Assembly: GCA_905182885.1 (NCBI GenBank)
Contig: CAJJCW010000001.1
Span: 1-64,000, forward strand
Reading direction: 5' to 3'
DNA from: SAR86 cluster bacterium SAR86B
GTDB lineage: Bacteria; Pseudomonadota; Gammaproteobacteria; Magnimaribacterales; D2472
DNA length: 64,000 nucleotides
Made by a program: the position numbers and the translations under genes. Positions 1 through 64,000 of this stretch are shown one piece after another. The notes under the pieces are model-generated. The model had not been told where the DNA came from. It worked only from the letters and a program-made list of their open reading frames with translations, and searched no databases. Numbering within the stretch: position 1 is the first letter of the stretch; each line of letters begins with the position of its first letter.

Positions 1-21
1 TATTTGAAAGATATATTTGAT

Positions 22-1074
22 CTATTGATAATCCATAACATCCCTTCTCAATGGATGATTAGATCTTAACTTTTTAAAAGTTTTCTCAAGATCTTCTTCT
101 GCTGACTCTTTATATAATCTTTTAAATTTATTAGATTCATTAATCACGTTGTACTTATTAAAGTACTCATTTATATCTAAATATTTTTGATCTTTACTAT
201 TTAATGAAAAATGATTATTTATAATATTAAGTGTGTTGGTGACCTCATCTTCTTGGTTTATATATTCAAGTAATTTAGTTATAAGCTTAATTGTTCCATT
301 GATTTTTCCATCAAAGCTATGCCCTGCAATATGAGGAGTTGCTATTAACGATCTGTCTATCAATGTTTTATTTGGAACTGGCTCATTATTCCAAACATCA
401 CTTAAATATATAAGATCCTTGTTTCTTACTACAGCCGACTCATCAACTATTCCACCTCTAGCCGTATTTATTAAAATTTTATTCTTCAATATTTCAATAA
501 AACTTGAATCCAGCATATTTATTGTTGGGTACTTGGAATTTGAAGTTAGCGGTGTGTGTAAAGATATTAACTCGCATGTTTTGATATCATTAATATTGGT
601 TAAAAAATCCATATCAAGAAATGGATCATAAGTTTTATTTTTGATGCCAAGATCATTTAAAGCAATTCTCAGCTTACTTCCAACATTGCCACATCCAATA
701 ATTCCAACAGTATTGTTAATATCAAATAATTTATTTTTAACTAAAAAAGATATGCACGAAAGAACGTAATGAACAACAGATGAAGAGTTACAACCAGGGG
801 CATGAAACCAATCTATATTTTTTTTATAAAGATATTTGCTATCAATATGGTCAAAGCCAGCTGTAGCAGAGCCAATCAGTTTAGTAGTAGAATTATTAAG
901 AAGGTTTTGATTGACCTCAACAGTTGATCTAACAAGTATTACTTCAGCATCTTTAACTAAATCACTATTGATGTCTTTAGATTTAGCATAAATAAAATCA
1001 ATAGGCCTTAACCAATCGATTAATCCTACAATCTCTTCAAAATGTTTTATGTCCTGGTCAACTACAACTTTCAT
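22..1074 (-). CDS. pdxB: 4-phosphoerythronate dehydrogenase
   Basis: NAD-dependent oxidoreductase of the D-2-hydroxyacid dehydrogenase family, catalysing the second step of the DXP-dependent pyridoxal-phosphate pathway. The 350-aa protein has a Rossmann segment (VGIIGCGNVGSKL, about residues 122-134), the family signature LINTARGGIVDES with the catalytic arginine, and the catalytic histidine in TPHIAGHSFDGK. The C-terminal 80 residues fit the extra PdxB dimerisation domain, which separates it from SerA or GhrB. It ends 21 bases from the window edge and is the last gene of the leftward run that starts with the acyltransferase, 6 bases away. Family assignment is firm; substrate specificity is inferred from length and signature. 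Confidence 0.9.
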   Translation of the reverse strand: MKVVVDQDIKHFEEIVGLIDWLRPIDFIYAKSKDINSDLVKDAEVILVRSTVEVNQNLLNNSTTKLIGSATAGFDHIDSKYLYKKNIDWFHAPGCNSSSVVHYVLSCISFLVKNKLFDINNTVGIIGCGNVGSKLRIALNDLGIKNKTYDPFLDMDFLTNINDIKTCELISLHTPLTSNSKYPTINMLDSSFIEILKNKILINTARGGIVDESAVVRNKDLIYLSDVWNNEPVPNKTLIDRSLIATPHIAGHSFDGKINGTIKLITKLLEYINQEDEVTNTLNIINNHFSLNSKDQKYLDINEYFNKYNVINESNKFKRLYKESAEEDLEKTFKKLRSNHPLRRDVMDYQ

Positions 1075-1080
1075 TGATGC

Positions 1081-1822
1081 CTAATTATATTTGTCTGGCA
1101 TGATTATGCTTTTAACCCATCCAAATAAAGTATTTTTTTCAAGTGAGTATTTGTCCAATGAATCAAAATCTTTTGCTAACTGTCTTGGGTCTTTAAGAAA
1201 ATCAGCCCTAGTATTAAAAGGCTTATCGTCGAGCTCTTTAACTAATTTTGCTGGATTTCCAGCATAGATTGAGTTAGCAGGAACATCTTTAGTCACAACC
1301 GCTCCTGCTCCTATAATACTGTTCTTTCCAATAGTTACTCCCTTGCAGATAATTGCACTATCTCCAATCCAAACATTATCTTCCATAATAACTGGTTTCG
1401 TGGTGCCAACCGGCTCAGCTCTGTCGTAAATTCCATGCCAGTCAGCATCTGAAATATAGACTCCGTGAGCAATCATACATGCATCTCCAATGACTATACT
1501 TTCAGCAGCCATTATCCTTACTCCAGGGGTAATTAAGCAATATTTACCAATTTTTATCTCTCCATTCCAATCTCCTATATTCCAAGATGTAAATTGGATA
1601 TGAGCATCGCATGCACCAATTAGAGTTGGATAATCATCAATAAAAATATTGTCTCCGAATGCATTTATAAATCTTGGCTTAAAGAATGTACCTCCCTTTC
1701 CTAAGTATAAGAATTGGGGTTTTAAGAATTGCCTGACGTAAGCCCTTATGATTCTGTTAGTTATTTTTTTAAGCCAATATGGCCTGTTATCTTTTCTGAT
1801 AATAATCTCCTAATAAACTCAT
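1081..1822 (-). CDS. Hexapeptide-repeat acyltransferase (single-base frameshift near the 5' end)
   Basis: Left-handed beta-helix acyltransferase of the WbbJ/LacA type, probably transferring an acetyl or acyl group to a sugar or envelope glycan. Hexapeptide repeats are clear (VIGDACMIAHGVYI, VWIGDSAIICKGVTIGKNSIIGAGAVVTKDVPANSIYAGNPAK). Reading upstream of the first in-frame ATG (1512) stays open to about 1809 and encodes credible family sequence (DNRPYWLKKITNRIIRAYV, then FGDNIFIDD), but that stretch has no ATG, GTG or TTG. An ATG at 1822 opens the neighbouring frame with MSLLGDYYQKR and stops at 1787. Removing one base from the T run at 1792-1795 would join them as MSLLGDYYQK-DNRPYWLKK. An AUU or AUC start behind AGGAG (about 1806-1810) is the alternative. 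Exact acceptor unknown. Confidence 0.75.
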
Positions 1823-1866
1823 TTTAGTATGATAAAGTAGCAAAAAAATTATTTACTAAATTTAAA

Positions 1867-3222
1867 TTGATTGATAAATACATTATAGAGTTTAAGCAGC
1901 TTATTAAAATAGGAATTCCTATATTCGGATCTCAAATGTCCTATATGTTAATGGGAGCTACTGATACTTTAATAGCAGGAAGAGCAAGCTCTGCAGACCT
2001 CGCTGGTTTAGCGGTTGGAAATGCATTTTCTACTACCTTATGGATGTTTGTCTCTGGTGTTCTCTTTTCTGTAACGCCTATAGTAGCTCAATTATATGGA
2101 GCCAAAAAATACACAGAGATAGGAAAGAAAGTTAGAGAAATATTATGGATTGCTTTGTTCTTGGGTCTGTCTATCTGCTTAATACTCATGAATATGGGTC
2201 TATTTCTAAACTTATTACCAATCGAGGAAAGTATTACAAGCATTTCTACTGAATATTTAAAGGCTGTATCGATTGGTTATGCTTTTATAACTATTTTTAC
2301 ATGCCTTAGGTGCTATAGCGAAGGGATGACATTAGCAAAACCAGTTTTTTATATCGCCTTTGGTGGAATGTTATTAAACATTCCTTTAGATTTAATGTTC
2401 GTATACGGCTGGTTTGGAGCACCTAAACTTGGTGGTGTTGGTTGTGGTTATGCAACAACAATTGTTTCATTTGTAATGATGATTGCTCTAATTTTATATA
2501 TTTATATATCCAAACATTATAAGAAAACTGAGCTTTTTTCAGGTTATTCACCTCCTTCCGCTGAGACAACTAAAGAGGTTTTTAAACTTGGATTTCCAAT
2601 AGGTTTTGGTATTTTTATTGAACTTAGCATGTTCTCTGGTGCTGCAATTATTTTAGGCATTCTTGGTGAAACGGTAGTTGCAAGTCATTCAATCGCTATT
2701 AATATTGCAAGCCTTTTTTTTATGGTTCCATTATCTATAGGTCTTGCATCAGCCACAAGAGTAGGAAATTTAATTGGAGAGCAAAACCCTAGGCAAGCGA
2801 AAGTTGCTTCCTATACAACTATTTATATGTGCATACTTGGAGCACTTATAAATAGTTTAATTATTATAGTTTTTAGAACTTCTCTAGTTGGCATATATAC
2901 AACTGATTTATTGGTGCTAGATTTAGCTGTTAGTCTTTTAATATTTGCGGCTATTTTTCAAATTCCTGATGGCATTCAAATGGGTGCATTGGGTGGCTTA
3001 AGGGGCTACAAAGATACTTTTATTCCAATGATTTTGTTGTTCATATCATATTGGATATTTGCCATGCCTATAGGTTACTTCCTTACAAATACTGGTTTCA
3101 ATAAGCCATTGGGAGCAGCGGGAATGTGGTATGGCATGATTATCGGCCTATCAATATTCTCCTTCTTATCTATAGGAAGATTAAACTGGATAATCAAAAA
3201 AACTCTAAGGACTAAGTCTTAG
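1867..3222 (+). CDS. MATE family efflux transporter
   Basis: Multidrug and toxin extrusion family antiporter (NorM/DinF-like) of the inner membrane, expected to export cationic compounds using a Na+ or H+ gradient. The 451-aa protein has about 12 hydrophobic segments in two similar halves. The N-terminal half begins [27 protein letters not shown] and the C-terminal half begins with the parallel [22 protein letters not shown]. Only a TTG at 1867 can serve as start: the frame has a stop at 1825-1827 and no ATG or GTG between. No Shine-Dalgarno sequence is visible. It is divergent from the acyltransferase (44 bases apart) and overlaps the end of sucD by 11 bases. Substrate cannot be predicted. 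Confidence 0.9.
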
Positions 3223-4087
3223 AAAGAACTTCAGCAACCTTTGAGCCTATTTCTACAAGATTGTCAGCAATATGAACTCCGCATTCTTGAAGTTTACTAA
3301 TCTTGTCTGCTGCTGTTCCTTTTCCGCCTGCTATTATTGCACCGGCATGTCCCATTCTTTTTCCTTCTGGAGCTGTTTGACCAGCAATATATGAAATCAC
3401 AGGCTTTGTAATATTATTTTGAATATACTCAGCAGCATCTTCTTCTGCTGTTCCTCCAATTTCACCAACCATAACTATTACTTCAGTTTGCGGATCGTTT
3501 TGAAATAATTTTAAGATATCAATAAATGATGAGCCTGGTATTGGATCTCCTCCTATACCCACACAAGTGCTTTGACCTAAGCCAAGATCAGTAGTTTGCT
3601 TTACAGCTTCATAGGTTAATGTTCCTGATCTTGAAATAATACCAACTTTACCTGGCATGTGAATGCTCGCTGGCATTATCCCTAACTTAGCCTCTCCTGG
3701 AGTAATTACCCCTGGGCAGTTAGGACCAATCAAAGTAATTCCTAGCTCATCTACTCTTTTCTTAACGTCAAGCATGTCTAGCGTTGGAACGCCTTCGGTA
3801 ATACAAATAATTAATTCAATTCCTGACTCTGCCGCCTCTAAGATAGAATCTTTACAAAAAGGTGCTGGCACAAAAATTAATGCAGCGTTTGGATTTACTG
3901 CTTTTTTAGCTTCTTCCATCGTATCAAAAACAGGCCTATCTAAGTGGACTTGCCCGCCTTTACCAGGTGTAACTCCTCCAACTATATTTGTACCATAATC
4001 TATGGCTTGTTCTGAATGGAGGGTAGCCTGAGATCCAGTAAAACCTTGAACAATAACTCTTGTTTCTTTATTTACCAATATACTCAT
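3212..4087 (-). CDS. sucD: Succinyl-CoA synthetase (ADP-forming) alpha subunit
   Basis: Alpha subunit of succinate-CoA ligase, making ATP or GTP from succinyl-CoA in the TCA cycle. The 291-aa length is typical. An N-terminal CoA-binding Rossmann domain contains [19 protein letters not shown], and the phosphohistidine H247 lies in [18 protein letters not shown]. It is the last gene of the TCA operon. The start overlaps the sucC stop by 4 bases (ATGA type), so the two subunits are probably translationally coupled. Its stop overlaps the convergent MATE gene, leaving no room for a separate terminator. Confidence 0.97.
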
Positions 4088-5244
4088 TTTGCTAACTCCA
4101 CAGATTTTTTAGCCGCATCGGCAAGATTATTAATGCTCTCAATTTTTACCCCTGCTTGAGATAGGATTTGTGATCCAAGATCAGCATTATTTCCTTCAAG
4201 CCTTACAACCACAGGTATATTTACGCCAACTTCTTCAATTGCAGCAATAACACCTTCTGCAATTAGATCACATCGAACTATGCCTCCAAATATATTCACC
4301 AATACAACCTTAACCTCAGGGTCATCTAATATTATTTTAAATGCCTTAGAGACTCTTTCCTGTGTTGCAGTTCCGCCAACATCTAGAAAGTTAGCAGGAT
4401 TACCACCATAATATTTTATAGTATCCATAGTTCCCATCGCCAACCCGGCACCATTGACCATACATCCAATATTTCCATCTAAGGATACATAACTTAGGTC
4501 ATTTCTAGCAGCTTCTGCTTCTCTAGGATCTTCTTGAGAAGAGTCATGCATTTCGGCAATTTCAGGCTGTCTATAGATGGCATTTGAATCAATACTTACT
4601 TTTGCATCTAAGCAATGAAGGTTGCCTCCGCTAGTAATAACTAATGGATTTATTTCTAATAGTGCTAAATCTTTTTCGATGAATAATTTTGTCAGGTTTT
4701 GAAGCATTGGAACAAATTGTCTTGTTTGAGTGTTATTTAAATTTAAAATCTTTGCAATTTTTCTGGCTTGGAAGGGCTGAGCTCCGCATAAGGGATCAAT
4801 AGATTCATATATAATTTTATCTGGAGTATTTTCTGCAACCTCTTCTATATTTACCCCTCCCTCACTTGAGCCAATAAATACTATTCTTTGAGAATCTCTA
4901 TCAATCACTGCACTCAAATATAATTCTTGATCAATATCAGTACATTCCTCAACCAGAATAGAATTGACCAACTGTCCGTTAGTGTCAGTTTGATAGGTAA
5001 CAAGTTTTTTACCTAGCCAGCTTCTTGCAAAATCAATTGCATCATCAGGAGTATCAACTAACTTTACTCCTCCTGCCTTACCTCTTCCGCCTGCATGAAC
5101 CTGAGCTTTGACAACCCACTTTGTGCCACCTATATCTCTGCAAGCTTTAAGAGCTTCTTCGGGCTCAAATATTACAACTCCTTTAGAAACTGGTAAGTTA
5201 TATTCTGCAAACAAGGCTTTACCTTGATATTCATGTAAATTCAT
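4084..5244 (-). CDS. sucC: Succinyl-CoA synthetase beta subunit
   Basis: Beta subunit of succinate-CoA ligase, carrying the nucleotide-binding ATP-grasp domain and the succinate site. The 386-aa protein begins with the diagnostic [15 protein letters not shown] and has the ATP-grasp lysine/glycine stretch [17 protein letters not shown]. The C-terminal ligase domain includes [12 protein letters not shown] and [12 protein letters not shown] good ribosome binding site (AAGGAA) precedes the ATG. It follows lpdA with a 1-base gap and overlaps sucD, matching the sucAB-lpd-sucCD order seen in Pseudomonas. Confidence 0.97.
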
Positions 5245-5245
5245 T

Positions 5246-7881
<2,636 letters not shown>

Positions 7882-7892
7882 AATTATTTCCT

Positions 7893-10700
7893 CTATTTTA
7901 AAGCATCTTCTATTAATTGCGCTTGTTGCTTTAAATGTAATTTCATCATTCCTACAGCAGGAGCGGCGGCGGCAGGTCTACTAACTAAGTTTATTTGCTT
8001 GTCGTTTCCTTTAAACCTATCTAACACCCTTTGTATTCTGTGCCTGTGACTAAACCACGCACCTTGGTTTGAAGGTTCTTCTTGGCACCACACAAATTTA
8101 TTAATATTTTTATAAGTAGCTAATATTTCTTCAAGATCATCATGTGGAAAAGGATATAGCTGTTCAATTCTAATTATAGCTATATTTTCTTTACCTTCCT
8201 TGTTTCGAGCCTCCTCTAGATCATAAAAAACCTTACCAGAGCATAATACAACTTTGTTTATTTGATCTTTCTTATCCAAACAGTCGTCGACAACACACTG
8301 AAATGAGCCTTCTGTTAGCTCTTTAATGCTAGAAACAGCTTTTGGGTTTCTTAATAGGCTCTTTGGTGACATTATTATTAAAGGGGTTCGCATTTTTCTA
8401 ATGGCCTGTCTTCTCAAAAGATGGAATATTTGAGCAGGTGAGCTGGGGACGCATACTTGAATATTTTCAGAAGCACATAACTGCAGGAATCTTTCAATTC
8501 TTGCACTGCTATGCTCAGGCCCTTGTCCCTCATAACCATGAGGAAGAAGCATAACTAAGCCAGATAATCTTTCCCATTTATGCTGTGCTGAAACTATAAA
8601 TTGATCAATAACAACCTGTGCACCATTTACAAAATCTCCAAACTGAGCCTCCCATATAGCCAATCCAGTTGGCCATGTTGATGAATAACCATATTCAAAT
8701 CCTAAAACTGCCTCTTCCGATAACAAGGAATCATATATATCAAATCTTACAGCACTGTCTTTAGCAATTTTTGAAAGAGGTATATATCCATCACCATTAC
8801 TCTGATCAAAAACACATGCATGCCTATGAGAGAAGGTTCCTCTTCTTACATCCTGACCTGTAATTCTTATAGGATATCCTTCTGATAAGAGAGTTGCATA
8901 AGCCATATTCTCAGCAAAGCCCCAGTTAATTCCTACATCACCTTTATTCATTTTTGCTCTATCTTCAAAAATCTTTTTTGCCTGTATTCCCAATTTGAAT
9001 GAGTCAGGAACTTCGCATATTTTATCGCCAAGAATATTAAAGTTTTTCTTTTTAAAAGTAGTATCTACTTTTGGCCACCATAAAATATCGAGGTAATCAT
9101 TCCAATTGAACCATAGTGAATCATTAGGTTTTTCTGCAAGGTTTTTTGCAACAGTCTTTCCCTCATCAAGAGATTTTCTATAAGAGGATTTTATTAAAGA
9201 AGCCTCTTCCTTAGTTAGCAAGCCTTCACTTAATAACTGGTCTTGGTATTGTTGCAGAACAGATGGGTGTTTAGATATAACTTCATACATTGTAGGCTGT
9301 GTTGCTGAGGGATCATCAGCCTCATTGTGACCTCTTCTTCTATAACAAACTAAATCTATAACGATATCTTTATTAAACTTAGCTCTATATTTAGTTGCTA
9401 TTTTTACAGCATTAACAACCATCTCAGGATCATCACCGTTTACATGAATAACAGGAGCTTGAATCATTTTTGCAACGTCCGTGCAATAGTCTGTGGATCT
9501 TGCATCATGCTTGTTACTTGTAGTAAAGCCAATTTGGTTATTTACGATAATATGAATAGTCCCGCCAACGTAAAAACCTCTTGTCTGAGACATTTGAAGA
9601 GATTCCATTACAACGCCTTGGCCCGAAAAAGACGCATCTCCATGAAGTAAAACCGGAATAACTTTTGACCTGTCTTCATCTCCGATTCTATCTTGCCTAG
9701 CTCTTACTGAACCTATAACCACAGGATCAACGATCTCTAAATGCGATGGATTGCTGTTAAGAGAGACATGAACCTCCCCTCCTGGGGTATCTAAATTAGA
9801 AGAAAAACCTAAATGATATTTAACATCACCTGTATTTGCGCCTTCTAACTCTCCTTCTTCGCTAAACGCGGAGAATAGCTCTGAGGGTAATTTTCCAAGC
9901 ACATTAACCAACAGATTTAACCTACCTCTATGAGCCATTCCAAAGCATATTTGGCTAGCTCCTAGAGAGCCACAATGCTGAATTACAGCATCGACCAAAG
10001 GAACAAGAGCCTCTGAGCCATCTATACCAAAACGTTTCATTCCTGGATATTTAGCTGCCAGATATTTAGCAAGCCCCTCAGCTGAATTTAATCTCTCATA
10101 TATTTGTAACCTTTCTTCTTTTGAGAAGGTATATTTTTCAATCTTAGATTCAAATTTTTTCTGGAACCATTGTCGTTCCGATGAGTTCATAATATAGTTA
10201 TATTCAATACCTATGGTTCCGCAATAAATAGATTTTAGACTTTCGACTATCTCTCTTAAAGTTGCCTTCTTACTCCCAGTTAAAAATGTGTCTGTATAAA
10301 ACTCATCATCTAAATCAGATTCTTTTAAGCCATGAAACTCAATATTCAAATCTTCAATTTCATTTCTATCCATCATATTTAGAGGGTCAAGTTTAGCTTC
10401 TTGATGACCTCTATTTCTGTAAGATTGAATCAACCTAATTACCTTTCCTTGTCTTTCATCCCCAGTTTCTGAATTGATAGCTTGGCCCCTAGGCATATTT
10501 CTAAATTCATTAATTATGGATTGATGAGAAACTTCACCATTAGGATTTGGCTGAGAAGGTAGGCTTGAAAAAAATGAAAGCCATTCTTCAGAAAGGTTAT
10601 CTGGATTACTTAGAAAAGTTTCATAAAGTGATTCGAGGTAGCTAGCATGACTAGCTGATAAATGAGAGCTTCCCCATAGCTCTTCCATTGATTGATTCAT
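7893..10700 (-). CDS. sucA: 2-oxoglutarate dehydrogenase E1 component
   Basis: Thiamine-diphosphate-dependent E1 that decarboxylates 2-oxoglutarate and succinylates E2. The 935-aa length is typical. The N-terminal segment [23 protein letters not shown] is the E2-contact region of E1o. Further on are [18 protein letters not shown], the ThDP/Mg region [15 protein letters not shown] and [10 protein letters not shown], and the C-terminal transketolase-like half with [14 protein letters not shown] and [21 protein letters not shown]. It is followed by sucB after 11 bases and preceded by sdhB after 10, so it is probably cotranscribed with succinate dehydrogenase. Confidence 0.97.
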
Positions 10701-10710
10701 TTATTTCTAA

Positions 10711-11454
10711 TTATCTGACCCCGTCTGATGCAATTACTTGTTTCTTATTACTTAAAAGCATTGATTTAATTTCACCAATTGCCTTGTTTGGATTGAGGCT
10801 TTTTGGACAAGCGCTTACGCAATTCATAATGCCGTGGCACCTATAAACGCTAAATGGATCTGACAGTTCTTCCAGTCTGTTTTGAGTTTCTAAATCTCTT
10901 GTGTCTGCTAAAAATCTATATGCTTGAAGTAATGCTGCAGGCCCAACGAATTTATCAGGATTCCACCAAAATGATGGGCAACTAGTTGAACAACAGGCAC
11001 AAAGGATGCATTCATATAATCCATCTAATTTAGCTCTATCTTCTGGGGATTGAAGCCTTTCTTGCTCTGGTGCAGTTGTATCATTTTGAAGAAACGGCTT
11101 TATTTTTTCATACTGAGCATAAAACTGCGTCATATCAACCACTAGATCTCTAATAACTGGAAGGCCTGGTAATGGTCTTAGTTCAATTTTGTCTTTTTTA
11201 ATTACTGATGATATTGGTGTAATGCATGCGAGACCATTCTTACCATTAATATTCATACCATCTGAACCACAGACACCCTCTCTACATGACCTTCTATAAG
11301 ATATTGAATCGTCGCCTTCCTTTAATAAATGAAGTAAATCGAGAACCATAATGTCTCTAGCTGGTTTTTCAATACTATATTTTTTCATGTAAGGGAACTT
11401 ATCTTGTTCAGGATTGTATCTATACATGCTTACTTCTAAAGTATTACTGCTCAT
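10711..11454 (-). CDS. sdhB: Succinate dehydrogenase iron-sulfur subunit
   Basis: Electron-transfer subunit of complex II, carrying electrons from SdhA FAD to quinone. Residues for three clusters are visible: 2Fe-2S (SCREGVCGSDG with C57 and C62, then C77), 4Fe-4S (CILCACCSTSCPS) and 3Fe-4S (CHGIMNCVSACPK). The Asp in place of a fourth Cys in CGSD is also seen in E. coli SdhB. The 247-aa length is normal. Its start shares one base with the sdhA stop, indicating tight coupling in sdhCDAB. Confidence 0.97.
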   Translation of the reverse strand: MSSNTLEVSMYRYNPEQDKFPYMKKYSIEKPARDIMVLDLLHLLKEGDDSISYRRSCREGVCGSDGMNINGKNGLACITPISSVIKKDKIELRPLPGLPVIRDLVVDMTQFYAQYEKIKPFLQNDTTAPEQERLQSPEDRAKLDGLYECILCACCSTSCPSFWWNPDKFVGPAALLQAYRFLADTRDLETQNRLEELSDPFSVYRCHGIMNCVSACPKSLNPNKAIGEIKSMLLSNKKQVIASDGVR

Positions 11455-13241
11455 TAATATGTCCTCACTACTGGGGGAAATGCTTCTACCTGTGAAGGGC
11501 TAAAATTTACATCTCTCTTTGAAATTGTTTTTGAAATTGGATCATATAGAGAGTGGCATAACCAGTTATCATCATCTCTTTCTGGAAAATCATCTCTGGC
11601 ATGAGCTCCTCTGCTTTCATTTCTACTGTATGCAGCAATAGCTGTTGCCTCTGCAACTTCAAAAAGATTTTGTAACTCTATAGCCTCTACTCTACTAGTA
11701 TTGAAAGCGTTACTTTTATCTTTTAAGTGAAGGTTGTTAACTTTATCTCTAATCTCATCTAGTTCTTTTAGTCCTTTTTCCATAAATTCACCACGTCTAA
11801 AGACTCCGAAATAGTTTTGCATACATTCTTGAAGCTCTTTCTTTACAGGCGCTGTTTCATAGCCACTCGTTGATTCATTTAGATGATTCAGGCGTTGTAA
11901 TGAGGCCTCAATATCATCTTTTGTTGCAGACTCAACACCGCCTCCAGATTTTAGCTCTTGCTGAATATGCATTCCCGTTGCCCTTCCAAAGACAACCAAA
12001 TCAAGCAATGAGTTTCCGCCAAGCCTATTTGCACCGTGAACAGATACGCAGGCAGCTTCTCCGGCAGCAAATAATCCAGGAACAACAGAATCAATATTAT
12101 TTACTCTATTGAATGCTTGGCCATGAATATTAGTTGGCGTTCCACCCATCATGTAATGACATGTAGGAACTACTGGAATTGGTTCATATATTGGATCAAC
12201 ATGGGCAAATGTTTTAGAAAGCTCGCATATTCCTGGAAGCTTCGCATTTAAAACATCGGCACCAAGATGGTCTAGCTTTAAAAAGATATGATCTTTATTC
12301 TCTCCGCAACCTCTTCCTTCAAGTATTTCTAGAACCATAGATCTAGCTACTACGTCTCTTCCCGCAAGGTCTTTGACATTTGGAGCATATCTCTCCATAA
12401 ATCTCTCGCCATCCTTATTGACTAGGTAGCCTCCCTCACCGCGACATCCCTCGGTAACTAGCGAACCTGCACCATAAATACCAGTTGGATGAAACTGCCA
12501 CATTTCCATGTCTTGAGCAGGAAAGCCAGCTCTTAGGGCCATTGCCAAACCATCGCCAGTATTAATTAGAGCATTTGTAGTTGATGCGTAAATCCTACCC
12601 GCGCCACCAGTAGCCATAACAGTTGCTTGTGATTTTAAATATGCAAGTTCTCCATACTCTATAGAGAATGCAATAACTCCTGTTACTTCATTTTTACTGT
12701 TTTTAACTATATCAACTGCAAACCACTCATTTAAAAAATTAGTTCCTTCTTTGATATTATTTTGATAAAGGGTATGAAGCAAAGCATGGCCTGTTCTATC
12801 TGCAGCTGCACAAGTTCTAGCTGCCTGACCGCCCTTACCATAATCTTTAGATTGTCCTCCAAAAGGTCTTTGATAAATTCTTCCATTCTCAAATCTAGAA
12901 AATGGCAATCCCATATGCTCTAATTCAAATACAGCCTTAGGACCTTCGGAGCAAAGATATTCAATAGCATCTTGGTCGCCAATAAAGTCTGCGCCTTTAA
13001 CGGTGTCATACATATGCCACCTCCAATCATCATCAGGGTCTGCACTTCCTATTGCACAGGTTATACCTCCCTGAGCTGATACAGTATGAGATCTAGTTGG
13101 AAAAACTTTTGATACCACTGCTGTCTTTAGACCTGATTTTGCTAATTCAAGTGACGTCCTCATCCCCGAACCGCCGCCACCAATAATCAATGCATCAAAT
13201 TCAATTGTTTTGATGTCTTTAGCTAGAGTACTATTGTTCAT
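11454..13241 (-). CDS. sdhA: Succinate dehydrogenase flavoprotein subunit
   Basis: Catalytic subunit of complex II, oxidising succinate to fumarate. The 595-aa protein has the FAD dinucleotide fold [18 protein letters not shown], the covalent-FAD histidine H52 in [12 protein letters not shown], the active-site region [23 protein letters not shown], and the C-terminal [17 protein letters not shown]. It sits directly downstream of sdhD and upstream of sdhB. Nothing unusual is seen. Confidence 0.97.
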
Positions 13242-13286
13242 TTGTCCCTTTTATTAGTTTGCATTATAAATAATTAATATAAACTA

Positions 13287-13646
13287 TTATAACCATAATG
13301 TATATATTATGACTGCTGTGTAAAGTAATCCCATTAATGCGAATAACAAATAATATAAACTTCTTAGGAGCTTGGCTTTTCTTCCAAGCGATCTATTTAA
13401 AAAGCCCAATGTCCTTGTTGTAAGGTAGTCAGTGCCAACTGTCCATAAGCCAATAAAGGCATGAAGGAGAAGGAGCATAAATATTAAAGAGGTGGCTATT
13501 TTTAATTGTGCAGACAGAGCAAAATTAGTCCAGATATCAAAACTCATAATATCACTTGAGAATATAAAATAAGCAACATATATAAAATAAGTAAAGATTA
13601 TCAAAGAGCTATACCTTTGTGCTCTCCATATCAAAGAACCCTTCAT
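13287..13646 (-). CDS. sdhD: Succinate dehydrogenase membrane anchor subunit SdhD
   Basis: Small membrane subunit of complex II, providing heme b and quinone contacts together with SdhC. From the chosen ATG (13646) it is 119 aa with three hydrophobic helices and starts MKGSLIWRAQRYSS. An earlier in-frame start at 13688 would lie deep inside sdhC. The ATG at 13646 overlaps the sdhC TGA in a classic ATGA junction, so it is preferred. The family is weakly conserved, and assignment rests on three helices, the HAFIGLW segment and position between sdhC and sdhA. Confidence 0.88.
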   Translation of the reverse strand: MKGSLIWRAQRYSSLIIFTYFIYVAYFIFSSDIMSFDIWTNFALSAQLKIATSLIFMLLLLHAFIGLWTVGTDYLTTRTLGFLNRSLGRKAKLLRSLYYLLFALMGLLYTAVIIYTLWL

Positions 13647-14026
13647 GAATAGACACCATAAAATATTGCAACTGAACTTAGTAGCCATAAAATGAGAGCA
13701 AAAATAGATGAGTAATACGAACCAGATAACGATTCACCAATATGGAAGAAGTCCATAAATAGATGCCTAATTCCAGTCAAGATGTGATACCAAAGAACAA
13801 GAAAGCTAAAAATAGTGAATACTGAAAAAAATGAAATATTATTAATAGATTCTACTAGCAAGTTAAAGCTTTTTTCACTTGCTGTAGAGTGATTAAAAAT
13901 AAATAAACTAACTGGAATGGTTATAAAAAAAATATACATCCCTGATAGTCTATGTGTAATAGATGAGAATGCTGACATCGGCAGTTTGATTTTGGTCAAG
14001 TCTATATAAACAGGTCTTTGATCCAT
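13643..14026 (-). CDS. sdhC: Succinate dehydrogenase cytochrome b556 subunit SdhC
   Basis: Membrane anchor and cytochrome b subunit of complex II. The 127-aa protein starts RPVYIDLTKIKLPMSAFSSITHRLSGMY, containing the SdhC signature SxxHRxSG, followed by three membrane helices and the heme-ligand region WYHILTGIRHLFMDF. It is the first gene of the long sdhCDAB-sucAB-lpdA-sucCD block, and its upstream gap is the only sizeable one before der. Confidence 0.95.
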   Translation of the reverse strand: MDQRPVYIDLTKIKLPMSAFSSITHRLSGMYIFFITIPVSLFIFNHSTASEKSFNLLVESINNISFFSVFTIFSFLVLWYHILTGIRHLFMDFFHIGESLSGSYYSSIFALILWLLSSVAIFYGVYS

Positions 14027-14075
14027 AATATACTAATGAGACAAATGTCTATTTTTAGGGTTTAATTACCTGAGA

Positions 14076-14081
14076 ATTATA
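14076..14081 (-). promoter_or_regulatory. Candidate -10 element upstream of the sdh-suc operon
   Basis: The gap at 14027-14122 separates sdhC from the upstream gene der and is the natural promoter region for the TCA block. A perfect TATAAT lies at 14081..14076, about 50 bases before the sdhC ATG. No convincing -35 hexamer stands at the ideal distance, so this is a motif match only. A short inverted repeat (AGAC-AAAT-GTCT) lies between it and the start codon and could be an operator. Confidence 0.4.
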
Positions 14082-14122
14082 CTTTAAGCAGAGTTAAAAG
14101 GATAAAAAATACTTAATAAATG

Positions 14123-15508
14123 TTACTTTTTAGACTTTTTAATGTGTTTTACCATTCTTAGTCTTTTTTTGACCTGCCTATCAGATAACTTATTAACTTT
14201 ACCCTCAAATGGATTTTCTGATTTTCTAAAAATTAACCTTAACTGAATACTCTCTAGCTTTAACTCAGATCTAAATGAATTTTCTAAGTATTTTCTATAA
14301 TTTTGAGGAATTTTTTTATCTTGATTTGAATGTATTATTAAAGTTGTTGGATTGATACCGCCAAAATGAACTTGTTTTAACTTCAATTGCCTTCCAGCAA
14401 CAGACGGAGGGGCGCTCTGCTCAATAAACTTACTTAATAATTTATTTAAATAAGAAGTTATATACTTTTTCTGGGATGTCTCAATTATGGTGTTTGTTAT
14501 TCTAAATAATCTTTTGAAGCCAAGGCCTTTGATTCCTGATATTTCTAATTTTATAAAATCTGCTACAAAGTTTGATTGAGCTCTCTTTGTTTCATAGAGG
14601 TCATCTTTTTCTTTCTTTGTTAGCAAATCAATTTTATTAAGCGCTATTACAATGGGTTTACCCATTTCGCATACCATATTAATTATTTTTAGATCCTGAT
14701 CAACAATGCCTTCTTGGGCATCACATATAAATATAACAACATCACACTCTTCTACAGAGTGCATAGCCCTTACGTATGAAAAATATTCGACCTTATGATT
14801 GTTTTTATATCCTTTTCTAATACCAGCTGTATCAATAAAAATAAACTCTTGATCATCCACTGTGAATGGAATACTTATAGCATCTATGGTTGTCCCAGCT
14901 ATCTCAGAGACAATCAATCTATCCTCATTGATAAACTTATTTATAAAAGTCGATTTACCAGCATTTGGCCTACCTAGAACTGCAATTTTTTTACCCTCCG
15001 GAGTAATATATTGCTTATCAGGAAGGGAGTCTTTTATATAAGTTCTTAAATCTGTTATGTTTCTTGAATGCTCTGCGCTAATCTCAAAATATTCACCAAT
15101 ACCTTTTTTTAAAAGATCCTCTTTTAAGAGCGAGTCAGTAATTTTATCGCTCTTATTAAGAACGGTGATAAATTTTTTATTGAGCTTTCTTAATCTAGAT
15201 AATATATCTAGATCTTCTTTATTAAGGTTTTCAGAGCCATCTAACAAAAAGATAATTAAACTTGATTCTTCTGCTGCAATCCAAGCTTGCTCTGCTATAT
15301 CTTCTTTTAAAATTGATTCATCTTGAGCAATGCCACCAGTATCAATTATTAAACTCTTCTGATCTCCAAAGGTTATATATCCATGGTTTCTATCTTTAGT
15401 TAGGCCTGAGAAGTCTGATACTATTGCCTTACGGGATCTAGTTAACTTATTAAATAAAGTTGATTTTCCGACATTGGGCCGTCCAATTATTGCTATAGAG
15501 GTAAACAT
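14123..15508 (-). CDS. der: Ribosome biogenesis GTPase Der (EngA)
   Basis: Essential GTPase with two tandem G domains that acts in 50S subunit maturation. Walker A motifs GRPNVGKST (residues 9-17) and GRPNAGKST (179-187) mark the two domains, each with DTGG or DTAG and NKSD or NKID motifs. The C-terminal KH-like domain ends in a basic tail (KKRLRMVKHIKKSKK). The 461-aa length is normal. It lies directly after bamB, as in many gammaproteobacteria. Confidence 0.97.
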   Translation of the reverse strand: MFTSIAIIGRPNVGKSTLFNKLTRSRKAIVSDFSGLTKDRNHGYITFGDQKSLIIDTGGIAQDESILKEDIAEQAWIAAEESSLIIFLLDGSENLNKEDLDILSRLRKLNKKFITVLNKSDKITDSLLKEDLLKKGIGEYFEISAEHSRNITDLRTYIKDSLPDKQYITPEGKKIAVLGRPNAGKSTFINKFINEDRLIVSEIAGTTIDAISIPFTVDDQEFIFIDTAGIRKGYKNNHKVEYFSYVRAMHSVEECDVVIFICDAQEGIVDQDLKIINMVCEMGKPIVIALNKIDLLTKKEKDDLYETKRAQSNFVADFIKLEISGIKGLGFKRLFRITNTIIETSQKKYITSYLNKLLSKFIEQSAPPSVAGRQLKLKQVHFGGINPTTLIIHSNQDKKIPQNYRKYLENSFRSELKLESIQLRLIFRKSENPFEGKVNKLSDRQVKKRLRMVKHIKKSKK

Positions 15509-15522
15509 TTTTAGTTATCATC

Positions 15523-16704
15523 TTATATGCTTAATGAGAATATATTAAATCCCTCATCTATTACATAAAAGTTATTACTCCTGCTAATAATCGTTTTAAT
15601 AGGTTTTCTAGAAATTTTTTCCCTTCCGGTAGTACTTCCATTTAAAGGATCAATGATGTGGATATATCCATCTAAATCTCCAACAACGAGCTGACCTTTG
15701 AAGCTAATAGCATTAGAAATTTCTCTATTTAGATACTCATCAGAGTTCCAAGAAGGCTGAAGACTTTTCATAAAAAATGTTTTCATACTAGAGTTAGCTT
15801 CAACAACAGCCAAAACTCCTTTAAGAATTACCGGGGAAAAGAAAGATGAGCTTTCAGAAGTCCAGACAGATCTTTTTTGAGCTAAATCAAATATGTTTAA
15901 ATTACCTTGATAGTTGGTTGTGTAGACCAACCCTCCCTCAACTAATGGGCTGGAATCAGAGTCAACTAAACTTTCTAACTCAGAAGTTCCAGACGGATAG
16001 GAAATTGCACCATCCCAAATAGGAAAACCTGTATCTAATTGAAATACTCCAAGTCTTCCATTATCAAATGAAACAAAAATTTGCTCGTCAGATATTATAG
16101 GGCTACTACTTCCTCTTATTGTAAGATTAGGAAGTTTAGATCTGTATGACCATTGCAATTCTCCAGAATTTTTATCAAGAGCTAATAACTCACCGGAGCC
16201 AGTTTTGATAATTACAAATTTAGCATCTATAGCTGCAGGAGCTAATACTTCCGATTTCACATTAGATGTCCATAAAACTGATCCATCATTTTGATTATGC
16301 GCAATAACATTTCCATCGACATCCGATACAACCAAGATACCAAATCCAGATGAAACACCAGAAGAAAGGAAGTTTGATTGTGCTTCCCAATTTACCTGAC
16401 CTGATTCCGAGTCAATCGAATAAATAACACCAGAGGAATCAGCAAAAAATATATTACTAGCATTAAAACTAGGAACAAAATTACCTAAAGTATTTTCAGC
16501 ATTGTTGAATGAAATTTTCCAGTTGTTTTTAACAGAATACTTACTAGAAAATTTTTCTAATTTTCTTGGCTCATCGATATCGACCTCTCCATTTTCCCAA
16601 AATTTAAAGGACTCCATTGAAGAACAAGAAGATAAGAAAATAACAATTAAAAATAAACTAATATTATTTTTGAGCTGATAGATATTTCTTTTAAGATTTT
16701 CCAT
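15523..16704 (-). CDS. bamB: Outer membrane assembly lipoprotein BamB
   Basis: Lipoprotein of the BAM complex that helps insert beta-barrel proteins. The N-terminus has a lipoprotein signal with lipobox LSSC. The body is a PQQ-like beta-propeller with repeats such as GVIYSIDSESGQVNWEA, GNVIAHNQNDGSVLWTS and GELLALDKNSGELQWSYRS. Length is 393 aa, usual for BamB. The gap to yfgM is 8 bases, and the order yfgM-bamB-der supports the call over generic PQQ-repeat proteins. Confidence 0.95.
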   Translation of the reverse strand: MENLKRNIYQLKNNISLFLIVIFLSSCSSMESFKFWENGEVDIDEPRKLEKFSSKYSVKNNWKISFNNAENTLGNFVPSFNASNIFFADSSGVIYSIDSESGQVNWEAQSNFLSSGVSSGFGILVVSDVDGNVIAHNQNDGSVLWTSNVKSEVLAPAAIDAKFVIIKTGSGELLALDKNSGELQWSYRSKLPNLTIRGSSSPIISDEQIFVSFDNGRLGVFQLDTGFPIWDGAISYPSGTSELESLVDSDSSPLVEGGLVYTTNYQGNLNIFDLAQKRSVWTSESSSFFSPVILKGVLAVVEANSSMKTFFMKSLQPSWNSDEYLNREISNAISFKGQLVVGDLDGYIHIIDPLNGSTTGREKISRKPIKTIISRSNNFYVIDEGFNIFSLSI

Positions 16705-16712
16705 ATAATTTT

Positions 16713-17356
16713 TTAAGTTTTAAGATTTGCTAATTTCATTGAAACAATAGATAAAGAGGTTTCATCGGTATATTTATCTTTTGCTAAAAGGTACTGCTCT
16801 TCTGCAAGAGAATTCTCTTTTTTCTTAAGGAGTATATCTCCTGTTAATTCATGAATGTAAGCATTAGCTGAAGAGCCTGAGTACTTTTCAAGAACTTTTA
16901 AAGCAGCATCAAGATCCCCATTTGCAGATAAAAGCCTTGCTGAGCTAACTCTTGAAATTTTATTAAATAATTTATTGCCGCCTATACCATTCGTTAGCTT
17001 GATTAGTTTTGAGAAGTTATCTAATGCATCTTCATTATTGCCATCTCTAGCATCTGCTGATCCTTTTGTTAATAAAGCTATTTTGGCATAGCCTGTTTTT
17101 TTATAGCTAGAAGTTAGTTCATTGAAAAGAACTATCGCCTCTTCTTTACCGCTTTCAGAATCAACATTTTTTGAGAGCCAATCCTGATATATCACAGCAG
17201 CTTTCTCGTTATTGCTTTTAGCAATATTAGACATGGCAAAAGAAATTACTACTATTGCAAGGATTAATCGATAACAGAAAGAACTGCTATCTTATGCTTA
17301 TTATAAAACCTCATAAAAGGTGCAAATTTCATATTATTTTCAAAAACTTCACTCAT
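16713..17356 (-). CDS. yfgM: YfgM family tetratricopeptide protein (frameshifted N-terminus)
   Basis: YfgM family protein, an inner-membrane protein with a periplasmic TPR-like domain linked to SecYEG and periplasmic chaperones. The reading frame from 17234 begins MSNIAKSNNEKAAVIYQDWL, but upstream the same frame encodes a hydrophobic stretch (LILAIVVISFAM) without a start. An ATG at 17356, 16 bases after hisS, opens the other frame with MSEVFENNMKFAPF and continues to KHKIAVLSVID before a stop at 17264. One missing base near 17266-17272 would give VLSVIGLILAIVVISFAM, the expected single membrane anchor. The downstream body is helical-repeat-like (GNEDALDNFSKL, SLAEEQYLLAKDKY). Confidence 0.75.
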
Positions 17357-17371
17357 AATTATTTCCTATAT

Positions 17372-18634
17372 TTACAGAGCTTTATAAAATTCAAACAACT
17401 CGTCAATTGAGACAGTTTGCTGCTCTTTAAGTTCATCTTTCAATGGCTTGATAATAAACGTACCGTTATTAAACTCTTCTTCCCCAACAATAACTGCATA
17501 TTCAGAATTATTCTTGTTAGCCCTTCTTAATTTAGCCTTTAAGCTACTATCAGATAGCTGCATATCTAAAATAATATTCTTATTTAGAGACCTAAGGCGG
17601 TGCGCTATTTTATATGTTTTTGGCTCTAAAATACTACCAAGAGTAATAAAAGATACAATTTTATCTGATAGAGTTGTATCGCTTACAAGACTAGCAAACC
17701 TTTCAATTCCTATAGCCATACCTATCGATGGTAAGTCTTTACCCCCTAATTTAGAGCATAGATCATCGTATCTACCTCCACCTAAGAAAGAATCTTGTGC
17801 ACCAAGATTCGACGAAAGAGCCTCAAAAACAAACCCTGAGTAATAATCCAAGCCTCTTACCAATGTGTAATCTATTTCAATGTTACATACATCTGAAAAT
17901 TCATCTTTGATTGCTTCAAGTAATTCAATAGATTTTGTTTCAAGAAATTCTTTTAATGAGGGCGCATCTTTTAAGATTAATTGAGTATCTTGATTTTTAC
18001 TATCGAGAACTCTAAGAGGATTACGGGAAAGTCTTTCTAAGTCTTTTTCATCTAGATTTTTCTTGAGTGGCTCAAGAAATTTTATTAAAGCATCGCAATA
18101 AGCTTTTTTATTATCTTGGTTCCCTAGATGATTAATTTTTAATGTGCAGTCTGCTATATTAAATTCTTCTATTATCGAGCAGACCAATGAAACCATCTCA
18201 AATTCTGGAGCTCCTTCTGGATATCCAAGGATCTCGACGCCAGCTTGATAAAACTGTCTATATCTTCCTTTTTGAGGTCTTTCATATCTCCACATAGGCC
18301 CCATATACCAAAGCTTATGAGTAGATTGATCAAGTTTTTTTTCAATAACAGACCTAATAACGCTAGCCGTTCCCTCAGGTCTTAATGAGATACTTTTATC
18401 ATTTCTATCTTGAAAAGAATAAATCTCTTTATTTACTATATCTGATATATCTCCTGCTGATCTTTTAAAAAGGTCTGTATCTTCAAGCGCAGGAGTTCTT
18501 ATTTCTTTAAGATAGTAATTAGAGAAAATATTTTTTATTCTTTTCTCAGTCTCAAAAATATTTTTTGATAGATCGCTGCTATCTCCATCTTCATAAAGAT
18601 CGAGCATTCCTGTTAATGAGTGAATTTTATCCAA
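17372..18634 (-). CDS. hisS: Histidyl-tRNA synthetase
   Basis: Class II aminoacyl-tRNA synthetase charging tRNA-His. The 420-aa protein has motif 2 with LRPEGTASVIRSVIE and the following MWRYERPQKGRYRQFYQAG, the HisRS-specific LVRGLDYYSGFVFE, and motif 3 in SIGMAIGIERF. A C-terminal anticodon-binding domain follows. The start lies 1 base after the ispG stop, and the gene sits in the conserved rodZ-ispG-hisS-yfgM-bamB-der order. Confidence 0.97.
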   Translation of the reverse strand: MDKIHSLTGMLDLYEDGDSSDLSKNIFETEKRIKNIFSNYYLKEIRTPALEDTDLFKRSAGDISDIVNKEIYSFQDRNDKSISLRPEGTASVIRSVIEKKLDQSTHKLWYMGPMWRYERPQKGRYRQFYQAGVEILGYPEGAPEFEMVSLVCSIIEEFNIADCTLKINHLGNQDNKKAYCDALIKFLEPLKKNLDEKDLERLSRNPLRVLDSKNQDTQLILKDAPSLKEFLETKSIELLEAIKDEFSDVCNIEIDYTLVRGLDYYSGFVFEALSSNLGAQDSFLGGGRYDDLCSKLGGKDLPSIGMAIGIERFASLVSDTTLSDKIVSFITLGSILEPKTYKIAHRLRSLNKNIILDMQLSDSSLKAKLRRANKNNSEYAVIVGEEEFNNGTFIIKPLKDELKEQQTVSIDELFEFYKAL

Positions 18635-18635
18635 T

Positions 18636-19736
18636 TTAACTCCTTGCTATGATTTCTACTGACTGCCTTAAGGCTATTTTCTCTCTGACCTTGTCCTCAA
18701 TTTCCTCTACAAGATTCTCACTGCTAATTTTTTTATCAGGAGACCCATCAACATATAATAAATTTCGCGGACTTGCCCCTGTAAGTCCAATATCAGCAGC
18801 TTTACTTTCACCAGGACCATTTACATAGCAGCCTATTATTGCAACTTCTATATCTTCAGTTATATCTTCGAAGCGACTTTCTAACTCATTAACAACCTCG
18901 ATTACATTAAAGTTTTGTCTTGAACAACTAGGGCAAGCAATAATTTTTACCCCTCTACTTCTGATATTTAAACTCTTTAGAATATCCCACCCAATCTTAA
19001 TCTCATCTATAGGATCAGATGCTAAAGATATTCTTATTGTGTCACCAATACCCTCAGATAGAAGCATTCCAACTCCAATTGATGATTTAACTGTACCTGC
19101 CCTGTAACTTCCAGCTTCGGTAATTCCTAGATGCAATGGCTGATCAATTAGCTTAGAGATTTTTCTATAGGCCTCGACTGTCATCTCAATATTTGAAGCT
19201 TTTAAGCTCATTTTGTAATTATGAAAATTAAATTTGTCTAAAATTTCTACATGGCGAAGAGCTGACTCAACTAAAGCATCAGCGTTTGGCTCTCCGTATT
19301 TTTTTTGAAGATCCTTTTCTAAAGATCCAGCATTCACTCCAACCCTTATAGGTACATTATTATGAATTGCCGCTTGAATCACTTCATTAACCTTACTTTC
19401 TTTTCCAATATTGCCAGGATTTATTCTTAAGCAATCAGCAGTATCAGCAACTGCTAGTGCAATTTTATAATCAAAATGGATATCGGCAACTAAAGGAATA
19501 GTTACTATTTTCTTGATTTCCTTGAATGCCGCTGCTTCGTCAAAACCAGGAACAGAAACCCTTACAATATCTGCGCCTGCTGCTTGAAGATCGTTGATTT
19601 GTTTAACTGTAGACAAAACATCACATGTGTTTGTATTTGTCATAGATTGAATTGAAATAGGCTTTTTCCCACCAACAATTACACCGCCAACATCAACGGC
19701 TTTGGTTTCTTTTCTTGTGATCCAGTTACTCATCAT
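18636..19736 (-). CDS. ispG: 4-hydroxy-3-methylbut-2-enyl-diphosphate synthase (IspG/GcpE)
   Basis: 4Fe-4S enzyme of the MEP isoprenoid pathway that converts MEcPP to HMBPP. The 366-aa protein shows the TIM-barrel start [20 protein letters not shown], the C-terminal cluster motif [12 protein letters not shown], and [19 protein letters not shown] with the third cysteine. It starts with two tandem ATGs and overlaps the rodZ stop by 11 bases. It works with IspDF encoded at 51-52 kb. Confidence 0.97.
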
Positions 19737-20501
19737 TAAAAATAATAGTATTTACTCTTAGTCTATTAGCATTAGTAATAAAATCAATAAAATTGCCGTT
19801 ATAGCTTCCAGTGATGCTTTCAGCATTGCCAATTACCAGCCTGAAAGGTACCTCTACAAGCAGGCTAAATGTATCTCCAGCTTGAAACAGTTGATATTCA
19901 ATCAACTCATTATTTGAATAAACTTCCACCCAACACTCATCGCTAAAGAATAATGACAGTTCATTTTCTTTTTTTGATTGAGTTCAATCTCAGGCTCTAA
20001 TTTTTCAAGAGGAATAATTAATTCCTTCTTTAAATTAAGAATACTAGCCTCAATAGCACTAGCATCATCCAATGAAAAAGAGTCAATTACTTTGAGGGTA
20101 TCTAATCTATCAACAGCAGAATAATAATAAAATTTATTAAAAATAATAATAAGTATTAAGAGGCTAATAATTATTCCCATGCCTGTAATAAGAGGAAGTA
20201 AAGATTTATTTAGCCGAGCAATCGACTTCTCCACAATTTCTGTTTGTCTATTCTCTGGTTCATATATTGGTGGAAAGCTGCAATCAAGTGAAAGAAATTT
20301 TTGGTATTTAATAAAATAAGCTCTTGCGAAACCTTCGCTAGGAAAAATAGAGTAATCTCCAGATTCTATACCTTCAATATATTTAATATTCATTACTGCC
20401 TTTTCTGCAACTTGCTGAGAAGTTAGCCCAAGCTCCGATCTTGAATCTGAGAATATTTTTCCTATCTTAGCTGAACTAGCTGACTTTATATCCTCACTCA
20501 T
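19726..20501 (-). CDS. rodZ: Cytoskeleton protein RodZ (single-base frameshift in a poly-A tract)
   Basis: Bitopic membrane protein linking MreB to the elongation machinery. The first part (20501 to about 19903) has the cytoplasmic helix-turn-helix ([30 protein letters not shown]), the segment [15 protein letters not shown] and one membrane helix ([20 protein letters not shown]). It then ends in an unnatural tail. The frame from 19980 to 19726 encodes the periplasmic DUF4115 domain ([39 protein letters not shown]). The switch is at a 7-base T run (19969-19975, poly-A on the coding strand); an eighth A would restore one continuous protein of about 258 aa. It overlaps rlmN by one base and ispG by 11. 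Confidence 0.85.
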
Positions 20502-21580
20502 TATATTGACCTATGACTAATGAGTTTTTTACCTTTTACAGACTTGGTTAATTTTCCAACTAGCTGACCGCAGGCTCCATCAATTGCATCGCCCCTTGTA
20601 ATTCTTAGGGTCGTAATAAACCCCTTATCCATTAAAATATTTTTAAAATTTGAAATATTCGTATTATTTGATCTTTTATAATTTGATCCATCAAAGGGGT
20701 TGAATGGAATTAAATTAATTTTGCAATAAACACCGGATAAGAGTTTTGCTAGCTGTCTAGCTAGCTCAGGTGAGTCATTAACGCCATCTATTAATACATA
20801 CTCTATAGTAATATTTCTTTTTCCTTCATATTTATCAAGGTAATCGTTACAAGACTTCATAAGCATGTTGATAGGGTATTTTTTATTTATTGGCACCAAC
20901 TCATCTCTTAATTCGTTTATTGGAGCATGCAGAGAAATGGCTAAAGAAACATCAATTTCATCTGGAAGTTTATCTATTTGAGGTGTAATGCCAGAGGTGC
21001 TAATAGTTATTCTCTTTCTAGAAAGACCATAGCCCAGTTGATCTTTCATAATTTTTGCAGATTCGATAACTGGACGAAAATTTAATAGTGGCTCTCCCAT
21101 TCCCATAAAAACAACATTGGTAATAGGTAATTCATTTTTATCATTAAAGTTTGCTAGCCATACTTGGCCTATGATTTCATCAGCTGTTAGGTTTTTTTCA
21201 AATCCCTGAGCCCCTGTTGCACAGAAAGTACATTGGAGCGCACATCCTGCTTGAGAAGATATACACAAAGTCATTCTTTTCTTTTCAGGAATTCTTACCA
21301 TCTCAACCATTGATCCAGAATCCAGCTTGATTAAATACTTAATAGTACCTTCAGGAGATTTATGAATTTCCTCAATAATCGGAGGTAATATATAAGCTAT
21401 AGAATCGAGCCTCTCTCTCAAAGGTTTATTGAAATCAGTCATCTCATTGAAATCAAGAACACCTTTTTGATGAATCCACTGCAAGAGCTGCTTAGCTCTA
21501 AATTTCGGCTCATTAATTTTTTTAAAGAAATCTTCTAGCGAACTTAGTGAGTAACCTAAAAGATTTTCTTTAATTTCCAA
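20501..21580 (-). CDS. rlmN: Dual-specificity 23S rRNA (A2503)/tRNA (A37) C2-methyltransferase RlmN
   Basis: Radical SAM enzyme that methylates C2 of A2503 in 23S rRNA and A37 in some tRNAs. The cluster motif CxxxCxxC is C113, C117 and C120 in AGCALQCTFCATG. The glycine-rich SAM motif VFMGMGEPLLN and the C-terminal catalytic cysteine C337 in DAIDGACGQLVGK are present. The 359-aa length is normal. It sits between ndk and rodZ, the common gammaproteobacterial arrangement. Confidence 0.96.
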   Translation of the reverse strand: MEIKENLLGYSLSSLEDFFKKINEPKFRAKQLLQWIHQKGVLDFNEMTDFNKPLRERLDSIAYILPPIIEEIHKSPEGTIKYLIKLDSGSMVEMVRIPEKKRMTLCISSQAGCALQCTFCATGAQGFEKNLTADEIIGQVWLANFNDKNELPITNVVFMGMGEPLLNFRPVIESAKIMKDQLGYGLSRKRITISTSGITPQIDKLPDEIDVSLAISLHAPINELRDELVPINKKYPINMLMKSCNDYLDKYEGKRNITIEYVLIDGVNDSPELARQLAKLLSGVYCKINLIPFNPFDGSNYKRSNNTNISNFKNILMDKGFITTLRITRGDAIDGACGQLVGKLTKSVKGKKLISHRSI

Positions 21581-21583
21581 AGC

Positions 21584-22009
21584 CTATTTAGTCATTATTT
21601 CTTCATTTGTGAAAAAATAATTGATCTCCCTCAATGCGCTAGTTTCAGAATCAGACCCATGAACTGCATTAGCATCTATGCTATTAGCAAAATCAGCTCT
21701 TATTGTTCCTGGCTCAGCCTCTTTAGGATTAGTATTTCCCATAAGTTCTCTATTTTTAAGAATGGCACCTTCGCCTTCTAAAACTTGAACAAATACAGGT
21801 CCTGATGTCATAAACGTTTTTAGATCGTTAAAGAAAGGTCTTCCTTCATGCTCCGCATAAAAACCAGAAGCCATTTCATCAGAAAGGTGTACTAATTTTC
21901 CAGCGACAAGATGCAAACCATTTTCTTCAAACCTAGAAATGATTTTACCTATGAGATTTTTAGAAACCGCGTCAGGTTTGATGATTGATAATGTTTGTTC
22001 AATTGCCAT
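21584..22009 (-). CDS. ndk: Nucleoside diphosphate kinase
   Basis: Equilibrates nucleoside di- and triphosphates through a phosphohistidine intermediate. The 141-aa protein begins [20 protein letters not shown], with the NDPK signature [12 protein letters not shown] containing H117. It is separated from rlmN by 3 bases. Together with the isc genes upstream, this gives the familiar isc-ndk-rlmN run. Confidence 0.97.
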
Positions 22010-22049
22010 AATAATATTCCTTAAAAAAATTTAGGCTATTATATGGGAC

Positions 22050-22253
22050 TTATTGATATTCTTCTATCCATAACATCTGAATAGCTTCAAGAATTTGCTC
22101 ATTAGACTTGATTGGGTCTCCAATAAAGCCTTCTAAGTTGCAAACTTTGGAGTGCAAATCAGGAAAGCTTATCCACTGAGGATCGATACTAGGAAATTTT
22201 TCGTAAAGCTCTATGGCTATATCGCCAACATCAGTCCATATTAAATCGTTCAT
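22050..22253 (-). CDS. iscX: Fe-S assembly protein IscX
   Basis: Small acidic protein that binds IscS and modulates iron-sulfur cluster assembly, possibly as an iron-dependent adaptor. The 67-aa sequence matches the family in size and motifs (WTDVGDIAIELYEKFPSIDP, FPDLHSKVCNLEGF, LEAIQMLWIEEYQ). Its ATG overlaps the fdx stop by one base. It is the last gene of the isc operon; a 40-base gap separates it from ndk. Confidence 0.93.
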   Translation of the reverse strand: MNDLIWTDVGDIAIELYEKFPSIDPQWISFPDLHSKVCNLEGFIGDPIKSNEQILEAIQMLWIEEYQ

Positions 22254-22594
22254 CAGTGATCCTCTGACACCATATTTATATTATATTTGGGGAGCTCAAT
22301 CTCAATTTCCTCTCCTATAGGAGGTATTGCCTGACAACTAAGTCTAGAGGTTTGCTCTAAACCCCATGCCTTATCAAGCATATCTTCCTCAATATCACTT
22401 GCTTCTTCAAAGATATCAAATCCCTTGCGAACTATACAATGACATGTTGTGCAGGCGCATGACATTTCACATGCATGTTCAATCTTAATACCTTGTCTTA
22501 AGGCTGCTTCACAAATAGTTTCATCGGGAAGACTCTCTATTTCTGCACCTTCAGGACAGAGATCTGCATGAGGCCAAATTTTAATTTTTGCCAT
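22253..22594 (-). CDS. fdx: ISC-type 2Fe-2S ferredoxin
   Basis: Adrenodoxin-like ferredoxin supplying electrons for cluster assembly on IscU. The 113-aa protein has cluster ligands C42, C48 and C51 (ACEMSCACTTCHCIV) and C87 (RLSCQAIPP). It begins AKIKIWPHADLCPEGAEIE, typical of the isc Fdx. It follows iscA after only 3 bases, where E. coli has hscB and hscA in between. Confidence 0.95.
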   Translation of the reverse strand: MAKIKIWPHADLCPEGAEIESLPDETICEAALRQGIKIEHACEMSCACTTCHCIVRKGFDIFEEASDIEEDMLDKAWGLEQTSRLSCQAIPPIGEEIEIELPKYNINMVSEDH

Positions 22595-22597
22595 AAT

Positions 22598-22939
22598 TTA
22601 TACTGTAAAGCTTTCTCCGCAACCACATACAGCTTTAGCATTTGGATTTATAAACTTGATTCCTTTATTTAAGCCCTCTTCAGAGTAATCAACCAAGCTA
22701 CCTTTAAGAAAACTTAAACTGGTTTGGTCTATAAAAACCTTGCAACCATTTTTTTCAAGAACAATATTATCTTTATCTATGGAGTCTACATAATCAAAAA
22801 AATATTCATAGCCAGAGCAACCTGCTTTTCTAACACCAATCTGAATGCCAATACCCTTACCTCGTGAATCAAGGCTGCTTAAAAAATGAGTAATTGCCTT
22901 ATCAGAAAAATTTAAATCAGTTGAGCTAAAACTTTCCAT
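22598..22939 (-). CDS. iscA: Iron-sulfur cluster assembly A-type carrier IscA
   Basis: A-type carrier (HesB/IscA family) that accepts or transfers Fe-S clusters. The three conserved cysteines are C41 (RKAGCSGYEYFFDY) and C105/C107 (VCGCGESF). The 113-aa length is usual. It lies between iscU and fdx, which supports IscA over ErpA or SufA. Confidence 0.94.
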   Translation of the reverse strand: MESFSSTDLNFSDKAITHFLSSLDSRGKGIGIQIGVRKAGCSGYEYFFDYVDSIDKDNIVLEKNGCKVFIDQTSLSFLKGSLVDYSEEGLNKGIKFINPNAKAVCGCGESFTV

Positions 22940-22949
22940 GACATGACCT

Positions 22950-23354
22950 CTACTGCTTTGACTCGTAGTTTTCTATTGCCTCTTTAATAGAGTCTTCTGC
23001 CAATACAGAACAATGAATTTTTATTGGGGGCAACTCTAAAGCATCTACTATTTCTTTATTTTTAATCTCTTTAGCCTCTTCCAATGTCTTGCCCATTAGC
23101 ATTTCTACTAATTCGCTTGAAGATGCTATAGCTGAACCGCAGCCGTAAGTCTTGAACTTAACATCTGTGATGACATGGCTATTACCTTGAGGCTCGCATT
23201 TTATTTGTAATTTCATTACATCTCCGCAAGCCGGAGCGCCAACCATTCCCGTGCCTATATTCAATTCAGATGGATCAAAACTTCCCACATTGAATGCCTT
23301 AGGGTTATTTAGAGTATTTTCGAACTTATCTACTACTTTTTTACTATATGCCAT
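22950..23354 (-). CDS. iscU: Iron-sulfur cluster scaffold IscU
   Basis: Scaffold on which IscS builds 2Fe-2S and 4Fe-4S clusters. Ligand cysteines C43 (GAPACGDVMKL), C72 (TYGCGSAIASSS) and C115 (IHCSVLAEDS) are present, with D45 next to the first. The HscA-recognition motif appears as LPPIK at 108-112 (LPPVK in E. coli). Length is 134 aa. Keeping this motif matters because hscBA are not in the cluster. Confidence 0.97.
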   Translation of the reverse strand: MAYSKKVVDKFENTLNNPKAFNVGSFDPSELNIGTGMVGAPACGDVMKLQIKCEPQGNSHVITDVKFKTYGCGSAIASSSELVEMLMGKTLEEAKEIKNKEIVDALELPPIKIHCSVLAEDSIKEAIENYESKQ

Positions 23355-23369
23355 AATTAATTTTCCTTT

Positions 23370-24590
23370 TTAGTGGGTGTTCCATTGAACTGTATCAAGA
23401 TCAACACCGTCTAGATGCATCTCCCATAATGGTGAAAGCTCTCTTAGTCTTTCAACTACATTGTGTAATATAGATAATGTTTTATCTATATCCTCTTCGT
23501 TAGTAAATCTGCCAAATGAGAATCTAATAGAGCTATGAGCCAATTCATCCTTTCTACCTAGGGCTCTTAGAACATATGATGGCTCTAAACTTGCGGATGT
23601 ACAGGCGGAACCCGATGAAACAGCAATATCTTTTAACCCCATAATTAAAGACTCTCCTTCTACAAAATTAAAACTAATATTTAATATATTAGGTACTTTG
23701 TTATCAACATCTCCGTTTATGTATGCATGCTCTATCTTCATAGCTTCTTTCAAGAATTTTGTATGGAATGCTTTTATTTTTTCATGATCTTCTTTCATTT
23801 GCTCCTTAGCAATCTTAAATGCTTCTCCCATTCCAACTATTTGATGAGTAGGAAGAGTTCCAGCTCTCATGCCCCTTTCATGACCTCCGCCATGGATAAG
23901 AGCTTCAATTCTTACTCTTGGCTTTCTTCTTACAAACAAAGCTCCAATTCCCTTGGGTCCGTATGTTTTATGAGCTGAAAATGACATCAAATCGACAGGA
24001 AGTGATGATAAATCTATATCGACCTTTCCGGTACTCTGAGCAGCATCAACATGAAAGAATACACCTGCTTTTCTTGTAATATTTCCTATTGCCTCTAAAT
24101 CGTTAAGAGTTCCAAGCTCATTATGAATATGCATGATTGAAACTAAAATAGTTGTATCTCTCATAGCGGATTTAATAGCTTCTGGTGATATTATTCCACC
24201 CTCATCTGGATCTAAGTATGTGACCTCAAAACCTTCTCTTTCAAGCTGTCTACATGGGTCAAGAACTGCTTTGTGCTCTATTTTAGAAGTAATAATATGG
24301 TTGCCTTTTGATTTGTAAAATCTCGCGACACCTTTTATGGCTAAATTATCTGCCTCAGTAGCTCCAGAAGTCCAAACTATCTCCCTAGGGTCGCAGTTAA
24401 CTAAATTTGCTACATGCGATCTAGCTTCTTCTACAGCCTCATCAGCCTTCCATCCATACCTATGTGATCTAGATGCTGGATTACCAAACTCTCCATCAGG
24501 GGTTAAGAATTCCATCATTTTTGATGCAACTCTTGGATCTACAGGGGTAGTTGATGCGTAATCCAAATAAATTGTTGATTGTGTATTCAT
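23370..24590 (-). CDS. iscS: Cysteine desulfurase IscS
   Basis: PLP enzyme that releases sulfur from cysteine for Fe-S clusters and tRNA thiolation. K208 in [16 protein letters not shown] binds PLP, and C330 in [14 protein letters not shown] forms the persulfide. The N-terminus [14 protein letters not shown] and the 406-aa length match the IscS group. It begins right after iscR without a gap and lies 15 bases before iscU. Confidence 0.97.
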
Positions 24591-25025
24591 TTAATTAATC
24601 TCTCTTAAGCTTATATATGGGCTGTTATTCGATTCTACAAGGTTATTTATTGTTATTTTACTTAAGTAGTTATCAACTACCTCATTTAATTCATGCCAAA
24701 GATTATGAGTATTACACTTATTTCCGTTGTGACAAGTACTTGTGCCATTACAACTAGTAGCATCCATTACTTCTTCAACAGCATTCATGATCTCTTTTAC
24801 TGAAACTTTTGATGGATTTTTTGCATAAAGATAACCACCGTTTCTACCTCTAATGCTCTTTACTATTCCTGCAAGTCTTAACTTTCTAAAGATCTGCTCT
24901 AGGTAAGTTATCTCAATGTCTTGATTGGTAGAAATATCCGAAAGTGAAACTGGACCATTTGACTCTAAAATGCTTAGCTCTGTTAGAGCGTTTACAGCAT
25001 ATCTACTTTTTGTGGTTAATCTCAC
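24591..25025 (-). CDS. iscR: Fe-S responsive Rrf2 family regulator IscR (GTG start)
   Basis: Winged-helix transcription factor that senses cluster status and represses the isc operon when loaded. The 144-aa protein starts [18 protein letters not shown], exactly as in the family, so the GTG at 25025 is the start. DNA-binding helices precede [17 protein letters not shown]. Cluster ligands C92, C98, C104 and H107 are all present ([17 protein letters not shown]). There is no Shine-Dalgarno sequence, and the -10 box ends 6 bases before the GTG, suggesting a leaderless message. An IscR site overlaps this promoter, consistent with autoregulation. Confidence 0.95.
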
Positions 25026-25031
25026 GTGTGA

Positions 25032-25059
25032 AGTATAAATACCTGACTATTTTAGTCAA
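25032..25059 (-). promoter_or_regulatory. Sigma-70 promoter of iscRSUA-fdx-iscX
   Basis: TTGACT (25059-25054) and TATACT (25037-25032) are separated by 16 bases and lie immediately upstream of iscR, forming a near-consensus promoter. Transcription would begin about 6-7 bases after the -10 element, that is at or next to the GTG start codon. The -35 element lies inside the IscR operator. Confidence 0.75.
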
Positions 25060-25063
25060 GTAT
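25039..25063 (-). promoter_or_regulatory. Type 1 IscR operator
   Basis: A 25-bp imperfect palindrome reads, on the coding strand, ATACTT-GACT-AAAAT-AGTC-AGGTAT. It fits every position of the E. coli type 1 IscR consensus (ATASYYGACT, five A/T-rich bases, AGTCRRSTAT). It covers the -35 box of the iscR promoter and contains the purC stop codon. Cluster-bound IscR would therefore block transcription of its own operon. Confidence 0.85.
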
Positions 25064-25771
25064 TATATTCATGCCCAACCTATCTGCAACTTGATGATAA
25101 GATTCAACAACATCACCCAGACCTTGTCTAAATCTATCTTTATCCATTTTTTTTAATGTCTCGGAATCCCAAAGCCTGCAACCATCTGGGGTAAACTCAT
25201 CGGCGAGTAATATCTTGCCTTTATAAACACCAAACTCAACCTTAAAATCTACTAGAATCAATCCTGAATTTATAAATAGCTCAGTAAGAATAGTATTAAT
25301 CTTATAAGTTAGTAATTTCATTTCATCGATCTGATCTTTTGTCGCCCATCCAAATGAAATAATATGCTCATCATTAATCAAAGGGTCTCCCAAATCATCG
25401 TCTTTGTAGAAAAATTCAAATAAAGGATCATTTAGAATTAAGCCATCCTCAGTTCCTAGTCTTCTGCATATTGAGCCGGATGCTCTATTCCTTATTACGC
25501 ATTCAATTGGAAACATATCAAGCTTATAAACCAATGAATCAGTTTTGCTTAATACCTCAATGAGGTGAGTATCAACTCCATTTTTTTGAAGATGCTCTAA
25601 GATGAAAGCATTAAATTGATTGTTAACAGACCCCTTGCCCATTAGGGCTTCCATCTTCTTACCATCAAATGCTGAAGTATCATCACTAAAATGCATTATT
25701 AATTGATCATCACTGGATGTCGTAAATAAAGATTTAGCTTTTCCTTTTGTTATTTCTTGTATTTTTTCCAT
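25052..25771 (-). CDS. purC: Phosphoribosylaminoimidazole-succinocarboxamide synthase
   Basis: SAICAR synthetase of de novo purine synthesis, joining CAIR and aspartate with ATP. The 239-aa protein begins KIQEITKGKAKSLFTTSSDDQLIMHFSDDTSAF and contains ECVIRNRASGSICRR, LVDFKVEFGVYKGKILLADE and FTPDGCRLWD, all family hallmarks. It follows bamC's upstream side by 14 bases, as in the E. coli dapA-bamC-purC run. Its stop codon lies inside the iscR operator. Confidence 0.97.
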   Translation of the reverse strand: MEKIQEITKGKAKSLFTTSSDDQLIMHFSDDTSAFDGKKMEALMGKGSVNNQFNAFILEHLQKNGVDTHLIEVLSKTDSLVYKLDMFPIECVIRNRASGSICRRLGTEDGLILNDPLFEFFYKDDDLGDPLINDEHIISFGWATKDQIDEMKLLTYKINTILTELFINSGLILVDFKVEFGVYKGKILLADEFTPDGCRLWDSETLKKMDKDRFRQGLGDVVESYHQVADRLGMNIILD

Positions 25772-25785
25772 AATTTTCTTATTTA

Positions 25786-26772
25786 TTAGTTAAGTGATTC
25801 GTTTATTTTTGATAGAAGCTGTTCTGACTCTTCAATTTTACCATTCTTTGATATTGCTTTTACATAGGATTTATCATTTTTTTCAACAATACTGATTTCA
25901 AATTGAGCCTCTTCAGTGAATGCTATTTTAGAATTATTTTTTCCAAGTCCTAGGAATGATAAAAATCCACCCTCACTCTCTTCAGCATAACTTACATAAA
26001 ACATTCCATTACTCCTGTCTCTGTCATTCGAAATAATATCAGCAGCAATCAGCGCCTTGCTGACAGATGACCAAGCTCTATTGAAACTAAGATCCAGCTC
26101 AATAACAGTTTGACCATTTTCTGTAAAAATTTTAGCTTTCTTAATTTCATTAAGATTTTGAGCAGCTAGAGATGTTCCTGAGAAGTTATCTACAGATTCT
26201 GCAAAATAACTAACTACTTTTTCAAGCTCTGATTGAATGAGTTCAATATTACTAACCATCTCCTCAGATTCTTTATTAACTTGGATTAAAAATATTTCAG
26301 TAGATGCCTCTTTAATACCATGCTCTATCTTCATTTTTAAAATCGATGACTCATTAAAGTCAATTACTATTTCTCCAGTATCTGGATTTGAACTTAATAT
26401 TTGGTATGAGGATGTTTCCCAGTAATTTTTAGATATTGGCCAAGATGTAGATGGAAGAGTTTCTATATAAATCCACATTAGCTCGCCTAGCCTTCTTAGC
26501 TGAACAGAGCTATTGCCTGATGAGGCAAATATCTGTCTTGGCTTGGGAACATCCTGATCTTCATTGATTGCCTCCAGCTCTCCAACAGGATAATGGTTTT
26601 CTAGTTTTATTAAATCTAGTCCATCTGGAAGAGTAATATCTCCCTCTACGCCTTCAGAAAGAAAGTCATACTCTGTTGTTGGGAACATCCCCTCTGGTCC
26701 TGATATGTATGAGCATGAAGAAATAAAAAGTATTGCGCCAATTGACCAAAGTATCATTAATTTTTTAATCAT
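25786..26772 (-). CDS. bamC: Outer membrane assembly lipoprotein BamC
   Basis: Accessory lipoprotein of the BAM complex. A lipoprotein signal with lipobox ISSC (LFISSCSYISGPEGMFP) is followed by a flexible segment that contacts BamD, then two helix-grip domains. The second is recognisable from ELDLSFNRAWSSVSKALIAADIISNDRDRSNGMFYVSY. The 328-aa length is close to E. coli BamC. It overlaps dapA by 4 bases and precedes purC. Confidence 0.9.
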   Translation of the reverse strand: MIKKLMILWSIGAILFISSCSYISGPEGMFPTTEYDFLSEGVEGDITLPDGLDLIKLENHYPVGELEAINEDQDVPKPRQIFASSGNSSVQLRRLGELMWIYIETLPSTSWPISKNYWETSSYQILSSNPDTGEIVIDFNESSILKMKIEHGIKEASTEIFLIQVNKESEEMVSNIELIQSELEKVVSYFAESVDNFSGTSLAAQNLNEIKKAKIFTENGQTVIELDLSFNRAWSSVSKALIAADIISNDRDRSNGMFYVSYAEESEGGFLSFLGLGKNNSKIAFTEEAQFEISIVEKNDKSYVKAISKNGKIEESEQLLSKINESLN

Positions 26773-27659
26773 AGTATTCCTAGTTGTTTAATTTCAGACA
26801 TAACATCATCCTGATAAGTTCCATCTAATTCCACCAAAGGCAACCTAATTGCATTTTGAATTAAGCCCATTTTATAAAGCATCCATTTTGCAGGTATTGG
26901 ATTAGATTCAACAAATAATAATCTAAAAAGCTCTTTATTAATAAAGTTTAATTCTTTGGCGCCATTCAAGTTATTAGACTTAACCATAGAACAAATATGT
27001 GAAATTGATTTTGGCACTATATTCGCTGCAACAGAAATTACTCCATGAGCCCCAAGGGCAAGTGATTCCATGAAAGTAGGATCATCGCCTGAATATATAG
27101 AAAAATTGTTGGCAGCATGACTGGAAATCTTAACCAATTCTTTAATTCTATCCATGCTATCTAGGGCTTCTTTTATCCCAACAATATTTTTATGCTCAGA
27201 AAGCACCTGAACACTTGATGGAAGGAGGTCGCAAGCTGTTCTTGAGGGTACATTATATAAAATTTGAGGGATATCAACTGAATCAGCCACCGCTTCGTAG
27301 TGAGCAATTAAGCCTCGTTGATTTGGTTTATTGTAATAAGGTGTAACAAGAAGAGCATAATCGGAGCCAAGTTTTTTTGACTCTTGTGTTAGCTCAATAG
27401 CTTCCTGAGTAGAGTTTGCTCCTGTTCCTGCAATTACAGGTATTCTTTTGTTTACGTGCTTAACAGTAAAATCAATAACATCTAAATGTTCTATTGGGTT
27501 AAGTGTTGATGACTCACCAGTAGTGCCAACGGATACAATTCCATTGGTTCCTTCTGCTATATGCCACTCAATTAACTTTTCTAAAGACACATAATCAATA
27601 TCTCCATTTAGAGACATGGGAGTAACTAAAGCGACTAAACTTCCATGTAATGCTTGCAT
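26769..27659 (-). CDS. dapA: 4-hydroxy-tetrahydrodipicolinate synthase
   Basis: Condenses pyruvate with aspartate semialdehyde in lysine and diaminopimelate synthesis. TIM-barrel signatures include GTTGESSTL, YALLVTPYYNKPNQRGLIAHYEAVA, the tyrosine in ILYNVPSRTACDL, and the Schiff-base lysine in IVGIKEALDSM. I place the start at the ATG at 27659 (MQALHGSLVALVTPM); a TTG one codon earlier is possible. No Shine-Dalgarno sequence is visible. It is divergent from bcp. Confidence 0.97.
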   Translation of the reverse strand: MQALHGSLVALVTPMSLNGDIDYVSLEKLIEWHIAEGTNGIVSVGTTGESSTLNPIEHLDVIDFTVKHVNKRIPVIAGTGANSTQEAIELTQESKKLGSDYALLVTPYYNKPNQRGLIAHYEAVADSVDIPQILYNVPSRTACDLLPSSVQVLSEHKNIVGIKEALDSMDRIKELVKISSHAANNFSIYSGDDPTFMESLALGAHGVISVAANIVPKSISHICSMVKSNNLNGAKELNFINKELFRLLFVESNPIPAKWMLYKMGLIQNAIRLPLVELDGTYQDDVMSEIKQLGIL

Positions 27660-27725
27660 CAAAAATAATTACAGTAAAAAATAGAACTATACACTATTTT
27701 AAATAAAATCTAATTAGGAAATATT

Positions 27726-28196
27726 ATGACAAAAAAACTAGAAGGTAAAAAATGTCCAAACTTTAAAGCTGAATGTACAAGCAATCTAATACTCTCAAAT
27801 AAGGATTTTATTGGTCAGAACTTGGTAATATATTTCTATCCAAAAGATAGTACCCCTGGATGTACAACTGAGGGTCTAAATTTCACAGATAACCACGAAA
27901 AATTTAAAAAACTTAATACAGAAATAATTGGTGTTTCTCGCGAAAGTATTAAATCACACGAAAATTTTAAGTTAAAACAATCTTTTCCTTTTGAGCTTCT
28001 ATCTGATCCAGATGAAAAGGTTTGCAATGCTTTCGATGTGATGAAATTAAAATCAATGTACGGAAGGCAGTATATTGGAATTGATAGAAGTACTTTTTTA
28101 ATAAATACTGAAGGTAAGGTTATTAAAGAATGGCGAACAGTTAAGGTTAAAGGTCACGTTGATGAGGTCTTGGCTGCAGTTAAAGATTTAAATTAA
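27726..28196 (+). CDS. bcp: Thioredoxin-dependent peroxiredoxin (BCP/PrxQ)
   Basis: Thiol peroxidase that reduces hydroperoxides. The 156-aa protein has peroxidatic C46 in FYPKDSTPGCTTEGLNF. The resolving cysteine found five residues later in E. coli BCP is replaced by G50, so resolution must use another cysteine or an external thiol (1-Cys-like behaviour). An AGGAA ribosome binding site precedes the ATG. It is divergent from dapA and ends 7 bases from the convergent permease gene. Confidence 0.94.
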   Translation: MTKKLEGKKCPNFKAECTSNLILSNKDFIGQNLVIYFYPKDSTPGCTTEGLNFTDNHEKFKKLNTEIIGVSRESIKSHENFKLKQSFPFELLSDPDEKVCNAFDVMKLKSMYGRQYIGIDRSTFLINTEGKVIKEWRTVKVKGHVDEVLAAVKDLN

Positions 28197-28203
28197 TATT
28201 TTC

Positions 28204-29250
28204 TTAATTTGATGGCCAAGCATTCCAGACGGCTTTAATAAAAGTAGCCATCGGTATTGCAAAAAATACGCCCCAGAAACCAAACATGCTCCCAAAAATA
28301 AATACTGCCAAAATAATAGCAACTGGATGAAGCTTTACAGCATCTGAGAAGATAATAGGAACCAGTAGATTGCCATCAAGAGCTTGAAGCAATAAATAGA
28401 GCCCTAAAAGTATATAAAAAGGAGTCTCTAAGCCAAACTGGAGTAATCCAACTATTATTACAGGAATTGTAACTAAAAAAGCGCCTACGTAAGGAATAAT
28501 TACTGACAGGCCAACTAAGACTGAAAGTAGTGCAGAATATTTAAGTCCCAGTGAGGTAAAAATAATTGCAGCAGACACCCCAATTATAAATATCTCAAGA
28601 GTTTTACCACGAACATAATTACTCAACTGCCCATCCATCTCACTCCATACATTAGAGAGCATCTCCCTCTTTCCAGGTATTATCTTTATAAGGCCATCTA
28701 TTATATTTTTTCTATCAAATAAGAAAAAATACACCAAGATTGGAAAAAGTATTATGTATAAAAGAATTGTAATAGTACTTTGAATCCCTGATATTGATGA
28801 CTTAACTAGATTCTGAGTTATAGATGATAGCTCAGACGATACTGCTTGAAAGAATATAGAAATCTGCTCTGAAGAAATAAGATCTGGGTATGAGGTTGGA
28901 AGAGCTGCAACGAAAGTTAAAAACTCATTGAATAAGTTAGGTATATCTAAAACAAATGCCTGCAGCTGAATATATAGAAGAGGTACCAACCAAATCAAAA
29001 GTGTCAGAGAGGCGATAATAAATATTAAAAATGTAACTATTAAGGATATTTTTTTACTTACATTAAATGACTCAATTTTCTTTTGAACACCAACCAAGAG
29101 ATAGGCAACAACTATACTAACTAAGAAAGGAGTTAAAACAGGCCCAAAAAAGGTAAACATAATCAAAGCAAATAGAATTAATACAGAAAAGATAATGGTC
29201 TCTTCATTATTAAAGATTTTTTTAAAAAAACTATTTAATTGTTCAATCAT
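28204..29250 (-). CDS. AI-2E family transporter (PerM-like permease)
   Basis: Integral membrane protein of the AI-2E exporter/PerM family, with about eight hydrophobic helices in two blocks and a soluble segment between. Family features are the C-terminal GLSVIIPYVGAFLVTIPVIIVGLLQFG, ALDGNLLVPIIFSDAVKLHPVAIILAVFIFGSMFGFWGVFFAIPMA. The 348-aa length is typical. Members include autoinducer exporters and Na+/H+ antiporters, so substrate is open. The E. coli perM gene neighbours bepA, and here bepA is adjacent and divergent, which supports the PerM subgroup. Confidence 0.88.
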   Translation of the reverse strand: MIEQLNSFFKKIFNNEETIIFSVLILFALIMFTFFGPVLTPFLVSIVVAYLLVGVQKKIESFNVSKKISLIVTFLIFIIASLTLLIWLVPLLYIQLQAFVLDIPNLFNEFLTFVAALPTSYPDLISSEQISIFFQAVSSELSSITQNLVKSSISGIQSTITILLYIILFPILVYFFLFDRKNIIDGLIKIIPGKREMLSNVWSEMDGQLSNYVRGKTLEIFIIGVSAAIIFTSLGLKYSALLSVLVGLSVIIPYVGAFLVTIPVIIVGLLQFGLETPFYILLGLYLLLQALDGNLLVPIIFSDAVKLHPVAIILAVFIFGSMFGFWGVFFAIPMATFIKAVWNAWPSN

Positions 29251-29395
29251 ATTTTAATTTTTAAATTTTTTATTGAAACTATGCATACATAACCATGGTC
29301 AAATAAATTGTATATATAATAATGTATACAATAGTAAAAGTTTATAGTAATCCAAAATACTCTTTTATGTTAGTTTTACAGGTAAATCGATTTGC

Positions 29396-30844
29396 ATGAC
29401 ACTTAAAAAAATGAAAATAAAAAATTATATTTTTTTTATCTTGGCTGGTTTTATTGCCATCTCTTATGGTGATGAGGAAACAGATCAAGCTCTTCCAGAA
29501 CTTGGCGATAGAGTCTCTGGAGCAGTATCTTCAAGTCAGGAAAGAGCGATTGGAAATGAGTTTCTCAAACAGATATATTCGCAAGCTCCATTAATTAAAG
29601 ATCCATTAATTCAAGAATATACTGAATTATTAATTTACAGACTTTCTGAGTATAGCCAAGTAAAGGATAGGTATTTTTCTGTATTGATGATCGATGATAG
29701 TTCGCTGAATGCATTTGCGGCCCCAGGTGGAATAATTGGTGTCAACGGTGGTCTTTTTCTAAATGCAGATAATGAAGGTCAATTTGCATCAGTGCTTTCT
29801 CATGAGCTTGCTCATTTAAGCCAAAGACACTTTGCTAGAAATGTTTTAAAAGCTAAAGATACTGGCTTAGCCTCGGCATTGATTATGGCCTCATCCATTG
29901 CCATTGCTATGATAAGCAAAAATCCTCAAGCAATTGCCCTTGGTCCTGCAGCTATTAGGACAGAAAGCCTAAGATATAGCAGGCTTTTTGAAAGAGAGGC
30001 AGATAGAGTTGGCTTTATTAATCTTACCAAGGCAGGATACAAGCCAGAATCAATGGGCGAAATGTTTGAAAATATGAATAATATTAGAAGATTATCCGGT
30101 GACATTCCTCCAGAATTTCTTCTTACTCACCCTCTCTCCTCATCAAGAATAAGTGATGCATTTAATGCAGCAGAAAATATTTCTGAACCAGGTACGAAAG
30201 AAAATAGTCTTGAGTTCTCTTTTATTAAATCTAGATTAGAAGTTTATTATGAAAAAATACCATCTAACTCTGTAAGAATCTATGAATCTAGAGTTAATGA
30301 GAGCCGGTCTGATTCAAACGTGTATGGCCTAGCTTTGGCATATAACAAGGTTAATGATTTTAATAATAGCCTAGTGCTCATTGATAGCTTAATAAGAAAA
30401 TACCCAAAAAACTTACTTTTAAATACATCTAAAATTGAAATATTAACTAATGCAAAAAAATATGATGAAGCGATATATCTTTCTGATCTTTTTTTAGATA
30501 TCTCTCCCAAGAACTATCCTCTTTCAACAACTAAAGCTAAATTACTTGTTGAGATGGGTGAATACTCACAAGCAGAAGAGCTTATAAGAGATCAGCTATT
30601 AAGGAAGAATACCAATCCAGAGTTATGGTTATTTCTATCAGAAATACAAAGAGATGGTAAAAATATAGTTGGCTATCATCAAAGTAGAGCTGAATACTTT
30701 TTACTTCTTGGAGAAAATGAACAAGCCTTGAATCAATTGGAATTTGCAATAAATCTTACAAAAAATAATTTCCAAACTTCGGAAAGAATAATGACAAAAA
30801 TTGTTGCAATTAAAAAAATAGTTGAAGGATCTAGAGGTCTTTGA
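29396..30844 (+). CDS. bepA: Periplasmic M48 zinc metalloprotease with TPR domain (BepA/YfgC)
   Basis: Chaperone-protease that helps assemble LptD and degrades stalled outer membrane proteins. An N-terminal signal peptide (NYIFFILAGFIAISYG) precedes the M48 domain with the zinc motif HELAH (residues 136-140) and the third ligand in SRLFEREADRVGF. The C-terminal half is helical and TPR-like (YDEAIYLSDLFLDISPKNYPL, GEYSQAEELI). Length 482 aa matches BepA. The ATG at 29396 has an internal alternative at codon 6. It overlaps the convergent transporter gene by 14 bases. Confidence 0.92.
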   Translation: MTLKKMKIKNYIFFILAGFIAISYGDEETDQALPELGDRVSGAVSSSQERAIGNEFLKQIYSQAPLIKDPLIQEYTELLIYRLSEYSQVKDRYFSVLMIDDSSLNAFAAPGGIIGVNGGLFLNADNEGQFASVLSHELAHLSQRHFARNVLKAKDTGLASALIMASSIAIAMISKNPQAIALGPAAIRTESLRYSRLFEREADRVGFINLTKAGYKPESMGEMFENMNNIRRLSGDIPPEFLLTHPLSSSRISDAFNAAENISEPGTKENSLEFSFIKSRLEVYYEKIPSNSVRIYESRVNESRSDSNVYGLALAYNKVNDFNNSLVLIDSLIRKYPKNLLLNTSKIEILTNAKKYDEAIYLSDLFLDISPKNYPLSTTKAKLLVEMGEYSQAEELIRDQLLRKNTNPELWLFLSEIQRDGKNIVGYHQSRAEYFLLLGENEQALNQLEFAINLTKNNFQTSERIMTKIVAIKKIVEGSRGL

Positions 30845-32090
30845 GGGAAGAGTTTTTTGAAATTCTAATCCCGGTGTAAGAAAGTACAGCAGCAAATGGA
30901 ATTGCTAGAACGGGCATCACGCTGAAGCCGACACTTGCCATCTTACCTAAGGCAATAAAACTAACCCCCGTAAGATCTCCAAATCTTGTAATAAAAGTAT
31001 CTATAAATACTGATGATTTATATCTATCATTTTTATTTAGGAAACTATAAATAGTTTCACGCGTTGGTTTGTTAATTCCGTATTCAAATAATCTAAGAGC
31101 CACTGTTGCAATCGCCACCACTGTAATGGATGGCATAAGGCCATAGGAAATAAAGGCTAATAAAAATAAGAATCCATAGGAAATGAGTATATTTTTAATA
31201 CCCCAGTATTTAATAATATTATTTGTTAGAAATAACTGGGTAATCAATGTCAATGGAGTCACTACTTGCTCTATTAAACTAAAAAATATTATTCGTTCTT
31301 GAGGGTCTTGCGACCAGTCATCGATAATTGTTATGGCAGTAACCCAATGAACAGTCATCAATGCAGTCCATATCCATGTATATATGGCTATGGATCTGAT
31401 TTCAGAAGTTTTAATTACATTTTTAATTGCATCCAAGCTTCCGCCGCCAATCTCATCTGATTGATGGGTATCTTTTTCAGAACTTAGGTTATTGATGATA
31501 AAAATAGCAACAAGCATTGCAAGAAAAAGTAAAATAGCCGCTGAGAATGAAAAGAACTCTAATCCAAATTCTTCGAATGTATATGCAAATCTTTTGGATA
31601 TTTCAGAACCAAAAAAAGCTCCCATGGAACCACCTGCGGCAATAACACCATAAAAACTTCTTGATTTAGAATTTCTAAAAATATTTATTATCAGTACCCA
31701 AAAAATTGATACCACAAAGAAGGAATAGACATTGCACCAAATATAGAATATCTGACCAAGGAGAATTGAGTCTCCCATATCCAGAACTCTCCATGAGTAT
31801 AAGAAAGCTAATAAATTAAGAATTAAAAATGAGTAACAGGAAATAATAATTTTTTTTAAGTTTGATCTAGATGCGACCCATGAGTAAATTGGATTTACTA
31901 AAAGCATTGCAAGAGCTCCTGCAGCAAGTAAGAGAGGAAGGTCTGAGGCATTTTGAACAGCCATCTCATTCCTTACAGGCCTCAAGATATACCAAGAAGA
32001 AAGAACTAAAAAAAATAGAAAACCTGATAGTAGTGATTCTTTTGAGAAAGTTTCAAAAGTTCTGCTGATTACATTTTTTGTAAGTTTCAT
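30831..32090 (-). CDS. ATP/ADP translocase-like MFS transporter
   Basis: Polytopic membrane protein of 419 aa with about 12 hydrophobic segments. The pattern SSWYILRPVRNEMAVQNAS near the N-terminus, followed by RSFYGVIAAGGSMGAFFGSEIS and a late FEYGINKPTRETIYSFLNKNDRYKSSVFIDTFITRFGD, resembles the nucleotide-translocase (Npt/Tlc) branch of the major facilitator superfamily. Canonical family members import ATP in intracellular bacteria. Free-living relatives also exist and their substrates are unknown, so I do not claim nucleotide transport. It lies downstream of tRNA-Lys. Confidence 0.75.
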   Translation of the reverse strand: MKLTKNVISRTFETFSKESLLSGFLFFLVLSSWYILRPVRNEMAVQNASDLPLLLAAGALAMLLVNPIYSWVASRSNLKKIIISCYSFLILNLLAFLYSWRVLDMGDSILLGQIFYIWCNVYSFFVVSIFWVLIINIFRNSKSRSFYGVIAAGGSMGAFFGSEISKRFAYTFEEFGLEFFSFSAAILLFLAMLVAIFIINNLSSEKDTHQSDEIGGGSLDAIKNVIKTSEIRSIAIYTWIWTALMTVHWVTAITIIDDWSQDPQERIIFFSLIEQVVTPLTLITQLFLTNNIIKYWGIKNILISYGFLFLLAFISYGLMPSITVVAIATVALRLFEYGINKPTRETIYSFLNKNDRYKSSVFIDTFITRFGDLTGVSFIALGKMASVGFSVMPVLAIPFAAVLSYTGIRISKNSSLKDL

Positions 32091-32113
32091 AAAAATTAAT
32101 TATGTGTAAAAAG

Positions 32114-32189
32114 TGGTGGGTCGCACAGGATTCGAACCTGTGACCAATTGATTAAAAGTCAACTGCTCTACCAACTGAGCTAGCGACCC
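32114..32189 (-). tRNA. tRNA-Lys (anticodon TTT)
   Basis: A full cloverleaf can be folded: acceptor stem GGGTCGC/GCGACCC, D arm GCTCAGTTGGTAGAGC, anticodon loop CTTTTAA with TTT at positions 34-36, and T arm ACAGGTTCGAATCCTGT. The 3' CCA is encoded (32116-32114). Total length is 76 bases. It sits just downstream of cpoB at the end of the Tol-Pal region, a position also common in Pseudomonas. Confidence 0.97.
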
Positions 32190-32216
32190 GCGGTTATACA
32201 CATTAAAAAAAGGTGA

Positions 32217-32873
32217 TTATTCCATATTTTTCAATAACTGCAAGGCTAAAGATGAAGCAGTGTTATTTGGGTACTCTCTAACAACAAATCTGTACCTATC
32301 TTTTGCCATATCTAAGTCGTTATTTTTAAGGTAAATATCACCGATTTTTTTATGAGCAAGCGGCACCCTATAGTGCTCAGGAAATGAGGAAATTAGCTCC
32401 ATAAAGTAATCTTTTGACACATCTAAATTATCATTAATAATAGAAATTTCTCCAAGCCAAAAGTACGATAGCGGTGTTTTCTCATCATCTTTAAAACTCT
32501 CTACAAAATACTTAAAGAGAGTAAAGGCTCTTTCAAAATTCTGAGCTTCTAGTGCCTTAGTTGCAGAACTAAAGACATCTTCTTTGCTTTTTACATCCTC
32601 AATCCCTTTAAATCTAATTAGAGAGCTCGTACTTAAAGGATCAGACTTTTCATTATCTGCTTCATTTTCCGAACCTGCAGACTCTTTGATGAGCTTTTCA
32701 ATGAGATATTCCTGGGATTCAACTTTATTCCTTAAATCTGCAATTTCCATCTCAAGCTCCTGAATCTTTAAAAAAAGAATATCGGCCTGAACAATTTCTT
32801 TATCTTCAGCAAGTATTGGAAATGATAAAAATCCTAATAAAATTGATGAGAGTAAAGAAAAATGAAGTTTCAT
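32217..32873 (-). CDS. cpoB: Cell division coordinator CpoB (Tol-Pal system protein YbgF)
   Basis: Periplasmic protein that coordinates peptidoglycan synthesis with outer membrane constriction. A cleavable signal peptide (LLSSILLGFLSFPILAEDK) is followed by a coiled-coil trimerisation region (about 30-65, LEMEIADLRNKVESQEYLIEKLI) and a C-terminal TPR domain (FERAFTLFKYFVESFKDDEK, SYFWLGEISI). The 218-aa length is a little short. It is the last gene of the tol cluster, 3 bases after pal. Confidence 0.92.
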   Translation of the reverse strand: MKLHFSLLSSILLGFLSFPILAEDKEIVQADILFLKIQELEMEIADLRNKVESQEYLIEKLIKESAGSENEADNEKSDPLSTSSLIRFKGIEDVKSKEDVFSSATKALEAQNFERAFTLFKYFVESFKDDEKTPLSYFWLGEISIINDNLDVSKDYFMELISSFPEHYRVPLAHKKIGDIYLKNNDLDMAKDRYRFVVREYPNNTASSLALQLLKNME

Positions 32874-32876
32874 AAA

Positions 32877-33380
32877 TTAATTTATCTCTGCTCTTCTGTT
32901 TTTTGCATGACTAACCTCATCAGCTCCGAATGCAAGGGGTCTTTCTTCTCCATAACTCTTTACAGATACTCTAGATTTATTAATCCCGTTAAGTGCGAAA
33001 TAATCTTTGACAGACTCTGCTCTTCTTTGCCCTAAAGCCAAATTATATTCTCTTGTCCCTCTTTCATCAGCATGACCAGAAATCGTTATCTTAATTGCTG
33101 AGTTATTTTTCATTGCAACAACTGCTCCTTTTAAGGTTTGAATAGACTTACTTGAAAGATTGAAGCTATCAAATTCGAATAAAATTGTAGCATTGGTAAA
33201 AATTGCTTTAGTTTCATAATCAAGGGTAGCTTCTTCTGCAACCGATGCTTGAACTGTTTGAATATTTCTATCATACAAAGTTTCTTCAGTTACATTCATA
33301 CTAGAGCATGACGATAGAACAATGGTAAATATAACCATTGCGAAAAAATTATTAGTAAGTTTGTTTGATGTCTTAAACAT
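32877..33380 (-). CDS. pal: Peptidoglycan-associated lipoprotein Pal
   Basis: Outer membrane lipoprotein that binds peptidoglycan and TolB. Lipobox LSSC follows a short signal. The OmpA-like domain contains ILFEFDSFNLSSKSIQTL, ISGHADERGTREYNLALGQRRAESVKDYF and KSYGEERPLA, ending with SHAKNRRAEIN. The conserved Asp and Arg that contact diaminopimelate are present. Length is 167 aa. It follows tolB after 16 bases. Confidence 0.96.
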   Translation of the reverse strand: MFKTSNKLTNNFFAMVIFTIVLSSCSSMNVTEETLYDRNIQTVQASVAEEATLDYETKAIFTNATILFEFDSFNLSSKSIQTLKGAVVAMKNNSAIKITISGHADERGTREYNLALGQRRAESVKDYFALNGINKSRVSVKSYGEERPLAFGADEVSHAKNRRAEIN

Positions 33381-33396
33381 TATTATCTCCTGTAAA

Positions 33397-34671
33397 TTAT
33401 CTTAAAAATCCTGACCATGAGGGCTCTCTAACCTCTCCTTGTTTTGCAGGGAGCTTGAATCTAGCCCCGCTAAGAGTCACTCCAGCAAGCAAACCTAACT
33501 CATCTTCAGTTGTAGCATAGATTATCACATTCCCATTAGGAGAAATACTAGGAGATTCATCTAATCTTGACTCTGTAAGAGGCCTAACAAAGTTTTCATC
33601 AAAGTATTTCAATGCAATTTGAAATCTATTATTAGATCTATGAACAAAAATAGCGCCGTCCCCATTTGCTAAATAGGATGCTTTAGCATTGTAGTTGCCT
33701 TCAAAAGTAATTCTTCTTGGTTTGGAATTAGATTTTCTTAAATCAATTTCATAAAGCTGAGGAGACCCGGCTCTTCCAGAAGTAAACATTATTCTTGAAC
33801 CATTTGGAGACCATGATGATTCGGTATCTATAGAATAATGATTCGTTAATCTTGTTAAATTTTTATTTTTTAAGTTCAATATATATATTTCTGCATTGCC
33901 ATCTTGGAACAAGGTTAGCGAAAGAAATTTCCCATTTGGTGACCAGGATGGAGAGCTTATTTGTGTGCTATTTTCTAATGCGATCTCTCTATTACCTGAT
34001 GCAAGGTCCTGGATAAAAACCTTTGCCATTCCTGTTTCAAAAGAAACATATGCAACTTTTTTAGAATCAGGTGACCAGGATGGTGAAATGATAGGCTCAG
34101 TGCTCTTCAGAAGGATTTGCTCATTAGCTCCGTCAGCGTCGGCAATAACAAGTTGAAATAATGATCTATCTGGAGCTCTCTCTTCTGTTACATAGAGAAG
34201 TTTTGTTGATGCCACACCCTGCAACCCTGTTATTTCTTCATATATTCCGTCACTAATATAATGTGACAGCTGTCTTATTTTATTAGGGATTCCAAAAACC
34301 TTTGACGTTCTTATTTTCTTTTCTTTTCTCACATCATAAATATCATACGAAACAGATAAATTAAACTTACTCTCTGAAATTAATGAGCCCAGGACAATAA
34401 AATCTATACCAAGTAATTTAAAATCCTTATATTTAATTTCTTCCTGATTTAGAGGCACAGAGATAAGCTGACTATTATCAAGAATAACAAACTCACCTGT
34501 TCTTTTCATGTCACTCTTAATAATACTATTGATCTTTTTACTGATTTTTTGGGGGCCATTAAAATCAATTACTGCCAAGCTGTATGGATTATCTGATCCT
34601 TGAGTAATTTCAAGAACAAGCTCAGCATAAATAAAATTTGGAATTAACAATAACAGTAATAATTTTTTCAT
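33397..34671 (-). CDS. tolB: Tol-Pal system beta-propeller protein TolB
   Basis: Periplasmic protein linking TolA and Pal. A signal peptide (KKLLLLLLIPNFIYA) is followed by an N-terminal alpha/beta domain and a six-bladed propeller built from repeats such as PIISPSWSPDSKKVAYVSFE, QISSPSWSPNGKFLSLTLF and DTESSWSPNGSRIMFTSGR. Length 424 aa is normal. It overlaps tolA by 4 bases. Confidence 0.97.
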   Translation of the reverse strand: MKKLLLLLLIPNFIYAELVLEITQGSDNPYSLAVIDFNGPQKISKKINSIIKSDMKRTGEFVILDNSQLISVPLNQEEIKYKDFKLLGIDFIVLGSLISESKFNLSVSYDIYDVRKEKKIRTSKVFGIPNKIRQLSHYISDGIYEEITGLQGVASTKLLYVTEERAPDRSLFQLVIADADGANEQILLKSTEPIISPSWSPDSKKVAYVSFETGMAKVFIQDLASGNREIALENSTQISSPSWSPNGKFLSLTLFQDGNAEIYILNLKNKNLTRLTNHYSIDTESSWSPNGSRIMFTSGRAGSPQLYEIDLRKSNSKPRRITFEGNYNAKASYLANGDGAIFVHRSNNRFQIALKYFDENFVRPLTESRLDESPSISPNGNVIIYATTEDELGLLAGVTLSGARFKLPAKQGEVREPSWSGFLR

Positions 34672-35282
34672 GATGATGGATTAAAGGTGATAACTATATT
34701 TCTAAAATTATTTTGATACATATTGTATGGAATTTTATTAAAGAAGCTAAAAGTTTCAACTCTTTTGATAGCCTTAATGGCAGAATTATCAAAACGTATA
34801 TTTCCACTACTCTTAATTAAATCAACATCTACAATTCGGCCATTTTTATTTATAGTCATTCTGAGATCACAGATTAAGTCATTTTGAATGTTCTGAGGCT
34901 TTACCCATGCCGATTGAATAAATTTAATAATCATGTTGCTAAAAACATTAATTTGAGATTCTTCTGAATTTTTAGCTATTAGCTGATCCTCTTGAATTAG
35001 AGAGTCAATATTTGTAGATTGTATCTCTGGGACAAATTGAATTTTATTTTCTTCAACTGTTTCTATTGGGATTTGTGTAATAGCTTTTTTAATTGCTGGG
35101 GTGATCGTTTTTGTTAATTTTTTGACTTCTTCTTCAAAGATTAGATTAACGCTTACTGACTGACTTAAAACTGGTCTAAGTTGTTTTTCTGAATAAAAAA
35201 AACCTATCAGGTATAGAGCAACCACAGCATGTATTGAAAATGATATAAATGAGGCTATAAAATAATCGTATTTAATCTGCAT
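34668..35282 (-). CDS. tolA: Cell envelope integrity protein TolA (short form)
   Basis: Energy-coupling protein that spans the periplasm and connects TolQR to TolB and Pal. An N-terminal membrane helix (FIASFISFSIHAVVALYLIGFF) precedes a linker of only about 70-80 residues, much shorter than the long Ala/Lys-rich helix of E. coli TolA. The C-terminal TonB/TolA-like domain (about 113-204) contains LRMTINKNGRIVDVDLIKSSGNIRFDNSAIKAIKR. Total 204 aa against roughly 420 in E. coli. It overlaps tolR by 11 bases. Confidence 0.9.
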   Translation of the reverse strand: MQIKYDYFIASFISFSIHAVVALYLIGFFYSEKQLRPVLSQSVSVNLIFEEEVKKLTKTITPAIKKAITQIPIETVEENKIQFVPEIQSTNIDSLIQEDQLIAKNSEESQINVFSNMIIKFIQSAWVKPQNIQNDLICDLRMTINKNGRIVDVDLIKSSGNIRFDNSAIKAIKRVETFSFFNKIPYNMYQNNFRNIVITFNPSS

Positions 35283-35694
35283 AGCCTGTGGTCACTATTC
35301 CTATTTTTGATATGCCAACACTTTGCACAGCTGCCATTGCTTTTGCAACGCTATCAAAAATAACCCCCTTATCACTTTGAAATACAATTTCAATTTCTGG
35401 GTTAGCCTCAAAAATAACAGAAGATTTTCTTTTTAGCTCCTCAAGACTTATTGGAAGAGTTTCCTCTCCTACATTTAAGTAATAGTTTCCTGAGACATCT
35501 ATAGATATAACTAAAGGCTCATTCTGTATAGACATTTTAGTGGTATCTGTATTTGGAAGATTTACCTCAACTCCTTGAATTAATAGAGGAGAGAGAACCA
35601 TAAATATTATTAGAAGTACCAACATTACATCAATATAAGGAACTACATTGATCTCTGCTTTCAGTTTCTTTTTTTTTGAAAGCCTATATATCAT
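35272..35694 (-). CDS. tolR: Tol-Pal system proton channel subunit TolR
   Basis: ExbD/TolR family inner membrane protein forming the proton channel with TolQ. It has one membrane helix with the catalytic aspartate (INVVPYIDVMLVLLIIFMV) and a periplasmic domain starting PLLIQGVEVNLPNT, both family signatures. Length is 140 aa. It overlaps tolQ by 4 bases and tolA by 11. Confidence 0.96.
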   Translation of the reverse strand: MIYRLSKKKKLKAEINVVPYIDVMLVLLIIFMVLSPLLIQGVEVNLPNTDTTKMSIQNEPLVISIDVSGNYYLNVGEETLPISLEELKRKSSVIFEANPEIEIVFQSDKGVIFDSVAKAMAAVQSVGISKIGIVTTGYAD

Positions 35695-36374
35695 TTATTT
35701 TTGATTGACTGCTTATAAAAGATACTGGCAAGCTCTTCTGAGAAGATAACTGTTGACTGCGTTATGGACTCTGACTCAGATACATATTTATTGAAAGCAA
35801 TAACTGCTGGTATGGCTGCAAATAAACCCATTGCAGTTGCTACTAAAGCCTCAGATATCCCAGGTGCCACTGCATTAATAGTTGCTTGCGTTGCATCGGA
35901 TAATCCCTGAAAAGAAGTCATAATGCCCCATACAGTTCCTAGAAGACCTATATATGGACTAACAGAGCCTACATTGGCTAAAAAAGATAAATGTTTGTTC
36001 ATTTCCTCCTCATCTGAAGCGATTGCTACTCTCATAGATCTATTAAGACCCTCTAGATCTAACTCAGTAATTTCTTTATCTGAGCTGATTTGAGAGAACT
36101 CTTTGAAAGCACTTTTAAAAACACTCAAGGATCCGTGAAGTGGAATATTCTCATTAGAAATTTCTTTATAAAGATCAGTTAAATTCTCTCCGCTCCAAAA
36201 TTTTGTTAAAAAACTAGAATTTATATCTTTAATTTTTTTATAGAAGTTATGTCTCTCAACTATGACGATCCAAGTAAGCAAAGAGGCTATAAGAAGAATT
36301 AACATGACTGTTTTTACAACTACCCCGGCTTCTAAAAATAAATTTATTACAGATATATCATTCATTTGGTTCAC
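35691..36374 (-). CDS. tolQ: Tol-Pal system proton channel subunit TolQ
   Basis: MotA/TolQ/ExbB family membrane protein that powers TolA. Three membrane helices are visible: near the N-terminus (VVVKTVMLILLIASLLTWIVIV) and two in the conserved region (SVSPYIGLLGTVWGIMTSFQGL and VATAMGLFAAIPAVIAFN). Length is 227 aa. Its start lies within the end of ybgC (17-base overlap), as in the usual ybgC-tolQRAB-pal operon. Confidence 0.96.
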   Translation of the reverse strand: MNQMNDISVINLFLEAGVVVKTVMLILLIASLLTWIVIVERHNFYKKIKDINSSFLTKFWSGENLTDLYKEISNENIPLHGSLSVFKSAFKEFSQISSDKEITELDLEGLNRSMRVAIASDEEEMNKHLSFLANVGSVSPYIGLLGTVWGIMTSFQGLSDATQATINAVAPGISEALVATAMGLFAAIPAVIAFNKYVSESESITQSTVIFSEELASIFYKQSIKNK

Positions 36375-36786
36375 CTTTATTAAAGATTAATAGTAAATCA
36401 TTAGGGAAGATTTGTGGTTTTTTTGTAATAAGATTGATGAGGCATACTTCTACAACACCCCTGCATAGAACTTGTTCATGTTCCGGATTAACTATTAATT
36501 GATTAAAGACCATCCTAGCATTAGATTTTTTTTCAATCGAAGTTTGAATAACAAGACTATCTTCAAGTTTGGCAGGGAGAAGAAAATCTATCTCTGCTCT
36601 CTTTACTACGAATGCTAGATTTTTCTTTACTAACTCTTTATGAAAAATTCCATTTTCAAATAGAAAATTAGATCTAGCCCTTTCAAAAAATTTTAAATAG
36701 TTGGCATGATAAACAAAGCCTTGAAAATCAGTATCTTCAATGTAGATATCAAAAAGAAATTCTCTATGCTGTATATGTTTTTTCAT
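36358..36786 (-). CDS. ybgC: Tol-Pal associated acyl-CoA thioesterase YbgC
   Basis: Hotdog-fold thioesterase hydrolysing short-chain acyl-CoA or acyl-ACP, encoded with the Tol system and linked to phospholipid metabolism. The signature YIEDTDFQGFVYHANYLKFFERARSNFL contains the catalytic Asp. Length is 142 aa. Its beginning overlaps the upstream nuclease-like gene by 23 bases and its end overlaps tolQ by 17. Confidence 0.94.
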   Translation of the reverse strand: MKKHIQHREFLFDIYIEDTDFQGFVYHANYLKFFERARSNFLFENGIFHKELVKKNLAFVVKRAEIDFLLPAKLEDSLVIQTSIEKKSNARMVFNQLIVNPEHEQVLCRGVVEVCLINLITKKPQIFPNDLLLIFNKGEPNE

Positions 36787-37189
36787 GCAACTCTATATCT
36801 GCCTGAAATAACTCAAGAATAATTTGGATAAAATCAGGCCATAAAAGATCAACGGTAACTAGATTATTCTTAATTTTAGGGTTTATGGAGCAAGCTAAAA
36901 CCCTTACTTTTATAGGTCTATTATTAAACTTGTAGACGAGTGCTGGTTTTAGATGATTCTGTCTTGATGAGGCAATAACCTGATCCCACCAATCCGGTCT
37001 AGGTTCAGCGCCACTTCCGTAGGCTTTACATTCAATACACCAATTACCGAGCATTAGATCTGGAAGCTCTTTTGTTCTTGTTTGTTCTAGTATTCTTTTT
37101 ACTGGATTGGATAAATTAAGATCTTTAATGAATAGATTAGCTATTTGCCTTTCAAAGGCAGCTCCTTTTGCTCTTGAGTTAACAGGCAA
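36764..37189 (-). CDS. PDDEXK-type nuclease-like protein at the ruvCAB position
   Basis: Unassigned 141-aa protein that looks like a small restriction-fold nuclease of the phage-type Holliday junction resolvase kind. The N-terminal NSRAKGAAFERQIANLF contains E13, and the core has D44 in LPDLMLG and the E53-x-K55 pair in WCIECKAYG, together forming a PD-(D/E)xK site. A basic N-terminal region and a tryptophan-rich segment (RPDWWDQV) are also typical of such nucleases. It sits between yebC and ybgC, exactly where Pseudomonas has ruvC-ruvA-ruvB. The gap to yebC is 2 bases and the end overlaps ybgC. Function as a junction resolvase is inferred, not shown. Confidence 0.7.
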   Translation of the reverse strand: MPVNSRAKGAAFERQIANLFIKDLNLSNPVKRILEQTRTKELPDLMLGNWCIECKAYGSGAEPRPDWWDQVIASSRQNHLKPALVYKFNNRPIKVRVLACSINPKIKNNLVTVDLLWPDFIQIILELFQADIELHEKTYTA

Positions 37190-37191
37190 AA

Positions 37192-37929
37192 TTAATCCTC
37201 AGCCTCAAAATTATCTGGAAACTCTGCGTTGGTATGAACTTCCTGAACATCATCAAGGTCATCCATAAAGTCCATGATTTTCAATACCTTTTCAGACATC
37301 TCTTGATCAATTGCAATTGATAATTCTGCTCTGAAGGTTAAATCTGCATTGGTATTATCTATATTTTTAGCCTTTAGTGCTTCTAGGACATTATTAAGAT
37401 CAGTGCTTCCGGTAATGATTTCAAAGTATTCGCCCTCGTCAACCAAGTCCTCAGCTCCTGACTCAAGGACAATCTCCATTAAATCGTCTTCGGAGTAATC
37501 TTTAGAGATATGAATAATGCCGATTTTATTAAAAAGATATGAAACGGATCCATCGGTTCCTAAATTACCACCATTTTTTGAAAATGCGTGGCGAACATCT
37601 GAAACTGTTCTATTTCTGTTATCCGTCATTGTTTCAACTAAGATAGCTACTCCACCCGGTCCATAGCCCTCAAAAGTTATCTCTTCAAGTGACCCAGTTT
37701 CACCTGTGCCTGAGCCCTTTTCAATTGCCCTCTTAATATTGTCCTTTGGCATATTAGCTGCATTTGCTTTATCTAATGCCAATCTTAATCTTGGATTGTC
37801 ATCTGGATCAGGACCACCTTTTGAAGCAACTGTTATTTCTCTAATAACCTTTGTCCAAACCTTTCCTCTAGAGGCATCTTGCCGGGCTTTTCGATGCTTT
37901 ATATTTGCCCATTTTGAATGACCTGCCAT
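37192..37929 (-). CDS. yebC: YebC/PmpR family protein
   Basis: Conserved YebC family protein, described both as a DNA-binding regulator and as a translation factor for proline-rich sequences in different bacteria. The 245-aa protein begins AGHSKWANIKHRKARQDASRGKVWTK and contains NRNRTVSDVRHAFSKNGGNLGTDGSVSYLF, both hallmarks. It follows aspS by 3 bases. Confidence 0.97.
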   Translation of the reverse strand: MAGHSKWANIKHRKARQDASRGKVWTKVIREITVASKGGPDPDDNPRLRLALDKANAANMPKDNIKRAIEKGSGTGETGSLEEITFEGYGPGGVAILVETMTDNRNRTVSDVRHAFSKNGGNLGTDGSVSYLFNKIGIIHISKDYSEDDLMEIVLESGAEDLVDEGEYFEIITGSTDLNNVLEALKAKNIDNTNADLTFRAELSIAIDQEMSEKVLKIMDFMDDLDDVQEVHTNAEFPDNFEAED

Positions 37930-37932
37930 TTA

Positions 37933-39699
37933 TTAATCTTCCTTGTGCGTGCTGACTATTTTAAGTTCTTCAAGTTGCGCATCATCAACTTTACTTGGCG
38001 CATCAGTTAAAAGGCATGTGGCACTCTGCGTCTTGGGAAACGCTATAACATCTCTTATGTTAGAGGTATCTGTAACTAGCATAACAATTCTATCTAACCC
38101 AAATGCTATTCCACCATGAGGAGGACATCCAGATGAAAGGGCTTTTAATAAAAAGCCAAATTTACTATCTGCCTCTTCTTTAGATATATTTAAAATCTTA
38201 AATATTGCTTCTTGCATTTCCGCATCAAAAACTCTTAAAGAACCTCCACCAATTTCATAGCCGTTAAGGACTATGTCATATGCATGAGCAATGGCTATTT
38301 CTGGAGACTCTTCTAGTTCGTTAGATGAGCATTTTGGAAGTGTAAAGGGATGATGAAGTGAGGTAAGATTTCCTTCTCCATTTTTTTCAAACATTGGGAA
38401 ATCCACTACCCAGCAAGGCGCCCATTTTGAAGTAAATAGATCTAAATCTTCGCCAATTTTTTTAATAAGGCTACTCATACTTAAATTAACAACTGACTTC
38501 TTGCCAGCTCCAAAAAATAATAGATCATCATTTTTAAGACCTAACTCAGAAATTAATGAAGCAATAGTTTCTGGCTTTAGGAATTTTAGGATCGGTGATT
38601 GAAGGCCATTCTCCATATCACTAACATCGTTCACTTTTATATAAGCCAAGCCTTTAGCGCCAAGCTTAGAAACAAAATTAGTATATTCATCTATCTGGCC
38701 TCTAGATAGAGAGTTACCGCCTGGAATTTTTAGAGCTACTACTCTTGAATTATCATTTTTTGCAGGCTCAGCAAAAACTTTAAATTCTTCATCTTTTACT
38801 AAATCAGATATTTCTACTAACTTAAGGGGTATTCTAAGATCAGGTTTGTCACAACCGTAGTCTCTCATTGAGTCGTGCCAGTCAAGAATAGGGAATTTAT
38901 CTAGCCTATCTCCACAAAACTTCTCGATTAATAGTGAAATCATATCTTCGCCAACTTCCATAATGTAGTTTTGATCTATAAAAGATGCCTCTATGTCAAT
39001 TTGAGTAAACTCTGGCTGACGATCAGCTCTCAAGTCCTCATCTCTAAAACAACGAGCAATTTGATAATATTTATCCAAGCCGCCCATCATAAGTAACTGC
39101 TTAAATAGTTGAGGTGATTGAGGCAATGCAAAAAATTTGCCAGATTGAACTCTACTTGGAAGAACAAAATCTCTTGCTCCTTCTGGAGTTGCTTTTGTAA
39201 GAATAGGTGTTTCTATTTCATGGAACTCTTTTTCATCTAAATAGTTTCTAACTGCTGAGGTAATTTTTGATCTAGTTACTATCCTTTGATTCATTTCAGG
39301 CCTTCTAAGATCAAGAAACCTATTTTTCAGACGCACATCTTCATTTACATCCTGATAATCGTCTAAAGGAAATACTGGAGTTACGGCTTTGCTTAAAATC
39401 TTTATATTTTGAGCCTCGAGCTCAATCTCTCCTGTAGTCATGTTTTTATTAGCTGTGCCTTCAAGTCTAGCTCTTACAATTCCTGATATCTCTACAACAA
39501 ACTCATTCCTTAAAGTTTCTGCAATGGCAAATGATTCAGCATTATCTGGATTGATAACTGCCTGACATAGGCCCTTAATATCTCTTACATCTAAAAATAT
39601 CACCCCTCCATGGTCCCTTCTTTTATGAATCCAGCCACATATAGTTACCTCTTGATCAAGATTAGTAGTTGTAATTGCTCCACAATAGTGAGATCTCAT
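37933..39699 (-). CDS. aspS: Aspartyl-tRNA synthetase
   Basis: Class II synthetase charging tRNA-Asp. The OB-fold anticodon domain is followed by motif 2 (YYQIARCFRDEDLRADRQPEFTQIDIEASF), the bacterial GAD insertion domain, and motif 3 (GGIAFGLDRIVMLVTD). The 588-aa length matches bacterial AspRS. Whether it is the discriminating form or the type that also charges tRNA-Asn cannot be settled here. An AAGGA ribosome binding site precedes the ATG. Confidence 0.97.
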   Translation of the reverse strand: MRSHYCGAITTTNLDQEVTICGWIHKRRDHGGVIFLDVRDIKGLCQAVINPDNAESFAIAETLRNEFVVEISGIVRARLEGTANKNMTTGEIELEAQNIKILSKAVTPVFPLDDYQDVNEDVRLKNRFLDLRRPEMNQRIVTRSKITSAVRNYLDEKEFHEIETPILTKATPEGARDFVLPSRVQSGKFFALPQSPQLFKQLLMMGGLDKYYQIARCFRDEDLRADRQPEFTQIDIEASFIDQNYIMEVGEDMISLLIEKFCGDRLDKFPILDWHDSMRDYGCDKPDLRIPLKLVEISDLVKDEEFKVFAEPAKNDNSRVVALKIPGGNSLSRGQIDEYTNFVSKLGAKGLAYIKVNDVSDMENGLQSPILKFLKPETIASLISELGLKNDDLLFFGAGKKSVVNLSMSSLIKKIGEDLDLFTSKWAPCWVVDFPMFEKNGEGNLTSLHHPFTLPKCSSNELEESPEIAIAHAYDIVLNGYEIGGGSLRVFDAEMQEAIFKILNISKEEADSKFGFLLKALSSGCPPHGGIAFGLDRIVMLVTDTSNIRDVIAFPKTQSATCLLTDAPSKVDDAQLEELKIVSTHKED

Positions 39700-39712
39700 A
39701 GTGTTTCCTTGT

Positions 39713-40003
39713 TTATTTAGTAATCTTATCTTGTTTAGGCTGCTTCTTGGAGTCAGAACTCGAATTTGTTAAAGATTTTTTATTTGAAGATGTATCGTCA
39801 GAAGCTATATTTTTCTTTTTACCTGTTTTGAAATCTGTTTCATACCATCCTCCACCTTTTAATCTAAAAGAAGGTGCTGAAACCATTTTCTTTAAGGCTT
39901 CTTTCCCGCATTCAATGCACAGAGTCTTAGGCTCATCACTGAACTTCTGAATTACTTCTATCTGATGTCCGCAATCTGAACATTTATAATCATAAATCGG
40001 CAT
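39713..40003 (-). CDS. FmdB-type zinc ribbon protein
   Basis: Small protein of the FmdB putative regulatory family. The N-terminal zinc ribbon has two CxxC pairs (YKCSDCGHQIEV and TLCIECGKEALKKMVSAPSFRLKGGGWYE), followed by a Lys/Ser-rich disordered tail. Length is 96 aa. FmdB genes commonly precede aspS in proteobacteria, as here with a 13-base gap. Function is not established. Confidence 0.92.
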   Translation of the reverse strand: MPIYDYKCSDCGHQIEVIQKFSDEPKTLCIECGKEALKKMVSAPSFRLKGGGWYETDFKTGKKKNIASDDTSSNKKSLTNSSSDSKKQPKQDKITK

Positions 40004-40066
40004 AAGTCTTCAAAAAAAGATAAAATTATAAACCATAAGGATTTATTCATATAACTAAATTATAAA

Positions 40067-41347
40067 ATGTTGCTATCAAAATTATTATTACCGACTTTAA
40101 AAGAAGCTCCTCAGGAAGCAGAAGTAATTAGTCACAAGTTAATGCTTAGAGCGGGGATGATAAGAAAAGTTGCTTCAGGCATTTATACATGGCTCCCACT
40201 TGGTTTAAAAGTCCTAAGAAAAATAGAAAATATTGTTCGTGAAGAGATGAATGCCTCAGGGGCTCAAGAGGTTTTAATGCCTATGGTTCAACCCAAAGAG
40301 CTTTGGGAAGAAACCAATCGATGGGAGAAGATGGGTCCAGAGCTTCTTAGAATTCAGGATAGACATCAAAGAGACTTTTGTCTTGGTCCAACACATGAGG
40401 AGGTCATAACAGATTTAATTCGTACAAATGTAAGAAGCTATAAGGAGCTTCCATTAAATATATATCAAATACAAACAAAGTTCAGAGATGAGATTAGACC
40501 GAGGTATGGGGTAATGAGAGGAAGAGAATTCCTAATGAAAGATGCATATAGCTTTAATGCCGATGAGGCGTGTCTTCAAGATACTTACCTAACAATGAGG
40601 AATACTTATAAAAAAATTCTTGAGAGATTGGACCTTGATTATAAAATTGTTGCAGCTGATTCTGGTGCAATAGGCGGAGATGCTTCAGAAGAGTTTCATG
40701 TTTTGGCTGAAAATGGAGAAGATACTATTGCAATAAGTGATTCATCAGAATTTGCTATTAATACTGAGGTGCTTTTAAAAGAAGGTGAAGATATATCGTC
40801 TCTTGAAGGCAAGCCATCACCGGATGGGAATGGAACTATACAAATCAAAAAAGGTATCGAAGTTGGTCATATTTTTCAACTTGGTAAAATCTATGCAGAA
40901 AGCATGAAAGCGAATGTTCTAAATAAAGAAGGAAGGGCTTCAACACTTCATATGGGTTGCTATGGAATTGGTGTTTCAAGACTAGTTGCTGCAGCCATTG
41001 AGCAGAATAATGATGAAAAAGGTATTGTGTGGCCTCATAGCATTGCCCCATATGATATTAATATAGTAGCAATTGGGTATGATAAAAATGAGCAGATTGC
41101 CGAAGCATCTCATGAGCTATACGAGCAGCTAACAGGCATGGGTTATGAAGTTCTTTTGGATGACAGGAAAGATGGTTACGGAACTAAAATGAAGGACTCT
41201 GAACTAATTGGAATCCCTTTAAATATAATTATTGGTAAACAATTTATCGAAAATAAAGAAATTGAATTAAAGTCTAGGGCCGGTGAGAGTTCTATAAATC
41301 CAATTTCTGATATTGAAACTGTATTAGATTTCTTTAAAGATAAATAA
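40067..41347 (+). CDS. proS: Prolyl-tRNA synthetase lacking the editing insertion
   Basis: Class II synthetase charging tRNA-Pro. Motif 2 is [27 protein letters not shown] (residues 138-163) and motif 3 lies in [18 protein letters not shown], followed by the anticodon domain. The protein has 426 aa against 572 in E. coli. Only about 40 residues (roughly 224-262) stand where the 180-residue INS editing domain normally lies. This resembles the short ProRS of alphaproteobacteria. The reading frame is continuous, so this is not a frameshift. It is divergent from fmdB and has no clear Shine-Dalgarno sequence. Confidence 0.95.
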
Positions 41348-41359
41348 CTGCTATTTTTT

Positions 41360-41641
41360 TTAGTAAGAGTTGACGTCTTTTTTTTCTTTACTCTTAAAGA
41401 ATTTTTGTATTAAGAAAGATAGGACTATAGAAATTAAACCCCATGTAACAAGGGCATATGCCCAACCTTCTATAAAAATAAAATTGTAATTAACTTGAAG
41501 TTTAAATATGAAGCCAACACATAAGCTGGCTATGCCTAATGGAAGAAATAAAACTAGTGATCCTATAAATATTTCAAAAATTATTAGCCCAACTCCAGCA
41601 ATTAACCAAATATCAGGATTTTCTAAAAAAGTAATATCCAT
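41360..41641 (-). CDS. NfeD-like C-terminal-type membrane protein
   Basis: Short 93-aa membrane protein with about three hydrophobic helices (IWLIAGVGLIIFEIFIGSLVLFLPLGIASLCVGFIF). It matches the membrane part of NfeD family proteins, which pair with SPFH proteins; the usual C-terminal OB-fold domain is absent. Its start is one base from the SPFH gene stop. It probably forms a membrane-organising pair with that protein. A convergent gap of 12 bases separates it from proS. Confidence 0.8.
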   Translation of the reverse strand: MDITFLENPDIWLIAGVGLIIFEIFIGSLVLFLPLGIASLCVGFIFKLQVNYNFIFIEGWAYALVTWGLISIVLSFLIQKFFKSKEKKDVNSY

Positions 41642-42552
41642 TAATCTTTTTTACTGTCTGTAAAACTTCCTAGGATCAATTCTAAACTGCCTAAAGCCTT
41701 AGTTACATCAGACGGTATGACTAGAGTTTTAGATTGTCCTGATGAGGCTATAGCAGTTAAGCCATCTACCTGTCTTTTCATGATCTCAAAATTTACAGCT
41801 GGTTGACCGTCATCTTTAATAGCTTTACCTACTACTCTTGTTTGCTCGGCATCTGCTTCAGCTTTAATTTTAATAGCATATGCATCAGCGTCAGCAGTAA
41901 TTTTGACTGCATCAGCAATTTTTTCAGCTTCATATAGTCGAGCTTCTGCATTTAATTCTGTACTTCTCTTTTGACCTTCAGCGGTTGCGATAGTTGCCCT
42001 TCTTTCTCTTTCTGCATTTAGCTGCTGTCTTTGAGAATCCTTTGTTTGATCATCAACCAAAACATCTAGGATTTCTGTTCGTGTAACTTCAACTCCCCAA
42101 ATTTCAGCGGCTTTACTTAGCCTGTCTCTAATCTCATTATTCATTGATTCTCTTGAGCTCTGCAAATCATCTAGCTCTAATTTACCAGCCGCAGATCTTA
42201 TTACTGATATAGCAGTATTTTCAACAGCTGAATCAATATTTTTAATTCTATAAACAGACTTAGATGCATCTAATACTCTAAAAAAAACAGTGGATACCAA
42301 TCCAACCTCAACGTTATCTTTTGTTATTACGGATATTTGGAACTTAGGAAGTTGTCTTTCCAAGATATCTGTTTTATGCGCCACTCTGTCAACAAAAGGA
42401 ATGATTATAGAAAGTCCTGATTCAAGCGTTTTTGTATACTTGCCAAATCTTTCAACTACATAAACTTTTGATTGAGGTACAACTTTAATAGCAAGATATA
42501 GAGCAGAAATAATAAGAAGAGTAGTAAAAGACAGAAAAATATTGAAAAGCAT
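41641..42552 (-). CDS. SPFH/Band 7 domain protein (QmcA/stomatin-like)
   Basis: Membrane-anchored SPFH protein of 303 aa. A hydrophobic N-terminus (FNIFLSFTTLLIISALYLAI) is followed by the band-7 domain (VPQSKVYVVERFGKYTKTLESGLSIIIPFVDRV) and a long Ala/Glu-rich coiled coil (TIATAEGQKRSTELNAEARLYEAEKIADAVKITADADA). It forms a two-gene unit with the NfeD-like gene. E. coli QmcA is the best-known relative. Its role in membrane microdomains or protease control is family-level knowledge only. Confidence 0.92.
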   Translation of the reverse strand: MLFNIFLSFTTLLIISALYLAIKVVPQSKVYVVERFGKYTKTLESGLSIIIPFVDRVAHKTDILERQLPKFQISVITKDNVEVGLVSTVFFRVLDASKSVYRIKNIDSAVENTAISVIRSAAGKLELDDLQSSRESMNNEIRDRLSKAAEIWGVEVTRTEILDVLVDDQTKDSQRQQLNAERERRATIATAEGQKRSTELNAEARLYEAEKIADAVKITADADAYAIKIKAEADAEQTRVVGKAIKDDGQPAVNFEIMKRQVDGLTAIASSGQSKTLVIPSDVTKALGSLELILGSFTDSKKD

Positions 42553-42598
42553 AGTTTAAAAGTTATTTATTTATGAACTTATATTACAGTCTTAACTC

Positions 42599-42626
42599 TT
42601 ATATGTAAAGTTTACTTTACATATAA
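42599..42626. repeat. Perfect 12-bp inverted repeat upstream of the SPFH gene
   Basis: Arms TTATATGTAAAG and CTTTACATATAA flank a TTTA spacer in the 81-base gap between the DUF3604 gene end and the SPFH gene start. There is no T tract on either strand after the arms and the stem is AT-rich, so a classic terminator is unlikely. It lies about 47-74 bases upstream of the SPFH start and could be an operator for a dimeric regulator. Confidence 0.6.
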
Positions 42627-42633
42627 AAGAATC

Positions 42634-44616
42634 TTATAAACTTGAAACTGGCTTAAACCAAATAGGTGAAGACCATGCTCTTTCTTGAATTGTGGCTGGT
42701 ATATCTGATCTAGGCTTAACGCCCTCTCTGACAGAATCCCATGTTGACCACCTGCATACTGGATTTTCAAGGACTCTTGTATAGTAAAAAGCTTCTTGGT
42801 CAGCTTTGAAATCAGGATCCTTCCAGAAAGCTTTTAGTTCCACAGCCCCTTTATTAGAACTTATTGAACAGCTATCAAGGTCAACAATAGCTCCATTATT
42901 AGGACAGCGATATGTCTCTGGATCAATACTCAATCCATCAGAACATGAGACATCAAAAACTTTTTCCCGATGCTCCCCATCTTCCAACCAGCCTTTTATA
43001 ATTTGTGTTCTCTGAAGGGGAGCTCCAAAAGGATCTCGAGCTGCCCAAACAAGAAAAGTTGGTTCATTAATACCTTCTTGGGTAAGTGTTCCACCCATAG
43101 ATGTTCCCGTCGCATATAAATTTTTAATAAGACTTTCATCTTCTAACTTAAAATTTTCTAGATCATAGCTTGCAAAAAAACGAACTTTGATTCTAGGGCC
43201 GCTTGTAGCAAATGTTTCTTTGCGACGAAAAGCGTCATAAATTGATTCTCTAGTATTTTCTTGAGCCCATACCCCGGCGACACCAGAAGCTGACCATTGT
43301 ATAAGTCGATCACTCAAAGCAAGATAGTTTTTTCCATCAACTTTATCGAGAGACTCTGGTCTAATAACTTTTGCAATAGTTCCATAAAACCGACTAAATG
43401 GAATAGAGCCTCGTAACTCAGCAGTACCATCTAAGAGTCCAATTTTAGAAAAATATACTTCTTCGTTATCAGAGCCCCCGCCGACATGAGTGTCACTTGC
43501 TCCTATAAGACCAAATTTATAAGGATTGGTAATGCCCTTTTCAGTAAGTGCTAAACCCCGTAAATATGCATCTCTTATATAGCTTCCTTTGGGTTGATCT
43601 ATAGGTTGGTCTATAGATTCACCTAATTCAAAACTTGCCCATTCATCATTTTTTGATAGCAAAGGGTGGGTCTCTGAAGTTCCTTTGACCTGTGTTATTT
43701 CTACCAGTGGCTCATTGAGAGCTCGTTTTTGAGCAAAATCTTCATCAATTTCAACTCCGTTAAAATCATCTAACATAAAGGAAAGACCGCCTGAGAGGTT
43801 TGAATTATGTGGAATCGCTAAACTTTCAACTCCCTTAGATCTGAGATTGTCCATCCAGTCCCATAACTTTTCTGGATCATTACTATCCAGTCTTGAAAAA
43901 AGAACTGCAGGCAAGTTCTCAGTGTCACGAAATATTACATTACGATGTAAAGTATTTAGAATAGGAGAGGCACTTCCTTCAGAATATTCATAGCCTGCAA
44001 AAGTAGTAAAAGTGCCAGGAACATATGCATTATCTGCAGCCTTAATGGTTTCTTGCCAAACACTACTCCCAACTTTGAGTATTTCAGAATTATCTATAGT
44101 ACCTTCTTCTATACCCTTACGAACATCTCTTGCAAAAGGCCTAAAGAGATTTGCTCTTTTCATAATTGAAAGTAGTCCACTATTTACAGATTCATTAAGA
44201 TTATGGAAAGGCTTTGAAAGCTTATATTGAGAAAACTTAGAACTTGTATCAGCCGCCTCTACTAGCAAGCCTAGAAACATTGCATGATCGGTAACTGCAT
44301 AAAAATCTAAAGGACGACTAAGTTGTATTTGATACCCGGTAGGATGCACAATTGCTTGCCCTTGAGCATAACGATATGCGTGTGCAGGAGTACTTATTGT
44401 TCCAAAACTATAAGCATCAAAAGAATTTTGTGTATGAACATGCAAATCACCGAAATAAGCATTCTTGTCTGGATTTGGAGCAGGCCTTAATTTAATCTCA
44501 TTATCTACTAATTGATTAGCTTGCTTTGGTGAGTTGGAATTATCTACTTGAGTAACTGACTCAGAACATGATGTTGTTATAAGAATTAATACAAAAATAA
44601 TGTTTAATTTTTTCAT
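42634..44616 (-). CDS. DUF3604 domain lipoprotein
   Basis: Large 660-aa predicted lipoprotein (lipobox TTSC in FVLILITTSCSES) of the DUF3604 family, whose function is unknown. The N-terminal motif YFGDLHVHTQNSFDAYSFG, with its HxH, and later SRPLDFYAVTDHAMFLGLL resemble metal-binding segments of PHP-type phosphoesterases. Further His-rich segments are LAIPHNSNLSGG and GLIGASDTHVGGGSDNEE. It is therefore probably a metal-dependent envelope enzyme, but no substrate can be named. It stands alone, with 34 bases to the upstream gene and 81 to the downstream one. Confidence 0.88.
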   Translation of the reverse strand: MKKLNIIFVLILITTSCSESVTQVDNSNSPKQANQLVDNEIKLRPAPNPDKNAYFGDLHVHTQNSFDAYSFGTISTPAHAYRYAQGQAIVHPTGYQIQLSRPLDFYAVTDHAMFLGLLVEAADTSSKFSQYKLSKPFHNLNESVNSGLLSIMKRANLFRPFARDVRKGIEEGTIDNSEILKVGSSVWQETIKAADNAYVPGTFTTFAGYEYSEGSASPILNTLHRNVIFRDTENLPAVLFSRLDSNDPEKLWDWMDNLRSKGVESLAIPHNSNLSGGLSFMLDDFNGVEIDEDFAQKRALNEPLVEITQVKGTSETHPLLSKNDEWASFELGESIDQPIDQPKGSYIRDAYLRGLALTEKGITNPYKFGLIGASDTHVGGGSDNEEVYFSKIGLLDGTAELRGSIPFSRFYGTIAKVIRPESLDKVDGKNYLALSDRLIQWSASGVAGVWAQENTRESIYDAFRRKETFATSGPRIKVRFFASYDLENFKLEDESLIKNLYATGTSMGGTLTQEGINEPTFLVWAARDPFGAPLQRTQIIKGWLEDGEHREKVFDVSCSDGLSIDPETYRCPNNGAIVDLDSCSISSNKGAVELKAFWKDPDFKADQEAFYYTRVLENPVCRWSTWDSVREGVKPRSDIPATIQERAWSSPIWFKPVSSL

Positions 44617-44650
44617 AAGTTTACATAAAACATATGTTAGAAACTAGATA

Positions 44651-45463
44651 TTATTTATCTAGAATAAGTTCGGTGAAACCAAATTTCTCTTTCCATGGTG
44701 TTAAGTCCAAATCATTGCCATGTGTCTGAGGGTTAAAATCTTTATTAAAAAATAATTTGTAATCTGCATAATTCATTCTTAATGCGCCTTTCTTTGAAAA
44801 GAAGAATTTGAACATGCTTTTAAATGTAGATAGTTTCCAAAATTGTCTGTCATGTCTTAACATCTTGATTGCAACTCTTGTGTTTGCATGAATCATATCA
44901 ATCAATGCCAATTTCATTACAATCCTCATCACCTTATCTGAACCATTGACTGCTTTATAAACATCGTATGCAACTGATTTATGTTCTACTTCTTCTAGAC
45001 TGTGCCACTTCCACATATCTGCTACAGGGTTGTCTGACTTAACAAGATTGCCTTTTAACATACTTGCACCCATTGATGCAGTAATGTGTTCCATTGCAGT
45101 TGTGATTGCCAATCTTATTTTGTTGTCTACTTTAGGTGAATAGGATTTTTCAAGTTTTTTTGCAAATATACTTTCTAACTGTTCTACGTCATAGCCTTTG
45201 AGTTCACATAACAATTTGTTGTACTTGATATGCTCTCTGGTGTGCGTTGCTTCTTGTAGACAGAACATACGAATCTCTTCGGACATTTCTGTGTTCACTT
45301 CATCTTTAAATGCTCGAACACTATTCATAAAGAACTTCTCACCTTTTGGAAAACTGATACTTAAAGCATTAAAAACTGCTGTTAAGAATGCATCATTATT
45401 TGCCCAATTTGAAGATAAGTGTTTCTTCAATTCAAACGAAGGATTTCTTTTTATCATTGTCAT
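44651..45463 (-). CDS. Ferritin-like predicted metal-dependent hydrolase (PF10118-like)
   Basis: A 270-aa helical protein with spaced Glu/His motifs (LQEATHTREHIKYN, AMEHITASMGASM, WHSLEEVEHKSVAYDVYKAV) that could form a di-metal site as in ferritin-like proteins. The pattern fits the family annotated as predicted metal-dependent hydrolase (COG3687/PF10118), whose members have no settled activity. The start at 45463 gives MTMIKRNPSFELKKHLS; the second Met is 2 codons on. The 123-base gap upstream has two copies of a direct repeat. No clear functional link with neighbours. Confidence 0.82.
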   Translation of the reverse strand: MTMIKRNPSFELKKHLSSNWANNDAFLTAVFNALSISFPKGEKFFMNSVRAFKDEVNTEMSEEIRMFCLQEATHTREHIKYNKLLCELKGYDVEQLESIFAKKLEKSYSPKVDNKIRLAITTAMEHITASMGASMLKGNLVKSDNPVADMWKWHSLEEVEHKSVAYDVYKAVNGSDKVMRIVMKLALIDMIHANTRVAIKMLRHDRQFWKLSTFKSMFKFFFSKKGALRMNYADYKLFFNKDFNPQTHGNDLDLTPWKEKFGFTELILDK

Positions 45464-45503
45464 AGCTTTAGAATAATAAATTATTTATAAAATTAGGAAT
45501 CAT

Positions 45504-45538
45504 TTTCGGACAATTTTGAGAGTAATTTCAGACAATTT
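45504..45538. repeat. Two direct repeats TTTC(G/A)GACAATTT, 22 bases apart
   Basis: TTTCGGACAATTT at 45504-45516 and TTTCAGACAATTT at 45526-45538 are 13-base near-identical copies differing at one position. Start-to-start spacing is 22 bases, about two helical turns, putting both on the same face of DNA. They lie upstream of the ferritin-like hydrolase start (45463). A regulator binding as tandem copies is possible; nothing else supports it. Confidence 0.5.
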
Positions 45539-45586
45539 AAATAAATAAATATCTAGTTAAAGTTGTGCATCTTGTAAAACAAAGAA

Positions 45587-46765
45587 TTATAGCCTTTCTA
45601 TAATCGTTGCATTTGCAGTTCCGCCGCCTTCGCATATGGCTTGAAGAGCATATTTACCATTTCTTCTCTCTAGCTCGTGAAGCATAGTTGTCATTAACTT
45701 AGTTCCAGTTGAGCCTAAAGGATGGCCCAGGGCAATAGCTCCACCATTAACATTAAGTTTTGATTTATCAGCGCCAAGTTCAATAGCCCATGCTAGGGGA
45801 ACAGGTGCAAAGGCTTCGTTAACTTCATAAATATCCATATCATCGATACTAAGATCAGCTTTTTTCAATGCAAGTTTAGAAGCAGGTATTGGACCAGTGA
45901 GCATAAAGACAGGATCATCTCCGACCACAGTAATTGTTTTGATTTTAGCCCTAGGATCTGCTTTCAGTTTTTTAAGACCAGCGTCATTACAAACCATGAT
46001 AGCTGATGCTCCATCAGTGATTTGACTAGCGTTACCCGCTGTAATTACACCGCCCTCAATAACTGTTTTTAGGCCTGAAAGAGCCTCAACAGAAGCATTA
46101 AAACGAATTCCCTCGTCAGCAATAATCATAGAATCATTCCCATTATCATTTCTTCCCTGTAGAGGCAATATTTCTTTATTAAAGAATCCAGCATTTGCAG
46201 CTGCAGCTGCTTTTAAGTGGCTTTCAAAGGCAAATTGATCCAAATCCTCTCTTGATAAATTCCACTTATTTGCAACAAGCTCAGCTCCAGTAAATTGTGA
46301 GAAGAAAACTCCTGGGTATCTTTTTTCAATTCCCTCAGCATTAAATGGAAAACCATGACCTGCATTCATTCCATCTGTAACACTTGCTCCAATTGGAACT
46401 ATTGACATTACTTCAACTCCACCTGCTATTACAATATCCTGAGTTCCAGACATTACAGCTTGAGTTGCGAAATGAAGAGCTTGTTGAGAAGAGCCACACT
46501 GTCTATCAATCGTTGTTCCTGGGACTGATTCAGGAAGACTAGAAGCAAGAACTGCATTCCTCGCTACATTTCCTGATTGAGCGCCAACTTGATCTACACA
46601 ACCGAAAATAACATCATCAATATCTTTTGGATCAACTCCAGTAATATTTACTAGCTCATCCAATACTGCCGCACCTATATCTGCAGGATGCCATTTACTC
46701 AAAGAACCATTTTTTTTGCCGCCAGGTGTTCTGGTAGCAGCTACAATATATGCATTTTCAGCCAT
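45587..46765 (-). CDS. Thiolase (acetyl-CoA C-acyltransferase)
   Basis: Thiolase of 392 aa that either cleaves 3-ketoacyl-CoA in beta-oxidation or condenses acetyl-CoA. Catalytic residues are C90 (TIDRQCGSSQQALHFA), H348 (GAIALGHPLGSTG) and C378 (AICEGGGTANA). The N-terminus AENAYIVAATRTPGGKKNG is standard. The sequence alone does not decide between degradative and biosynthetic roles, and no partner dehydrogenase gene is nearby. Its ATG follows directly after the recA terminator T tract, and the only Shine-Dalgarno-like AGGGA lies within that hairpin. Confidence 0.93.
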   Translation of the reverse strand: MAENAYIVAATRTPGGKKNGSLSKWHPADIGAAVLDELVNITGVDPKDIDDVIFGCVDQVGAQSGNVARNAVLASSLPESVPGTTIDRQCGSSQQALHFATQAVMSGTQDIVIAGGVEVMSIVPIGASVTDGMNAGHGFPFNAEGIEKRYPGVFFSQFTGAELVANKWNLSREDLDQFAFESHLKAAAAANAGFFNKEILPLQGRNDNGNDSMIIADEGIRFNASVEALSGLKTVIEGGVITAGNASQITDGASAIMVCNDAGLKKLKADPRAKIKTITVVGDDPVFMLTGPIPASKLALKKADLSIDDMDIYEVNEAFAPVPLAWAIELGADKSKLNVNGGAIALGHPLGSTGTKLMTTMLHELERRNGKYALQAICEGGGTANATIIERL

Positions 46766-46801
46766 AAAAAAAATCCCTATTAAATTACTCTAATAGGGAT
46801 T
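46766..46801 (-). terminator. Rho-independent terminator of recA overlapping the thiolase ribosome binding site
   Basis: On the - strand a perfect 11-bp stem (AATCCCTATTA / TAATAGGGATT, loop of 8) is followed by a run of eight or more T ending at base 46766, directly before the thiolase ATG. It lies 16 bases after the recA stop. The 3' arm contains AGGGA, the only Shine-Dalgarno-like sequence for the thiolase. Confidence 0.85.
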
Positions 46802-46816
46802 GTATCAACAAACCTT

Positions 46817-47833
46817 TTATTTTGTAGGATTAGCTCTACTAACTATATATTCGTCCTTAATTTGTGATAATAGGTCTTCACGGATTTTTGCATTTTCTTT
46901 CAAGAATGCCCCTGCTTTAAGTTTTCCTTGACCAATAGTTTCACCATTTAATTTATAAAAAGCTCCAGATTTTTCTATAATTCCAAGCTTACTTCCGTAA
47001 TCAAGAATTTCACCTTCTGAGTTAATTCCTTGACCATACATAATTTGAAATTCTGCTTGCTTGAATGGAGGAGAGACTTTATTTTTTACAACTTTAACTC
47101 TTGTTTCATTACCCATTATCTCATCGCCCTCTTTAACAGCTCCAATTCTTCTTATATCCAATCTAACAGATGAGTAGAATTTAAGTGCATTTCCACCTGT
47201 AGTAGTTTCAGGACTTCCGAACATTACACCAATTTTCATTCTGATTTGATTAATAAAGATTACTGTTGATCCAGATCTCTGGATATTTCCTGTAATTTTT
47301 CTTAAGGCCTGGGACATTAATCTAGCCTGAAGTCCAACGTGGTGATCTCCCATCTCGCCCTCTATTTCAGCTCTTGGAACAAGTGCAGCCACAGAATCGA
47401 TAACAACTAGATCTACACTATTAGATTTTACTAGCATATCAGCAACTTCAAGAGCTTGTTCTCCAGTATCTGGCTGTGATAACAAAAGCTCATCTACATT
47501 AACACCTAATTTTTCAGCATATTGCGGATCTAAGGCATGCTCTGCATCAATAAATGCACATGTACCACCATCTTTTTGACACTCAGCAATAATCTGTAAT
47601 GTTAGAGTTGTTTTTCCTGAGGATTCAGGTCCATATATTTCTGTAACTCTACCTTTAGGGATCCCGCCTATGCCAAGCGCGATATCAAGACCAACAGAGC
47701 CTGTTGATATTGACGGAATATCTACAATTTCTTTGTCTCCCATTCTCATTACGGTACCCTTACCGAAATGACTATCTATATCTGCGAGTGTATCTTTTAA
47801 TGATTTTGTATTCGTATCTTTTGATTTAGCCAT
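46817..47833 (-). CDS. recA: Recombinase A
   Basis: DNA strand-exchange ATPase and SOS co-protease. The 338-aa protein has Walker [10 protein letters not shown] (68-76), Walker [11 protein letters not shown], and the L1/L2 region [49 protein letters not shown] in part. The acidic C-terminal tail is shorter than in E. coli (353 aa). A strong AAGGAG ribosome binding site and a LexA box precede the ATG, and a hairpin terminator follows the stop. No recX follows. Confidence 0.98.
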
Positions 47834-47844
47834 TGTAATCTCCT

Positions 47845-47864
47845 TACTGTATGTTTATACAGTA
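47845..47864. promoter_or_regulatory. LexA (SOS) box upstream of recA
   Basis: TACTGTATGTTTATACAGTA is a full match to the gammaproteobacterial LexA consensus (CTGT-N8-ACAG with flanking TA). It lies 11-31 bases before the recA ATG and overlaps a -10-like TATTAT/TATACT region on the coding strand. recA is therefore expected to be SOS-induced. Confidence 0.92.
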
Positions 47865-47971
47865 TAATACTTTATTGAAAATATTCAACATCAAAGTATA
47901 TTTTTATATATTTTTTATTTTATTTATTTTAAAGTCACACATTAAGTTTACTTTACTATTAAAATTTTATT

Positions 47972-48295
47972 ATGACGTTCGTAGTTACAGAATCATGCAT
48001 TAAGTGTAAATACACAGATTGTGTAGAAGTATGCCCTGTTGATTGTTTTTATGAAGGTCCGGATTTTCTAGTAATTCATCCTGACGAATGTATAGATTGT
48101 GCTTTATGTGAACCAGAGTGCCCTATTGATGCAATTTTTTCAGAAGATGAACTACCCTCAGATCAGATAGATTTCATAGAAATTAATGCAAAACTTTCTG
48201 AGGTTTATGAAAATATTACCGAGGCAAGACCGCCCCTTCCAGAAGCAGAGAAATATAAAGATACTAAAAATAAAAGGGAATTAATAAAACTTTAG
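47972..48295 (+). CDS. fdxA: 7Fe ferredoxin FdxA
   Basis: Small electron carrier of 107 aa with one 3Fe-4S and one 4Fe-4S cluster. Ligand motifs are [23 protein letters not shown] and [19 protein letters not shown]. The extended C-terminal tail after the clusters is characteristic of the Azotobacter FdI/Pseudomonas FdxA type. It is divergent from recA and overlaps the end of nlpD by 15 bases. In pseudomonads fdxA lies next to rpoS and mutS, both absent here. Confidence 0.95.
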
Positions 48296-48910
48296 ATTAG
48301 CCACCTTTAGAGGTGCTCCACTCTTTCTAATTTGAAACTTTAGCGTTGGCCGATTAATCTCTGAAGAACCGATAGTAGCTATTTGCTGCCCGGCAATAAC
48401 TTTTTGACCCTTTGAGACAAATAATTTATCACAGTGAGCATATAGACTTAAATAGCCCTTACCATGATCTATCATCATGAAATTACCATAGCCAGGAAGT
48501 GATGACCCGGAGATCACTACCGTTCCTCCAAGTACCGTGAATACAGGATCTCCAATCTTGCCATTAAATATTAACCAATAACTTCCCTCATATTTTTTAT
48601 CAGTAGATTTAAGAGTTGGTAGTTTCCAGCTAGGAGAAATTATTTTCTTATCTAGTTTTACATTATCCAAGTCCCTGAGATCTAAGTTTTGGCCAGGATA
48701 AATTGTGTAAGGTTTTTTTAAGTTATTTTTTTTGGCAATTCTTAAGGGATCATTATTTGACTTAATAGCTATAGTCCAAAGCGTATCCCCTTTTTTTACT
48801 TTATAAGATGATCTTTCAAGAGGTAAAAAATTTAAATTCTTCATACCTGAAAGATTAATATTCGAAGAGCAGCTCGACAAAATAAAAGCCACTAAAATTA
48901 ATACTCTCAT
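48281..48910 (-). CDS. nlpD: NlpD-like LysM/M23 lipoprotein
   Basis: Murein hydrolase activator of the NlpD/EnvC group. A lipoprotein signal (LSSCSSN) is followed by a LysM domain ([29 protein letters not shown]) and a C-terminal M23-like domain ([38 protein letters not shown]). The zinc ligands of active M23 enzymes are incomplete (no HxGxD segment, and TLKFQI replaces HLHF), as in amidase activators. Length is 209 aa, much shorter than E. coli NlpD (379). The pcm-nlpD neighbourhood supports the name. Confidence 0.88.
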
Positions 48911-49632
48911 TAAATTAGAAGCAAAGCTCCTGAGATGAAAATTAATCCAGAGAAGAGGCTAATAGTATTATTTTTATAATTAGTCATTAAGAATAAAATT
49001 AGCTTTGGCATTATTAGAAGAGAGAGGAGGCAGCCTGAAGCAAAGGGAATAAGAATAGCTAGGTCTAAATTAGCTATTGATGATATAACTAATTTATAGG
49101 CTCCAAGAGATAGCAAGATTGCACTTCCTGAAATACCAGGAATAAGAAAAAATGAAAAGGCAATAAAACCAAAAATAGCTATTAAAGCAAGCATCGGCTC
49201 AGGATTAATGTCAGGAATCATCTCCAATAAAAAGCCAAGACTTACTCCAATTGTAAGGTAGGTAATTAAAATACTTGGAGATGAGTAATTTAAATCTTTT
49301 AAAAGAAGAATGCTTATCAAGATCATAGTTATAGCAAGAAATACCTCAAAAGAACTCGTATATTCTGTATACAAAAATAGTATTAATTTAGATGCTATCA
49401 ATACACTTAAAGCCATTGCCAGGATAAAAGGAACTAATAAATCCAAGTAAAATATTTTATTGAGCTTGGTAAAGTTAAAAGATAAATTTTTTATTCTAAG
49501 TTGGGATAGAGCTGTTACAAATTTTTCGTATACTCCGAATGCAAGGGCAACCGTAGAACCTGAAATGCCAGGAAGCAGTTCTGCAACTCCAACAAAAAAA
49601 CCAGCAAATATAAATCTTACTCTTTCACTCAT
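48910..49632 (-). CDS. DUF368 family membrane protein
   Basis: Polytopic membrane protein of 240 aa with about eight hydrophobic helices and two inverted-repeat motifs, ELLPGISGSTVALAFGVYE near the N-terminus and FLIPGISGSAILLSLGAYKLV in the second half. The two PGISGS repeats are diagnostic of DUF368, and some family members have been linked to undecaprenyl-phosphate recycling (PopT type). It overlaps pcm by 4 bases and nlpD by one, so it is probably part of this operon. Role as a polyprenyl-phosphate transporter is inference from the family. Confidence 0.85.
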   Translation of the reverse strand: MSERVRFIFAGFFVGVAELLPGISGSTVALAFGVYEKFVTALSQLRIKNLSFNFTKLNKIFYLDLLVPFILAMALSVLIASKLILFLYTEYTSSFEVFLAITMILISILLLKDLNYSSPSILITYLTIGVSLGFLLEMIPDINPEPMLALIAIFGFIAFSFFLIPGISGSAILLSLGAYKLVISSIANLDLAILIPFASGCLLSLLIMPKLILFLMTNYKNNTISLFSGLIFISGALLLI

Positions 49633-50312
49633 GAGTCATTGCCATCCAGAGATGTTCCTGGGAGCATCGGCACAAAAGCCACTTCATCATGAAGATCTTC
49701 TTGAATTTCTCCTTTGGCTAATTTTGTTATCACATGCAATTGTTGAAATTTAGCATTTCCTACAGGGATGACTATCTTTGATTTTTCATTAAGTGCGTCT
49801 AATAAATCATGAGGATATTGTCTAGGGGCTGCAGCACATATAACTCCATCATATTTTATATCTTGATCCCAGTCTAAAAAACCATCTCCATGTTTGAAGA
49901 GAACATTATTGATTTTCAACTCACTCATGTTTTCTCTAGACTTCGTAACAAGTGGTTTGATTCTCTCAATAGCATGAACTTGTTCGCAGAAATAAGAAAG
50001 AACTGCAGATTGATACCCGCAGCCGGAGCCTAATTCAAGAACTTTATCAAAAATCTTTCCCCTAGATTTTGTATGTGAAATAAGCAATTCCGTCATCTTC
50101 GCTACAATATAAGGCTGAGAAATAGTTTGCTTAAAACCTATGGTAAGAGATCTATTTTCATAGGCTCTAGATCTTAATGCTTCATCTAAAAAAATATGCC
50201 TTGGTATTTGTGACATGGCATCCAGCACTCTAAAATCTTTAATACCCATGTCTAGGAGTGTTTCTATCATCTCCTCCTTTACTCTTCGAAAAGTAAAGCC
50301 CGAACTATTCAT
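49629..50312 (-). CDS. pcm: Protein-L-isoaspartate O-methyltransferase
   Basis: SAM-dependent repair enzyme for isoaspartyl residues in damaged proteins. The 227-aa sequence shows VLELGSGCGYQSAVLSYF (SAM-binding motif I), QTISQPYIVAKMTELL and DGVICAAAPRQYPHDLLDAL. It overlaps surE by 8 bases and the DUF368 gene by 4, keeping the familiar surE-pcm pairing. Confidence 0.95.
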   Translation of the reverse strand: MNSSGFTFRRVKEEMIETLLDMGIKDFRVLDAMSQIPRHIFLDEALRSRAYENRSLTIGFKQTISQPYIVAKMTELLISHTKSRGKIFDKVLELGSGCGYQSAVLSYFCEQVHAIERIKPLVTKSRENMSELKINNVLFKHGDGFLDWDQDIKYDGVICAAAPRQYPHDLLDALNEKSKIVIPVGNAKFQQLHVITKLAKGEIQEDLHDEVAFVPMLPGTSLDGNDS

Positions 50313-51051
50313 TTAAATGATCTTCAAAATCTTTTATATGTTCTTTTTTAACTAGGCTGTAATCTAAAACTGACATAGAAATATAGCCATCTCTTACAGC
50401 ATCTGCATCTGTTATAGAATCATCTGGTATTGGGCTTCCTTGTAAACTGTATCTATATTTTTTATTTTTATTGCCAGATTCAACCTCAACTGGCCTAGAC
50501 GGGGTGCCCCTTTTAGATAAGTTAGTTACTTTAATACCCCTACACTCTTCTTCTGATAAATCTGGAAAATTAATATTAATAACTTTTCCAAGGAATGTAT
50601 CTGGAAGCTTGCTAATCTTATTAATAAGTTCAGCGGCTTTATTAACAATAAAATCTGAATTCTTTGTATCGTATGATGCAACCGAAAGAGCTACAGGAGG
50701 ATATTTAAGAGTTCTTCCACCAATAGCCGCTCCAACAGTCCCTGAATATAAAACATCACTTCCTATATTGGCTCCATGGTTAATCCCTGAAACTACAATA
50801 TCAAATTCAAAATCTACGATACTGAGAAGTCCAAGATAAGTACAGTCGGCTGGAGTGCCATCAACTGCATAAATTCTTTCATCCACTTTTCTAACTTCAA
50901 TTTCTTTTAAAAAGGAAATTGCGCAGCTCATACCACTGCAATTATTTTCTGGAGCAACCATCCATACTTCATGCTCTTCGCTGAGTCGTTTATATAAATT
51001 TTTAATATTAGGAGCATCGTAACCATCATCATTTGTGAGTAATATTTTCAT
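50305..51051 (-). CDS. surE: 5'/3'-nucleotidase SurE
   Basis: Metal-dependent nucleotidase acting on nucleoside monophosphates and short polyphosphates. The N-terminal metal site KILLTNDDGYDAPNIKNL (D8 and D9) and VSGINHGANIGSDVLYSGTVGAAIGG are signatures. Length is 248 aa. It overlaps ispDF by 4 bases; truD, often between them, is absent. Confidence 0.96.
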   Translation of the reverse strand: MKILLTNDDGYDAPNIKNLYKRLSEEHEVWMVAPENNCSGMSCAISFLKEIEVRKVDERIYAVDGTPADCTYLGLLSIVDFEFDIVVSGINHGANIGSDVLYSGTVGAAIGGRTLKYPPVALSVASYDTKNSDFIVNKAAELINKISKLPDTFLGKVININFPDLSEEECRGIKVTNLSKRGTPSRPVEVESGNKNKKYRYSLQGSPIPDDSITDADAVRDGYISMSVLDYSLVKKEHIKDFEDHLNE

Positions 51052-52196
51052 AAAATACCTTTTAAGTTTACCGATGATTGAACGGCTATAGCTTGATTTC
51101 TTCCTATAATACCAATCTTTTCTGAGGTTGTGGCTTTTAAACCAATTTTTGATATTGGTATCTCTAAAATCTCAGATAGAGAGGCTAGAATCCTACCTCT
51201 ATGTGGATTAATTTTTGGAGATTCGCAGATAATGGTTGTATCTACATTGTATATCTCAAGCCCAAGCTCATTAATCTTAGTAAGACAAAATTTTATAATC
51301 TCCTGGCTATCCATTCCCTTATTAACCTGGTCTTTATCTGAAAAAAACATACCAATGTCTCCAAGACCAGAAGCTCCTAAAATTGAATCAGCGATAGAGT
51401 GCAATAAAACATCTCCATCTGAATGAGCTTCAATAGAATAATCACATTCAATTATGCATGCTCCGATTAAAATACCATTTCCAGCTTTGTAAGTATGAAG
51501 ATCAAAACCAGTACCTGTTCTTGTTGCAAATTGACTAAGAAGTTCAAGGTCTTCTTTATGAGTAATTTTAATATTCGAAGATCTGCCATCAATTCTTGAG
51601 ATAGTGTAGTTTGCTGATTCCATTGCAAATGATTCATCAGGAGCTATTATATTTTTGCTTAAGAGAGTTTGGATTGACAGTTTTAATTCTGGATATTTAC
51701 AGATTTGGGGTGTTTGAACTAAGTAAAAATTAGCTTTGTCTTCTGAAAGGTCCCTGCTCTCTCCAATCTTTTTTATAGAATCTACAACTGGTATTGAGAA
51801 GATAGAGCAATCTACTTTTGAGCTTATTATTTCATTATAAATATCTACTATGTCTTGCTCATTTATATTTGGCCTTGCTGCGTCATGGGTAATGACAAAA
51901 TCAAACTCAGCTGCTTCCTCATGATTTAGTGCGTTCAGAATAGATTCAGATCTAGAATTACCCCCCTCTACAATCAAAATTTTAGAGCTTCCGTAAAAGC
52001 TTTGATTCTTAATATACTCATCGTTAGAAGAGATCGGAATAATAATTTTAGAAACAAGATTTGAATTTAAAAATGGCTCAACCGAATGCTCGATAACTGA
52101 TTTACCATTTAAAGAGGTATATTGTTTTGGTAGAGAGGGATCAAACCTTTCACCTATTCCTGCAGCGGGGATTACCGCTAGTAACTTATTAGTCAT
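51048..52196 (-). CDS. ispDF: Bifunctional IspD/IspF protein
   Basis: Fusion of two MEP pathway enzymes. Residues 1 to about 222 form IspD, the CDP-methylerythritol synthase (AVIPAAGIGERFDPSLPKQY, FVITHDAARPN). Residues 226-382 form IspF, the MEcPP synthase (RTGTGFDLHTYKAGNGILIG with D232 and H234, EAHSDGDVLLHSIADSILG, and ATTSEKIGIIGRNQAIAVQ). In most gammaproteobacteria these are two adjacent genes; the fusion is commoner in alpha- and epsilonproteobacteria. The intermediate enzyme IspE is not in this window. It overlaps ftsB and surE. Confidence 0.97.
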   Translation of the reverse strand: MTNKLLAVIPAAGIGERFDPSLPKQYTSLNGKSVIEHSVEPFLNSNLVSKIIIPISSNDEYIKNQSFYGSSKILIVEGGNSRSESILNALNHEEAAEFDFVITHDAARPNINEQDIVDIYNEIISSKVDCSIFSIPVVDSIKKIGESRDLSEDKANFYLVQTPQICKYPELKLSIQTLLSKNIIAPDESFAMESANYTISRIDGRSSNIKITHKEDLELLSQFATRTGTGFDLHTYKAGNGILIGACIIECDYSIEAHSDGDVLLHSIADSILGASGLGDIGMFFSDKDQVNKGMDSQEIIKFCLTKINELGLEIYNVDTTIICESPKINPHRGRILASLSEILEIPISKIGLKATTSEKIGIIGRNQAIAVQSSVNLKGIL

Positions 52197-52494
52197 CTAG
52201 TTTGTCTAGTTCCTTTTCTTTAAAAGAGATAAATTCTTCATTGGGATAGGTTAAATTTAATTTCTCTCTAGCAAAATTTTCAACATGTTCAGTAGAATTT
52301 TGTGCATTTTCAATCTCGAACTCTAGAATATCATTTTGATCTTTTAAGGAGTTATTTTTTTTAACTTGGAGATTATTTTCATTTAATAGTAATGATTTTT
52401 TAGAGTAACTATTTTCACCAAAAAGAATACTGTTAAGCAGAATTATAAGAACTAATAGCAAGAATGAGGCTAGTAAATAGAATAGTCTATTCAT
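52189..52494 (-). CDS. ftsB: Cell division protein FtsB
   Basis: Bitopic divisome protein that forms a complex with FtsL and FtsQ. It has an N-terminal membrane helix ([22 protein letters not shown]), a coiled coil ([22 protein letters not shown]) and the short conserved tail [19 protein letters not shown]. Length is 101 aa. It overlaps eno by 8 bases and ispDF by 8, the usual eno-ftsB-ispD order. Confidence 0.92.
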
Positions 52495-53767
52495 TAAATA
52501 AACTTAAGCTTGAAAACTCCTCTTCTATCCAAAGCAACCTATTGTATTTAGCGACTCTATCGGACCGGCAAGGAGCTCCAGTTTTAATTTGTCCAGCTCC
52601 AAGACCCACAGCTAAGTCTGCTATTGTGGTATCTTCAGTTTCTCCAGATCTGTGAGAGATAATAGATTTATAGTTATTTAAATTAGCTAAATGAATAGTT
52701 TCAATAGTTTCAGTAATGGAGCCTATCTGATTAAATTTAATTAATATTGAATTTGCTAAACCATTATCTATACCTTCTTTAAATATCTTTTTATTAGTTA
52801 CAAAAAGATCGTCGCCAACCAATTGGCATTTAGACCCAATTTTGTTAGTTAAGGTCTTCCATCCATCATAGTCGTGCTCATCCATTCCATCTTCAATTGA
52901 AATAATTGGATATTTATCTACCAAGCTCTCCAAATAGGAAGCAAATGAGTCTGAATCTAGAGATCTTCCCTCTCCCAGTAAATTATAATTAGTCCCATCA
53001 AAAAACTCACTTGCAGCGCAATCTAATGCCAGAAATACATCCTTACCAGGCTCTAAGTTAGATACCTCTATAGATTGAAGGATCAACTGAATAGCCTCTT
53101 CATTGGACTGAAGGTTAGGTGCAAAACCTCCCTCGTCTCCAACAGAAGTAGAGAGATTGTTATCTTTTAAAATGCTCTTAAGGTTCCAGTAAATTTCTGA
53201 TGACCATCTCATAGCTTCCTTAAAAGTGCTTGCACCTTTAGGAATAATCATAAACTCTTGAATATCTATATTATTATCTGCGTGCTCTCCACCATTTAAA
53301 ATATTAAGCATCGGCATGGGCAGGTTGGGTGAAGTAACATCTCCTGTAATATCTCTATAGATATCAGAAAAATGACTATGTAATGGTATATTTTTATCTT
53401 TAGCGGCAGCGTGAGAGACCGCTAGAGAGACAGCAAGAAGTGCATTTGCACCTAAGTTAGATTTATCATCAGTTCCGTCAAGCTCAATTAATTTTTGATC
53501 GATTAGTTTTTGATTTCTAGGGTCAAGTCCTATTAATACGGGGCAAATAATATTGTTAATATTATCTACGGCCTTTTCAACTCCCTTTCCCATGTACAAG
53601 CTATCCCCATCTCTTAACTCTAAAGCTTCCTTTGTTCCTGTTGATGCGCCACTTGGTACCATAGCCATAGCATTAGCACCCGAATCAAGAGCAATATTGC
53701 ATGAGACTGTGGGAAGACCTCTTGAATCGAGTACTTGTATAGCTTTTATTGATTGAATTGATGTCAT
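52487..53767 (-). CDS. eno: Enolase
   Basis: Glycolytic enzyme converting 2-phosphoglycerate to phosphoenolpyruvate. The 426-aa protein begins [22 protein letters not shown] and contains [27 protein letters not shown], the Mg ligand region [14 protein letters not shown], and the substrate loop [30 protein letters not shown]. Between kdsA and ftsB. Confidence 0.97.
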
Positions 53768-53772
53768 TGATA

Positions 53773-54612
53773 CTAAGAAATATCTAGGTTATCTTGTTCC
53801 TTTATAAACATATCAAGATCTTTAACTTGTTTAAGAAAAGGTTCCAGCATATCCAATCTTAAAGCACATGGACCATCGCACTTTGCATTATCAGGATCAG
53901 GATGAGCTTCTAGAAATAATCCAGCTATCCCTTGAGAAATTCCAGCTTTTGCTAAACTTAAAAGGTATTCCCGTCTTCCTCCAGCAGCATTGCCAAGACC
54001 TCCAGGAAGTTGCAGTGAATGTGTTACATCAAATATCACAGGTTTATTTAGATTCTTGAGTATTTGGAAGTTTAAGGTGTCTACTATTAGATTATTGTAT
54101 CCAAAAGAATTTCCCCTCTCACATAAAGTTATCTTGCTATTACCGGCAGATTCACATTTTTGAATAATATTCTTCATTTCTGGAGCGGACAGAAACTGTG
54201 GTTTTTTAAACTGAAGAATTGATTTAGTACTAGCTGCAGCTGCAACTAGATCAGTTTGGCGAGCTAAAAAAGCTGGAATTTGAACAATATCACATACTTC
54301 GCTTACAGGCATTGCCTGATCTGGTTCATGGATATCTGTAATGGTAGCAACATCAAATGTATCAGAGACCTCTTGAAGAATTCTTAATCCCTCTTCTATT
54401 CCAGGACCTCTGAATGAGTTAATAGAGCTTCTGTTGGCCTTATCAAAAGAACCTTTAAAAATATAATTGATATCTAGTTTTACAGAAATTTCTTTAAACT
54501 TTTCTGCAACTTGCATAGCAAGATCTCTGGATTCTAGAACATTCACTCCGCCCATCAAGGTCATTGGCTCATTGTTTCCAATCGTAAAGTTTTTTAGTTC
54601 AAGATCATTCAT
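53773..54612 (-). CDS. kdsA: 3-deoxy-8-phosphooctulonate (KDO-8-P) synthase
   Basis: Condenses arabinose-5-phosphate with PEP to make KDO-8-phosphate for lipopolysaccharide, showing that the cell makes an LPS inner core. The 279-aa protein contains [50 protein letters not shown] and [15 protein letters not shown]. The [15 protein letters not shown] end segment is standard. Its gap to pyrG is 2 bases and to eno is 5. Confidence 0.97.
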
Positions 54613-54614
54613 AA

Positions 54615-56243
<1,629 letters not shown>

Positions 56244-56323
56244 TTAATTGAATCATGATGGGATAACAGAATAACAGAATAAGATTAATAGTAAAATAAT
56301 AATTTATAAATGAATAAGGAATA

Positions 56324-57382
56324 CTAGAGAGCTTTATAAGTTCTCTTCACTCTTGATTTAATTCTGATCATTAGGTCATAAGAAATAAGCTTATTAAAAC
56401 TTGTTAAGTTGTTTATTGAAGATTCTGGAGAAAAGAATTCACACCAATCACCAATTTTACAATCTTTAACGTTTGTAATATCAATGGTAGTGACATCCAT
56501 GCTTACTTTCCCAAAAATTAATACATCTTCATTATTTATTTTTAGTTTTGTGCCATCTTTTAAAGAATGTGGAAGTCCGTCTGCATAACCCATATAGACA
56601 GTGGCAATCTTCATATCTGATTCTGCAACTGCCCTTCCATCATAACCAACTCTTTCACCTTTTTTTATAGTTCTTATATTTACTATAGGGGATCTGAGAG
56701 TCATTGCGGTTTGCATCTCCTCATTGCCAATATAGCCCCCAAAAATTCCTATTCCAACCCTAACCCAGTCAAATGAATATTCAGGAAAATTTATAACACA
56801 ACCAGTATTTGCGATGCTTTTGGATACATTTGAACTTAATCTTTTAGATAGGTCTTCAAAAGATTTAAACTGCTCATTATTTGAAGGACTATTCTTATCA
56901 TTTGATGCAGAAAGGTGGGACATTAGGGTAAAATTTTTATCTGATAGATGATTGTTATAAATATCCAAAAAATCGTTAATTTCAAAGCCAAGCCTGTTCA
57001 TTCCTGTATTGATTTTAAACCAGAGATTTTCATAAAAGTTATTTTCTCTGATTATGTTAAATTGATGTTGGTTATGAACAACCAAATCTAGAGAGTACTT
57101 AACTGACTCAATAAAATCATCCTGAGAGTAAACTCCCTGCATTAACAAAATCTTTTTTTTTGAAATTTTTCTTAACTCTATTGCTTCCTCAAGCCTAACA
57201 ACACCATAACCATCGACGATATCATCAATATCTTTAACTATATTTGGGAGAATATGACCATATGCATCGGACTTGATAATTGCCATGAACTTAGATGATT
57301 TGACTATCTTGGATTTAAGATAGATTATATTTTTTCTAACAATTAAGGGGTCAATTAAGAGTTCTGTCTTTAAGCTTGTCAC
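56324..57382 (-). CDS. alr: Alanine racemase (GTG start)
   Basis: PLP enzyme making D-alanine for peptidoglycan. K38 in FMAIIKSDAYGHILPNI binds PLP and the catalytic tyrosine lies in KKGERVGYDGRAVAESD. Length is 352 aa. The start is a GTG (57382) immediately after the dnaB stop, without space for a separate promoter. The dnaB-alr pairing is common in gammaproteobacteria. Confidence 0.96.
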   Translation of the reverse strand: MTSLKTELLIDPLIVRKNIIYLKSKIVKSSKFMAIIKSDAYGHILPNIVKDIDDIVDGYGVVRLEEAIELRKISKKKILLMQGVYSQDDFIESVKYSLDLVVHNQHQFNIIRENNFYENLWFKINTGMNRLGFEINDFLDIYNNHLSDKNFTLMSHLSASNDKNSPSNNEQFKSFEDLSKRLSSNVSKSIANTGCVINFPEYSFDWVRVGIGIFGGYIGNEEMQTAMTLRSPIVNIRTIKKGERVGYDGRAVAESDMKIATVYMGYADGLPHSLKDGTKLKINNEDVLIFGKVSMDVTTIDITNVKDCKIGDWCEFFSPESSINNLTSFNKLISYDLMIRIKSRVKRTYKAL

Positions 57383-58765
57383 TTAAAATTTATCTGAGTA
57401 TCCATCTGGAACATAGCCATCGTTAGCGAAATTTTCGAAACGTGTGAATTCTTTTAAGAATGTTAGATTAACTGTTCCTATTGGCCCGTTTCTTTGCTTA
57501 CCTATTATTATCTCTGCTTTATTTCCTTGGTCTGTGTCCTCGTTATAGACAGCATCTCTATAAATGAAGAGAATCACATCAGCATCCTGCTCAATTGCAC
57601 CAGAGTCTCTTAGATCGGCCATGATAGGTCTTCTATTAGGTCTCTGCTCTACAGCCCTGTTTAACTGAGATAATGCAATGACGGGAACATTAAGCTCTTT
57701 AGCTAATGATTTTAAAGACCGCGATATCTCAGAAATCTGATTAACTCTATTTTCAGCCGAGGTAGGTAGCTGCATTAGCTGAAGGTAGTCAACAACTATC
57801 ATAGACAAGCCACCCTCTTCTTGTCTGGCAAGTCTCCTGGCTTTTGCTCTAAGTTCCATTGGTGAAAGCATGGAGCTATCATCAATCCATAAAGGCAGGT
57901 CTTTTAATCTTCCAGCCTCTTGAAGCAATAATTTAAGCTCGCCATCATTTAATTGACCTGATCTAACCTTTTGCTGATCTAGCTTGCACATTCCCGAAAG
58001 CATTCTTGTAGTAAGAGATTCCCCAGGCATCTCTAAACTAAATATGAGAACAGCTCCTTTCCTTTCTCTATCGAGCAAAACATTCTCTGCCATGTTCATT
58101 GCAAAAGCTGTTTTACCCATACTAGGTCTTCCCGCAACTATAATAAGGTCTCCATCTTGGATGCCTAATAACTCTTTATCTAGGTCTTTAAAACCAGTGG
58201 AGGATCCTATTAAACCTCCTTTTTTTTCTGATAATTCATGTAACTTATCCATAGTACTTGGGATAAGGGTTTTCATTGATTTGAGAGTATCGTTATCTTG
58301 GCTGGCTTCATCATTCAAAGCAAAGATCATGCTTTCAGCTCTATCTAATAGAGCAAGACCGTCCTGCCCTTGGGGACTTTTAATAAGCTCTGAAATATCA
58401 GTATTAGTCTTTATTAACCTTCGAGTAATCGACCTTTGTCTTATTATTTCAGCATAAGCTTCGAGGTTTGCCGCTGATGGTGTGGAGGTGGCAAGTTCTA
58501 TTAAATAATTTTTTCCGCCAACCTTATTTAAAGAATTTTTATTATCTAATTTTTCAGAAACAGTAATAGGATCAAGAGGTTTATTTTCCTCTACAAGCTC
58601 CGACATAGATTCAAAGATAATTTGATGGTCTCTGCCTTCAAAATCACTGTCTTTGATTACTTGAATTACTGTATCAAACCTTTGAGTCTCAAGCATAAGA
58701 CCGCCCAAGACGGCTCTTTCAGCCTCTCTGGATTGTTCGTTTTGGTTTATTAATAAGTCAGACAT
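57383..58765 (-). CDS. dnaB: Replicative DNA helicase DnaB
   Basis: Hexameric helicase of the replication fork. The N-terminal domain has SREAERAVLGGLMLETQRFDTV. The RecA-like motor contains Walker A GRPSMGKTAFAMNMAE and Walker B SMIVVDYLQLMQ, followed by SRSLKSLAKELNVPVIALSQLNRAVEQRPNRRP in part. Length is 460 aa. No intein is present. It lies downstream of rplI in the rpsF-rpsR-rplI-dnaB-alr run. Confidence 0.97.
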   Translation of the reverse strand: MSDLLINQNEQSREAERAVLGGLMLETQRFDTVIQVIKDSDFEGRDHQIIFESMSELVEENKPLDPITVSEKLDNKNSLNKVGGKNYLIELATSTPSAANLEAYAEIIRQRSITRRLIKTNTDISELIKSPQGQDGLALLDRAESMIFALNDEASQDNDTLKSMKTLIPSTMDKLHELSEKKGGLIGSSTGFKDLDKELLGIQDGDLIIVAGRPSMGKTAFAMNMAENVLLDRERKGAVLIFSLEMPGESLTTRMLSGMCKLDQQKVRSGQLNDGELKLLLQEAGRLKDLPLWIDDSSMLSPMELRAKARRLARQEEGGLSMIVVDYLQLMQLPTSAENRVNQISEISRSLKSLAKELNVPVIALSQLNRAVEQRPNRRPIMADLRDSGAIEQDADVILFIYRDAVYNEDTDQGNKAEIIIGKQRNGPIGTVNLTFLKEFTRFENFANDGYVPDGYSDKF

Positions 58766-58803
58766 TGGAATATGATTTTTACATCATATTTTAAAATATA
58801 CAA

Positions 58804-59250
58804 CTACTCTGCTAATACTTTTACAGTTACTTGAGCTGAGACTTCTGGATGAACGCTAATTACAATCACATGATCGCCAACTTCTTTAATTGGCCCATCT
58901 GGTAATTGAACTTCGCTTTTATCAATATCAACATTAATAGCAATAAATGCGTCAGCTATCTCTCTAGTTCCAACTGAACCGTATAGAGCTCCTTCTTCGG
59001 TAACTGGGACAGATATTTCGCAAATAGATCCTTCGATTGAGTCCGCTCTTCCCTGAGATCTTGTTAGCTGATCAGCTGATGCCGCAGCAAGCTCACCTTT
59101 TTTTGCTTCAACTTCTGCAACATTCTTGTCACTTGCAAAGGCTGCTTTCTTTTGAGGAATAAGGAAGTTTCTAGCATAACCAGAATTAACCTGAACTACG
59201 TCTCCAATCTCACCAAGTCTTTGTATTTTGTCTAAAAGTATAATTTTCAT
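58804..59250 (-). CDS. rplI: 50S ribosomal protein L9
   Basis: L9 binds 23S rRNA at the base of the L1 stalk through its N-terminal domain. The sequence begins KIILLDKIQRLGEIGDVVQVNSGYARNFLIPQKKA, the family signature. Central helix and C-terminal domain follow, 148 aa. It starts 4 bases after rpsR. Confidence 0.97.
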   Translation of the reverse strand: MKIILLDKIQRLGEIGDVVQVNSGYARNFLIPQKKAAFASDKNVAEVEAKKGELAAASADQLTRSQGRADSIEGSICEISVPVTEEGALYGSVGTREIADAFIAINVDIDKSEVQLPDGPIKEVGDHVIVISVHPEVSAQVTVKVLAE

Positions 59251-59254
59251 AATC

Positions 59255-59449
59255 TTATTTGTGCATATCCGTATATGGTAAAAGAGCTAAAAATCTAGCA
59301 ATTTTAATTGATTTAGTAACTTTTCTTTGATTTGAAGCTGATATACCAGTAACTCTAGCAGGAATAATCTTCCCTGTTTCAGTTATGAATTGCTTCAATA
59401 TATCTGTATCTTTGTGATCAAACTTTTTTGGTAGGTCGTACTTGCTCAT
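59255..59449 (-). CDS. rpsR: 30S ribosomal protein S18
   Basis: S18 pairs with S6 on the 30S platform. From the ATG at 59449 it is 64 aa ([34 protein letters not shown], then [14 protein letters not shown]). An in-frame start at 59476 would extend into rpsF, so the ATG one base after the rpsF stop is preferred. The basic N-terminal tail found in E. coli S18 (RRRKFCRF) is missing, shortening it by about 10 residues. Confidence 0.93.
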
Positions 59450-59450
59450 A

Positions 59451-59891
59451 TTATTCTGTTCCCTCTTTAGCATCATCAGATTTATCTTCTTTTAGTTCTT
59501 TTTTTGGAGCTTCTATTTTCACTTCTTTTTTAGAAACATCGTTTTCTGATGAAATTTCAGGCTTCTTATTTCTAGACTCTATGAGAAGACTTGAATCTTC
59601 AGCTACATGCTCTTTTACAACTAAAAATAAATGTCTAATGATTGATTCATTATATTTAATTTTTGTTTCTATCTCTAATAACTTAGAAGGGTCGCCTTCT
59701 AGATTAAATAAAATATAGTGACCTTTGTTGTGGTTTGTTATTGAATAGGCTAACTGTCTTCTACCAACATCCTCTGTTTTTATAATTTTGAATGAATTAT
59801 CTGATAATAATTTTTCAAAATCTTTTTTGAACTCGTCTACCTTAGAAGAAAGGTTAGGGTTTAGGATGATAACTGCTTCGTATTTATTCAT
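59451..59891 (-). CDS. rpsF: 30S ribosomal protein S6
   Basis: S6 binds S18 and 16S rRNA. The core ([67 protein letters not shown]) is followed by an acidic, Lys/Glu-rich tail, giving 146 aa. An AAGG ribosome binding site precedes the ATG. The 81-base leader after ftsA has small AT-rich hairpins (for example TTGGTT/AACCAA) that could be an autoregulatory site, but I cannot match the known S6:S18 motif. Confidence 0.94.
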
Positions 59892-59972
59892 TTTTTACCT
59901 TATGGTTAAAGATTTTTACCTTTATTGGTTAAAACCAAGGAAGACGCATTCTAATGTAATTGATTTTTAGAA

Positions 59973-61199
59973 TCAATACTCGCTTTTAACTATTTTTAAA
60001 AGCTTTGTAAACCAGCTTTGTCCCTGCTCTGCTATTAAGTCTTGATTTGTCTGTTTAAACCCATGATCAACAAGCCCTATTGATGTGGCATAGATTGGAT
60101 TTTGTAAAATACTTTCCATACCAGTAAATTTATTGGGGATGCCCAGTCTGACTGAGGTTTGAAAAATAGACTCAGCAAGTTCAACGACACCTTCCATTTT
60201 AGAAGTGCCTCCAGTGAATACAATGCCGGCAGAAATTTTATCTTCGAACCCATTTCTGCTTATTTCAGCCCTTACCAATTCAAACAATTCTGTATATCGA
60301 GGTTGAACAATATCTGCTAGTGAGGTTCTTGATAGCTCGCGCGGCGGCCTACCTCCAACACCAGGAACTTCAATACTTTCATCTTCTTTAGTAAACTCTG
60401 CAACTGCGCAACCATGTTTTTGTTTTATATCCTCAGCCTGAGGAGTTGGAGTTCTTAATGCTTGGGCAATATCACTTGTAACTTGATCTCCAGCTATTGG
60501 AATAACGCCTGTGAAAACAATGGATCCAGAATTAAAGATAGCTATGTCTGTAGTGCCTCCTCCTATATCAACCAAGCAAACACCCAACTCTTTCTCATCT
60601 TCAGATAAGATAGAATGTGAACTAGCTAGCTGCTCTAATACAAAACCATCAACTCCTAGACCACAATTTTTAATACATTTTTCTATATTTTTTAAAGCGC
60701 TGTTTGCACAGGTGACAAGATGAACCTTGGCCTCAAGTCTTACCCCTGACATTCCAAGAGGATCCAGACTTACCTCTTGGTTATCAATAATATATTCCTG
60801 AGGAAGAACATGGAGAACATTTTGATCTGAAGGTATAGATACAGCTTGTGCAGAATCTATGACCCTATCAATATCGTACGAGGTTACTTCTTTGTCCTTA
60901 ATGCCCACTGCACCATGTGAATTTAAACTCTTTATGTGATTGCCTGCAATTCCAACATAAACTGATTTAATCTTATCCTCGATCATAGACTGCGCTTGCT
61001 CAACCGCTTTATTAATTGCATCTGTTGTAGCATCAATATTAACAACGACTCCTTTTTTTAAACCGCTAGAAGGGTAAGAGCCCAGTGCAATGATTTCTAA
61101 TTTATTTGATTCATTGTATTTTCCTACAATACAAACGACCTTGGATGTGCCAATATCCAGTCCAACAATCATATTAGAATTTTTTGTGTTATTTGCCAT
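59973..61199 (-). CDS. ftsA: Cell division protein FtsA
   Basis: Actin-like protein that tethers FtsZ to the membrane and recruits the divisome. ATPase-fold motifs are MIVGLDIGTSKVVCIVGKY, LCLVDIGGGTTDIAIFNSG and GIVFTGGTSKMEGV. The amphipathic membrane-targeting tail is QSWFTKLLKIVKSEY. I place the start at the ATG at 61199 (MANNTKNSN); a TTG at 61211 is the alternative. It overlaps ftsQ and is followed, unusually, by rpsF and not ftsZ. Confidence 0.95.
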   Translation of the reverse strand: MANNTKNSNMIVGLDIGTSKVVCIVGKYNESNKLEIIALGSYPSSGLKKGVVVNIDATTDAINKAVEQAQSMIEDKIKSVYVGIAGNHIKSLNSHGAVGIKDKEVTSYDIDRVIDSAQAVSIPSDQNVLHVLPQEYIIDNQEVSLDPLGMSGVRLEAKVHLVTCANSALKNIEKCIKNCGLGVDGFVLEQLASSHSILSEDEKELGVCLVDIGGGTTDIAIFNSGSIVFTGVIPIAGDQVTSDIAQALRTPTPQAEDIKQKHGCAVAEFTKEDESIEVPGVGGRPPRELSRTSLADIVQPRYTELFELVRAEISRNGFEDKISAGIVFTGGTSKMEGVVELAESIFQTSVRLGIPNKFTGMESILQNPIYATSIGLVDHGFKQTNQDLIAEQGQSWFTKLLKIVKSEY

Positions 61200-61827
61200 A
61201 ATCCAATGCAACTCCGTCTTTATATCTTAGATCTATCATACTAGGTATTGATCTTCTTTCGTACAAGTAATTTAGGGTATCTTTTAGGGTTTTAAACTTA
61301 CTTTTGGAAATGTTTTTTCCAAACTTAATGTTAAATTTCTGAGTTTTGACCTGCCAACCAGATACATGATCATAATTAATGATCTCTATGATTAATGGGT
61401 AGTTTTTTTGCTGAATTTCTTTTATAGATTCGATAATAAAAAGAATTTTATCTCTATTGGTTATAGGTCCATTGACTCTAATTAAGTCTAATTGAGTTTG
61501 ATCGAACTTAAATAGATTAGAATTTTCATCAACATAATGTTTTTCATTAAGAATATAGATTGGTTTTTTATTAATTATTGAGACTGAAACTTCTTTTGTA
61601 AACGGGTGTGATTTTAGATAATAAGATTTTATCCAATCTTGGTCGAGTAAAATTTTCTCAACGTCCTTTTTAGATTTAATATTATTCAAATCTTTTGTTA
61701 GTTGTGTTTGAGAGCTTAGGTAAAAATCTGATTCATAAGTAATATCAACAATGAAGTTCTTTGCTGATAAGTTAAAGCAAAAAATTGCCAACAAGGCTGG
61801 TAAATAAATATTAGTAGGCCGACGCAT
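61189..61827 (-). CDS. ftsQ: Cell division protein FtsQ
   Basis: Divisome protein that recruits FtsB and FtsL. The 212-aa sequence has a short hydrophobic N-terminus (IYLPALLAIFCFNLSA), a POTRA region, and the FtsQ C-terminal domain (DQDWIKSYYLKSHPFTKEVSVSIINKKPIYILNEKHYVDENSNLF in part). There is almost no cytoplasmic tail, and the hydrophobic part resembles a signal peptide as much as an anchor. It is shorter than E. coli FtsQ (276 aa). It overlaps ddl by 17 bases. The call rests on position and the C-terminal domain pattern. Confidence 0.9.
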   Translation of the reverse strand: MRRPTNIYLPALLAIFCFNLSAKNFIVDITYESDFYLSSQTQLTKDLNNIKSKKDVEKILLDQDWIKSYYLKSHPFTKEVSVSIINKKPIYILNEKHYVDENSNLFKFDQTQLDLIRVNGPITNRDKILFIIESIKEIQQKNYPLIIEIINYDHVSGWQVKTQKFNIKFGKNISKSKFKTLKDTLNYLYERRSIPSMIDLRYKDGVALDYGK

Positions 61828-62740
61828 CTATAATTTTTTTGACAATGTCTTTGTATGAAAGTCCAATAAAGCTTCCTGATTTAGGGACACAGCTATGAGA
61901 TGTCATGCCAGGAACTGTATTAATTTCAATCACATAAAATACACCTTCCCTGTCTTGTAAAAGGTCGACTCTTGCACAGCCAATGCATCCCAAAGCATTA
62001 TAAGCATTTAATGAAATATCATTTATCTCATTTAATGCGGCGTCAGATAGCCTTGTCTCCACCAAATCAGTTTCATTAGAAATATATTTTGCATCATAGT
62101 CATAAAATTCATTGTCCGTAACTATCTCTATTGCCGGCAAACATTTATTGTTTATTATGGTTACTGTAAATTCCTTTCCGTCTACATACTCTTCAAATAG
62201 AAAGCCTCTTTTACGATTAGTGCATGATTCATAGGATTTCTTTAGATCTTCATCATTCGTAATTTTAAAAATATCTACGCTTGAGCCATCTTCCTCTGGC
62301 TTAAGAAATATTGTATTAAAAGGCTTAAATTTATCAAAAGATTTATCTTGCAATCCATTCTGTAAAATATCTTTACTAAACTCGCTAATCTCAAGCCATT
62401 TAGGAGTATTTATATTATTTGCTTTCAATATTTCTTTAGATTTTCTTTTATTCCACGTATTTACACACGCAGAAGATCTGGATCCAGTAAATGGAATATT
62501 TAGTTCATCTAATTTTTTTTGGAGACCGCCACCTTCACCTTCGAAGCCATGTAAGGCAATAAATATTAGATCATTATTTTTAAGTTCGGTGAGGTCTATA
62601 AGGTCATTAAAATCAATTAAGCTAGATTCATAGCCGAGTGCACGGACTGCTTCATAAATTCCGCTACCACTCTGCAAAGAGATCTCCCTTTCAGATGAGG
62701 AGCCTCCATAAATCACCGCTATATTCTTTAGATTTTCCAT
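61811..62740 (-). CDS. ddl: D-alanine--D-alanine ligase
   Basis: ATP-grasp ligase making the D-Ala-D-Ala end of peptidoglycan precursors. The 309-aa protein starts NIAVIYGGSSSEREISLQSG and includes IALHGFEGEGGGLQKKLDELNIPFTGS, KPEEDGSSVDIFKI and FYVIEINTVPGMTSHSCVPK. It lies between murC and ftsQ, as in E. coli ddlB, and overlaps murC by 13 bases. Confidence 0.96.
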   Translation of the reverse strand: MENLKNIAVIYGGSSSEREISLQSGSGIYEAVRALGYESSLIDFNDLIDLTELKNNDLIFIALHGFEGEGGGLQKKLDELNIPFTGSRSSACVNTWNKRKSKEILKANNINTPKWLEISEFSKDILQNGLQDKSFDKFKPFNTIFLKPEEDGSSVDIFKITNDEDLKKSYESCTNRKRGFLFEEYVDGKEFTVTIINNKCLPAIEIVTDNEFYDYDAKYISNETDLVETRLSDAALNEINDISLNAYNALGCIGCARVDLLQDREGVFYVIEINTVPGMTSHSCVPKSGSFIGLSYKDIVKKIIDASAY

Positions 62741-64000
62741 TTGTTTTTTATTGATTCACATACACCGGAAACACTTCCAGCTCCCTGTGTAACAAATATA
62801 TCGAAGCTGTCTGATGTAGCTTCAATAATTTTTAAGATATCATCATGATCTTTAATATGGGATATATCTTTATGTCCTAGTTGTTTTATAGTCTCAACTA
62901 TTGTTCGTGAATTTATTCCCTTAATTGGCTTCTCGCTAGCTGCATATATATCTAGGAGGATAAGTGAATCAATTTTATTTAAAACATTTATAAAATCATC
63001 AAAAAGTTGCGCTGTTCTAGTATATCTATGTGGTTGAAAAACCATGCATACTCTGCTTTTGGGATATTCCTCACGAATAGCCTTAATATTAGCTAATATC
63101 TCAATAGGGTGATGTCCATAGTCGTCTATTAAAATTTTACTATCTAGATTTATTAATAAATCATGCTTTTCATATCTTCTGCCAACTCCAGTAAAGTCTT
63201 TAATTCCTTTTTTAATATCCTTCAGAGGTAACCCCTCTTCAATACAAACAGCAACGGATGCAGCGGCATTGAACACATTATGAAGACCTGGGATTTGTAA
63301 TTGAAAAGCATGAATCTTATTTCTCTGATGATCTTTAATTTCAAAGAATTGATATCCATCTTTAAATTCTGCACCTAGGATTTGAAAGTCTGATTTATGT
63401 GACTTGCCGAACGTGATTTGTTTTCTTGATATTTTCTTAGCTATTTTCTTTATGTTCCTGTCATCTCTATTAATTACCATGTATCCAAAAAAAGGTACGT
63501 TCTCTGAAAATTTAACAAATGCATCTAAAAGGTTCTCAAAATTATTATCATAGTGAGCTAAATGATCGTCATCTATATTAGTAAGAACTGCTACATCAGG
63601 CTGAAGATGTGTAAATGATCCATCACTTTCATCAGCTTCTGCTATTAAATAACTTCCTTCACCTAAGTCTGAATTTTCATCAGTACTGAGAACCTTCCCT
63701 CCTACAACATATGTCGGACTAAGATCAGCTTGGCTAAAAACTTTAGCAATCATGCTAGTTGTTGTTGTTTTGCCATGACTTCCAGCAACAGCAATACTTT
63801 CATATCCTTTCATAATACTTCCAAGCATTTCAGCCCTAGGTATTATGGTTATTCCTTTATCTTGAGATTCAATTATCTCAGGATTTTTTTTATCAATAGC
63901 AGATGAGACAACTACAAGGTTAGCTCCTTTGATTTGATTTTTTTTATGGCCTATATAAACCTTTGCTCCATTTTTTCTTAATTTTTTTAACTCAGATGAA
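62728..64000 (-). CDS. murC: UDP-N-acetylmuramate--L-alanine ligase (partial)
   Basis: First amino acid ligase of the Mur pathway. The reading frame is open to the window edge, so the 5' end lies beyond 64000. Visible near the edge are KGANLVVVSSAI and IPRAEMLGSIMKGYESIAVAGSHGKTTTT, which contains the ATP-binding P-loop. Further on are EADESDGSFTHLQPD, DYGHHPIEILANIKAIREEYP and the C-terminal domain. It is the most upstream gene of the division cluster in the window. Confidence 0.96.
   Translation of the reverse strand, partial: SSELKKLRKNGAKVYIGHKKNQIKGANLVVVSSAIDKKNPEIIESQDKGITIIPRAEMLGSIMKGYESIAVAGSHGKTTTTSMIAKVFSQADLSPTYVVGGKVLSTDENSDLGEGSYLIAEADESDGSFTHLQPDVAVLTNIDDDHLAHYDNNFENLLDAFVKFSENVPFFGYMVINRDDRNIKKIAKKISRKQITFGKSHKSDFQILGAEFKDGYQFFEIKDHQRNKIHAFQLQIPGLHNVFNAAASVAVCIEEGLPLKDIKKGIKDFTGVGRRYEKHDLLINLDSKILIDDYGHHPIEILANIKAIREEYPKSRVCMVFQPHRYTRTAQLFDDFINVLNKIDSLILLDIYAASEKPIKGINSRTIVETIKQLGHKDISHIKDHDDILKIIEATSDSFDIFVTQGAGSVSGVCESIKNKWKI

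Follow-up and report, generated by a model that had tools for sequence, protein, structure and literature searches.

Why, in a SAR86 genome, is the division gene ftsA followed by the gene for ribosomal protein S6 and not by ftsZ? The question arises from a stretch of 64,000 nucleotides of SAR86 cluster bacterium SAR86B (the window, meaning the whole stretch that was analyzed), for which the preliminary description had claimed that ftsZ is absent after ftsA and that the 81 bases beyond ftsA hold no gene. Both statements hold: the end of ftsA is at 59973 and the start of rpsF at 59891, so that the series rpsF-rpsR-rplI-dnaB-alr begins 81 bp on. In the ORF list of the window every gene concerned is on the minus strand, as follows.

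56324..57382, minus strand: alr
57383..58765, minus strand: dnaB
58804..59250, minus strand: rplI (L9)
59255..59449, minus strand: rpsR (S18)
59451..59891, minus strand: rpsF (ribosomal protein S6)
59892..59972, minus strand: ftsA-rpsF intergenic gap, 81 bp, the proposed inversion junction and putative rpsF 5' control region
59973..61199, minus strand: ftsA (TIGR01174 match, E 5.2e-145)
61189..61827, minus strand: ftsQ
61811..62740, minus strand: ddl
62728..64000, minus strand: murC, with its start at C1:64122, beyond the window
C1:73101-75588: rsmH-ftsZ-mraZ, the upstream continuation of the division cluster, outside the window

The ATG at 61199 is the likely ftsA start, the TTG at 61211 given in the ORF list being too far upstream. 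No hidden gene, ftsZ remnant or terminator was seen when the 81-bp gap was inspected, a putative promoter and leader accounting for the gap. Our reading, which we hold with a probability of about 0.88, is that the gap is one of the two junctions of an inversion, at which rpsF retained its promoter and an S6:S18-type leader, and that ftsZ moved separately. As a side observation, rpsF and rpsR nearly touch, leaving no room within 59255-59891 of the window for priB, which in E. coli lies between them.

Conservation of the junction in SAR86

In order to judge the junction, the window's own SAR86 family (f1) was compared with three further families of the same order (f2, f3 and f4). The preliminary description had raised the prospect of an assembly chimera at 59892-59972, that is, of a binning or assembly artefact joining division and ribosomal genes, a suspicion favored by the draft state of the genome (84.67% complete, 3 contigs). 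The 70 FtsA-relative loci comprised 66 from SAR86, three from Bacteroidota and one (L075) cut off inside ftsA. By similarity search, rpsF was the next gene after ftsA in all 66 SAR86 loci, which derive from many metagenome-assembled and single-cell genomes; the gap in SAR86 loci measures 72-86 bp and its sequence is conserved. None of the 66 has ftsZ between ftsA and rpsF, an arrangement that had also been considered, and ftsZ follows ftsA in the three Bacteroidota loci. The recurrence of an identical join in so many independent assemblies led us to reject assembly error as its origin, and we accord the artefact next to no probability.

Consistent with this, ftsA and rpsF were adjacent, as judged by eye, in 35/35 f1 and 7/7 f4 genomes with both genes when 61 relatives were searched genome-wide, and the order rpsF-rpsR-rplI-dnaB-alr is identical in relatives. 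The division (dcw) cluster directly precedes rpsF in all four families, its last gene being ddl in f2 and f3. In the single-cell genome AAA168-P09 (L021 16247-21218), ftsI-ftsL-rsmH-ftsZ-mraZ-rsmI is inverted and lies beyond alr, unlike in other SAR86 loci; this odd arrangement is probably an amplification chimera.

Gene order and the proposed inversion

The genes expected behind ftsA, the whereabouts of which the preliminary description had left to the whole genome, were both located. The ftsZ gene is single-copy in the 1.05-Mb assembly and lies at C1:73996-75108, between mraZ and rsmH, ~14 kb upstream of ftsA and past the window edge; lpxC lies at C1:234370-235284 on the plus strand, ~160 kb from the division cluster, with secA next. 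The contiguous, co-directional mraZ/rsmH...ftsQ-ftsA block of a dcw cluster is present, in the order mraZ-ftsZ-rsmH-ftsL-ftsI-murE-murF-mraY-murD-ftsW-murG-murC-ddl-ftsQ-ftsA, and the canonical gammaproteobacterial form, with ftsZ right after ftsA and then lpxC, is absent at this locus. Compared with the E. coli-type cluster, the genes are identical and their order is retained from mraZ to ftsA apart from ftsZ, but ftsZ is second and not last, and the rpsF operon replaces lpxC-secA behind the cluster. In every genome with both genes, 34/34 in f1 and 7/7 in f4, ftsZ stands immediately before rsmH. Families f2 and f3 show mraZ-rsmH-ftsL-ftsQ-ftsA-ftsZ-ftsI-...-ddl followed by rpsF, with ftsZ behind ftsA inside the cluster in 15/15 (in L111, ftsL and ftsQ were assigned from their position and length; similarity identified ftsQ in some cases only). 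Thus the dcw-rpsF junction is common to the four sampled families, whereas the position of ftsZ varies.

The other side of the proposed rearrangement was found at lpxC, which is directly preceded in the source genome by two ORFs that, from their translations, we take to be rnr and rlmB. With relatives of these two identified by similarity, rnr-rlmB-lpxC-secA was present in 14/14 genomes of the order examined. Among outgroups, rlmB was immediately upstream of rpsF in 11 of 20 rpsF loci, the remaining nine consisting of one with rlmB 1.5 kb upstream (G141) and eight without it, so that the rlmB-rpsF adjacency is taken as the probable ancestral state from this majority. Similarly, of 27 canonical clusters fetched from outgroups, 14, including that of E. 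coli, have lpxC right behind ftsZ; for the remaining 13 the stretch retrieved stops soon after ftsZ or shows no lpxC. In each of the 20 genomes of the order that carry both on one contig, the dcw cluster and lpxC are divergent, at a distance of ~135-171 kb. The class sample consisted of 143 genomes, 141 of them outside the SAR86 order, and of the 124 genomes outside the order with both genes, none has rpsF in the vicinity of ftsA.

Both new adjacencies, both ancestral ones in outgroups, and segments that are inverted relative to each other were therefore all found, and a single inversion is favored because one flip of the segment between dcw and lpxC restores both canonical neighbors. Before it, the division cluster would have run into lpxC-secA and rnr-rlmB into rpsF-rpsR-rplI-dnaB-alr, the two units being divergent; the inversion would have exchanged their downstream parts, with [dcw...|rpsF-rpsR-rplI-dnaB-alr] and [rnr-rlmB|lpxC-secA] as the products. 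Such an event would be older than the divergence of the SAR86-order families sampled. The junctions, gene order, conservation, promoter conservation and hairpin covariation are read from the sequences themselves and the order of events is deduced from them; gene order is the basis for proposing the inversion, and two independent translocations would yield identical neighbors. A transposition of the rpsF unit behind ftsA, or a separate departure of lpxC, with no inversion at all, would also serve if one junction were considered by itself, where gene order cannot separate transposition from inversion. However, the entire rpsF-rpsR-rplI-dnaB-alr unit was joined, the dcw cluster and lpxC are on opposite strands in 20/20, and the reciprocal rlmB|lpxC junction, not expected under transposition, was found, with rnr-rlmB, the usual upstream partner of rpsF, joined to lpxC-secA in 14/14, so that one event covers both junctions. 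We consider transposition improbable.

The preliminary description had offered as alternatives that ftsZ had moved or that a rearrangement had joined two clusters. Both are true, ftsZ now standing at the head of the same cluster. Separately from the inversion, ftsZ would have gone from the cluster tail to its head, into the mraZ|rsmH slot in f1 and before rsmH in f4; in f2 and f3 it would have been placed between ftsL and ftsI together with ftsQ-ftsA. It is plausible, if unproven, that the departure of ftsZ from the tail predates the inversion, letting ftsA meet rpsF. A tandem duplication leading from the f2/f3 order to that of f1 was dropped as a candidate, as it cannot produce mraZ-ftsZ-rsmH.

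Control of rpsF at the junction

Three elements were assigned within or at the edge of the gap.

59971..59976, minus strand: TTGATT, putative -35 hexamer, overlapping the ftsA stop codon TGA
59948..59953, minus strand: TAGAAT, putative -10 hexamer, spacer 17
59898..59940, minus strand: predicted rpsF leader, comprising H1, H2 and a conserved CC before the Shine-Dalgarno sequence

A promoter pattern, defined as TA[TGA]AAT directly ahead of the leader plus a -35 that matches at least 4/6 positions at a distance of 16-18 nt, was present in all 64 distinct sequences obtained from 73 f1 loci, and in 62 of these the ftsA stop codon shares bases with the -35. By comparison, dinucleotide shuffles passed at a mean of 4.55/64 (maximum 10), as did 8/640 control stretches of the same length inside ftsA. 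It is from conservation that the support for the promoter comes, since the source genome by itself does not stand out (6 promoter-like sites in 1 kb versus 3.0 expected). An unanchored best-score scan was less discriminating, giving 9.45 versus 8.57 in shuffles, and picked other sites in some sequences. On this evidence the gap promoter probably drives rpsF. No terminator-like site was found between ftsA and rpsF, so read-through from the division cluster may also occur.

Downstream of the -10 the sequence runs CCUUG-hairpin-AACCAUAAGG-ATG. In helix H1, CCUU (59937-59940) pairs with AAGG (59898-59901), the latter being the Shine-Dalgarno sequence, and H2 is a hairpin, GGUUUUAACC-loop-GGUAAAAAUC, at 59911-59936. 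In an alignment of 55 of the 70 distinct sequences from the order, 92.2% of cells were paired in the two-helix structure versus 79.8% in shuffled alignments and no more than 59.5% when the partners were slid, and 87 cells were changed on both sides versus 25.2 in shuffles. The covariation lies chiefly in H2 (90.3% of cells paired, 9/9 pairs changed on both sides), the corresponding values for H1 being 95.3% and 1/5. RNAalifold returned a nearly identical structure from the same alignment. Most alignment rows have the CC ahead of the H1 3' strand, with CTC in one subgroup.

In PMC4647458, rpsF_leader is described as an S6:S18-binding mRNA structure of E. coli and B. subtilis; in E. coli S6:S18 represses translation, H1 may contain the Shine-Dalgarno sequence and conserved cytosines are required. 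The SAR86 element resembles it in lying just before rpsF, in having the Shine-Dalgarno sequence in H1 and an H2 hairpin, and in the conserved cytosines ahead of the H1 3' strand. It differs in being AU-rich and in that the CCG of E. coli is mostly CCA in SAR86. The leader of E. coli itself reads UUCCUUG...AAUCCGUAAGGAG, on which a SAR86 covariance model scored weakly (7.5 bits, E 1.5), though as the top match and in register. The model matched 35/37 f1, 7/8 f2, 3/8 f3 and 0/8 f4 genomes, counts that check the absence from f4 more than they prove presence elsewhere, given that many of the matched sequences built the model. A comparison of positions by eye put all 45 matches immediately ahead of rpsF. 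Rfam 15 matches in the region, with E up to 5, belonged to unrelated families and were taken as chance. By analogy, S6:S18 may bind the SAR86 leader. The breakpoint would lie upstream of the rpsF -10 box and leader, and rpsF would thereby have retained its promoter and S6:S18-type leader.

A different situation was apparent in the sister family f4, where rpsF overlaps ftsA by 1-4 nt (e.g. TAATG) in 5/5 clusters fetched. The overlap leaves no space for an intergenic promoter or a leader, and the leader model gave no match at the f4 ftsA-rpsF junctions. Judged from sequence, f4 would have lost both the rpsF promoter and the leader, and its division cluster and S6 operon appear to form one unit, though a promoter may lie within ftsA. 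The preliminary description had placed the rpsF operon under division-cluster transcription unless the gap has a promoter; for f1 the exception applies, the gap containing a conserved promoter together with an S6:S18-type leader, and the fused state without a promoter gap is that of f4. It might be argued that the junction was selected, linking the S6 operon to the division genes so that transcription of the division cluster governs the supply of ribosomal protein, as would suit the lack of a terminator-like site, the retention of the junction across four families, and the f4 overlap without promoter gap or leader (5/5 fetched; model 0/8). Against this, the f1 promoter is conserved in 64/64 and the leader covaries, meaning that rpsF keeps its own control in f1, and streamlined genomes may retain junctions without selection for co-expression. 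We regard such a functional origin as unlikely.

Position of ftsZ and its wider meaning

As the second gene of the cluster, ftsZ would be transcribed from the mraZ promoter and come under the control of GTGTG boxes, which precede mraZ in the majority of f1-f3 clusters at a spacing of mostly ~10 nt or a multiple of 10 (the exceptions being G022 with GTGCG and G037 with a single match). At the equivalent position E. coli has GTGGG boxes with a period of 10, which are the MraZ operators of that species. While mraZ was present in 33/37 f1 genomes, it was found in 0/8 f4 genomes, and GTGTG boxes in 0/5 f4 clusters. Further upstream is the RNase P RNA gene (L002 15666-16005; C1:75666-76005), the sole Rfam match at the gathering threshold in six clusters, which lies between rsmI and mraZ (ftsZ in f4) in 6/6 clusters scanned. 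In L119, one of the f4 loci (L119-L123), ftsZ starts a few tens of bases after this gene.

Displacement of ftsZ is not confined to SAR86. Outside the order, ftsA and ftsZ are adjacent in 123 of the 129 class genomes with both. In five of the six exceptions ftsZ is near the cluster front (L125-L130, L139) and ftsA is followed by lpxC, and in the sixth, G137, the two genes are on separate contigs. The five resemble SAR86 in having ftsZ toward the front and not behind ftsA, but differ in their slots (before mraZ in G161, after rsmH in G117 and G112, after ftsL in G201, after ftsI in G098), in having lpxC behind ftsA and in lacking the rpsF junction. The mraZ|rsmH slot of f1 is thus a fifth beside four in other gammaproteobacteria. 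On a C20 tree (41/48 taxa, 5/11 genes, SH-aLRT only) the five movers outside the order need 4 changes; an LG tree without support values places four of them beside SAR86, and the ftsZ moves may have had one origin or several. FtsZ matches were absent in 8/143 class genomes (G064, G078, G083, G099, G106, G113, G168 and G187), of which G106 and G168 have ftsA.

We tentatively speculate, as a possibility that we rate as less likely than not, that ftsZ in Gammaproteobacteria moved repeatedly from the tail to a promoter-proximal head, into at least five slots including that of SAR86, since a head position behind the mraZ promoter would solve ftsZ dosage once internal promoters had disappeared, and that in f4 the dcw cluster and S6 operon became one translationally coupled unit without MraZ control (mraZ and the operator-like boxes being gone) or S6:S18 feedback.

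The kinds of rearrangement are already known, and the SAR86 arrangement is a new variant; no published account of the SAR86 gene order was found in the accessible parts of the open-licence literature. What SAR86 adds is a fixed internal move of the cluster's central gene combined with an exchange of tails between this cluster and a ribosomal operon. PMC13349992 describes a metatranscriptomic growth index, ftsZ divided by RNase P RNA, applied to SAR86, and both genes of this index lie within ~1 kb on one strand in the source SAR86 genome. The more interesting parts are the f4 fusion and the parallel ftsZ moves, the latter in that, with ftsZ having moved in other lineages as well, whether its position matters can now be asked comparatively.
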